From: an uncultured Spirochaetales bacterium | GTDB taxonomy: Bacteria > Spirochaetota > Spirochaetia > Sphaerochaetales > Sphaerochaetaceae | Length of the DNA: 36,159 nucleotides | Direction: 5' to 3' | Assembly: GCA_949285785.1 (NCBI GenBank) | Contig: CASEAG010000009.1 | Span: 1-36,159 of the forward strand | In this document: positions 1-36,159 of the stretch, in pieces | Numbering within the stretch: position 1 is the stretch's first letter | Layout: each line of letters opens with the position of its first letter | Position numbers and translations under genes: made by a program | The notes under the pieces: generated by a model | Databases searched by the model: none | What the model saw: only the letters and a program-made list of their open reading frames with translations | What the model was told of the DNA's origin: nothing

Positions 1-599
1 GAGACGTATGAGAGCACCGCCTCGTATGTCCTGCCGGGGTAGGCGGCTACCGTGAAGGAGCTCGTGCTGCCGCTCTCGAGCGCCGAGATGTACCGCTCTG
101 GAACCTCCGTGGCCAGCTTCAGGTCTTCGTCGGTCCTTACCTTCGCCAGGGAGGTCGAGGTCGTGACCGTGTCTCCGACGGATGCGGACAGGGATAGCAC
201 CTCTCCTGATACAGTGCTTGTCACGGGGCTCTCCTGATAGCTGTAGCCGGGACGGGACTGGTCGACGTAGGCTATCACATCGCCTTCCTCGACTCTGTCG
301 CCCCTGGCGACCAGGACGGATGTGACCTTGCCTGATACATCGCTGTACAGGGTGACGGGGTCGGTGTCGGTCACGATGTCCCCGTACAGCTTCGTATACG
401 ACACGACGCTGCCTCTCGATGCACTTTCCACCGAGACGTTGACCGTCCCCAATGCACCGCTGTCCGTCATCATCGTCTCCAGCCCTTTTTCCTTTGGGGC
501 GACGAGGTCCTGTATGATGAAGAATGCGACAGTCACGCATATGAGCGTGATGATGGTCGTCATGATGATGTCGAATGCCGACTTCCTATGTGCCTCCAT
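1..599 (-). CDS. RND efflux periplasmic adaptor (membrane fusion protein), 3' part cut by window edge
   Basis: This is the periplasmic adaptor of a tripartite efflux pump, linking an inner-membrane pump to the TolC-like channel encoded just upstream. About 199 residues are visible. Residues ~10-30 form one N-terminal membrane anchor with no lipobox. Two lipoyl/biotinyl half-motifs follow (SGKVTSVLVARGDRVEEGD and VSGEVLSLSASVGD), then the start of a beta-barrel domain. The two halves are separated by only about ten residues, where typical adaptors carry a long alpha-helical hairpin, so this is a hairpin-less adaptor. The same feature is known for the Borrelia adaptor BesA. The start ATG at 599 lies 9 nt after a GGAGG inside the end of the TolC gene, so the two are translationally coupled. 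The pump gene should lie beyond position 1. Confidence 0.85.
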   Translation of the reverse strand, partial: MEAHRKSAFDIIMTTIITLICVTVAFFIIQDLVAPKEKGLETMMTDSGALGTVNVSVESASRGSVVSYTKLYGDIVTDTDPVTLYSDVSGKVTSVLVARGDRVEEGDVIAYVDQSRPGYSYQESPVTSTVSGEVLSLSASVGDTVTTSTSLAKVRTDEDLKLATEVPERYISALESGSTSSFTVAAYPGRTYEAVLSYV

Positions 600-603
600 G
601 TAT

Positions 604-1911
604 TCATTCCTCCAGTGAATATGTGTCTATGATGGATTCGACATCCATGCCGATGTCGTACGAAAGGCCGCTGAGCGCCAGAATCATGTCGACTTCGGCC
701 TGAGTCCGGGCAAGGTCGGCGTCCAGAAGGTTGCGTCTTGCGTCGTTCAGCTCGTCCAGGGTGCAGTAGCCGTTCTCGTAGCGTTCCTGCACGAGGTCGA
801 ACGTATTGCTGGCAAGTTCCATGCCGCCTCTGGCGACCCGGAGGGCACGGGTGCTCTGCTCGAAGGTGGCCAGGTCCTCCTCGATCGAGTAGTACAGGTC
901 GTCGTATCCGGCCTGGAGGTTCAGCTTTGCGATTCTCTCGCCATCCTGGCTGTCCTTCACCGCATTGGAGCCGCCCGAGCCCGGAATCCATGATGAGATC
1001 GGAATCGTGAACCCTACGCTGACCGATGCCCTATCGGTTGTGTACGAGTCGAAGGATGATACCGGCACCGTCGGTCCCAGGTCGTATCCTGCGCTGATGG
1101 TGATGCTTGGAAGCTGGTTGGTCGCTCTCACGTCGTCAGTCGTCGCCCTTGCGATCTCGACATCATTGTGCAGAGACCGTATTGTCAGGTTTCCGCCCTG
1201 CGCCGTCTGCATGAAAGTCTCGGCATCCGGCAGTTCCAGATCCGGGATGTCAGGCACGTCCTGCGTCGTGATGTCCCTGTCCTCGATGCCTGTAAGTGAG
1301 CATAGCGCGATTACAGCGAGTCTGTACTGGCTCTCGTACGATGCCACCTGGCCTTCGTACTGCAGCACCTCGAGCTGTGCGCTGCTCAGCTCGAGCTCGT
1401 CCGCCATGCCGTTGTCGTAGCGCTCTTGCACCGAGGCGAGCGTCTGGGAGGCGGACTCCAGAGTGAGCCTGGCGCTCTCGAGCGAGCCTTCGCAAAGGGC
1501 GAGGTTCCAATATGCCGTCACCACGGCCTGTTCCAGGCTCTCTGCGCTGAGCATGTAGTCGAGAAGCGCACCATCCCTCTCGAGGCTCCTGAGGGCGGCG
1601 TCGGTGATCATGTCGCTGCCGATGTCCATCGAGATGCCTATGGAGGCGTTCGATCCGATAGTCCCCGGCGTGCCGTCGATGATGCTGACGCCATCCCATG
1701 TGACACCGCCTGTGATGGAGATGTCGGGGATGAGCGTGGAGGTGATGCTGCTGTTCCTCAGTGTGCGCTCCAGCGTCACCTGCGCCGCTGCCAGGTCCAC
1801 ATTGTTCTTCCTTGCGCATTCCAGTGCATGGTCCAGCGTGACGACCTCGGCGGCCTGGAGCGGGCAGAGGATGGCCAGCGCCGTCGCCGTGGCGATGAGA
1901 AGTCTCTTCAT
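604..1911 (-). CDS. TolC-like outer-membrane efflux protein
   Basis: This 435-residue protein is the outer-membrane channel partner of the adaptor encoded immediately downstream. It begins with a signal peptide (MKRLLIATATALAILCPLQA) and then shows two OEP-type halves rich in long amphipathic helices. The repeated signature is seen as QERYDNGMADELELSSAQ in the first half and QERYENGYCTLDELNDARR in the second; this internal repeat is diagnostic of the TolC/OEP fold. The start at 1911 was chosen over an upstream ATG because it gives a clean signal peptide and has an AAGGAAG site about 8 nt before it. The gap to the adaptor ATG is only a few bases, so they form one operon. It corresponds to BesC in the Borrelia BesABC system. 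The substrate cannot be told. Confidence 0.9.
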   Translation of the reverse strand: MKRLLIATATALAILCPLQAAEVVTLDHALECARKNNVDLAAAQVTLERTLRNSSITSTLIPDISITGGVTWDGVSIIDGTPGTIGSNASIGISMDIGSDMITDAALRSLERDGALLDYMLSAESLEQAVVTAYWNLALCEGSLESARLTLESASQTLASVQERYDNGMADELELSSAQLEVLQYEGQVASYESQYRLAVIALCSLTGIEDRDITTQDVPDIPDLELPDAETFMQTAQGGNLTIRSLHNDVEIARATTDDVRATNQLPSITISAGYDLGPTVPVSSFDSYTTDRASVSVGFTIPISSWIPGSGGSNAVKDSQDGERIAKLNLQAGYDDLYYSIEEDLATFEQSTRALRVARGGMELASNTFDLVQERYENGYCTLDELNDARRNLLDADLARTQAEVDMILALSGLSYDIGMDVESIIDTYSLEE

Positions 1912-2013
1912 GTGTCTTTCTTCCTTGTGATGGGAAATATGAAGCATCACCATGTGGATTGGCTTCGTTTCGCATGTCGAGAGTGTAGGGATTGTGCCCG
2001 TGAATGTGTGAAA

Positions 2014-2049
2014 AAAGGAAAACCCTCTCCACGTTTCTTCATGGAGAGG
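2014..2049 (-). terminator. Intrinsic terminator-like hairpin in front of the tolC operon
   Basis: A 9-bp stem, CCCTCTCCA pairing with TGGAGAGGG around a 10-nt loop, is followed on the minus strand by TTTTCCTTTTTT. It would end transcripts coming from the HPt-cupin pair. A good promoter-like sequence (2120-2148) lies upstream of it, so it could also act as an attenuator in the tolC leader. Confidence 0.6.
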
Positions 2050-2119
2050 GCCCTTCTGTTCCTGGATTGTATAATGGAGGAATCCTCAGGTCCGGAAATA
2101 GATTTTCGGATTTACATCC

Positions 2120-2148
2120 ATCAAACAGGATTTTCGTTGTGCTGTCAA
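2120..2148 (-). promoter_or_regulatory. Candidate sigma70-type promoter for the tolC-adaptor operon
   Basis: On the minus strand a perfect TTGACA (2143-2148) is separated by 17 nt from TTTGAT (2120-2125). An inverted repeat with arms ATAGTT/AACTAT around AATTTG lies directly upstream at 2149-2166 and could be an operator. Reading requires passing the hairpin at 2014-2049 before reaching tolC. Confidence 0.45.
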
Positions 2149-2183
2149 TAGTTAATTTGAACTATGCCCCAGGAGGACGGCTT

Positions 2184-2534
2184 TCAGGCCAGCGCGTCGT
2201 CTGCCGTGTAGGCCCCCAGCGAACCCGCCTTCACCTGGATGCAGATGAAGGCGATCGGGCTGTCGGGTGAGGCGAAGATGCGTCTTCTTCCTTCCGGAGC
2301 GATCCTGAGCCAGTCCCCTTCGACCAGGTCGACGGTCTGGCCGTCTATCTCGATCTTGCCCTTTCCGGAGAGAATGAAGTAGATCTCCTCGTTCGCCTTG
2401 TGCGCATGCACGAACGGCACCGACCCTCCTGCGGGGATGGTGTTCACGCTGACCTCTGCTCCAGTCAGGCCGAGCAGGTCGTGAAGCTCCGTCCTTGCAC
2501 CTTCCACTTTCGATATCTTCGTATAGCAGCTCAT
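2184..2534 (-). CDS. Small single-domain cupin protein
   Basis: This 116-residue cupin has the conserved first motif HAHKANEE followed by a glycine six residues on (HxH(x)3-4E(x)6G), giving two His and one Glu metal ligands. The second motif reads PEGRRRIF, so the last His ligand expected after the PxG turn is replaced by Arg. Metal binding may be altered or lost. The start at 2534 has an AGGAGG site 7 nt upstream, which excludes the slightly longer open frame. It follows the HPt gene with about 30 nt between them and is probably co-transcribed. Small cupins of this kind bind diverse ligands or isomerise sugars; the specific role cannot be inferred. Confidence 0.8.
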   Translation of the reverse strand: MSCYTKISKVEGARTELHDLLGLTGAEVSVNTIPAGGSVPFVHAHKANEEIYFILSGKGKIEIDGQTVDLVEGDWLRIAPEGRRRIFASPDSPIAFICIQVKAGSLGAYTADDALA

Positions 2535-2566
2535 TTCATGTCCTCCTGGGAAGATGATACCACATC

Positions 2567-2899
2567 TCACTGCCCAAGCGCAGCCGTGAATCTTGCGAAC
2601 TCTTTCTCAAGCGGTGTGACAAGGCTGTGCATGCGCTCTGCCGGGGCTTCCTCCAGCTTGCGAGCCAGGGATGCCGTCTCGTCCAGCAGGAGCTTCTCGG
2701 CGCACTTGCGTATCCTGTGGGCCGCGGAGCGCACCGCCTCCTCGTCGCCGTCCTCGACCGATTCGACCAGCGATGGCAGGTCGCATGTGTCCAGATAGGA
2801 GCGGATGCTCGTGGACAGGGCCTTGGTGTCGCCGCAGAACTCGTCCATGAGCCTTTCGTAGTCGATACCTGCAGCATCGGCGAATGATCTGATGTTCAT
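2567..2899 (-). CDS. Orphan HPt (histidine phosphotransfer) domain protein
   Basis: The 110-residue, all-helical protein consists of a single HPt-like domain. The helix AAHRIRKCAEKL carries a candidate phospho-accepting His61. The canonical HxLKG is degenerate here (HRIRK), keeping a basic residue at the Lys position but losing the Gly. HPt proteins relay phosphate between response-regulator receiver domains and hybrid kinases in the cytoplasm. No kinase or receiver gene is nearby, so the partner is unknown. The ATG at 2899 has no Shine-Dalgarno; a TTG at 2935 would add 12 residues but falls inside the terminator hairpin of the preceding gene. The domain assignment is moderately secure. Confidence 0.65.
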   Translation of the reverse strand: MNIRSFADAAGIDYERLMDEFCGDTKALSTSIRSYLDTCDLPSLVESVEDGDEEAVRSAAHRIRKCAEKLLLDETASLARKLEEAPAERMHSLVTPLEKEFARFTAALGQ

Positions 2900-2922
2900 G
2901 TTGCGAAAGATGTAGATGAAAC

Positions 2923-2950
2923 GCCCGGTCGTCAATGGGAGCGACCGGGC
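2923..2950 (-). terminator. Terminator hairpin of the NSS transporter gene
   Basis: A perfect 9-bp stem GCCCGGTCG/CGACCGGGC with a 10-nt loop lies just after the transporter stop codon. The following minus-strand sequence GTTTCATCT is only weakly T-rich. Confidence 0.6.
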
Positions 2951-2963
2951 ATTATTGTGGATT

Positions 2964-4346
2964 TCAGGCGAACATGGGAGCGAACTTGTCCCAGATGCCC
3001 TTTGCCATGATCACTATGATGATCACCGGGATGCCCCAGGTGCAGTAAAGTCTGGCCCAGCGCGGGAACTTCAGACCTTCGCCTTCGTTGGCCTCCTTGA
3101 TGAACTTCTCGAAGCCCCATCCGTAGCGCTGCGTGCAGAAGAGCAGGAACAGCAGCGAGCCGAAGGGCAGGATCAGGTTGCTGACCAGGAAGTCCTCGAG
3201 GTCGAGGATGGCGCTTCCCTCGCCGAAGGGCTGGAAGCCCGAGAGCAGGTTGTAGCCCAGGATGCATGGCAGCGACAGGATGATGATCAGGAAGAAGTTG
3301 AATGTGCACGCCTTCTTCCTGGACCAGCCGCGCACGTCCATCCAGTAGGAGATGATGTTCTCGAACACGGCTATGACGGTGGTCAGGGCCGCGAAGCTCA
3401 TGAACAGGAAGAACAGTCCGCCCCACAGGCTGCCGCCCGTCATCTGGGCGAATATGTTGGGCAGAGTGACGAAGATCAGGGACGGTCCCTGTCCCGCCTC
3501 GATGCCGAACGCGGAGCATGCAGGGAAGATGATGAGTCCGGAGGTGAGGGCGACGAATGTGTCCAGGCAGACGATCCTCACGCTCTCTCCGCCAAGGGCC
3601 CTGCTGCGGTCGATGTAGGAGCCGAATATCGACATCGCGCCGATTCCGATCGAAAGCGTGAAGAAGGACTGTCCGAGCGCCTCGTAGAGCACGGTTCCGA
3701 TGCCGACCTCGCTCATCTTGGAGAAGTCGGGGAGCAGGTAGAACCTGAGTCCTTCGCCGCTTCCGGGCAGCATGATGCTCCTGATGGCAAGGACGATGAT
3801 GATCGCGAAGAGACATACCATCATGATCTTGGTTATCTTCTCGACACCCTTCTGCAGGCCCTGCGCCACGATGAACATGCACACGGACACTGTGATGACC
3901 ATCCAGAAGATCTGGAGGACGGGACGGGCGGTGAGGTCGCTGAAGAACGTCGACACCTGGGTGCTGGACATTCCGCTCATGTCGCCGATGATGGAGGAGT
4001 AGAAGTAGTACAGCAGCCATCCGGCGATGGTCGTGTAGAACATCATCAGCAGGTAGTTGCCTGCGATGGCCACGGGGCCGTAGAAGTGCCACTTCGTGCC
4101 CTTCGGCTCAAGCGTCCTCAGCGATAGGCCGATGTTCTGTCTGGATGCCCTTCCTATGGCGAACTCCATGATCATGATGGGCACGCCAAGGATCGCGAGG
4201 AAGACGAGATAGATGAGAACGAAGCCGGCTCCTCCGTTCTTTCCGGTGATGTAGGGGAAGCGCCATACGTTCCCCAGTCCGATTGCACAGCCTGCACTCA
4301 GCAGAATGAAGCCGATCCTGCTGGCCAGGTTCTCGCGGTTATCCAT
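2964..4346 (-). CDS. Neurotransmitter:sodium symporter (NSS/SNF) family transporter
   Basis: This 460-residue, highly hydrophobic protein belongs to the NSS family (LeuT/MhsT/TnaT fold), which couples Na+ entry to uptake of amino acids or related amines. The TM1 signature GLGNVWRFPYITGKNGGAGF, with its unwound Gly-rich substrate and Na+ site, is present, as is the conserved stretch GQSFFTLSIGIGAMSIFGSY in the TM6 region. The length suits the shorter bacterial members with 11-12 helices. The ATG at 4346 is preceded by AGGTGG at an 8-nt spacing, and starting there makes the protein begin just before TM1. Bacterial members mostly carry hydrophobic or aromatic amino acids; the substrate here is not determinable from sequence. 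It has its own promoter (4396-4424) and terminator. Confidence 0.9.
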   Translation of the reverse strand: MDNRENLASRIGFILLSAGCAIGLGNVWRFPYITGKNGGAGFVLIYLVFLAILGVPIMIMEFAIGRASRQNIGLSLRTLEPKGTKWHFYGPVAIAGNYLLMMFYTTIAGWLLYYFYSSIIGDMSGMSSTQVSTFFSDLTARPVLQIFWMVITVSVCMFIVAQGLQKGVEKITKIMMVCLFAIIIVLAIRSIMLPGSGEGLRFYLLPDFSKMSEVGIGTVLYEALGQSFFTLSIGIGAMSIFGSYIDRSRALGGESVRIVCLDTFVALTSGLIIFPACSAFGIEAGQGPSLIFVTLPNIFAQMTGGSLWGGLFFLFMSFAALTTVIAVFENIISYWMDVRGWSRKKACTFNFFLIIILSLPCILGYNLLSGFQPFGEGSAILDLEDFLVSNLILPFGSLLFLLFCTQRYGWGFEKFIKEANEGEGLKFPRWARLYCTWGIPVIIIVIMAKGIWDKFAPMFA

Positions 4347-4395
4347 ACTTTTTTCCACCTTTCCGTTCCGGTGTGATGCGAAACGGTCTTTGGAC

Positions 4396-4424
4396 ATTTA
4401 AGCAGATGTCATCATCGTTGTCCA
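4396..4424 (-). promoter_or_regulatory. Promoter of the NSS transporter gene
   Basis: On the minus strand TGGACA (4419-4424), a 17-nt spacer and TTAAAT (4396-4401) make a good sigma70-type promoter about 50 nt before the start codon. Confidence 0.5.
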
Positions 4425-4464
4425 TGCTGGTACGGACAGGAGCATCTTCCCTGGCAATGTGCAC

Positions 4465-4497
4465 GAAAAGAAGGAAGGAGGCTTGCGGCCTCCTTCC
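4465..4497 (-). terminator. Terminator of the DUF1846 gene
   Basis: A perfect 10-bp stem GGAAGGAGGC/GCCTCCTTCC with a 5-nt loop directly follows the stop codon and is followed on the minus strand by TTCTTTTC. Confidence 0.85.
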
Positions 4498-4504
4498 ATT
4501 CGGT

Positions 4505-6022
4505 TCACGGGTTGTAGACGTTCTTGGACGGGAAGCGGGGTTCGCTCGTGACGTTGATCCCGAGCTTCCTCAGTCCTATCGTGTCGCCTGCAGACGGGAT
4601 GTGGGTGAAGTGCACATCCGCATCCCTCAGATTCGGCAGCTCCTTCATCGCCCGTTCGGCGAACTGGTTCATCGTCGAGCTCATCGCAAGGCAGCTGAGT
4701 ATCTCGTCGATGTTCAGCGACACGCCGCGCCCGCGCAGCACGTCGCGCTTCATGCGAGTGATCGCGTCGATGACCGACGGGTCTATGAGCATCGCCTTCT
4801 TCGGAATGCCTGCAAGCGCCTTGAGCGCGTTCAGCACAACCGCGGAGCCTGCGTGCATGAGAGGGGAGTTGTGCCCTGTGACCGTGATTCCATCCACTGT
4901 CTCGAGCGCCGCGGTGCAGATGGTGCCCTTGTTGCCCTCCTTGTGAAGGGCGATGCATTCCTCGAGGGCGGCATTGGCAAGCGGCACGACCCTCCTGTAG
5001 TCCGTGCACAATCCGGCCTTGTCCATGATGGCCTTGGCCCTGGTGACGGACTCCTCGCTGGCCATGCCCTGTGCGTACTGCACCCTGGTGGTCAGGTAGC
5101 GCCTGACGATCTCCTGCCGTCCGGCCTCGCGGCACACCTCGTCATCGACGATTCCGAAGCCGATGCGGTTGACTCCCATGTCGGTCGGCGACTTGTATGG
5201 ACAGCTCGTGCCGGTTATGCGCTCGAGGATCCTCTTGAGAAGCGGGTAGGCCTCGAGGTCGCGGGAGTAGTTGACCGCGATCTGGCCATAGGCCTGCAGG
5301 TGGAAGTGGTCGATCAGGTTCACATCCCCGATGTCGGCGGTGGCCGCCTCGTAGGCTATGTTCACCGGATGGTCCAGGGGCAGGTTCCACACGGGGAAGG
5401 TCTCGAACTTGGAGTAGGAGCACTTCCTGCCCATCCTGTACTCGTGATACATCTGCGTCAGGCAGGTGGCCAGCTTGCCGCTTCCGGGACCGGGTGCCGT
5501 GACGAGGACTATGGGACGGTCTACGGGGATGTAGGGGTTCTTCCCGTATCCCTCGTCGGATACCACGACGTCTATGTTCGTCGGGTAGCCTGGCGTCGCC
5601 GTATGGGTGAAGCACCTGATGCCCTTGCTCTCTATCTTCTGCTTGAAGAGCATCGCCGCCGGCTGGTTCTCGTAGCGGGTGATGACGACCTTGTCGCATC
5701 TGAGCCCGTAGGAGGCGAAGTCGTCGATCATCTTGAATACATCGGAGTCGTACGAGATGCCGAAATCGGAGCGCATCTTGCGCCTCTCGATGTCTCCGGC
5801 GTAGATGCAGATGATGACGTCGATCTTGTCCTTGAGGCTCTCGAAGACCCTCATCTTCACCGAGGGTTCGAAACCGGGCAGCACCCGTGATGCATGGTAG
5901 TCGAACAGGAGCTTGCCCCCACATTCCACATACAGCCGTCCATCGCTGTGCTCGACGCGCTCGAGGATGTAGCGTGCCTGCTCCTTGAGGTACCTGTCGT
6001 TGTCGAAACCGATCTTCTTCAT
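4505..6022 (-). CDS. DUF1846 / UPF0371 family protein
   Basis: The 505-residue cytoplasmic protein matches the UPF0371 (DUF1846) family in length and in landmark stretches: the N-terminal MKKIGFDNDRYLKEQ, the nucleotide-loop-like VTAPGPGSGKLATCLTQMYH, and SPTDMGVNRIGFGI. The family is widespread in Firmicutes and some spirochaetes. Structures exist but no biochemical function is established that I can name. The Gly-rich GPGSGK element suggests a phosphate-binding loop; this is inference. The start has GGAGAG upstream. The gene lies 84 nt after gdhA on the same strand, separated by a hairpin that would act as terminator or attenuator. Confidence 0.9.
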   Translation of the reverse strand: MKKIGFDNDRYLKEQARYILERVEHSDGRLYVECGGKLLFDYHASRVLPGFEPSVKMRVFESLKDKIDVIICIYAGDIERRKMRSDFGISYDSDVFKMIDDFASYGLRCDKVVITRYENQPAAMLFKQKIESKGIRCFTHTATPGYPTNIDVVVSDEGYGKNPYIPVDRPIVLVTAPGPGSGKLATCLTQMYHEYRMGRKCSYSKFETFPVWNLPLDHPVNIAYEAATADIGDVNLIDHFHLQAYGQIAVNYSRDLEAYPLLKRILERITGTSCPYKSPTDMGVNRIGFGIVDDEVCREAGRQEIVRRYLTTRVQYAQGMASEESVTRAKAIMDKAGLCTDYRRVVPLANAALEECIALHKEGNKGTICTAALETVDGITVTGHNSPLMHAGSAVVLNALKALAGIPKKAMLIDPSVIDAITRMKRDVLRGRGVSLNIDEILSCLAMSSTMNQFAERAMKELPNLRDADVHFTHIPSAGDTIGLRKLGINVTSEPRFPSKNVYNP

Positions 6023-6051
6023 GTTTTCCGTCTCTCCCCGTCGTTCAAAGA

Positions 6052-6075
6052 CAAAGGGCCCGTGCGGACCCTTTG
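6052..6075 (-). terminator. Hairpin between gdhA and the DUF1846 gene
   Basis: The arms CAAAGGG and CCCTTTG, extended by partly paired inner bases, are followed on the minus strand by TCTTTG. It is probably the gdhA terminator. A TATTAT element immediately upstream on the same strand could start the DUF1846 message, in which case the hairpin would be its 5' leader structure. Confidence 0.55.
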
Positions 6076-6092
6076 CCTATAATAGCCGATTG

Positions 6093-6106
6093 TGCACTGA
6101 AGTGCA
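6093..6106. repeat. Inverted repeat directly after the gdhA stop
   Basis: TGCACT and AGTGCA flank a 2-nt centre and abut the gdhA stop codon. It may be an operator for the following gene or part of the transcription end. Confidence 0.4.
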
Positions 6107-7465
6107 TCATACATAACCCTGGGCGATCATGGCATCCGCCACCTTGAGGAAGCCAGCGATGTTCGCGCCGTCGACGAAGTTGTTGTGCTCGCTGTATCTG
6201 TCGGCCGCCGACTTCGCGCTCTCGTAGATCCCCTTCATGATGCCCTGCAGCTTCTGGTCGACCTCCTGGCTTGTCCACTTGAGACGCATGGAGTTCTGGC
6301 TCATCTCGAGGCCGGAGACCGCCACGCCGCCGGCATTCGCCGCCTTGGACGGGGCGAGGAGGACGCCCTTGTCGAGGAAGAGCCTCTCGGCTTCTGCCGC
6401 ACAGGGCATGTTTGCTCCCTCTCCGACCAGCCTGATGCCGTTCTTCACGAGGTTGGCCGCATCCTCCGCATTGATCTCGTTCTGTGTCGCGCAGGGGAAT
6501 GCGTAGTCCGCCTTGATGTCCCAGATGGGGTTGGCTCCGTTTCCTGTCCGGGGAATGTATGTGACACCCTTGTACTTCTCCGCATATTCGCTGATCCTGC
6601 CGCGCTTGACGTTCTTCAGCTGCTTGACGTATGCGAGCTTCTCGGGTGTGATGCCCTCTTCGTCGTAGATCATGCCGCTGGAGTCGGACAGCGTGACGAC
6701 CTTCGCACCGAAGGCGTTCAGCTTCTCGACGGTGAACTGGGCGACGTTTCCGGAACCGGATACCAGACAGGTGCTTCCTTCCAGCTTCCTGCCTTCGCCG
6801 GCGAGTATCTCGTTGCAGAAATAGACCAGGCCGTATCCTGTCGCCTCGGGGCGGATGAGCGAGCCTCCGAATGACTGGCCCTTTCCCGTGAGCACCCCTG
6901 TGAATGAGTTGGTGATCTTCTTGTATTGTCCGAAGAGGAAGCCGACCTCCCTTCCGCCGACTCCGATGTCGCCTGCGGGGACGTCCGTATCAGGTCCGAT
7001 GTGCCTGAACAGCTCGTTCATGAAGCTCTGGCAGAACCTCATGACCTCGGCATCGCTCTTGCCCTTGGGGTTGAAGTCGCTTCCGCCCTTGCCGCCACCC
7101 ATTGGGAGGCCTGTGAGGCTGTTCTTGAACACCTGCTCGAAGGCCAGGAACTTCATGATGGAGAGGTTTACCGACGGATGGAAGCGCAGCCCGCCCTTGT
7201 ACGGGCCGAGTGCAGACGACTGCTGCACCCTGAAGCCGCGGTTTATCTGGAGACGTCCCTCGTCGTCCATCCATGGCACGCGGAAGATGATCGCCCTTTC
7301 GGGCTCCACCATGCGCTCGATGACCTTGTGATAGGTCACCTCCGGCAGTTCATCGACGATCTTGTCCATGGACAGAAGGAATGTGTAGACAGCCTGCTGG
7401 AACTCCTTCTGGTCCGGGTCAAGCTGACAGACATGCTGATATATCTGTTCCGTCAACTGGTTCAT
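6107..7465 (-). CDS. gdhA: NADP-type glutamate dehydrogenase
   Basis: The 452-residue protein is a hexameric (small-subunit) glutamate dehydrogenase, interconverting 2-oxoglutarate plus ammonium and glutamate. Substrate-binding Lys90 (GPYKGGLRFHPSV), catalytic Lys126 (PMGGGKGGSDFNPKG) and the catalytic Asp166 in PAGDIGVGGRE are all present. The C-terminal Rossmann domain contains GSGNVAQF. Length and motifs fit the anabolic NADP-dependent type, although coenzyme choice is inferred. The start at 7465 has a GGGGG tract 8 nt upstream. In an anaerobe this is a main route of ammonium assimilation. The upstream gap (7466-7730) is AT-rich and shared with the divergent lipoprotein gene. Confidence 0.97.
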   Translation of the reverse strand: MNQLTEQIYQHVCQLDPDQKEFQQAVYTFLLSMDKIVDELPEVTYHKVIERMVEPERAIIFRVPWMDDEGRLQINRGFRVQQSSALGPYKGGLRFHPSVNLSIMKFLAFEQVFKNSLTGLPMGGGKGGSDFNPKGKSDAEVMRFCQSFMNELFRHIGPDTDVPAGDIGVGGREVGFLFGQYKKITNSFTGVLTGKGQSFGGSLIRPEATGYGLVYFCNEILAGEGRKLEGSTCLVSGSGNVAQFTVEKLNAFGAKVVTLSDSSGMIYDEEGITPEKLAYVKQLKNVKRGRISEYAEKYKGVTYIPRTGNGANPIWDIKADYAFPCATQNEINAEDAANLVKNGIRLVGEGANMPCAAEAERLFLDKGVLLAPSKAANAGGVAVSGLEMSQNSMRLKWTSQEVDQKLQGIMKGIYESAKSAADRYSEHNNFVDGANIAGFLKVADAMIAQGYV

Positions 7466-7606
7466 TTTGCGCCCCCTGTGTTCCGTTTGGTTTTTTCTTG
7501 AGGCTACTTTAAGGATTTTTCATTCGTTGTTGAATAGGGTTGGCAACGCTTTTATGCAAAAAAATACAGAAATTATGAAATCTTATGTGCGGCAAATGGT
7601 TTGCAG

Positions 7607-7644
7607 GCCCTATCTGGGCAGAGGATAGGGCGTGCTGCCTTTTT
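7607..7644 (+). promoter_or_regulatory. Alternative hairpins with a T5 tract upstream of the lipoprotein gene
   Basis: GCCCTATC (7607-7614) pairs perfectly with GATAGGGC (7624-7631). The overlapping GGCAG (7617-7621) can instead pair with CTGCC (7635-7639), which is directly followed by TTTTT. The two structures exclude each other, the arrangement expected of an attenuator. A weak promoter-like TTGGCA at 7540 lies upstream. Function is inferred and uncertain. Confidence 0.35.
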
Positions 7645-7676
7645 GATCGATTCACATTACGAGGCCCCCGATGCCC

Positions 7677-7704
7677 TTGACAAGAAGGCGGGGGGGGGTA
7701 GCCT
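7677..7704 (+). promoter_or_regulatory. Lipoprotein promoter with a G9 homopolymer in its spacer
   Basis: A perfect TTGACA (7677-7682) is followed after 16 nt by TAGCCT (7699-7704), which keeps the T, A and final T most important in a -10 box. The spacer contains nine consecutive G (7690-7698). A start about 7 nt downstream would leave a leader of about 20 nt carrying the AAAGGAG ribosome site (just before 7722) used by the ATG at 7731. Each G gained or lost would change the -35/-10 spacing by one base. This resembles Treponema pallidum genes whose expression depends on poly-G length. Confidence 0.6.
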
Positions 7705-7730
7705 TCCAGCAGAAAAAGGAGATGAATCTG

Positions 7731-8873
7731 ATGAAGAGACTGCTTGTCCTGCTGCTGGCATCAATGATGCTGTTCGCCTTCGTCGCCTGCGACGACAACA
7801 CCCCGGATCCTCCTGCAGCCGAGGAACCGACGCCGACACCGGAGAATCCGGATAAGCCCAACCCGGATAACCCCGATCCGGATGTTCCAGAGGTATGTGT
7901 GCATGCCAAGCTGATTGATACCTCGATCACTGAATATTTCGATGCAGAAAAGCATTACCCCAAGAGCGGTATCTGTGCATCATGTGGTGAGGAGGTCACA
8001 CGGGATGCCATTTCAATCTCGACGGCAGATGAGCTGATGACTCTGGCTGAGGACATGGACAAGGAGAATGCATATGATCTGGGCTGTTATACGATCTCGA
8101 TTCTTGCTGACATCGACATGGCCGGCGAGAATTGGCCTTCTCCCGAGCTCAACGGGTACAGTGCTCCTCATAACAATAAGGACTTCGTCATCAACGGAAA
8201 CGGCCATACCATTTCCAATTTGACTGCAGGCGATAACGAGACGACGGAAGCCCAGGGCTTCATCGGTTCTATGTGGAGTGATGTCACTCTGGAGATCAAC
8301 GATCTTACTCTGGAGAATGCACAAATTACCGCAAACAAGGGAAATGGCGCGGGACCGGGAATCGGCGGTTTTGTCGGAAATATAGACTCATCTCCATCAG
8401 TGAAGATTTCGGGATGTAGCCTTCTGAATTCCAAGATCACCGGTGGCCACTGGGCTGGCGGAATCTATGGTTATGCTTCTGGGTATGATAAAGTCAACGA
8501 TGGGCCTGTCCATACTAGGATCAATATCTCCGACTGCACTGTCGATACTGTAGCCATCAAAGGTGATGACACTTCTGTCGGTGGTGTCATGGGGCATGCC
8601 GGTGGAAACAAGGATACGACTATTACAGTGACCGACACCACTGTGACCGGATGTACCATCACGACAGAAAACACGACAAGCGCCAAGGCCGGTGCCGTGC
8701 TTGGTACCAATGGAGTGGGCGATGTTACACTGGAGAACGTCAAATACGATGATGGAAACACCGTTTCTTATGGAAATACTACGAATAATGACCGAGCTTA
8801 TGGCCGTCTTGTGTTCAACGGTGTTGGTTCCTTGACCATCGATGGTGATTCAGTGCTTGAAGAGACTAACTGA
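7731..8873 (+). CDS. Surface lipoprotein with beta-helix-like repeats
   Basis: The 380-residue protein starts with a lipoprotein signal peptide ending in the lipobox FVAC, with Cys20 the lipidated residue. A Pro/Asp/Glu/Asn-rich spacer (about residues 21-54) follows. Then comes a short segment with CVH and, about 25 residues later, CASCGEE, resembling the C-H...CxxCG modules of surface proteins from gut bacteria. The rest is Gly/Thr/Asn-rich with recurring glycine turns (GFIGSM, GGFVGN, GGIYGY, GGVMGHAGG, GAVLGTNG) between short beta strands, as in GLUG-type or pectate-lyase-like right-handed beta-helices. The ATG at 7731 was chosen because it gives the signal peptide and a 9-nt spacing to AAAGGAG. 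Base composition is more AT-rich than the neighbours, suggesting fast evolution or acquisition. Adhesion or ligand binding is inferred. Confidence 0.8.
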   Translation: MKRLLVLLLASMMLFAFVACDDNTPDPPAAEEPTPTPENPDKPNPDNPDPDVPEVCVHAKLIDTSITEYFDAEKHYPKSGICASCGEEVTRDAISISTADELMTLAEDMDKENAYDLGCYTISILADIDMAGENWPSPELNGYSAPHNNKDFVINGNGHTISNLTAGDNETTEAQGFIGSMWSDVTLEINDLTLENAQITANKGNGAGPGIGGFVGNIDSSPSVKISGCSLLNSKITGGHWAGGIYGYASGYDKVNDGPVHTRINISDCTVDTVAIKGDDTSVGGVMGHAGGNKDTTITVTDTTVTGCTITTENTTSAKAGAVLGTNGVGDVTLENVKYDDGNTVSYGNTTNNDRAYGRLVFNGVGSLTIDGDSVLEETN

Positions 8874-8918
8874 TCTGTTTCCGTCTTGTTTCTTTGACGG
8901 AAAGCATTTGAAAGTACT

Positions 8919-8955
8919 TTGCCGGAGCCGGTTGCGGTTCCGGCAATTGTCTTCT
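8919..8955 (+). terminator. Terminator of the lipoprotein gene
   Basis: The stem TTGCCGGAGCC/GGTTCCGGCAA with a 6-nt loop is followed by TTGTCTTCT. A smaller hairpin CCGTC/GACGG (8881-8900) precedes it. Confidence 0.75.
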
Positions 8956-9072
8956 ATGGGGAATGCTGGTGTTTTCGTTGCAATATTACGCCTGTCGATA
9001 TTGGCCTCATAGGGGCATCTCATGCTAATATGGTTCCGGATTTGAAATACCACCATTCAGGAGGAATGTTCT

Positions 9073-9759
9073 ATGGATTGCGTCTATGAAATGGGCGGTC
9101 TCAGGATCGTCGATCTGACCAAGCAGCTCGATCCGAAGACGGAGACGAGGAGATGTCACCTGTACAGGTTCAACACGGGAGGTCCTATTCCCGATTTCCA
9201 TACCATCATGGATCTCACCAGCCATCTGGGTACGCACTGCGAGTGCCCGTATCATCATGATGATGCCTGGCCCAGTGTCGCGGAGCTCCCGCTCACGACG
9301 TTCTTCGGCCGTGCGATCTACGTCAACATCGATGCCGAGCCCAACTCTCATATCACGGCCGAGATGCTTGACAGGTTCTGCGGCCCGAAGATGAAGGACG
9401 GCACTATCGTCATCATCGACAGCCCGCACAAGCTGCCACCTTTCACCGAGAAGACAAACACCCCGGAGGACAAGAGACTCTTCGTCAACGGAGAGACGGC
9501 GCAGTGGTTCAAGGACCACAAGGCCAAGTGCGTCGGTTTCGGAGACGGCGTTTCCATCGAGAACTGCAACGAGGACGTCAAGCCGTTCCACGACATCCTG
9601 CTGGCCGAGAACATTGTCTTCCTCGAGGTCCTCAAGAATCTGGACAGGCTCGAGAAGGACGTGTTCTTCATGAGCTATGCTCCGCTTCCGATCCTCGGTC
9701 TGGATTCCTGCCCCGTCAGGGCATACGCCATCGAGGGGCTTGAGGAGTTCTCGAAGTGA
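9073..9759 (+). CDS. Cyclase family (kynurenine formamidase-like) metal-dependent hydrolase
   Basis: The 228-residue protein has the hallmark of the cyclase/formamidase family (PF04199), HLGTHCECPYH, a variant of HxGTHxDxPxH with Glu in place of Asp. These residues bind the catalytic metals. The family hydrolyses amides or lactone-like bonds, for example N-formylkynurenine, isatin and cyclic amides. The start has AGGAGG about 9 nt upstream. It overlaps by 4 bp (GTGA) the ketopantoate-reductase-like gene, so the pair works together. The TRAP transporter that follows could supply the substrate, but a terminator and a separate promoter lie in between. The substrate is not known. Confidence 0.85.
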   Translation: MDCVYEMGGLRIVDLTKQLDPKTETRRCHLYRFNTGGPIPDFHTIMDLTSHLGTHCECPYHHDDAWPSVAELPLTTFFGRAIYVNIDAEPNSHITAEMLDRFCGPKMKDGTIVIIDSPHKLPPFTEKTNTPEDKRLFVNGETAQWFKDHKAKCVGFGDGVSIENCNEDVKPFHDILLAENIVFLEVLKNLDRLEKDVFFMSYAPLPILGLDSCPVRAYAIEGLEEFSK

Positions 9760-10673
9760 GAATTCTCGTCATCGGCGCTGGCGCCATGGGCAGCATCTAT
9801 GGCGCCAGGCTGAGTCTTCACAACGATGTCACCCTCGTCGACACCAACCGCGAGCTGGTGGAGCATGTGCGCCGCCACGGCATCACGCTGGAGGAGGGTG
9901 GCGTAGACACGACCTTCCACCCCGGCATCACGGCTGATGCCGCCAGCGCCGGGGCAGTGGATCTGGTCATCCTTTTCACCAAGGCCCTGTATTCCAGGGC
10001 TGCGCTGGACGGTGCGAGGCCTGTGATAGGAGAAGGCACCTGCGTGATGACACTCCAGAACGGTGCCGGCCATGAGCGTCTCCTTTCGCAGTACGTTCCC
10101 ATGGAGCGTGTGGTCATCGGCACGACGGAGGACAACGGAGCGGTGCTCGGGCCGGGGAGGGTGCATCATGGCGGTTCTGGTGTGACGAACATCGGACTTG
10201 CCGCCGGAGATGACGTGCTCCTCCTGGAGCGCATCCGCTCGGCGTTCTCGCCGTGCGGGTTCGATGTCCGCATCCATGCAGATATCCGACGTCTCGTGTG
10301 GGACAAGCTGATGACGAACGTCTCGCTGTCCGCCTTGAGCGCGATACTGCAGTGCGACATGTCGTTCATCGCCGCAGACGATCATGCCTGGTCGTTGTGT
10401 ACAGGACTCGTCGACGAGGCGCTGATGGTCGCCGAGGCCCAGGGACTGCACTTCGACAGGGATGTCGTGCTGGAGAAGGTGAGGACGACGAGTCTGTCCA
10501 ATCCCGACGGATACACCAGCATCATGAAGGATATCCAGAACGGCAGGAGGACCGAGGTCGACACGATAAGCGGTGCCGTCGTGACTGCCGCACGGGAGCA
10601 TTCGCTGCATGTTCCACGGCACGAGATGGTCGTCGCGCTCATCCATGCGCTCGAAGACAGGGGGCGGTCCTGA
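9756..10673 (+). CDS. Ketopantoate reductase (ApbA/PanE) family protein
   Basis: The 305-residue NAD(P)H-dependent oxidoreductase starts at GTG, overlapping the previous stop by 4 bp. The N-terminal Rossmann loop GAGAMGSIYG is intact. The C-terminal domain has VWDKLMTNVSLSAL, with the conserved catalytic Lys, and GRRTEVDTISG, with the conserved Glu. True PanE enzymes usually show an Asn in the NxxxNpl-like segment where this one has Ser. Together with its partner gene, this suggests a paralogue acting on another 2-oxo acid rather than ketopantoate in CoA synthesis. I therefore give no gene symbol. It ends in a terminator that overlaps its stop codon. Confidence 0.85.
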   Translation: MRILVIGAGAMGSIYGARLSLHNDVTLVDTNRELVEHVRRHGITLEEGGVDTTFHPGITADAASAGAVDLVILFTKALYSRAALDGARPVIGEGTCVMTLQNGAGHERLLSQYVPMERVVIGTTEDNGAVLGPGRVHHGGSGVTNIGLAAGDDVLLLERIRSAFSPCGFDVRIHADIRRLVWDKLMTNVSLSALSAILQCDMSFIAADDHAWSLCTGLVDEALMVAEAQGLHFDRDVVLEKVRTTSLSNPDGYTSIMKDIQNGRRTEVDTISGAVVTAAREHSLHVPRHEMVVALIHALEDRGRS

Positions 10674-10688
10674 GGGGCCGCCTCTTTC
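10663..10688 (+). terminator. Terminator overlapping the reductase stop codon
   Basis: GGCGGTCC (10663-10670) pairs with GGGCCGCC (10675-10682, one G-T pair) around a loop containing the stop codon, followed by TCTTTCC. Confidence 0.7.
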
Positions 10689-10788
10689 CATGTCTGTCCA
10701 AGATGGGCAAAAGTCTGTCAGAATCATCAAAAACACTTCAGAAAACGGGCAAAAAGACAACAGAAATACTAAAATATCAAAAAAGTGT

Positions 10789-10818
10789 TTGCATTCTGTG
10801 AAATATTGAGTCTATAAT
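10789..10818 (+). promoter_or_regulatory. Promoter of the TRAP transporter operon
   Basis: TTGCAT (10789-10794), an 18-nt spacer and a perfect TATAAT (10813-10818) precede dctP. The ~60 bases upstream are strongly A-rich, like an UP element, so a strong promoter is expected. Confidence 0.75.
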
Positions 10819-10869
10819 ACCATCAGCGTTTTTTTAGCGCATAACTATTCACAATTGGAGGATATCCCC

Positions 10870-11928
10870 ATGAAAAAAGCTTTGGCTCTTCTCCTTGCGG
10901 TCCTGACAGTGTTCGCATTCGTCAGCTGCGGTGGAGATGATGAGGCTGCTTCCGCTTCCACGACGAGCAGCACGACGGCTTCCACTTCTTCGGCTCCTGC
11001 CCAGAAGACGGTGACCCTGATTCTTTCCGAGGTCCACGCTGAAGGCTACCCGACGACTCTTGCAGACTACGAGTTCGCTCGCCTTGTCGAGGAGAGGACC
11101 GAGGGCAGAGTCAAGATCAACGTCTACTCCGGCGGAACGCTGTATGGTGAGGAGACCGGTTCCATCGAGGCTCTCCAGATCGGCGACCTCGACTTCGCAC
11201 GTGTCTCCGCTTCCCCTGTCGCTTCCTACGTTCCTGCTCTGAACGTGATCCAGCTTCCCTATCTCTACAGGGACGGCGACCACATGTGGCAGGTTCTCAA
11301 CGGACCTATCGGCCAGGAGATGCTGAACGAGATCGAGTCTTCCGGTTCCGGACTCATCGGTCTGTGCTACTACGATGCAGGTGCTAGAAACTTCTACACC
11401 ACGACTCCCGTCCAGTCCGTCGCCGACATGGCCGGTCTGAAGATCAGACTCCAGAACAACGCGATGATGGTCGAGATGGTCCAGCTGCTCGGCGGCAACG
11501 GTGTCACCGGAATCGGACCCAACGAGGTCTACTCCGCAATCAGCCAGGGAACCATCGACGGTGCAGAGAACAACTGGCCGACCTACGAGTCCATGGGCGA
11601 CTACGAGGCTGCTCCCTACTTCATCCTCGACGGACACACCAGGGTTCCTGAGATCCTTCTCGCTTCCGCCAACGTCGTCAACAAGGTGAGCGCAGAGGAC
11701 TGGGAGATCATCAAGGAGTGCGCCAAGGAGACCCAGGAGTACGAGATCGAGCAGTGGGCTCTCCGCGAGGAGTCTTCCCGTGAGAAGGTCGTCGCCGCCG
11801 GCGTCACCGTCTACGAGCCGACCGCAGAGGAGCTCGCCGAGTTCCAGGCCAAGATGGATCCCATCTACGCCGAGTACGGCGCAGGCTACGAGGACATGAT
11901 CGAGGAGATTCTCAACACCGGTCTTTGA
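10870..11928 (+). CDS. dctP: TRAP transporter substrate-binding lipoprotein, DctP family
   Basis: The 352-residue solute-binding protein has a lipoprotein signal ending FAFVSC (Cys20) and a Ser/Thr/Ala-rich linker. Its DctP fold includes the segment GLKIRLQNN, whose Arg (about residue 193) corresponds to the Arg that binds the substrate carboxylate in this family. The stretch GTIDGAENNWPTY and the following GHTRVPE resemble members that bind sugar acids or hydroxy acids rather than sialic acid; this is an inference from motif memory. GGAGG lies 8 nt before the ATG at 10870. Being anchored to the membrane, it delivers an organic anion to DctQM. A strong promoter upstream and a hairpin downstream favour higher expression than the membrane subunits. 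Confidence 0.95.
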   Translation: MKKALALLLAVLTVFAFVSCGGDDEAASASTTSSTTASTSSAPAQKTVTLILSEVHAEGYPTTLADYEFARLVEERTEGRVKINVYSGGTLYGEETGSIEALQIGDLDFARVSASPVASYVPALNVIQLPYLYRDGDHMWQVLNGPIGQEMLNEIESSGSGLIGLCYYDAGARNFYTTTPVQSVADMAGLKIRLQNNAMMVEMVQLLGGNGVTGIGPNEVYSAISQGTIDGAENNWPTYESMGDYEAAPYFILDGHTRVPEILLASANVVNKVSAEDWEIIKECAKETQEYEIEQWALREESSREKVVAAGVTVYEPTAEELAEFQAKMDPIYAEYGAGYEDMIEEILNTGL

Positions 11929-11956
11929 GATCTGTCGAGTTTCCCAGAATCGTAAT

Positions 11957-11983
11957 GCAAGGGGAGGGAACAACTCCCCTTGC
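11957..11983 (+). terminator. Intercistronic hairpin after dctP
   Basis: A perfect 10-bp stem GCAAGGGGAG/CTCCCCTTGC with a 7-nt loop lies in the dctP-dctQ gap without a real T tract. It probably stabilises the dctP mRNA end or causes partial termination, raising DctP over DctQM. Confidence 0.65.
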
Positions 11984-12007
11984 TTCGATTGAATCTGGAG
12001 GAGAAAA

Positions 12008-12691
12008 ATGAGTTCAACAAAGAACACCGGCTCCAGCAGCAAGGTCGTAAGTTACCTTAAGGAGAACAAGCTCATCCTCAAGCCCAGGTCCGAGTACCCG
12101 ACGACCTGGTCCTATGTGAAGGGCATAATCGTTCTCATCAACCACTGGTGCCACAAGATACTTCTTACGATCGCCCAGATCGCGGTCGTCATCATGCTGT
12201 GCACGGTCTTCATGAACGTCGTGCTCCGCTTCTGCTTCAACTCGGGCATCACCTGGGCTGAAGAGGTCCCCAGGCTTCTGGTCACGCTCTTCGCCTTCCT
12301 CGCATGCGCAATTGGTGTCAGAGACCATATGCACATCTCTGTCACGATCATCTACAACAGGTTCCCCAAGGGATCCGTTGCAAGGAAGATAATGGATATG
12401 CTGGGAGATATCGCGACCCTCATCTGCGGTATCATCCTATTCTATTACGGGCTTTCATTCACGCTCCGCATGGCCGCTCTTCCCGGTACTCTTCCCATGA
12501 CCGGATGGTCCACATGGGTCCAGTACTTCCCGGCCCCGATGGCTGGCTTCCTGATGATCTTCGACTCTCTGCTGTTCCTGTTCCACATCATCGATCCGAA
12601 CGATCTGCTGTACAGTGAGCCGGAAGTCGACTACCAGGAGCTCGTGAAGCAGCAGCAGGCCGAGCTCGCAACCGAAGGAGGAAACAACTGA
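12008..12691 (+). CDS. dctQ: TRAP transporter small membrane subunit, DctQ family
   Basis: The 227-residue subunit has four predicted transmembrane helices, roughly at residues 50-75, 88-110, 130-155 and 175-200. The family-typical segment NSGITWAEEVPRLL and the downstream GVRDHMHISV are present. The N-terminal cytoplasmic extension of about 40 residues and the C-terminal tail are longer than usual. DctQ pairs with DctM in the inner membrane. A GGAGG site precedes the ATG, and the stop overlaps the dctM start by one base (TGATG). Confidence 0.93.
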   Translation: MSSTKNTGSSSKVVSYLKENKLILKPRSEYPTTWSYVKGIIVLINHWCHKILLTIAQIAVVIMLCTVFMNVVLRFCFNSGITWAEEVPRLLVTLFAFLACAIGVRDHMHISVTIIYNRFPKGSVARKIMDMLGDIATLICGIILFYYGLSFTLRMAALPGTLPMTGWSTWVQYFPAPMAGFLMIFDSLLFLFHIIDPNDLLYSEPEVDYQELVKQQQAELATEGGNN

Positions 12692-14043
12692 TGTCAATGG
12701 AACTGCTTGCAGGAATCATCCTCATCGGAGGATTCTTCCTTCTCATGATGGTCAAGGTCCCCGTGACCTTCGCCATGCTCATATCGACGTTCTGCTCCAT
12801 GCTGGTCGTCGGTACCTATCTGCCTTCCGTCGCCCCCACGACGATGATCAGGATGATGATTGATGGCGTCAGCAACTTCACGATGCTCGCCATCCCGTTC
12901 TTCATCGTCATGGGTGAGATCATGGCCGTCGGCCAGATCTCCGACAAGATCGTCGACCTTGCGAACCTCGCCGTCGGACGCTTCCGCGGTGGTCTTGCAT
13001 ACGTCAACTGTCTCGACTCGATGTTCTTCGGCGGCATCTCCGGATCCGCAGTTGCCGACGTCTCCTCCCTCGGTTCCGTCGTCATCCCGATGATGGAGAA
13101 GCAGGGCTACAACAGGGAGTTCTCGGTTGGACTGACGGTCACCACGGCATGCCAGGGTGTTCTCATCCCGCCATCGCACAACATGGTCATCTACGCACTG
13201 GCCGCTGGCGGCGGCGTGTCCATCGGACAGCTGTTCTATGCCGGCTTCGTGCCTGGCATCGGACTGGGTCTCGGATTCATCCTCGTATGTATCCTCCTTG
13301 GCAAGCGCTACGGCTTCCCGAAGGGCGAGAAGATGTTCAAGGACGCTCCTGTCCGCTGGATCAGCTTCAAGGGCGGTTTCAAGGTCGGTCCGTGTGTCAA
13401 GGTCGTCATCAGCGCAATCCTGCCGATGATGACGCTGGTCATCATCATGGTCGGAACCGGTGTCGGAATCTTCACCGCCACCGAGAGCTCCGCAGTGGCC
13501 TGCTTCTACACGTTCATCCTGACCTACTTCGTCTTCAGGACGGCAAAGCTCAAGGACTTCGGAAAGGTCATCAGGAACTCCCTCAAGACCCTGTCGATCG
13601 TCCTCACGCTGATCGCCTCCGCAAAGGCGTTCGCCTACATGATGACGCTTCTTGGAATCCCCCAGGCCATCACGAACGGTCTGATCGGAATCACGACCAA
13701 CCCTGTTCTCCTGCTTCTGATCATCAACGTGATCCTGCTGATCCTCGGATGCTTCATGGACATGGCTCCGCTCATCATGATCATGACGCCGATCCTGCTG
13801 CCCATCGTCACCCAGCTTGGCATGAGCACGGTCCACTTCGGAATCGTCCTGATCTTCAACCTGGCCATCGGTCTGTGCACGCCGCCTGTCGGCTCCGCGC
13901 TGTTCGTCGGCTGTGCAGTCGGAAAGACCTCGATCGAGGCCGCATCCAAGAAGATGCTTCCCCTGTTCGCGGTCATGATCGTCGGACTGCTTCTTGTCAC
14001 CTACGTCCCGTTCTTCCTCAAGCCGGGTCTCTTCGGCTATTGA
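12691..14043 (+). CDS. dctM: TRAP transporter large permease subunit, DctM family
   Basis: The 450-residue, 12-13-helix subunit forms the Na+-dependent transport pathway with DctQ. Typical DctM signatures are visible: SGSAVADVSSLGSVVIPMM in the first half, PPSHNMVIYA in the middle, and FNLAIGLCTPPVGSALFVG near the C-terminus. These helix-hairpin regions are where the family's Na+ and substrate sites lie. Length is normal for non-fused DctM. It starts within the dctQ stop codon with AAGGAGG 9 nt upstream and ends the operon before a strong terminator. Confidence 0.96.
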   Translation: MSMELLAGIILIGGFFLLMMVKVPVTFAMLISTFCSMLVVGTYLPSVAPTTMIRMMIDGVSNFTMLAIPFFIVMGEIMAVGQISDKIVDLANLAVGRFRGGLAYVNCLDSMFFGGISGSAVADVSSLGSVVIPMMEKQGYNREFSVGLTVTTACQGVLIPPSHNMVIYALAAGGGVSIGQLFYAGFVPGIGLGLGFILVCILLGKRYGFPKGEKMFKDAPVRWISFKGGFKVGPCVKVVISAILPMMTLVIIMVGTGVGIFTATESSAVACFYTFILTYFVFRTAKLKDFGKVIRNSLKTLSIVLTLIASAKAFAYMMTLLGIPQAITNGLIGITTNPVLLLLIINVILLILGCFMDMAPLIMIMTPILLPIVTQLGMSTVHFGIVLIFNLAIGLCTPPVGSALFVGCAVGKTSIEAASKKMLPLFAVMIVGLLLVTYVPFFLKPGLFGY

Positions 14044-14076
14044 TCGGGTAGGGATACATATCTGACAGGATTCAAC

Positions 14077-14113
14077 GATGCCGGCGCCTTCGGGTGCCGG
14101 CATCGTCATTCTT
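14077..14113 (+). terminator. Terminator of the TRAP operon
   Basis: A 12-bp stem GATGCCGGCGCC/GGTGCCGGCATC closes on a stable TTCG tetraloop and is followed by GTCATTCTTT. Confidence 0.88.
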
Positions 14114-14119
14114 TCCCGG

Positions 14120-14148
14120 TTGCATGCCTACGACATCGCTCTTAAGAT
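14120..14148 (+). promoter_or_regulatory. Promoter predicting a leaderless transglutaminase mRNA
   Basis: TTGCAT (14120-14125), a 17-nt spacer and TAAGAT (14143-14148) lie immediately before the ATG at 14155. Transcription 7 nt after the -10 box would begin at that A. No Shine-Dalgarno is present. Confidence 0.5.
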
Positions 14149-14154
14149 TGTGTC

Positions 14155-15495
14155 ATGAAGTACTCCATCCAGGATCTTGCCACACCACTTCCCGAAGCCG
14201 TGGCCAATGCAATCGCATCCGGCGAACTGTCCTTCGCCTCATCCCTGATCTCCTCGTGGTTATCACGGGACGGTCTTCCTTGCGCCCTCAGACGGAGGCT
14301 TGAGCTGGAGCAGGTCCTCATCCAGAGGAGGAAGAACCATTACATCTACACGCCTGACGAGGCCGAACGTCTTCTCGAGAAGCGCTTCCAACTGTACAGG
14401 AAGGGCATGCTGGAGGCCTTCATTCGGGACGGACTGCTTGACTGGAACTACGTCGATGGACAGGTGATGCTGGAAGCCACTCTTCTTGACAATGCTGCAA
14501 AGCGTTGCGATGTCCTTCTGGAAGGACCGCGGGTGAACGACGAGGACCTGCAGCTGCGCGACGACTTCATAACCCGTCTGGAAGCGGAGGGTTGTGTGAA
14601 GGCGAGGGTATCCGCCCGCATCTCGCTGAGGATTCCCGGTGACGGCTTCAAGGGGATGAGGGCCCAAGTGAACCTGCCTCTCGCGAGAACAGTCGACGGC
14701 AGGCAGTACGATATAGTCATCGAAGAGGCGAACCCATCACCGGTATCGATCGATGGCGAGACGGGGGTGATGCGTACCGCCGTGTTCGAGAAGGTGCTTG
14801 AAGGCGATGACGAGTTCTCTCTCACGTTCTCCTATACGATAGAGGAGAGGCTCCATAGGCGACCTGATGAGGAGCTCGTCGCGCAGGGGATGGACGAGTA
14901 CCTGTGCCAGCAGCTTCCACATATCGCATTCACACCGTACCTCAGGTCCCTTGCAGGCCAGATCACGGCAGGAAAGGCTTCCTTGTGGGACAAGGTCGAG
15001 GCGATTTACGACTGGATCACCAGCCATGTGCGCTATTCGTTCGTCAGACACTACTCCACAATCGACTGCGTCAGCGAATACGGTGCACTGAATCTAAAGG
15101 GTGACTGCGGCATCCAGGCGATGCTGTTCATCACACTGTGCAGAATCGCCGGCATCCCGGCCCGCTGGCAGTCGGGATGGTATGTGACGCCGAAGGAGGC
15201 CGGAGGCCATGACTGGGCGGAGTTCAATGTATCAGGACAGTGGTATTCGGCCGACTGCTCCTTCGGTGGTGGTGCATACGTCCAGGGCAACGAGAGGAGA
15301 CGACGCCACTATTTCGCCGGTCTCGACACGCTTCGCATGATAGCCAACGGCGCATGCTGTCAGCCACTGGCCGGGATGGGAGACTATCCCAGAGACCCGA
15401 CCGACAACCAGTACGGCGAGGTGGAGGTCGACGGGCATGTCCTTGTCGACGACCTCGACAGGAGAATCGAGGTCCTCTCGTACGAGTTCATCTGA
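14155..15495 (+). CDS. Transglutaminase-like (papain-fold) protein, cytoplasmic
   Basis: The 446-residue protein has a C-terminal transglutaminase-like domain with a complete catalytic triad: Cys318 (LKGDCGIQAMLF), His352 (GGHDWAEF) and Asp367 (WYSADCSFGG). The stretch CRIAGIPARWQSG after the Cys is typical of the family. About 250 N-terminal residues precede it: a helical part with RKNHYIYTPDEAERLLEKR and then a beta-rich part. There is no signal peptide, so it should act in the cytoplasm, probably as a peptidase or amidase rather than a cross-linker. The ATG lacks a ribosome site but sits where a leaderless transcript would begin. It is a single-gene unit, convergent with pgi. Confidence 0.85.
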   Translation: MKYSIQDLATPLPEAVANAIASGELSFASSLISSWLSRDGLPCALRRRLELEQVLIQRRKNHYIYTPDEAERLLEKRFQLYRKGMLEAFIRDGLLDWNYVDGQVMLEATLLDNAAKRCDVLLEGPRVNDEDLQLRDDFITRLEAEGCVKARVSARISLRIPGDGFKGMRAQVNLPLARTVDGRQYDIVIEEANPSPVSIDGETGVMRTAVFEKVLEGDDEFSLTFSYTIEERLHRRPDEELVAQGMDEYLCQQLPHIAFTPYLRSLAGQITAGKASLWDKVEAIYDWITSHVRYSFVRHYSTIDCVSEYGALNLKGDCGIQAMLFITLCRIAGIPARWQSGWYVTPKEAGGHDWAEFNVSGQWYSADCSFGGGAYVQGNERRRRHYFAGLDTLRMIANGACCQPLAGMGDYPRDPTDNQYGEVEVDGHVLVDDLDRRIEVLSYEFI

Positions 15496-15516
15496 CGGTT
15501 CCTCCCGAATACAAGA

Positions 15517-15546
15517 ACAGGGCCGCCTCGTGATGGGCGGCCCTGT
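15517..15546. terminator. Bidirectional terminator between the transglutaminase gene and pgi
   Basis: A perfect 11-bp stem ACAGGGCCGCC/GGCGGCCCTGT with an 8-nt loop lies between convergent genes. The minus-strand continuation TTCTTGTATT is the more T-rich, so it mainly serves pgi. Confidence 0.8.
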
Positions 15547-15577
15547 CATCTGTAATGTAACCGGTATCCGGTCTGCG

Positions 15578-17140
15578 TCAGATCAGGATGTCCGCATAGG
15601 ATTTCAGTATCTCATCTCCCTCGCAGCCCTTGAGCACCTTCTTGGCAAGGACCTTGCCGAGCTGGACGCCTTCCTGGTCGAAGGAGTTGAGGTTCCAAAG
15701 GAAGCCCTGGAACATGACCTTGTTCTCGAAGTGTGCCAGCAGTGCGCCGAGCACCTCGGGTGTGAGCCTGTCGGCGTACAGCAGGGACGAGCAGCGCTCC
15801 CCGTCGAACTCCTTGTTGGGGTTCTCGTCGTCCTTGCCGAGTGCGAAGGCTACTATCTGTGCGGCCAGGTTCGCATTGAGCTTCGCCTGGCTGGTCGAGC
15901 CTTCGACCTCGGTGTCGAAGCCGTACTGGTTATTCCTGAAGCCGATGAACTGCATCGGGATGACGTCTGTGCCCTGATGCAGGAGCTGGTAGAAGCTGTG
16001 CTGGCCGTTGGTGCCGCTTTCGCCGAAGATTACGGGGCCGGTTGAGTAGGACACCTTCTCTCCGAAGCGGTTGACGTGCTTGCCGTTGGACTCCATGTCC
16101 AGCTGCTGGAGATGGGCCGGGAAGCGGCACAGCGCCTGCGAGTAGGGAAGGATCGCAGTCTGCCCGTATCCCAGGACGTTCCTCAGATAGACACCGATTG
16201 CGGCGTCCATCATGGCCGCGTTCTTAGTTATGTCGCCATTGAGGGCGTTGTTGTCGGCCTCGTGCGCTCCGCTGAGCAGACGCTCGAAGGTCGAGTAGCC
16301 GAAGGCCAGCGAGAGGATCACTCCACCCACGGCGCTGGTCGAGCTGTATCGGCCGCCGATGTAGTCGTCGATGAAGAACGACTCGAGCATGTCGTCGGAT
16401 TTGGCAAGAGGACTTGTCTTGCTTGTTACCGCGACGAAGTGCTTTGATGGGTCGATGCCCTCGAGCGCTCCTGTTACAAGCAGCTGGTTGGTCAGCGTCT
16501 CGAGCGTGGTTCCGCTTTTGGAGACGAGCACGAAGAGCGTCCTCTCCGGATCGATCGTCCTGAGCACGGATGCCGCATCATCCGGGTCTACGTTGCTTAT
16601 GAACTCGGCTCTGAGCTGCTTGACCTTGTCACCTGCCGCCCAGCCCTTGAGCGCCAGATACAGGGCGCGGGGACCGAGGTCCGAGCCGCCGATGCCGATC
16701 TGGCAGACGGTGTCGATCCTCTTTCCGGTGGAGCCCTTTATCTTGCCGCTCCTGACCTTGTCGCTGAAGTCCCTGATCTTCTCCAGCTGGCCGGCATAGA
16801 ACTCGCTCTTGTCCTCGCCGTCCGCGATGACCGTGCTTCCGGTGCAGTTGCCTCTGGTCAGCTGGTGCAGCACCAGGCGCTTCTCGCCGGGGTTCATCAT
16901 CTCTCCGGACAGCAATGCGACGTACTTCTCCACGAGCTCCATCTCGTCGCACAGCTCCTGGAGCTTGGCCACGATCTCGCTGTTGACCGGCATCGCGGCA
17001 TAGTTGTATGTGACGCCGGCTCCTGCCGTGGCACTGTATTCCCTGATGCGCCTCGGCGTGAGGTTGTTCTTCAGCGAAGCCCTCTGGAGCTTCGTCAGGT
17101 CCTGAAAGGCCAGCGCCTTGTCGAGATTCTTGTATTCCAT
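15578..17140 (-). CDS. pgi: Glucose-6-phosphate isomerase
   Basis: The 520-residue enzyme interconverts glucose 6-phosphate and fructose 6-phosphate in the cytoplasm. The sugar-phosphate loop VSKSGTTLET and the first family segment QIGIGGSDLGPRALYLAL are intact. The active-site stretch VIFGESGTNGQHSFYQLLHQ carries the catalytic Glu (about residue 374) and His. Length suits the longer bacterial PGI type. GGAGG lies 9 nt before the ATG. It starts only 15 nt after the argR stop and must be co-transcribed with it, an unusual partner for a glycolytic gene. Confidence 0.97.
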   Translation of the reverse strand: MEYKNLDKALAFQDLTKLQRASLKNNLTPRRIREYSATAGAGVTYNYAAMPVNSEIVAKLQELCDEMELVEKYVALLSGEMMNPGEKRLVLHQLTRGNCTGSTVIADGEDKSEFYAGQLEKIRDFSDKVRSGKIKGSTGKRIDTVCQIGIGGSDLGPRALYLALKGWAAGDKVKQLRAEFISNVDPDDAASVLRTIDPERTLFVLVSKSGTTLETLTNQLLVTGALEGIDPSKHFVAVTSKTSPLAKSDDMLESFFIDDYIGGRYSSTSAVGGVILSLAFGYSTFERLLSGAHEADNNALNGDITKNAAMMDAAIGVYLRNVLGYGQTAILPYSQALCRFPAHLQQLDMESNGKHVNRFGEKVSYSTGPVIFGESGTNGQHSFYQLLHQGTDVIPMQFIGFRNNQYGFDTEVEGSTSQAKLNANLAAQIVAFALGKDDENPNKEFDGERCSSLLYADRLTPEVLGALLAHFENKVMFQGFLWNLNSFDQEGVQLGKVLAKKVLKGCEGDEILKSYADILI

Positions 17141-17155
17141 CCGTCTATGCCTCCT

Positions 17156-17644
17156 TCAGCTGCGCTCCGGATCCTGGTCCTGCAGGTCCGGTATCCTGGT
17201 CTGGAAGCTCTCCAGCAGGTCCTCCTTCGTCATGCCCTCCCTGAGGATGACGAATATGGTGTCATCTCCTGCAAGGGAGCCGAGTATCTCGGGCAGATTC
17301 AGCACGTCGAGCGCGAAGCATACGCTGTTGGCATGCCCGGGACGGGTCTTTATGACGCCGAAGTTGCCGCTGAACTCGATGGAGAGTATGCCTCTCCTGA
17401 CATCCTGGATGTAGCTCTTCTCGCTCTCCGAGACCAGGTCGCTTTCCGGAAGCGAGTAATAGTATCCGGACCAGCCGTCGGAGATCTTGCCCACCTTGAG
17501 CATCTTGAGGTCACGAGACAGCGTCGCCTGCGTGACGTTGTATCCCTCCTCCTTGAGCAGGTCCAGGAGCATGTCCTGATTGTCTATGCGGTTGTTGCGG
17601 ATCAGCTCCTTGACGACCGCAAGCCTGTTGTGTCTTTCTCTCAA
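17156..17644 (-). CDS. argR: Arginine repressor ArgR
   Basis: The 162-residue regulator uses a TTG start at 17644, with AGGAGG 5 nt upstream; an open frame continues further but has no better start. The N-terminal winged helix shows the ArgR recognition segment TQATLSRDLK (residues 38-47). The C-terminal domain has the arginine-binding, hexamer-forming GDDTIFVIL (126-134). In other bacteria ArgR binds arginine and represses biosynthesis or activates catabolism. The tail after residue 150 is charged and slightly longer than usual. ATGCAT repeats and an ARG-box-like A/T stretch lie in its own leader, suggesting autoregulation. It shares its transcript with pgi. Confidence 0.92.
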   Translation of the reverse strand: MRERHNRLAVVKELIRNNRIDNQDMLLDLLKEEGYNVTQATLSRDLKMLKVGKISDGWSGYYYSLPESDLVSESEKSYIQDVRRGILSIEFSGNFGVIKTRPGHANSVCFALDVLNLPEILGSLAGDDTIFVILREGMTKEDLLESFQTRIPDLQDQDPERS

Positions 17645-17664
17645 ACCGTCCTCCTGATGGGAAT

Positions 17665-17713
17665 ATGCATTTCCTATGCATAAAATATACACCCTCGCGA
17701 GGGGGTAGCACAA
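17665..17713 (-). promoter_or_regulatory. argR-pgi promoter with operator-like palindromes
   Basis: On the minus strand TTGTGC (17708-17713), an 18-nt spacer and TATATT (17684-17689) form the promoter. The spacer contains the perfect palindrome CCCTCGCGAGGG (17692-17703). Downstream, ATGCAT (17665-17670) and ATGCAT (17676-17681) flank TTCCT and adjoin TAAAATATA, an ARG-box-like sequence. Both sites could hold repressors. Confidence 0.5.
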
Positions 17714-17742
17714 GGACGAAAACGTCTGGCCTGTGTGCGCGA

Positions 17743-17772
17743 TTGACAACAGTCGGACAGAAGGGCGACAAT
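17743..17772 (+). promoter_or_regulatory. Promoter of the lemA operon
   Basis: A perfect TTGACA (17743-17748), an 18-nt spacer and GACAAT (17767-17772) precede lemA by 25 nt, divergent from argR. Confidence 0.6.
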
Positions 17773-17797
17773 CTGTTGAAGAATACGGAGGTAGGAC

Positions 17798-18346
17798 ATG
17801 ATCGTGCTCCTGATTGCCCTGGTCGCAATAGCCGTGCTTGTCATATGGGCGGCGACGACCTACAACTCCCTGGTGGGGACCCGCAACAGGGCCGAGGAGG
17901 CCCTCGGCGCCCTGGATGCGCACCTCAAGCAGCGCTATGACCTCATCCCGAATCTGGTGGAGACGGTCAAGGGCTACGCAGCCCACGAGGAGGAGACGCT
18001 CTCTCGCGTCATAGGTGCACGCAATGCCGCCATGTCCAGCTCGCCCGCCCAGCGGGGCAGGGCCGAGGATGCGCTCTCTGACACGCTGCACCATCTCTTC
18101 GCGCTCAGCGAGAGCTACCCGGATCTCAAGGCCAACGCCTCGTTCATGGATTTGCAGCAGAGGCTTGCGGCACTGGAGACCGACATTCTCAACGCCCGCA
18201 AGTACTACAATGCACTTGCCCGTACGATGAACGACAAGGTGGACATGTTCCCCTCCAGCATCATCGCATCCGTCTTCCACTTCGCCCGCCTGTCATATAT
18301 CGAGGTGGCCCAGGAGGAGAAGGCGGTTCCAGAGGTCAGGTTTTGA
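17798..18346 (+). CDS. lemA: LemA family protein
   Basis: The 182-residue protein has one N-terminal transmembrane helix (residues 1-20) followed by a long helical bundle. The LemA hallmarks are clear: YNSLVGTRNRAEEAL, then LKQRYDLIPNLVETVKGYA and, near the end, NARKYYNALARTMND. LemA proteins are widespread membrane-anchored coiled-coil proteins without a settled biochemical role. They are very often encoded next to a DUF2207 or TPM-type membrane protein, as here. GGAGG lies 6 nt before the ATG. The stop overlaps the next start by 4 bp. Confidence 0.93.
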   Translation: MIVLLIALVAIAVLVIWAATTYNSLVGTRNRAEEALGALDAHLKQRYDLIPNLVETVKGYAAHEEETLSRVIGARNAAMSSSPAQRGRAEDALSDTLHHLFALSESYPDLKANASFMDLQQRLAALETDILNARKYYNALARTMNDKVDMFPSSIIASVFHFARLSYIEVAQEEKAVPEVRF

Positions 18347-20154
18347 GAAAGACTCTCCTTGTTCTGCTGCTGACGCTCGTCGCTGCGCTCCTTTGTGCAT
18401 CCGACTTCGACATCGTCCGTGCCGACTTCGAGATCTCGGTGTCGGAAGGCAGGGTGTACACCATCACCGAGACCCTGTCGTACGACTTCCACCGCCCGAG
18501 CCATGGCGTCATCCGGTACATTCCGCTTGACGGTGCTGGTGCCGACGTGGTTTATGTAAGCGAGCAGTGGCAGGCTGGGGTTGAGGACGGCTTCCTTGTC
18601 ATACGGATAGGCGATCCCTCCCGTCTCGTGGATGGGGTGCACGACTACACGATAACGTATTCGCTGTCCCCCGGACGCGACAGGTATCAGGACTATGACG
18701 AGGTCTATCTCGACCTCTATTCGACTTATGACGAAAGCGTCGACAACGTCACGTTCTCCATCGCCATGCCGGATGACATCTCCTCCTGCCGCTGGTGGGC
18801 CACGTATGGTCCATATGGCTCGACGGAGACCGTCGGGACGGACCTGGTCGACGGCAGGATGCTCGTGGGGGCCCTGGACCATCTCGGTCCGGGCGAGGGA
18901 GTCACCGTACGCATCGAGCTTCCTGAAGGCTACTTCGCCTTTAGCGACCATTCCGTTGCGGCATTCGTCGCAACGCTTGTGCTCAGCCTCGTGCTGGTTG
19001 TTCTGATGGGTGTGATGTATCTGCGCTTCGGCAGAGACGAGGATCCCGTGATCGTGCCCACGTTCTCCCCTCCTGACGGACTGTCGCCTCTGGAGGTCGG
19101 CTATCTCTTCGATTCCAGCGACGACGGGCATGACTATGCCGCAATGGTCTGGTACTGGGCGGACAAGGGACTGCTCGAGGTCGAGGAAATCGGTGGAGAC
19201 CAGGGCTTCGTCCTGCACAGGAAGGGCCGCCCCGATGAGGCGTGTCCTGAATACGAGAGGAGCCTGTTCGATGCGCTCTTTGCATCCGGAGATGACGTGG
19301 CCCTCGATTCGGTCAGGCTGTACCCGGCTATCGAGAAGAGCGTGAGGCCCGCCCTCAGACGCCGCTTCGAGAGGGGTCGGGAGGCCCTCTACGACTGCCG
19401 TTCACAGAGGATGCAGACAATCGCGATGGCGCTTGGCGTGCTGTATGCCGTTGCCATGGCATTCCTCACCGCCGTCAACGATTCGCGTTTCGGACTGTAT
19501 GCGTTCTTCATCCTGGCCTTCCAGTTCATATTCTCCTGCCTGGTGTTCTGGTCCCTCAACAGGCGGATACCGACCACACTGCAGAACGTGATGTACGCAC
19601 TCCTGATAATCTTCATAACGCTGATGAGCGCGGCCATGCTCAACGGCGTGTGCATATCCGCCGGGATAAGCCGCACCCTTGTGCATGCCATGACGGTCGT
19701 CATGACCGTCGCGCTCAGCGCGATCAGCGGTCTTGCCGCAGCCATGAAGCGTCGCAGCGCCTATGCACAGGATGTGCTGGGCCGCATCCTCGGCTACCGT
19801 GACTTCCTCGAGAATGTCGAGATGGACAGGCTCAGGGCACTGATCGATGAGGATCCGGAGTACTTCTACCACAATCTCTCATACGCCATCGTGCTCGGCC
19901 TCGAGAAGGAGTGGGCGGGGAAGGCGGAGTCCATCGCGCTCAGTCCGGCATCATGGTACATCGGGCCTTCGCCTGTGACGTCCTATATGTTCTACAGCGT
20001 CATGGCCGACCGCTTCTCCCGCACCTTCACATCCAGCTGCCTCGTGCCGCCGCGCGTGTCGTCAAGCCGCTTCCACGGCGCGTCAGGAAGCCACAGCGGC
20101 TTCTCCGGCTTCTCCGGAGGAGGCATCGGCGGTGGCGGTTCCAGGAGCTGGTGA
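18343..20154 (+). CDS. DUF2207 domain membrane protein
   Basis: The 603-residue protein begins at a TTG overlapping the lemA stop (TTGA). A signal sequence (residues 1-20) leads into an extracytoplasmic beta-rich DUF2207 domain with HGVIRYIP early on. A membrane helix near 204-224 is followed by a cytoplasmic segment (FSPPDGLSPLEVGYL, typical of the family), a cluster of helices between ~360 and ~455, and a Gly/Ser-rich tail (GGGIGGGGSRSW). Such tails are characteristic of LemA partners. The function of the family is unknown; it probably forms an envelope complex with LemA. The stop shares one base with the next ATG. Confidence 0.9.
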   Translation: MRKTLLVLLLTLVAALLCASDFDIVRADFEISVSEGRVYTITETLSYDFHRPSHGVIRYIPLDGAGADVVYVSEQWQAGVEDGFLVIRIGDPSRLVDGVHDYTITYSLSPGRDRYQDYDEVYLDLYSTYDESVDNVTFSIAMPDDISSCRWWATYGPYGSTETVGTDLVDGRMLVGALDHLGPGEGVTVRIELPEGYFAFSDHSVAAFVATLVLSLVLVVLMGVMYLRFGRDEDPVIVPTFSPPDGLSPLEVGYLFDSSDDGHDYAAMVWYWADKGLLEVEEIGGDQGFVLHRKGRPDEACPEYERSLFDALFASGDDVALDSVRLYPAIEKSVRPALRRRFERGREALYDCRSQRMQTIAMALGVLYAVAMAFLTAVNDSRFGLYAFFILAFQFIFSCLVFWSLNRRIPTTLQNVMYALLIIFITLMSAAMLNGVCISAGISRTLVHAMTVVMTVALSAISGLAAAMKRRSAYAQDVLGRILGYRDFLENVEMDRLRALIDEDPEYFYHNLSYAIVLGLEKEWAGKAESIALSPASWYIGPSPVTSYMFYSVMADRFSRTFTSSCLVPPRVSSSRFHGASGSHSGFSGFSGGGIGGGGSRSW

Positions 20155-20795
20155 TGCAGGGGAATGTCCTGGCGCTCGTCTATTCGTTCGCTTTCGTCCT
20201 CGCCGTGATATCCATCGCCTTCGTCCTGTACCGGACGCTGCACCTGTCCAGCGAGAGTGTCCGCAAGCTCATACACATCGGCGTGTCGAACTGGGTGTTC
20301 ATCCTTGTGCTGTGCTTCGACGATGTACGCTATGCTCTCGTGGGGCCGATTGCATTCATGGTGATCAACGCCGCATTCGTCTATTCCGGTGCCGCAAGGC
20401 TGCTTGGCATGGGTGACCGCCGCAGGGACAACGGCCTGGTCTACTTCCCGTTCTCTCTGCTGGTGATGACTCTTCTCTACTACAGGGGATTCATCCAGGC
20501 GCATGACGTCGTGGCTTCGACACTTGTAATGGGCTACGGCGACGGTCTTGCCGCCCTGGTGGGCTCGAAGCTGGGGCGCCACAAGTATTCGGTGCTCAAC
20601 GCAACCAAGAGCTGGGAGGGGACTGCAGTGATGCTGGTCGTCTCGATTGCCGTGATCGCCATATTCACCCCGTATCCTGCCCTCAAGGTGCTTGTCATGG
20701 CCGCCGTGGCCACGTTGTTCGAGGCACTCACGCCGCTAGGGCTGGACAACATAACGGTGCCTCTGCTCACCGCGCTCTCGGGGGCCCTGATATGA
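20154..20795 (+). CDS. Phytol/dolichol kinase-like (VTE5-type) CTP-dependent prenol kinase homologue
   Basis: The 213-residue, about seven-helix membrane protein carries the landmarks of the polyprenol kinase family (VTE5, SEC59, related to CdsA). These are RKLIHIGVSNW near the N-terminus, GYGDGLAALVGSKLGRHKY with the Asp-Gly core, and KSWEGT. Plant and cyanobacterial VTE5 phosphorylate phytol using CTP. Here the acceptor is more likely farnesol, geranylgeraniol or undecaprenol; that is inference. The ATG lies in the stop codon of the DUF2207 gene. Its 3' end overlaps the DUF92 gene, whose homologue VTE6 does the second phosphorylation, so the two steps seem to be paired. Confidence 0.8.
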   Translation: MQGNVLALVYSFAFVLAVISIAFVLYRTLHLSSESVRKLIHIGVSNWVFILVLCFDDVRYALVGPIAFMVINAAFVYSGAARLLGMGDRRRDNGLVYFPFSLLVMTLLYYRGFIQAHDVVASTLVMGYGDGLAALVGSKLGRHKYSVLNATKSWEGTAVMLVVSIAVIAIFTPYPALKVLVMAAVATLFEALTPLGLDNITVPLLTALSGALI

Positions 20796-21628
20796 TCTTC
20801 TGGTCCATCGACGAGCGTTTCTTCTCGCTTGTGCCTGTGCTTCGTGTCGTCCTGGCGCTCGGCGTGCTCGCCCTGGTGGGACTGTGGGCATGGTGGAAGC
20901 GCCAGCTCACGGCCTCGGGCCTTGCCATGGCACTTGCCATGGGGCTTGTGACCACGCTCATCGGGGGCTTCACCTCCCTGAGCCTGTATCTCTTCTTCCT
21001 CTTGTCGGCTGCCTTGATAGGCAGACTGTCCAGAAGGATAAGGGGGCTTGAGAAGATCCACAGGAAGGGCGGACGACGCGACTGGATGCAGGTGCTTGCA
21101 AATGGTGGCGCCGCACTCGTGGCGATCGTCATCCACCACTTCGAGCCGGGCCCGCTTCCGCTTGCGGTCTTCTGCGCATGCCTTGGCGAGGCCTGCAGCG
21201 ATACCTGGGCCAGCGAGATAGGTGTGCTCAGCACCCGTGATCCCGTCTCCATACTGACCTTCACCAGAGTGCCCAGAGGCCTGTCGGGAGGCGTGTCGCT
21301 GCTTGGCACGGGGGCCGCGTTGCTGTCAAGCGTGCTGTATGCCATGTTCGCCTTCAGCTGCTACCGGGGCATCGGGATGTCGCTTTCTCTTCTGGTATGT
21401 CTGTCCTCCTTCGTCGGAGTCATGGTCGACTCGCTGCTTGGGGCGACGATCCAGGCGCACTACTACGACGAGAAGGACGACCTGTTCACGGAGCACTCCC
21501 ATGACAGGGAAGGCAACGCCCTCAAACTTGCACGCGGCATCCGCTTCATGGACAACGACATGGTCAATCTGACCAGCAACGTGGTCACGTTCCTGCTGTG
21601 CTGGTCGCTCGGAAGTCTGATGGTCTGA
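20792..21628 (+). CDS. DUF92 family (VTE6-like prenyl-phosphate kinase homologue)
   Basis: The 278-residue integral membrane protein belongs to the DUF92/TIGR00297 family, whose plant member VTE6 converts phytyl phosphate to phytyl diphosphate. The family core GEACSDTWASEIG is intact. RVPRGLSGGVSLLGTGAA and VDSLLGATIQA follow in the expected order. Overlap by 4 bp (ATGA) with the prenol kinase homologue indicates coupled synthesis. Together they could recycle a free isoprenoid alcohol to the diphosphate for quinone or undecaprenyl lipid synthesis. The physiological substrate in this organism is unknown. Confidence 0.85.
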   Translation: MIFWSIDERFFSLVPVLRVVLALGVLALVGLWAWWKRQLTASGLAMALAMGLVTTLIGGFTSLSLYLFFLLSAALIGRLSRRIRGLEKIHRKGGRRDWMQVLANGGAALVAIVIHHFEPGPLPLAVFCACLGEACSDTWASEIGVLSTRDPVSILTFTRVPRGLSGGVSLLGTGAALLSSVLYAMFAFSCYRGIGMSLSLLVCLSSFVGVMVDSLLGATIQAHYYDEKDDLFTEHSHDREGNALKLARGIRFMDNDMVNLTSNVVTFLLCWSLGSLMV

Positions 21629-21636
21629 AAGACATC

Positions 21637-21690
21637 TTGCCGTTAATCGAGTTAATCAGTATTTTAGACGATGGTGCGTGGGGCACCATC
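21637..21690 (+). promoter_or_regulatory. groL promoter and 5'-end stem-loop
   Basis: TTGCCG (21637-21642), a 17-nt spacer and TATTTT (21660-21665) form the promoter. The spacer holds a direct repeat GTTAATC at 21642 and 21651, a possible regulator site. A hairpin GATGGTGC/GCACCATC (21670-21690) would sit at the very 5' end of the mRNA, as in stabilised messages. No CIRCE element is present. Confidence 0.5.
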
Positions 21691-21726
21691 ACATTTCGTG
21701 GATTTGTCAAGGAGAGATGAATAGAT

Positions 21727-23355
21727 ATGGCAAAACAGCTTCAGTTCAATGAAGAGGCGCGCAAGTCTCTTGTAAATGGTGTCGAGAAGATCTCGAAGGC
21801 CGTCATGACGACTCTTGGACCCAAGGGCAGACTGGTCCTTCTGGACAAGAAGTACGGCGCACCGACCGTGACCAAGGACGGCGTCTCCGTCGCCAAGGAG
21901 ATCGAGCTCGAGGATCCGTTCGAGAACATGGGCGCACAGCTTCTCAAGGAGGTCGCATCCAAGACCAACGACGTGGCCGGTGATGGAACCACCACTGCGA
22001 CCGTCCTCGCATGGGCGATCACCAAGGAGGGCATGAAGAGCGTCGCATCCGGCGTCAACCCGATGGGCATCAGAAGAGGTATCGACATAGCCGTCGCGGA
22101 TGCCGTCGAGGAGGTCAGGAAGCAGGCCAAGATGATCCAGGAGAAGGAGGAGATCGCACAGGTCGCATCCATCTCCGCCAACAACGACAGGACCATCGGC
22201 GACGAGATCGCCAATGCAATGGACAAGGTCGGCAAGGATGGAGTCATCACCGTCGAGGAGTCCAAGACGATCGAGACCACCGTCGACTTCGTCGAGGGAA
22301 TGCAGTTCGACCGCGGCTATCTTTCCGCATATTTCTGCAACAACCGCGACACCATGACCAGCGTCATGGACAACCCCTATATCCTGATCTACGACAAGAA
22401 GATCAGCAACATGAAGGACCTGCTCCCGATTCTCGAGAAGGTCGTGCAGACCGGAAAGGGACTGCTGATCATCGCCGAGGATGTCGACGGCGAGGCCCTC
22501 ACCACGCTGGTCCTCAACTCCGTCAGGGGTACGCTGAACGTCGTCGCCGTCAAGGCTCCCGGCTTCGGTGACAGAAGGAAGGCCATGCTCGAGGACATCG
22601 CGATCCTGACCGGCGGCCAGGTCATCACCGAGGAGCTGGGAATGAAGCTCGAGAACGCCGACATCTCCATGCTCGGACGTGCCAAGAGCGTCAAGGTCGA
22701 GAAGGAGAACACCACGATCATCTCCGGCGCAGGATCCTCCGACGCCATCAGGGACAGGATCGCCCAGATCAAGGGCCAGATCCAGGATTCCACCAGCGAG
22801 TATGACAAGGAGAAGCTCCAGGAGCGCCTGGCAAAGCTTGCCGGAGGCGTCGCCCTGATCAACGTCGGTGCCGCAACCGAGGTCGAGCTCAAGGAGAAGA
22901 AGCATCGTGTCGAGGACGCCCTCAGCGCAACGCGCGCAGCAATCGAGGAGGGTGTCATCCCCGGAGGTGGCGTGGCGCTTGTCCAGGCTGCCGTCGAGAT
23001 GGAGAAGAAGGACCTTGCAAAGCTCTCCGAGGACGAGAAGATCGGCTACAACATCGTCAAGAGGGCCCTCGAGGAGCCCATCAGGCAGATCGCTGCCAAC
23101 GCGGGTCTCGACGGTGCGGTCATCGCCGACCACTGCAAGAACGAGAAGAAGGGCGTAGGCTTCGACGCCAACGCCATGAAGTGGGTCGACATGGTCTCGG
23201 CCGGAATCATCGACCCTGCGAAGGTCACGCGCTCTGCACTGCAGAACGCCGCATCCATCGCGGCATTGATCCTGACCACCGAGTGCGCTGTCACCGACAT
23301 TCCCGCTCCGGAGCCCGCCGCTCCCGCAGCCGGCGGCATGAACGGCATGATGTAA
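21727..23355 (+). CDS. groL: Chaperonin GroEL (Hsp60)
   Basis: The 542-residue subunit of the double-ring chaperonin has the ATP-binding segments TLGPKGR and [15 protein letters not shown], including the catalytic Asp. The apical and equatorial landmarks [17 protein letters not shown] and [12 protein letters not shown] are present, and it ends in the typical GGMNGMM tail. It folds cytoplasmic proteins with GroES. No groES precedes it, unlike in most bacteria, so the co-chaperonin must be elsewhere. AAGGAGAG lies upstream of the ATG. Confidence 0.98.
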
Positions 23356-23378
23356 GTCATCCGCAGGTCGGAAATGAC

Positions 23379-23406
23379 GGAAGGCATCCCGCATGGGGTG
23401 CCTTCC
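23379..23406 (+). terminator. Terminator of groL
   Basis: The 12-bp stem GGAAGGCATCCC/GGGGTGCCTTCC with a GCAT loop is followed by TCCGTATTC; the T tract is poor. Confidence 0.7.
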
Positions 23407-23424
23407 TCCGTATTCGGGTACAGC

Positions 23425-23453
23425 TTGACGCCATCAGTGTCAAATGCTACCTT
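23425..23453 (+). promoter_or_regulatory. Candidate yajC promoter
   Basis: TTGACG (23425-23430), a 17-nt spacer and TACCTT (23448-23453) lie 50 nt before yajC and after the groL terminator. Confidence 0.4.
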
Positions 23454-23502
23454 TTCCCCCGTCGGATCAGACACCATTCATAATTTGATAAAGAGGAAAG
23501 AT

Positions 23503-23940
23503 ATGACTGCACAGAGCGGATCGATGTGGACCACGATAATAATGTTCGTCGCGATCATCGCGATCTTCTACTTCCTGATCATCAGGCCGCAGAAGAAGAG
23601 GGACAAGGAGACGAAGGCGATGCTGGATGCCATGAAGAAGGGCGACAAGGTCGTCACCATCGGCGGCATTCATGGAACAGTCGTCACCGTCAAGGAGCAG
23701 ACTGTCGTCCTGAAGGTCGATGACAATGCCCGTCTCGAGTTCACCAAGAGCGCGATCTCGACCGTCCTGAACAAGGAGGGTGCGAAGTCCAATCCCAACA
23801 AGAAGGCCGACAAGGCCTCCAAGGAGGAGACCAAGGCGGAGGCCAAGGTCGAGGCCAAGGTCGATGACAAGAGCGCCGAGCAGGCCGCACCGGCCGACAA
23901 CACGGTCGAGTTCAAGGCTCCAGAGAAGCAGGACAAGTGA
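23503..23940 (+). CDS. yajC: Preprotein translocase accessory subunit YajC
   Basis: The 145-residue protein has one membrane helix (about residues 8-24) running into FLIIRPQKKRDKE, then a small domain with GDKVVTIGGIHGTV, as in all YajC proteins. It associates with SecDF-YidC in the inner membrane. The last ~45 residues are a Lys/Ala/Glu-rich low-complexity tail, longer than in E. coli YajC. The ATG at 23503 has AGAGGAAAG upstream. secD and secF, its usual neighbours, are not in this window; ispH follows after a strong terminator. Confidence 0.95.
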   Translation: MTAQSGSMWTTIIMFVAIIAIFYFLIIRPQKKRDKETKAMLDAMKKGDKVVTIGGIHGTVVTVKEQTVVLKVDDNARLEFTKSAISTVLNKEGAKSNPNKKADKASKEETKAEAKVEAKVDDKSAEQAAPADNTVEFKAPEKQDK

Positions 23941-23962
23941 CGCCTGCCGACACGGCTGGATG

Positions 23963-23994
23963 AACCGCTTCGTCTGAAGCGGTTTATTTTTTTT
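23963..23994 (+). terminator. Strong terminator of yajC
   Basis: A perfect 9-bp stem AACCGCTTC/GAAGCGGTT with a 4-nt loop is followed by TATTTTTTTT. Confidence 0.95.
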
Positions 23995-24018
23995 CCCGTT
24001 TCAATCATCATCTTTCCC

Positions 24019-24864
24019 ATGTTCACAATCCATCTGGCGAAGGTCTACGGATTCTGCCGCGGCGTGCGCAGCGCAGTCTCCTTGGCGGACAGGCTTCTTG
24101 CGGAGAATCCCGGCAGACCCGTATACAGCATAGGCAAGCTCGTGCACAACGACGTGGTCGTCGACGGTTTCTCTCGACGCGGTCTCAAGGTCATAGACGC
24201 ACCACAGGACAACGAGCCCGGAGTCGCGCTGATAAGGGCCCATGGGATATCGACGGATCTGGCAAAGGCCTTTCTGGAGAGCGGCTTCACCCTCGTCGAC
24301 GGTACCTGCCCTCTGGTGAAGGCCAATCATGACAGATGTGCGGCCAGTGCGGGCCCGATACTGTATTTCGGCATAAACGGCCACGCGGAGACGGTGAGCA
24401 CGCTCAGCCATGCCCGTGGATCCTACCGCGTCATCGAGACGGAAGGCGACCTTGATGGACTGGATGCAGATTCTGAATACGACATCATCGTCCAGACGAC
24501 GTTCTCCCTGACGATGGAGGAGCGGCTTCTGGCTCTTCTTCGGGAAAGGGGGATCCGCTTCCATAGCCTCAACACGATCTGCCGCGCCTCCAGCTGCAGG
24601 AGACAGGCCGTGCTGGATCTGTGCGGCTTCTGCGACACCGTCGTCGTGATCGGCGAGCCGCAGTCGGCGAACACCAGCGAGCTGTACAGACTGGCCGTAG
24701 GGCAGGGCGTGAGGGCGTTCTTCATACCCGATGAGAATGCGATACGGGAGTGCATGCTCGAGTGCCACGATCTGGGGGTGTGTGCCGGTGCAAGCGTCTC
24801 TCCTGCTCAGGTTGACCGTGTAGTTCAGGAGCTTGTCGCAAGAGGTGGAACATTAACGCCCTGA
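24019..24864 (+). CDS. ispH: 4-hydroxy-3-methylbut-2-enyl diphosphate reductase IspH
   Basis: The 281-residue [4Fe-4S] enzyme performs the last step of the MEP isoprenoid pathway, giving IPP and DMAPP. All three cluster cysteines are present: Cys13 (GFCRGV), Cys97 (VDGTCPLV) and Cys188 (NTICRASS). His43, His75 and His122 are in place. The catalytic Glu124 lies in GHAE, where most homologues have GHPE. The Thr/Gln QTT segment and the phosphate-binding SANTSEL are also conserved. Only 24 nt separate the ATG from the yajC terminator, and there is no Shine-Dalgarno, so the start or its expression mode is unusual. Confidence 0.93.
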   Translation: MFTIHLAKVYGFCRGVRSAVSLADRLLAENPGRPVYSIGKLVHNDVVVDGFSRRGLKVIDAPQDNEPGVALIRAHGISTDLAKAFLESGFTLVDGTCPLVKANHDRCAASAGPILYFGINGHAETVSTLSHARGSYRVIETEGDLDGLDADSEYDIIVQTTFSLTMEERLLALLRERGIRFHSLNTICRASSCRRQAVLDLCGFCDTVVVIGEPQSANTSELYRLAVGQGVRAFFIPDENAIRECMLECHDLGVCAGASVSPAQVDRVVQELVARGGTLTP

Positions 24865-25078
24865 CTGGAACCGTCCTGATTGCATGATATTGTGCTGTAG
24901 TGTATCGAATCGGCATCTGATTGCGTTTTAATGTGAACGCCGTCGAATAAAACCCGGCATATCCCGTTTTTCCATGCACTGTATGGTACTAGGTGCCCTG
25001 TTCACCTGCCGCCGGGATGCATTTTGTTGACTAGGAACAAGTTGCGGGGTTACTCTTCTTTCAAGAGGACGAAGAAGG
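24865..25078. other. AT-richer intergenic region before the hydrogenase operon
   Basis: No gene, tRNA or clear terminator is seen in these 214 bases. The only supported element is the promoter near its end (25027-25056). A weak hairpin AGGTG/CACCT occurs near 25000. Confidence 0.6.
25027..25056 (+). promoter_or_regulatory. Promoter of the hydrogenase/sensor operon
   Basis: TTGACT (25027-25032), an 18-nt spacer and TACTCT (25051-25056) lie 22 nt before the first start codon, giving a very short leader with its ribosome site AGAGGA. The -10 keeps the pattern TA...T seen at other promoters here. Confidence 0.5.
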
Positions 25079-25327
25079 ATGGCAAAGAAGATCACAGTGG
25101 AGCTGTGCATGGGATCCAGCTGTTTTGCCCGGGGCAACAGCGAGATTCTGCAGGCTGTCGAGAACTATCTGAGCGAGAAGGGCCTTTCCGATTCCGTGGA
25201 GCTTGTCGGGCATCTGTGCCTGGGAAAATGCAAGGAGGGACCGAACCTCAGGATAGACGGCACGGACTATTCCGCCATCACCCCGGAGGAGGCGATCGCC
25301 CATATCGCCAAGGCGCTGGAGGAATAG
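25079..25327 (+). CDS. Thioredoxin-like [2Fe-2S] ferredoxin, first copy
   Basis: The 82-residue protein is a NuoE/HydC-type thioredoxin-like [2Fe-2S] ferredoxin. Its four cluster cysteines are in CMGSSC (Cx4C) and LCLGKC (Cx3C), with GPNLRIDG after the second pair, as in the family. It should shuttle single electrons in the cytoplasm. It opens the operon and is followed after one base by the sensory-type hydrogenase, whose probable redox partner it is. A second, differing copy lies before the other hydrogenase. Confidence 0.9.
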   Translation: MAKKITVELCMGSSCFARGNSEILQAVENYLSEKGLSDSVELVGHLCLGKCKEGPNLRIDGTDYSAITPEEAIAHIAKALEE

Positions 25328-25328
25328 C

Positions 25329-27119
25329 ATGCTTCACCCCGTTTACACAGAGACGACGAACTGCCGCGACTGTTACAAGTGCGTCAGAAGCTGCCCCGTC
25401 AAGGCCATCCAGATCAAGGACGGAAGCGCACTGATCATCAAGGACCGCTGCATATTCTGCGGCAAGTGCGTGTCGGTGTGTCCGAACAACGCCAAGAAGA
25501 TAAGAAGCGACCTGTCCAGGGCCAAGGTTCTGATGGGGACGAAGGACAAGGTCATCTGTTCCCTTGCACCATCCTTTGCAAGCGAGTTCGCAGGCAGGGA
25601 GGACAGGCTGCTTGCCGCCTTGAAGAGGCTCGGTTTCTGGGGCGTGAGCGAGACGGCCATCGGAGCTGCATATGTATCCGCGGCGATCGACGAGTACGCC
25701 TCTTCCCATGACGGCAGGTGCCCTTGGATATCCACCGCATGCCCCTCCGTCGTCGAGATCGTCAGGAAGTACCATCCCGACGAGGTCGGCTACCTTGCCA
25801 AGGTGCCTTCGCCTCTGCAGACGCACTGCGCCTATCTGAGAAGACTTTACGGCGAAGACATCGGCATCGTCTTCATAGGCCCATGCGCCGCCAAGAAGAA
25901 CGAGGCGGACATCGCCCCCGGCTATCCCGACATCGCACTGACCTGGGATGAACTCAGGAGCTGGATCGAGGACGAGCACTTCACGCTTGACTCCGTGGAC
26001 ACGGCACAGGCACTGCCGTTCATTCCCGCCAAGGCCGGCATCAGTGCCTACTATCCTGTGGAAAACGGACAGATAGAGACCTCGTCCCTCTGGGGCGGCA
26101 AGGCCTTCTCCAAGGATGCCGTGCCGCTTTCCGGCATGGGGGAGATCATGGCTGTCTTCTCCCAGCTGTCGCCAGACATGCCTTTTCTGGAGCTTCTCAG
26201 CTGCGAAGGCGGATGCATCAACGGCCCCGTGTCGGACAGGTCGGTGTCTCTTGCAGAGCGCAAGAGCGCCGTGGTGAAGTTCACACAGGACAGGCTTGCC
26301 GGAGGCGATGAGCTGTTCAAGGTCGACCCCGCCTTCACACATGAGGTGCTGGACAAGGGCTACGGACTGCTCAAGACGGCCAGGCCCGAGGAGTTCGTGC
26401 ATTTCCAGAAGGAGTTTAGTGAAGACGAGATATCCAGGGCCATGCTGGAGCTGGGCAAGACGAGCAAGGCGGATGAACTCAACTGCGGCGGATGCGGCTA
26501 CAACACCTGCCGCGACATGGCCATCGCCTATCTTTCCGGCATGGCGGAGGCCGAGATGTGCGTCACCAAGATGCGCAAGGAGGCCCAGAGCAAGGTCGAC
26601 GTGCTGCTACGCACGATTCCGAACGCCGTCGTGATCGTCAACAAGGATCTCAACATCGCCGACTGCAACCTCAACTTCCTCAGGATCTTCGGCGACATGG
26701 ACGAGTCGCTGCTTGATGACGGTATGTTGTCTCTGGTCAGCGGGCTGCCTCTGGAGAGGTTCGTCCCCTTCTACCAGAAGTTCAACGACGAGTTCTATGC
26801 CACCAGGCGCGGCCAGTACAGGCTCCACTACAAGGACAAGTTCCTCCGCGTGACGTTCTTCCTCGTCGAGTCCGGCCGTCTGCTTGGCGCGATGTTCGAG
26901 GACATCACGAGCCCGACGGTCAGAAGGGAGACGGTCGTCAAGAAGGCAGAGGACGTCATACAGAAGTCGCTTGAGACGGTCCAGCAGATCGCGTCGCTGC
27001 TGGGCGAGAACGCGGCGGAGACGGAGATCATGCTCAACGACCTGATCGACGCGTTCAGCGTGCACAACGAAGGAGAGGCCGCGGACGGCTTCACCCTCGA
27101 TGAGGACCGGGACCAGTGA
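25329..27119 (+). CDS. Sensory-type (group C) [FeFe]-hydrogenase with PAS domain
   Basis: The 596-residue protein has four parts. Two [4Fe-4S] ferredoxin motifs use Cys12/15/18/22 and Cys41/44/47/51. An H-cluster domain follows, with L1 STACPSVV (135-142), L2 IGPCAAKKNEA (183-193) and L3 LLSCEGGCINGP (cluster cysteines 292 and 296). A further iron-sulphur Fes-type domain, NCGGCGYNTC, uses Cys386, 389, 394 and 411. Last comes a PAS domain (~425-540) with a helical tail. Cys138 and the L2/L3 cysteines can hold the H-cluster. The proton-relay Cys of catalytic enzymes (first Cys of TSCCP) is Ala137, and the L3 Met is Leu, as in the slow, sensor-like HydS proteins. There is no kinase domain; output probably goes through the phosphatase encoded next, which overlaps by 4 bp. 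Confidence 0.88.
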   Translation: MLHPVYTETTNCRDCYKCVRSCPVKAIQIKDGSALIIKDRCIFCGKCVSVCPNNAKKIRSDLSRAKVLMGTKDKVICSLAPSFASEFAGREDRLLAALKRLGFWGVSETAIGAAYVSAAIDEYASSHDGRCPWISTACPSVVEIVRKYHPDEVGYLAKVPSPLQTHCAYLRRLYGEDIGIVFIGPCAAKKNEADIAPGYPDIALTWDELRSWIEDEHFTLDSVDTAQALPFIPAKAGISAYYPVENGQIETSSLWGGKAFSKDAVPLSGMGEIMAVFSQLSPDMPFLELLSCEGGCINGPVSDRSVSLAERKSAVVKFTQDRLAGGDELFKVDPAFTHEVLDKGYGLLKTARPEEFVHFQKEFSEDEISRAMLELGKTSKADELNCGGCGYNTCRDMAIAYLSGMAEAEMCVTKMRKEAQSKVDVLLRTIPNAVVIVNKDLNIADCNLNFLRIFGDMDESLLDDGMLSLVSGLPLERFVPFYQKFNDEFYATRRGQYRLHYKDKFLRVTFFLVESGRLLGAMFEDITSPTVRRETVVKKAEDVIQKSLETVQQIASLLGENAAETEIMLNDLIDAFSVHNEGEAADGFTLDEDRDQ

Positions 27120-28312
27120 ACAATATCTTCATCGATGTGGACTATGCGCAGATATACAAGCACGGCCAGAAGATAGGCGGCGACGTCTTCCTGCTGTCCC
27201 GCAATCCGGACAGCAACCAGATTGTCTGCACGCTCTCCGACGGGCTTGGAAGCGGGGTGAAGGCCAATGTATTAGCCTCCCTGACCGCACACATGGCGCA
27301 TAAGCTCTCCTTCTCGCCGATCTCGCTGTCGCATTCGGCCGAGATCATCATGGACACGCTGCCGGTGTGCAAGGAGCGGAAGATAAGCTACTCCACGTTC
27401 ACCATCGCCGACATCCACTACAAGGAGAACATGTCCAACATCAACGTCCGCCTGGTCGAGTACGACAATCCGCTCTCGCTGCGCTTTGCCGGTGCGGACA
27501 GGATCACCTGGGAGCGCGACAAGAACGAGCTGCAGAGGAAGGGTGCCTTCAAGAAGGAGGTCGTCCAGTACTCCGCGTTCGACATGGAGATAGGCGAGCG
27601 TCTGATCATGTTCTCGGACGGCGTGTCGCAGGCCGGTCTGGGCAAGTCGCTGCCGCTTGGCTGGAGACTCGGCGGGGTGGAGAGCTTCGTACGGGACCTG
27701 ATCGCGAAGGAGCCTGACATCTCCTCGCGCGAGCTGTCGGCGGCGATCGTACAGAAGGCGAACAGCCTGGACGGCATGTGTTCGAAGGACGATATAACGG
27801 CAGTGGTCGTGTACATAAGGCGTCCGAGGAAGACCCTGATCGTGACCGGTCCTCCGTTCACCAAGGAGAGCGACGAGATCCTGGGCGAGAAGATAAGGGC
27901 CTTCGACGGACGCAAGATCGTCTCCGGAGGCACGACCGCCCTGATAGTGTCCAGACTGTTCAACGCGAAGATAAGCGTGGATCTCAGCTGCTGGTCGCCG
28001 GACGTCCCGCCGGCAAGCAGGATGGATGGAATAGATCTGGTGACCGAGGGCATGCTGACGCTCTCCCAGGTGGCCAACGTGCTGGAGAAGAAGATCCCCG
28101 TCGCATCGTTGCCAAACAACCCGGTGAAGAAGTTCGTGGAGATTCTTCTGGACAGCGACCAGATACACTTCATCGTCGGCACAAAGATAAACGAGGCGCA
28201 CCAGGATCCCAACATCCCGGTGGAGATCGGCATCAGACGCACGATAATCGGTCGTCTGAGGTCGGCATTGGAGAACATATACTTGAAGGAGACTTCACAA
28301 GAATATCTTTAG
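27116..28312 (+). CDS. SpoIIE/PP2C-type serine phosphatase of the hydrogenase locus
   Basis: The 398-residue protein starts at a GTG overlapping the hydrogenase stop. Residues 1-230 form a SpoIIE-type PP2C domain with the metal-binding signatures TLSDGLGSGVKA, IMFSDGVSQAGLG and SKDDITAVVVYI. Such phosphatases act on phosphoserine in STAS-domain or similar regulators. The remaining ~165 residues, beginning KTLIVTGPPFTKESDE, are not a part of the PP2C fold; I do not recognise them. Phosphatases of this type are known beside sensory hydrogenases in Clostridia and treponemes. Translational coupling suggests a direct complex with the PAS protein. The substrate is not encoded in the window. Confidence 0.87.
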   Translation: MNNIFIDVDYAQIYKHGQKIGGDVFLLSRNPDSNQIVCTLSDGLGSGVKANVLASLTAHMAHKLSFSPISLSHSAEIIMDTLPVCKERKISYSTFTIADIHYKENMSNINVRLVEYDNPLSLRFAGADRITWERDKNELQRKGAFKKEVVQYSAFDMEIGERLIMFSDGVSQAGLGKSLPLGWRLGGVESFVRDLIAKEPDISSRELSAAIVQKANSLDGMCSKDDITAVVVYIRRPRKTLIVTGPPFTKESDEILGEKIRAFDGRKIVSGGTTALIVSRLFNAKISVDLSCWSPDVPPASRMDGIDLVTEGMLTLSQVANVLEKKIPVASLPNNPVKKFVEILLDSDQIHFIVGTKINEAHQDPNIPVEIGIRRTIIGRLRSALENIYLKETSQEYL

Positions 28313-28322
28313 GAGAATTGAT

Positions 28323-28583
28323 ATGAAGAAAGAGAAAGTACAGGTCAGAATCTGTGTCGGAACCGCATGCTTTGTGCAGGGAGGAAGCGACCTCCTGCTG
28401 TACAACGATTTCGTCGACCCGGCGATCATCGCCGAGTGCGAGATCGAGGGATGCTCCTGCCTGGAGGCCTGCAAGGTCAACGGAGAGGGCGCTCCATATG
28501 TCATGATCGACGGCGAGGTCCATTCCAAGGTCACCCAGGAGGAGTTCGCCAGACTGCTTACCCAGGCGGTGAAGAATGCTTGA
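28323..28583 (+). CDS. Thioredoxin-like [2Fe-2S] ferredoxin, second copy
   Basis: The 86-residue protein has the same fold as the first ferredoxin of the operon. Cluster cysteines lie in CVGTAC (Cx4C) and CSCLEAC (Cx3C), with an extra Cys before them, then APYVMIDGEVH. It differs strongly in sequence from the first copy, so the two probably serve different partners. AGGAGA lies 7 nt before the ATG. The last 8 bp overlap the start of the second hydrogenase, which it most likely feeds or drains. Confidence 0.9.
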   Translation: MKKEKVQVRICVGTACFVQGGSDLLLYNDFVDPAIIAECEIEGCSCLEACKVNGEGAPYVMIDGEVHSKVTQEEFARLLTQAVKNA

Positions 28584-30033
28584 ACTCAACAACCAGTATA
28601 CGGCGATGAAGCGCCGTATAGATACGGAGGTCCTCAAGCTCTTCTTCGCGGGAAAGCTGGATGAGCTCGACAGGCTTCCATACACGATCATCCCGAAGGA
28701 CCGCACCCCCAACAGATGCTGCATCTACAAGGAGAGGGCGATCGTCCGCTATCGCATCATGGCGCTTCTGGGAATCGACATCGAGCGCTTCGATGACGAG
28801 ATGAAGCCTCTGAGCGAGTATGCGAAGGAGGTCATGCAGGAGGATCCCCCCGTGCTTCCTCTGCTCACCACCATCTCCACCGGATGCTATGGCTGTCCTC
28901 CGGACCAGTACCGCATCAGCGATGCCTGCCGTGGCTGTTTCGCCCGCCCATGCATGGCGAACTGCCCGAAGGATGCGATCGTGTTCATCAACGGTCAGGC
29001 CCACATCAATGAGGAGAGGTGCATCCGCTGTGGAAAGTGCATGGACGTGTGCCCGTTCCATGCCGTGGTCCACATCCCCGTACCCTGCGAGGAGGCCTGT
29101 CCTGTCGGAGCTGTCAAGAAGAACGAGAAGGGCGTCGTCGAGATCGACCACAAGAACTGCATCAGCTGTGGCCGCTGTGCACGCTCCTGTCCGTTCGGTG
29201 CGATCGCGGAGCGCAGTGGTCTGATCCCTGTGCTCAAGATGCTCCAGAGCGGACAGAAGGTGACCGCCATGATCGCTCCCGCGATCGAGGGCCAGTTCCC
29301 CGGAACGCTCGCCCAGATCAAGGCGTCATTGCTGAAGATCGGCTTCGACAAGGTCGTCGAGGTCGCCGAGGGCGCCGCGGTCACGACCGAGCATGAGGCC
29401 GACGAGGTCGTCAGGAGAAAGGGCGAGGGCGAAGGTTATATGACGACCAGCTGCTGCTCCGCCTATATGGAGCTCGTGGACAAGCACCTGAAGTTCCTCG
29501 ACGAGAGGTATTCCAGGGCCTTCAGCCCGATGATCTACACCTCCAGGATGTGCAAGGAGCAGGATCCTGACAACAGGACCGTCTTCATCGGACCCTGTCT
29601 TGCAAAGAGGGTCGAGGCTGCACGCCGCGGGGGTGTGGATGGAGTTATCACGTTCTCCGAGCTCGCCGCCATCTTCATGGCCAAGGGCATCGATGTGCGC
29701 GAGGAGGAGTCCGCCGATCTCGGAGACACCTCGGCGTTCGACTACTGCCGCCAGTTCGCCATCACGCATGGTGTTGCCGACTGCGTCCTGTCCCGCGTCG
29801 CCGATCCCGCCAGCATCCGCGTCCTGCCGATCAACGGCGTGGACAAGAAGACGTTCCGTCTGATGAAGAGCTGGGAGAAGAGGGCTCCGGAGGTCGACCT
29901 GGTCGAGGTCATGTGCTGCGAGGGAGGCTGTATAGACGGCCCCGGCACCATCGTCAAGCCGGCTGTGGCCATGAAGCTCCGCGGAGGCACCAAGGCCGCA
30001 ACGCCTGTGGCATCCGTCAAGGCTCCCCTGTGA
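28576..30033 (+). CDS. [FeFe]-hydrogenase (monomeric, group B-like)
   Basis: The 485-residue enzyme is predicted to make or oxidise H2 in the cytoplasm. The N-terminal ~95 residues are specific to this subgroup. A Cys-rich region follows (GCYGCPPDQY, ACRGCFARPCMANCP, RCIRCGKCMDVCP, NCISCGRCARSCP) with several [4Fe-4S] sites. The H-cluster domain carries L1 TTSCCSAY (290-297), L2 IGPCLAKRVEA (338-348) and L3 EVMCCEGGCIDGPG (444-457). The proton-relay Cys293 is retained, and so is the L3 Met446, so catalysis is likely, in contrast to the PAS-type relative. The Pro of TSCCP is Ser and the L3 ends GPG instead of GGGQ, which points to group B. No maturation genes (hydE, F, G) are here. Confidence 0.88.
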   Translation: MLELNNQYTAMKRRIDTEVLKLFFAGKLDELDRLPYTIIPKDRTPNRCCIYKERAIVRYRIMALLGIDIERFDDEMKPLSEYAKEVMQEDPPVLPLLTTISTGCYGCPPDQYRISDACRGCFARPCMANCPKDAIVFINGQAHINEERCIRCGKCMDVCPFHAVVHIPVPCEEACPVGAVKKNEKGVVEIDHKNCISCGRCARSCPFGAIAERSGLIPVLKMLQSGQKVTAMIAPAIEGQFPGTLAQIKASLLKIGFDKVVEVAEGAAVTTEHEADEVVRRKGEGEGYMTTSCCSAYMELVDKHLKFLDERYSRAFSPMIYTSRMCKEQDPDNRTVFIGPCLAKRVEAARRGGVDGVITFSELAAIFMAKGIDVREEESADLGDTSAFDYCRQFAITHGVADCVLSRVADPASIRVLPINGVDKKTFRLMKSWEKRAPEVDLVEVMCCEGGCIDGPGTIVKPAVAMKLRGGTKAATPVASVKAPL

Positions 30034-30039
30034 GAGATG

Positions 30040-30075
30040 CAAGTGCACCGTCGTCCTGGCGGTGCACTTGATTCA
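30040..30075 (+). terminator. Terminator of the hydrogenase operon
   Basis: A perfect 11-bp stem CAAGTGCACCG/CGGTGCACTTG with a 9-nt loop is followed by ATTC. Its last bases also form the -35 box of the thrS promoter. Confidence 0.75.
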
Positions 30076-30096
30076 TGACGCCCTTTGCATCATAAT
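30068..30096 (+). promoter_or_regulatory. thrS promoter
   Basis: TTGATT (30068-30073), a 17-nt spacer and CATAAT (30091-30096) predict a start near 30103, just before the T-box leader. Confidence 0.65.
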
Positions 30097-30102
30097 CCCA
30101 CC

Positions 30103-30381
30103 CAGAAGCGTAGACGAAGACGAGTAGTGTGTCCCCTGTGTGAAAGAGAGGCGTCATCGTGGCTGGAAGTGAGCCGGCACATGGCACATGAAAACCCCTT
30201 CCGAGCTGCCTGCGAGAAAGCAAGCAGGCCGTCTAAGGTGCGAAAAACCTGTCTCGAGCGTCCCGAAAGGGGAAGCAGGGTGGTACCGCGGAAATGCAAG
30301 CCTTTGCAGTTTCGTCCTTGCAACGGATGAGGATGAGTCTGCAGAGGCTTGTCTTCATTCCAGACAACTCAGGAGGAGAGA
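30103..30381 (+). ncRNA. T-box riboswitch leader of thrS
   Basis: The ~280-nt leader carries the near-invariant T-box AGGGTGGTACCGCG (30277-30290), whose TGGT can pair with an uncharged tRNA ending ACCA. Upstream are stem-I elements (GACGAGTAGTG, then GGCTGGAAGTGAGCC) and a specifier-loop region with ACC, a Thr codon, at 30194-30196. The hairpins GCCTGC/GCAGGC (30208-30229) and TCCC-GAAA-GGGG follow. The antiterminator can form by AGGG and GCG pairing with CGTCCTT (30313-30319). The competing hairpin TCGTCC/GGATGA (30312-30330) has no T tract after it. TTTCGTCCT (30310-30318) can instead pair, with one mismatch, with the ribosome site AGGAGGAGA (30371-30379). Control by tRNA-Thr charging is firm; the mode, transcriptional or translational, is open. 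Confidence 0.92.
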
Positions 30382-32127
30382 ATGGCTATGGAGAAAGACG
30401 AGAAGCTTGCCATGATCCGCCACTCGATGGCGCATGTCATGGCCGAGGCCGTGCTCGAGATGTTCCCCGATGCGCAGATTGCCATCGGCCCGTCGATCGA
30501 GAACGGATTCTATTACGATTTCGAGCTCCCCCGCCAGCTCGTGGAGAGCGATCTGGACGAGATCAGCGCCCGCATGAAGGCGATCATCGCCAGCGGCAAG
30601 GAGTTCAGGAGGATCGAGGTCTCTCGCGATGAGGCCAGGCGGATGTTCGCCGACCAGAAGTTCAAGCTAGAGCTGCTTGATGCGATCCCCGAGGGCGAGA
30701 CGGTCACGATCTACAACCAGGGCGGCTTCACCGACCTGTGCCGCGGTCCCCATGTCGAGTCCACGAAGCAGCTGAACGCCGATGCGTTCAAGCTCCTGTC
30801 GATAGCCGGCGCCTATTGGCGTGGCAACGAGAAGAACCCGATGCTGACCCGCATCTACGGCACCGCCTGGTCGAATCCCAAGGAGCTTAGACTGTATCTC
30901 GACCACCTAGCCGATGTCGAGAGGAGGGACCATAGGAAGCTGGGCAAGGACCTTGATCTCTTCAGCCTGCATGAGGAGGCTGGCCCCGGACTCGTCTACT
31001 GGCATCCGCGTGGAGCCAGGATCCGTCAGACGATCGAGGAGTTCTGGCGAAAGGAGCACTACGCCAACGGCTATGAGATGGTCTATACGCCGCATGTCGG
31101 CAAGAGCTGGCTGTGGGAGACCAGCGGACACCTGGGCTTCTACAAGGACAGCATGTATCCTCCGATGGAGATGGACAAGGCGGACTACTACGTCAAGCCG
31201 ATGAACTGCCCGTTCCACATCATGATCTACAACAACAGCCTGCGCAGCTACAGGGACCTGCCCTGCCGCTGGGCCGAGCTTGGCACCGTCTACCGCTATG
31301 AGAAGGCGGGTGCGCTGCATGGCCTGATGAGGGTCCGCGGATTCACCCAGGACGATGCCCATCTCTTCTGCACCCCGGAGCAGATGGATGACGAGATCGA
31401 GGAGGTCCTGCGCTTCTCCATCCACATGCTCAAGTGCTTCGGCTTCGACGAGTTCCATGCATACATCTCGACGCGCCCGGAGAAGAGTGTCGGTGATCCC
31501 GCACTGTGGGACAGCGCCACCCAGTCGTTGAAGAAGGCCGTGGAGAAGGAGGGACTGAAGTACGATATCGACGAGGGAGGCGGAGCGTTCTACGGACCGA
31601 AGATCGATCTGAAGATCAAGGACGCCATCGGCCGTGAATGGCAGCTGTCCACCGTGCAGTTCGACTTCAACCTGCCCGAGCGCTTCAAGATGAAGTACGT
31701 CGACAAGGACGGCAGGGAGAAGAGGCCTCTGATGATACATCGTGCCCTGCTGGGCTCCATCGAGCGCTTCTTCGGCGTGCTTCTGGAGAACTACGCCGGA
31801 GCGTTCCCGCCATGGCTGAGCCCAGATCAGGTTGCGATCGTGCCTGTCGGAGAAGTTGCCTTCGACTACGCCAGGAAGCTGGAGGAGCGGTTCAGAAAGG
31901 CCGGACTCAGGGCCTATGCCGACCTGTCCGGCGAGAGGATGAACGCCAAGATCCGCAAGGCGCAGCAGATGAAGGTGCCCTATCAGGTGATCGTCGGCGA
32001 GAAGGAGATGGCGGGTGACCTGGTCTCCGTCCGTTATCGCGGTGGCAGGCAGGCCAACGGCGTGGCGACGGACGACTTCATCCGCGAGGTCCAGGACATC
32101 GTGGAGCGCAAGGCCCAGCTGGACTGA
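30382..32127 (+). CDS. thrS: Threonyl-tRNA synthetase lacking the TGS domain
   Basis: The 581-residue class II synthetase charges tRNA-Thr. It begins directly with the N2 editing domain (HSMAH at 14-18, DLCRGPH later), so the usual N-terminal TGS domain of ~60 residues is absent. The catalytic core has motif 2 (YRYEKAGALHGLMRVRGF) and motif 3 (HRALLGSIERF), plus the zinc-binding Cys in PMNCPFH. A C-terminal anticodon-binding domain follows. AGGAGGAG precedes the ATG at 30382; a second ATG two codons on is possible. Expression is governed by the T-box leader. Confidence 0.96.
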   Translation: MAMEKDEKLAMIRHSMAHVMAEAVLEMFPDAQIAIGPSIENGFYYDFELPRQLVESDLDEISARMKAIIASGKEFRRIEVSRDEARRMFADQKFKLELLDAIPEGETVTIYNQGGFTDLCRGPHVESTKQLNADAFKLLSIAGAYWRGNEKNPMLTRIYGTAWSNPKELRLYLDHLADVERRDHRKLGKDLDLFSLHEEAGPGLVYWHPRGARIRQTIEEFWRKEHYANGYEMVYTPHVGKSWLWETSGHLGFYKDSMYPPMEMDKADYYVKPMNCPFHIMIYNNSLRSYRDLPCRWAELGTVYRYEKAGALHGLMRVRGFTQDDAHLFCTPEQMDDEIEEVLRFSIHMLKCFGFDEFHAYISTRPEKSVGDPALWDSATQSLKKAVEKEGLKYDIDEGGGAFYGPKIDLKIKDAIGREWQLSTVQFDFNLPERFKMKYVDKDGREKRPLMIHRALLGSIERFFGVLLENYAGAFPPWLSPDQVAIVPVGEVAFDYARKLEERFRKAGLRAYADLSGERMNAKIRKAQQMKVPYQVIVGEKEMAGDLVSVRYRGGRQANGVATDDFIREVQDIVERKAQLD

Positions 32128-32140
32128 GACGATCCAGGCA

Positions 32141-32182
32141 GGAGGCCTCCCCGTAGTAAGGGAGGTCTCCGTGTTTTTTTTT
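32141..32182 (+). terminator. Strong terminator of thrS
   Basis: An 11-bp stem GGAGGCCTCCC/GGGAGGTCTCC (one G-T pair) is followed by GTG and nine T. The next gene starts only 16 nt later and no promoter is seen in the short gap, so read-through or a promoter inside thrS is needed for it. Confidence 0.93.
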
Positions 32183-32198
32183 CACCAGGGAGATGGAT

Positions 32199-33692
32199 AT
32201 GAATGCACGTGACAAGCTGTATGGGATCGACTCGAGGATCGTGACGCTCCGTGATGCGATCGCCGTCCTGTCGTTCGACGAGGAGACCGTGATGCCATCA
32301 TCTGCCGGCGAGGAGCGTGGCGAGCAGATCGCTCTTCTGTCGGGCATGATGCACGACATGGCGACAAGCGACGAACTGAAGGAAGCCGTCGCGACGCTGA
32401 AGGATTCGCCGATGGATGAGGTCACTGCGGCTCTCGTCCGTCATCATGAGCGGTTCCTGAAGACGGAGGGAGCCCTCGACCGCCGTTTCGTCGAGGCCGA
32501 GGCGAAGCTGCTTGCGAGAAGCCGGAGCGCCTGGGTGGAGGCGAGGAGGCATGATGACTGGGCCTCGTTCGCCCCCGTCCTGGAGGAGGTCGTTGCCATG
32601 GAGCGGGAGAAGGCCGGAATCATCGATGGGCACCGGGATGCATACGACACCCTGCTCGACCTGTACGAGGAGGGGATGAATTCCGAGATGGTCTCTTCGG
32701 TGTTCGACCCTCTCGAGGAGAGCATCCATCGGATAATGGACAGGTGCACCGGAGACATCCCGTCGGCTTTCATGTATGCCCCGTATGACCGTGACCGGCT
32801 TCATGCCCTGTGCATGTCGATCATCAGACGCATGGGCTATGACGAGTCGAGGGGCATGGTGTCGATATCTGCACATCCGTTCACCAGCATGCTTGGCCGT
32901 GACGACGTCAGGATCACCACGCGCTACGACGACCCGAGCTGGTTCGATTCGATCTCCACGATCGTGCACGAGTGCGGTCATGCCCTGTACGACATGCATG
33001 CTGCAGGCAATACGGCGATTAGGGGGACTAGCCTGGGCTGCGGGGTCTCCATGTCGCTTCATGAGTCCCAGTCCCGTTTTTGGGAGAACATGATTCTGCG
33101 CTCCTACCCGTTCATCAAGGGGATATATCCCAAGCTGGTGGAGAGCGTGGATGCGCTTCGCGGGGTCGGGGTTGACGACTTCTATCGGGCGCTCAACCGC
33201 AGCTGTCCGTCTGCCATCAGAGTGAATGCGGACGAGCTGACATACCCGTTGCATGTCATAATGCGCTTCAGGCTCGAGAAAATGCTCATCTGTGGCGATC
33301 TTGCGGTCGGCGACCTGCCCGAGGCCTGGAACAGGATGAGCCGGGAGACCGTCCGCTACGACGTTGAGAGCGACAGGGAAGGCTGCCTCCAGGACGTCCA
33401 TTGGGCCGAGGGGCTCTTCGGCTACTTCCCCAGCTATGCCCTGGGCTCCATCGCCGCCGCGGCGTTCTACGATGCCATGGCGCGTGACGTGGGAGGGCCT
33501 CGGGCGCTGGAGAGCGCCATCGAGGAGGGCCGCTGGGACGTGGTCACGCGCTGGCAGGATGAACATGTCTGGTCATATGGCGGGATGTACGACTTCGCGA
33601 CCATCGTCGAGAAGGCCACCGGCCGCGCTCTCGATGTGGAGTGCTACACCACATACCTTGCCGACAAGTATTCATCCGTCTATAATCGGTAG
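32199..33692 (+). CDS. M32 family metallocarboxypeptidase
   Basis: The 497-residue cytoplasmic zinc carboxypeptidase (Taq carboxypeptidase type) removes C-terminal residues from peptides. The zinc site is HECGH (His257, Glu258, His261) with the third ligand Glu289 in HESQSR. The other M32 signatures are IRVNADELTYPLHVI and GLFGYFPSYALG, both intact. The ATG at 32199 was chosen over 32193 because GGGAG then lies 6-7 nt upstream. The role is probably peptide turnover for amino-acid supply. Confidence 0.94.
   Translation: MNARDKLYGIDSRIVTLRDAIAVLSFDEETVMPSSAGEERGEQIALLSGMMHDMATSDELKEAVATLKDSPMDEVTAALVRHHERFLKTEGALDRRFVEAEAKLLARSRSAWVEARRHDDWASFAPVLEEVVAMEREKAGIIDGHRDAYDTLLDLYEEGMNSEMVSSVFDPLEESIHRIMDRCTGDIPSAFMYAPYDRDRLHALCMSIIRRMGYDESRGMVSISAHPFTSMLGRDDVRITTRYDDPSWFDSISTIVHECGHALYDMHAAGNTAIRGTSLGCGVSMSLHESQSRFWENMILRSYPFIKGIYPKLVESVDALRGVGVDDFYRALNRSCPSAIRVNADELTYPLHVIMRFRLEKMLICGDLAVGDLPEAWNRMSRETVRYDVESDREGCLQDVHWAEGLFGYFPSYALGSIAAAAFYDAMARDVGGPRALESAIEEGRWDVVTRWQDEHVWSYGGMYDFATIVEKATGRALDVECYTTYLADKYSSVYNR
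33658..33686 (+). promoter_or_regulatory. Promoter of the pgsA-HAD genes
   Basis: TTGCCG (33658-33663), a 17-nt spacer and a perfect TATAAT (33681-33686) lie in the last codons of the M32 gene, 21 nt before pgsA. Confidence 0.7.
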
Positions 33693-33707
33693 GACAGGTA
33701 GAGACTT

Positions 33708-34301
33708 ATGAACATACCCAACAGACTGACTGTTTTGAGATTAGTGATGGTGCCCGTCTTCTTCATCTCCTTCTGCCTTCCGCAGTGGTTCGGCGAAGGG
33801 GCGAGGGTGGTCTCCGTCATCATGATGCTCATCTGCTATGTGGTGGCTGAGCTCAGCGATCTCCTGGATGGAAAGATCGCCAGGAAGTACAATCTTGTGA
33901 CGGACCTGGGCAAGGTCATGGACCCGTTCGCCGATACACTGTCTCATCTGACGTTCTTCGCATGCTTCTACGGCATGGGCATAATGCCTGCGATCAGCTT
34001 CATCATAATCATGTGGAGGGAGTTCTCGATCCTCTTCCTGCGCATGCTCATGATGGGCAAGGGCAAGGCCGTCGCGGCGAACATCTGGGGCAAGAGCAAG
34101 ACCGTGCTCTATGCCGTGGTCTCGATTCTCTCGATCGCCTATGTCGTGGCATCGCACTTCGTGCCCGGTTCCTGGGAGGATGCCTACCGCATCCTGCTGT
34201 CCGTGATGTTCTATCTGGCGGCGCTTGCCAGTCTGCTGAGCTTCACGACATACCTGAGTGCGATTCTCAAGAGCAAGGCGCTCAGCGGAATGACCCGCTG
34301 A
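33708..34301 (+). CDS. pgsA: CDP-alcohol phosphatidyltransferase, probably phosphatidylglycerophosphate synthase
   Basis: The 197-residue inner-membrane enzyme has about six helices. The CDP-alcohol phosphotransferase signature is complete: SDLLDGKIARKYN followed by DLGKVMDPFAD, giving the DGxxAR...GxxxDxxxD metal and CDP site. The opening MNIPNRLTVLRLVMVP matches PgsA, which makes phosphatidylglycerol phosphate from CDP-diacylglycerol. A related alcohol acceptor cannot be fully excluded. AGGTAGAG precedes the ATG. The two HAD genes that follow almost without gaps might include the matching phosphatase, but this is speculative. Confidence 0.88.
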   Translation: MNIPNRLTVLRLVMVPVFFISFCLPQWFGEGARVVSVIMMLICYVVAELSDLLDGKIARKYNLVTDLGKVMDPFADTLSHLTFFACFYGMGIMPAISFIIIMWREFSILFLRMLMMGKGKAVAANIWGKSKTVLYAVVSILSIAYVVASHFVPGSWEDAYRILLSVMFYLAALASLLSFTTYLSAILKSKALSGMTR

Positions 34302-34302
34302 C

Positions 34303-35052
34303 ATGCTTCCACTTTCCAGCCTGCCATCCGACAGGCTCTCCTCGATCACCATGGTCGCAAGCGACGTGGATGACACGATCACCACGTCCGGGAGGCTGCA
34401 TCCATGCGCACTCGAGGCGCTGTACGCGATGCACGAGGCTGGTCTGACACTGGTCCTCGTCACGGGCGGATCTGCAGGCTGGGGTGACGTGTACATGAGA
34501 CAATGGCCTGTGGACATGGTCATAGCCGAGTCCGGAGCGCTTGCGCTGCAGCGCGATGGGGATGGACGGGTGATATACCGTGTCAACGATGCGATAGATG
34601 ACGACGTCCTCTCCAGGCGTCGTGCATTGTTGGACGGGATGGACTCCGCAATCCTGTCAAGCGACCAGTATGCAAGGCTGTACGACATAGCGGTGGACAA
34701 GTCCAGATGCAGCACGGAAGAGCTCGAAGCGGCCAGGTCCATGGCCGTGGCCGCAGGTGCACATTGGGCGGAGTCCTCCATTCATCTTAACATCTGGTTC
34801 GGCGAGTACTCGAAGCTCGAGGGGATCAGGCACTTCACGGGCATGGGCGATGATGAGCTGTGCAGCAGGATGGCCTATATAGGCGATTCTCTTCCAGACC
34901 AGGAGCTGTTCGCCTTCTTTCCGCTGTCCTTCGGAGTTGGCAGTGTCAGGCGAGACCAGGAGCGCTTCTTGCATCTTCCCCCGTTTGTGAGCGAAGAGAG
35001 CGGCGGCGAAGGCTTTCGTCAGATAGCCGATGCCATCCTGGGCAGGAGGTGA
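34303..35052 (+). CDS. HAD superfamily hydrolase, first of a tandem pair
   Basis: The 249-residue protein has HAD motif I DVDDT (nucleophile Asp21, acid Asp23), a Thr in LVTGGSA as motif II, and IGDSLPDQELF as motif IV. The cap arrangement fits the IIB (sucrose-phosphatase/Cof-like) subclass. It starts one base after pgsA and lacks a good ribosome site, so it is translated by coupling. The substrate is unknown: a sugar phosphate or lipid head-group phosphate are both reasonable. Confidence 0.8.
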   Translation: MLPLSSLPSDRLSSITMVASDVDDTITTSGRLHPCALEALYAMHEAGLTLVLVTGGSAGWGDVYMRQWPVDMVIAESGALALQRDGDGRVIYRVNDAIDDDVLSRRRALLDGMDSAILSSDQYARLYDIAVDKSRCSTEELEAARSMAVAAGAHWAESSIHLNIWFGEYSKLEGIRHFTGMGDDELCSRMAYIGDSLPDQELFAFFPLSFGVGSVRRDQERFLHLPPFVSEESGGEGFRQIADAILGRR

Positions 35053-35054
35053 CC

Positions 35055-35849
35055 ATGGATCGGAAGGTCCTCTTCATCGATGTCGACGGTACGCTTCTGG
35101 ACAGCGCCCACGTACTGAGACCTGTGACTGTGGAAGCCCTTGGAAAGGCCCATGAAGCGGGGCATGTGGTCGTCATCGCCTCCGGCAGATGCGTGGACGG
35201 AATACGTCCGCTTGCCATGGAGCTCGGCTTCCCCGTGATACTGTCCACGCTCAATGGCGGATACGTCGTCGGTGATGACGGCAGCGTGATAGACTCGCGT
35301 CCGTTCAGCAGACATGATGCCATGCTGGCTGCCGACCTCATAAGCCGGCATGATCTCGGCCATCTCTACTTCAGCGAGGGCAGATGGGGCAGCGGAAATG
35401 ACGAGGACTACGACCTCGAGGCCGGAATCGTGGAGGTGGAAGGACTGCGTCTTCCTCTGGAAGAGGTCATCTCGAGCCGTCCCGTTCACAAGATCCTGGC
35501 TGTCGGCGGCAGTCATGGCGGAGACCTCGGGCGGTTCCTATGCGATGCGAGAAGCATTCTGCCAGGCTATATGATCATGCCGAGCAGTGCGATATATATC
35601 GAGATGAACACGCCGGGCACCTCGAAGGGTGCCGCGATCCGTAGCGTCTGCTCCTATCTCGACATGCCAGTCTCCAGCTCGATCGCCTTCGGAGACTGGG
35701 ACAACGACATCTCGATGTTCGAAGAGGCCGGCCATGCCGTGTGCATGGCAAACGGCTCCGATGCGGCCAAGGCACATGCGCAGGAGATTGCACCGTCAAA
35801 CGATGAGGATGGCCTTGCCTTTTGGATCAGCACCCATCTAATTCCTTAG
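35055..35849 (+). CDS. Cof-type HAD-IIB phosphatase, second of the pair
   Basis: The 264-residue protein shows motif I FIDVDGTLLD (Asp9, Asp11), motif II IASGR, and motif IV FGDWDNDISMF, with KGAAIRSV before it, as in Cof/YidA-type sugar phosphatases. A strong AGGAGGT overlaps the stop of the previous gene, 4 nt before the ATG at 35055, so I use that start although the frame is open further upstream. It shares only weak similarity with its neighbour. A small A/T-rich hairpin (35840-35862) overlaps its end. Confidence 0.88.
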   Translation: MDRKVLFIDVDGTLLDSAHVLRPVTVEALGKAHEAGHVVVIASGRCVDGIRPLAMELGFPVILSTLNGGYVVGDDGSVIDSRPFSRHDAMLAADLISRHDLGHLYFSEGRWGSGNDEDYDLEAGIVEVEGLRLPLEEVISSRPVHKILAVGGSHGGDLGRFLCDARSILPGYMIMPSSAIYIEMNTPGTSKGAAIRSVCSYLDMPVSSSIAFGDWDNDISMFEEAGHAVCMANGSDAAKAHAQEIAPSNDEDGLAFWISTHLIP

Positions 35850-35862
35850 CGCACAAGGAATT
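35840..35862 (+). terminator. Weak hairpin at the end of the second HAD gene
   Basis: AATTCCTT pairs with AAGGAATT around a 7-nt loop containing part of the stop codon. A-rich, not T-rich, sequence follows, so termination is doubtful. Confidence 0.35.
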
Positions 35863-36108
35863 GGAAAAAAGTTAAAAAAAACAGCGGAAAATTGTTGACA
35901 TGAGATGCAACAGTTTGGTAATTTACTCAAGCACGTTGCGAGAAGCGACATGCCGATTTTTGACAGATATATAAGCGAAGGGAAGAGAATGAGAAGCTTG
36001 AGGCTTCTTGTCAATCCAAGGATACGAACGGAAGAAAAAGCCGGTTTCGAGGAGTTGACGGGATTCGACTTGAAATGAGAATAGCTGCGCACTTGTGCGC
36101 AGAGACAT
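35863..36108 (+). promoter_or_regulatory. rRNA operon promoter and leader region
   Basis: The region is AT-rich at its start, with A-tracts like an UP element before TTGACA (35895-35900) and TAATTT (35919-35924, spacer 18). Two further -35-like boxes lie downstream: TTGACA at 35960 and TTGACG at 36055, the latter 16 nt before GAGAAT. A perfect hairpin CTGCGCAC/GTGCGCAG (36085-36102) stands 7 nt before the 16S 5' end and may take part in rRNA processing. No tRNA or gene is seen. Confidence 0.6.
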
Positions 36109-36159
36109 ATCACGGAGAGTTTGATCCTGGCTCAGAACGAACGCTGGCGGCGCGTCTTA
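36109..36159 (+). rRNA. rrs: 16S ribosomal RNA, 5' end only
   Basis: The universal start AGAGTTTGATCCTGGCTCAG lies at 36116-36135 and continues as in Spirochaetota 16S genes. The mature 5' end is placed by alignment from memory to E. coli position 1. The gene runs past the window edge. It is the best taxonomic marker in the window. Confidence 0.97.

Follow-up and report, generated by a model that had tools for sequence, protein, structure and literature searches.

The lipoprotein gene described here is preceded by a run of nine G residues inside the spacer of its predicted promoter, and the same arrangement stands before 12 further lipoprotein genes in the genome and before hundreds in its family. 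We consider it likely, from the comparison of sequences, that this gene is phase-variable through slippage between its -35 and -10 elements, with random on/off switching of a surface lipoprotein. The G9 tract would make the spacer of a sigma-70-type promoter hypermutable, and slipped-strand mispairing in replication would cause G residues to be gained or lost. The distance between the -35 and -10 elements would thereby shift from 16 to 15, 17 and so on, RNA polymerase would initiate at A7711 well or poorly and, as the outcome, the surface lipoprotein would be switched reversibly and at random. Given the repetition of the design, the set of surface lipoproteins displayed would vary at random from cell to cell. 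A promoter-spacer switch at a surface lipoprotein was what the preliminary description had proposed, and it is strongly supported by comparison: in addition to the promoter anatomy, the sequences point to recurrence of the design, a link to lipoproteins and length differences between near-identical copies.

Table 1. Features of the lipoprotein locus and its neighbours in the window (the whole stretch of 36,159 nucleotides that was analysed).
Feature	Position	Strand	Remark
-35 element TTGACA	7677..7682	+	TTGACA also kept in the genome's six-gene family
G9 tract, presumed hypermutable part of the 16-nt spacer 7683-7698	7690..7698	+	Paralogues and other-genus homologues have tracts at the same place
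-10 element TAGCCT (TANNNT type)	7699..7704	+	T6 conserved in two genera
Predicted initiator CA, transcript start A7711	7710..7711	+	YR step peak at the matching offset in two genera
Shine-Dalgarno AAGGAG	7716..7721	+	
Lipoprotein gene, 380 aa, ATG 7731	7731..8873	+	Lipobox FVAC signal peptide, Pro-rich linker, beta-rich body
Terminator-like hairpin	8919..8946	+	12 pairs, 8 GC; consensus match only
Divergent glutamate dehydrogenase gene, neighbour of the lipoprotein gene	6107-7465	-	
Cyclase-like gene, neighbour on the other side	from 9073		

When the sequence was re-read, both hexamers, the G9 run and a spacing of exactly 16 were precisely as first described (Table 1), and the start proposed at 7711 falls on a conserved initiator step, C7710-A7711. 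TAGCCT matches TATAAT at only three of six positions, albeit including the key ones T1, A2 and T6, which is why the promoter was not listed by a consensus promoter scan. Since the gene is flanked by a divergent gene and a cyclase-like gene, and ends before a terminator-like hairpin, it is probably a single-gene unit of its own. The window holds a second lipoprotein-like gene (10870-11928), which is without a G/C tract of this kind, and no match to phage DNA was found.

The predicted product consists of a lipobox signal peptide, a Pro-rich linker and a beta-rich (beta-helix-like) body. The body bears a weak likeness to Pectate_lyase_5 ('putative pectate lyase-like adhesive domain'), at an E of 0.002 that misses the curated cut-off, and an NCBIfam search with the protein returned no family. 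AlphaFold, run on the one sequence, gave a model with a beta-rich centre and a mean pLDDT of 56, whose best PDB match (3n6z, TM 0.40) is too weak for naming a function; our guess is that the protein may be a surface adhesin. The tract is associated with lipoproteins well beyond this locus. With a single lipobox rule, and tract genes taken as those with a G or C run of at least 8 at -90 to -12, 77 of 104 tract genes (74%) were lipoprotein-like versus 39 of 429 others in the same stretches (9%), the Fisher p of about 3e-40 being nominal because paralogues are among the genes and some loci had been retrieved through their match to the promoter pattern. This proportion and the lipobox signal peptide of the present gene are compatible with surface components, whose exposure on the cell is presumed.

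Taken alone, without its context, the G9 run is no more than chance. In dinucleotide shuffles of the window G8 matches averaged 1.46, and 34 of 100 shuffles reached the observed number; the genome holds 19 runs of at least eight G, about 60 being predicted by a first-order chain. The argument thus depends on the context of the run and on its recurrence. The composite TTGAC-N-G8-TANNNT gave one match in 24 Mb of simulated strand, or approximately 0.2 expected per genome. In pattern searches, from which the genome-wide counts derive, the genome yielded eight matches to TTGAC-N-G7-TA and 13 G/C tracts before lipoprotein genes.

Five paralogues with the same signal peptide but, for the most part, another passenger domain were recovered from this genome by protein search, and all five carry G8-G10 at the same place, within TTGACAAG-N-Gn-TAGCCT. 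At six loci (L001, L009 and L014 to L017) promoter, leader and signal peptide hardly differ, and the mature domains are for the most part unrelated; by their sequences, the shared parts appear to be a module joined to different passenger domains. Of the 19 runs, 13 stand about 20-75 nt ahead of a predicted lipoprotein gene and within its promoter spacer. Seven of these 13 tracts fall outside the TTGACAAG family, three are C runs on the coding strand (at C7, C25 and C35), and the set varies in base (G or C), in length (8-10) and in position on the 5' or 3' side of the spacer. Read by eye from aligned promoters, the total spacer is nevertheless 15 (n=2), 16 (n=9) or 17 (n=2), so that spacer length, more than the tract itself, stays constant; part of this agreement may stem from the choice of hexamers, as some are weak (TTTACT at C7, TTGAAA at C21). 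In other species of the genus, four loci with similar lipoproteins downstream (L003, L004, L006, L012) have an A7-A9 run directly before TAGCCT, and these A-run promoters are without a good -35 at normal distance.

Among 139 genomes of the family, 57 contain TTGACN{1,20}G8TA, at about 307 sites (the sum of the listed counts) and with up to 14 in a genome, and the reversed pattern gave zero matches in every one of the 139. The family is presumably Sphaerochaetaceae, as the relatives include no second family of this order. At the level of the class the pattern occurs in 114 of 395 genomes, the reversed control giving single matches in 14; family f24 is rich in it (up to 20 per genome) and family f19 is nearly without it.

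Several further loci came to light in these comparisons. At L118 (G007:C24:9841-14966) four G9/G10 promoters lie within about 5 kb, three before lipoproteins and one before a GntR-like regulator that would, from its promoter, itself be switchable. A G9 in the 5' portion of the coding sequence of a secreted protein (MRRRLISAMLLILTTSCLFATRGGG; L018 1500-1508 minus, G000:C5:41619, and L063 1501-1509 in G011) has equal length in both species and is a candidate translational switch. Three G9 runs that lie within or close to genes encoding a DPPY methyltransferase motif (L064, G004:C1:9765; L095, G011:C3:19094; L066, G007:C1:136209) raise the possibility of phase-variable DNA methylation. Finally, the end of a repeated element (GTCTACCTTNNGGGGGTCAGTTCA) lies a few bases upstream of the G run in six of nine copies found (L371, L375, L378 and L379 in G001, L376 in G088 and L374 in G096), a pattern that would fit a preference of the element for poly-G promoters when it inserts. 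We presume that these ends resemble those of the IS3/IS150 type.

Evidence that the flanking hexamers act as a promoter comes from bases that the search left free, as the pattern fixed only 'TA' after the tract. T was found at position 6 of the -10 element in 24 of 26 unique sites of the genus to which this genome belongs (g1) and in 59 of 61 sites of genus g31. The frequency of a pyrimidine-purine step is highest exactly 7 nt beyond this T, at 0.73 in g1 and 0.70 in g31, the values at most other offsets being 0.1-0.25 (about 0.15). Together, T6 and a step at fixed offset indicate that the flanks behave as a promoter, with the peak as expected of a transcript start; on these comparative grounds the hexamers would be a real promoter. 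In a third genus, g79 (family f24), T6 is present in 39 of 43 sites and there is no initiator peak at the 7-nt offset.

The spacer mode is 16 in g1 and 19 (18-21) in g31. One added G turns the spacer of 16 into 17, and in g31 one or two G residues would have to be lost; no single optimum of 17 accounts for both modes, and we count this against our preferred explanation. Either most g31 copies are OFF or the optimum differs there; an effect of spacing on transcription is itself presumed from the design. At the g31 loci L181-L236 this mode of 19 exceeds the usual sigma-70 range, though the -10 and initiator are conserved as well as elsewhere. As a guide to the ordinary spacer we sought perfect TTGACA-N12..23-TATAAT in the genus, where there was no excess over the reversed control, making the count uninformative.

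Tract length differs between copies that are otherwise almost the same. Among promoter pairs from the same genome, with no more than one mismatch upstream and 5/36 downstream, the number of G residues differs in 16 of 25, including pairs with exact flanks in G060 (G8/G9 and G8/G11), G063 (G9/G10) and G062 (G9/G10). The compared copies are paralogues and species rather than strains, and slippage within one population is what such differences would suggest. Most of the genomes are MAGs, in which an individual count could be wrong by one G, and several of the copies stand at contig ends. A cross-species pair with near-identical flanks, L296 (G065, G8) and L299 (G062, G9), differs as well, the promoter position of its tract being less clear because the run is 64 nt before the start. 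The gene of L294 carries G9 in L201. In g31 homologues of the lipoprotein (43-54% identity) the G run is kept (G6-G10) and the rest of the promoter is unrelated. The closest orthologue, in the nearest relative genome, G011 (CALXKL01), has an interrupted G run (GGGGGAGG), which we count against our explanation and which may perhaps be a locked form. As mutS is present in all 16 genomes checked, there is no sign that the rate of slippage was raised through loss of mismatch repair, and we rejected mutS loss as a cause of instability.

We also weighed other accounts of the tract. It is rather unlikely that it is a selected but fixed element, be it structural (A-form-like DNA) or the site of a regulator that binds G runs, without meaningful switching. 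The lineage-specific spacer modes and the narrow tract mode of 9 do suggest a set-point, and the flanking bases are partly conserved too. Such an element fits poorly, however, with copies that have identical flanks and different lengths, with C runs in place of G runs, with tracts on either side of the spacer and with the interrupted tract of G011. We find it quite improbable that length alters regulator access or the -10 region, as opposed to the -35/-10 distance, even though poly-G length and a CRP homologue work jointly at tprE/G/J of T. pallidum (PMC7864442). A consensus -35 stands upstream of the tract here, a conserved -10 and initiator stand downstream of it, and what is constant in the present genome (G000) is the total spacer, not the length or place of the tract.

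A translational switch, in which an upstream ATG (7671) or TTG (7677) would read through the tract into the lipoprotein frame, is highly improbable. The reading frame 7671-8873 is indeed open across the tract, but a good Shine-Dalgarno sequence precedes ATG 7731 and the N-terminal extension would precede the signal peptide. Furthermore, the C38 paralogue has an in-frame TAG right after its tract, and because a stop codon in frame separates the tract from the start codon in 81 of 122 lipoprotein promoters, the tract is not generally part of a translated frame and a translational switch is refuted as the general mechanism. The chance that the run is accidental or an assembly artefact is practically negligible. 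Although a G9 alone is expected in a window of 58% GC, recurrence at the same place genome-wide and family-wide, with reversed controls of zero, refutes this with respect to the existence of the tract; the exact count of nine is an assembly reading only.

There is precedent for spacer slippage as we propose it. The mechanism itself is already known from porA, opc and TP0126, and what is notable here is the number of genes and their spread. Two T. pallidum systems had been invoked in the preliminary description, and one of them holds: in TP0126, an OmpW homologue, the poly-G lies between -35 and -10 and transcription is best at 17-nt spacing (PMC7864442). As in our case, this is a spirochaete outer-membrane protein gene with the tract in the spacer; unlike our case, it belongs to a different family, whereas here the products are lipoproteins, the design is repeated up to 14 times per genome and promoter and signal peptide are common to unrelated passenger domains. 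In N. meningitidis porA, poly-G in the -35/-10 spacer likewise controls transcription by spacing (PMC7864442), but porA is a single porin gene of a proteobacterium and ours is a multigene set of spirochaetes. The G9 locus resembles TP0126 and porA in that a homopolymer of at least about 8 lies wholly between the two elements. The tpr comparison did not carry over, as the layout differs. The tprE/G/J and tprL genes also have poly-G in surface-protein promoters, of variable length in vivo, but their tract covers part of the -10 or stands immediately before the start. The tprL start is the fourth base after the tract, whereas the start predicted here is the thirteenth; the tract neither overlaps the -10, which follows it, nor abuts the start. 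The poly-C of N. meningitidis opc is also a promoter homopolymer, to which the C-run versions in this genome are similar, but the opc tract encompasses the -35 region.

In a literature search with subscription papers and preprints outside its coverage, we found no published reports on such switching in this family and nothing that joins Sphaerochaeta or Brachyspira with phase variation. With roughly even confidence, we propose that poly-G spacer switching is a widespread spirochaete system of surface variation and not a peculiarity of syphilis. A transferable module of promoter and signal peptide would drive up to 14 genes per genome in this family, or 20 in f24, giving commensals a combinatorial lipoprotein coat of which T. 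pallidum would keep a remnant. What began as one anecdotal poly-G thus becomes a collection of candidate switches across the genome that is open to testing: G counts from existing metagenomes could tell whether each lipoprotein gene is ON or OFF. The set points to which surface proteins gut-type spirochaetes vary. It also suggests that random surface switching via promoter spacing is common in these spirochaetes, so that a system of the T. pallidum kind could be studied in harmless relatives.
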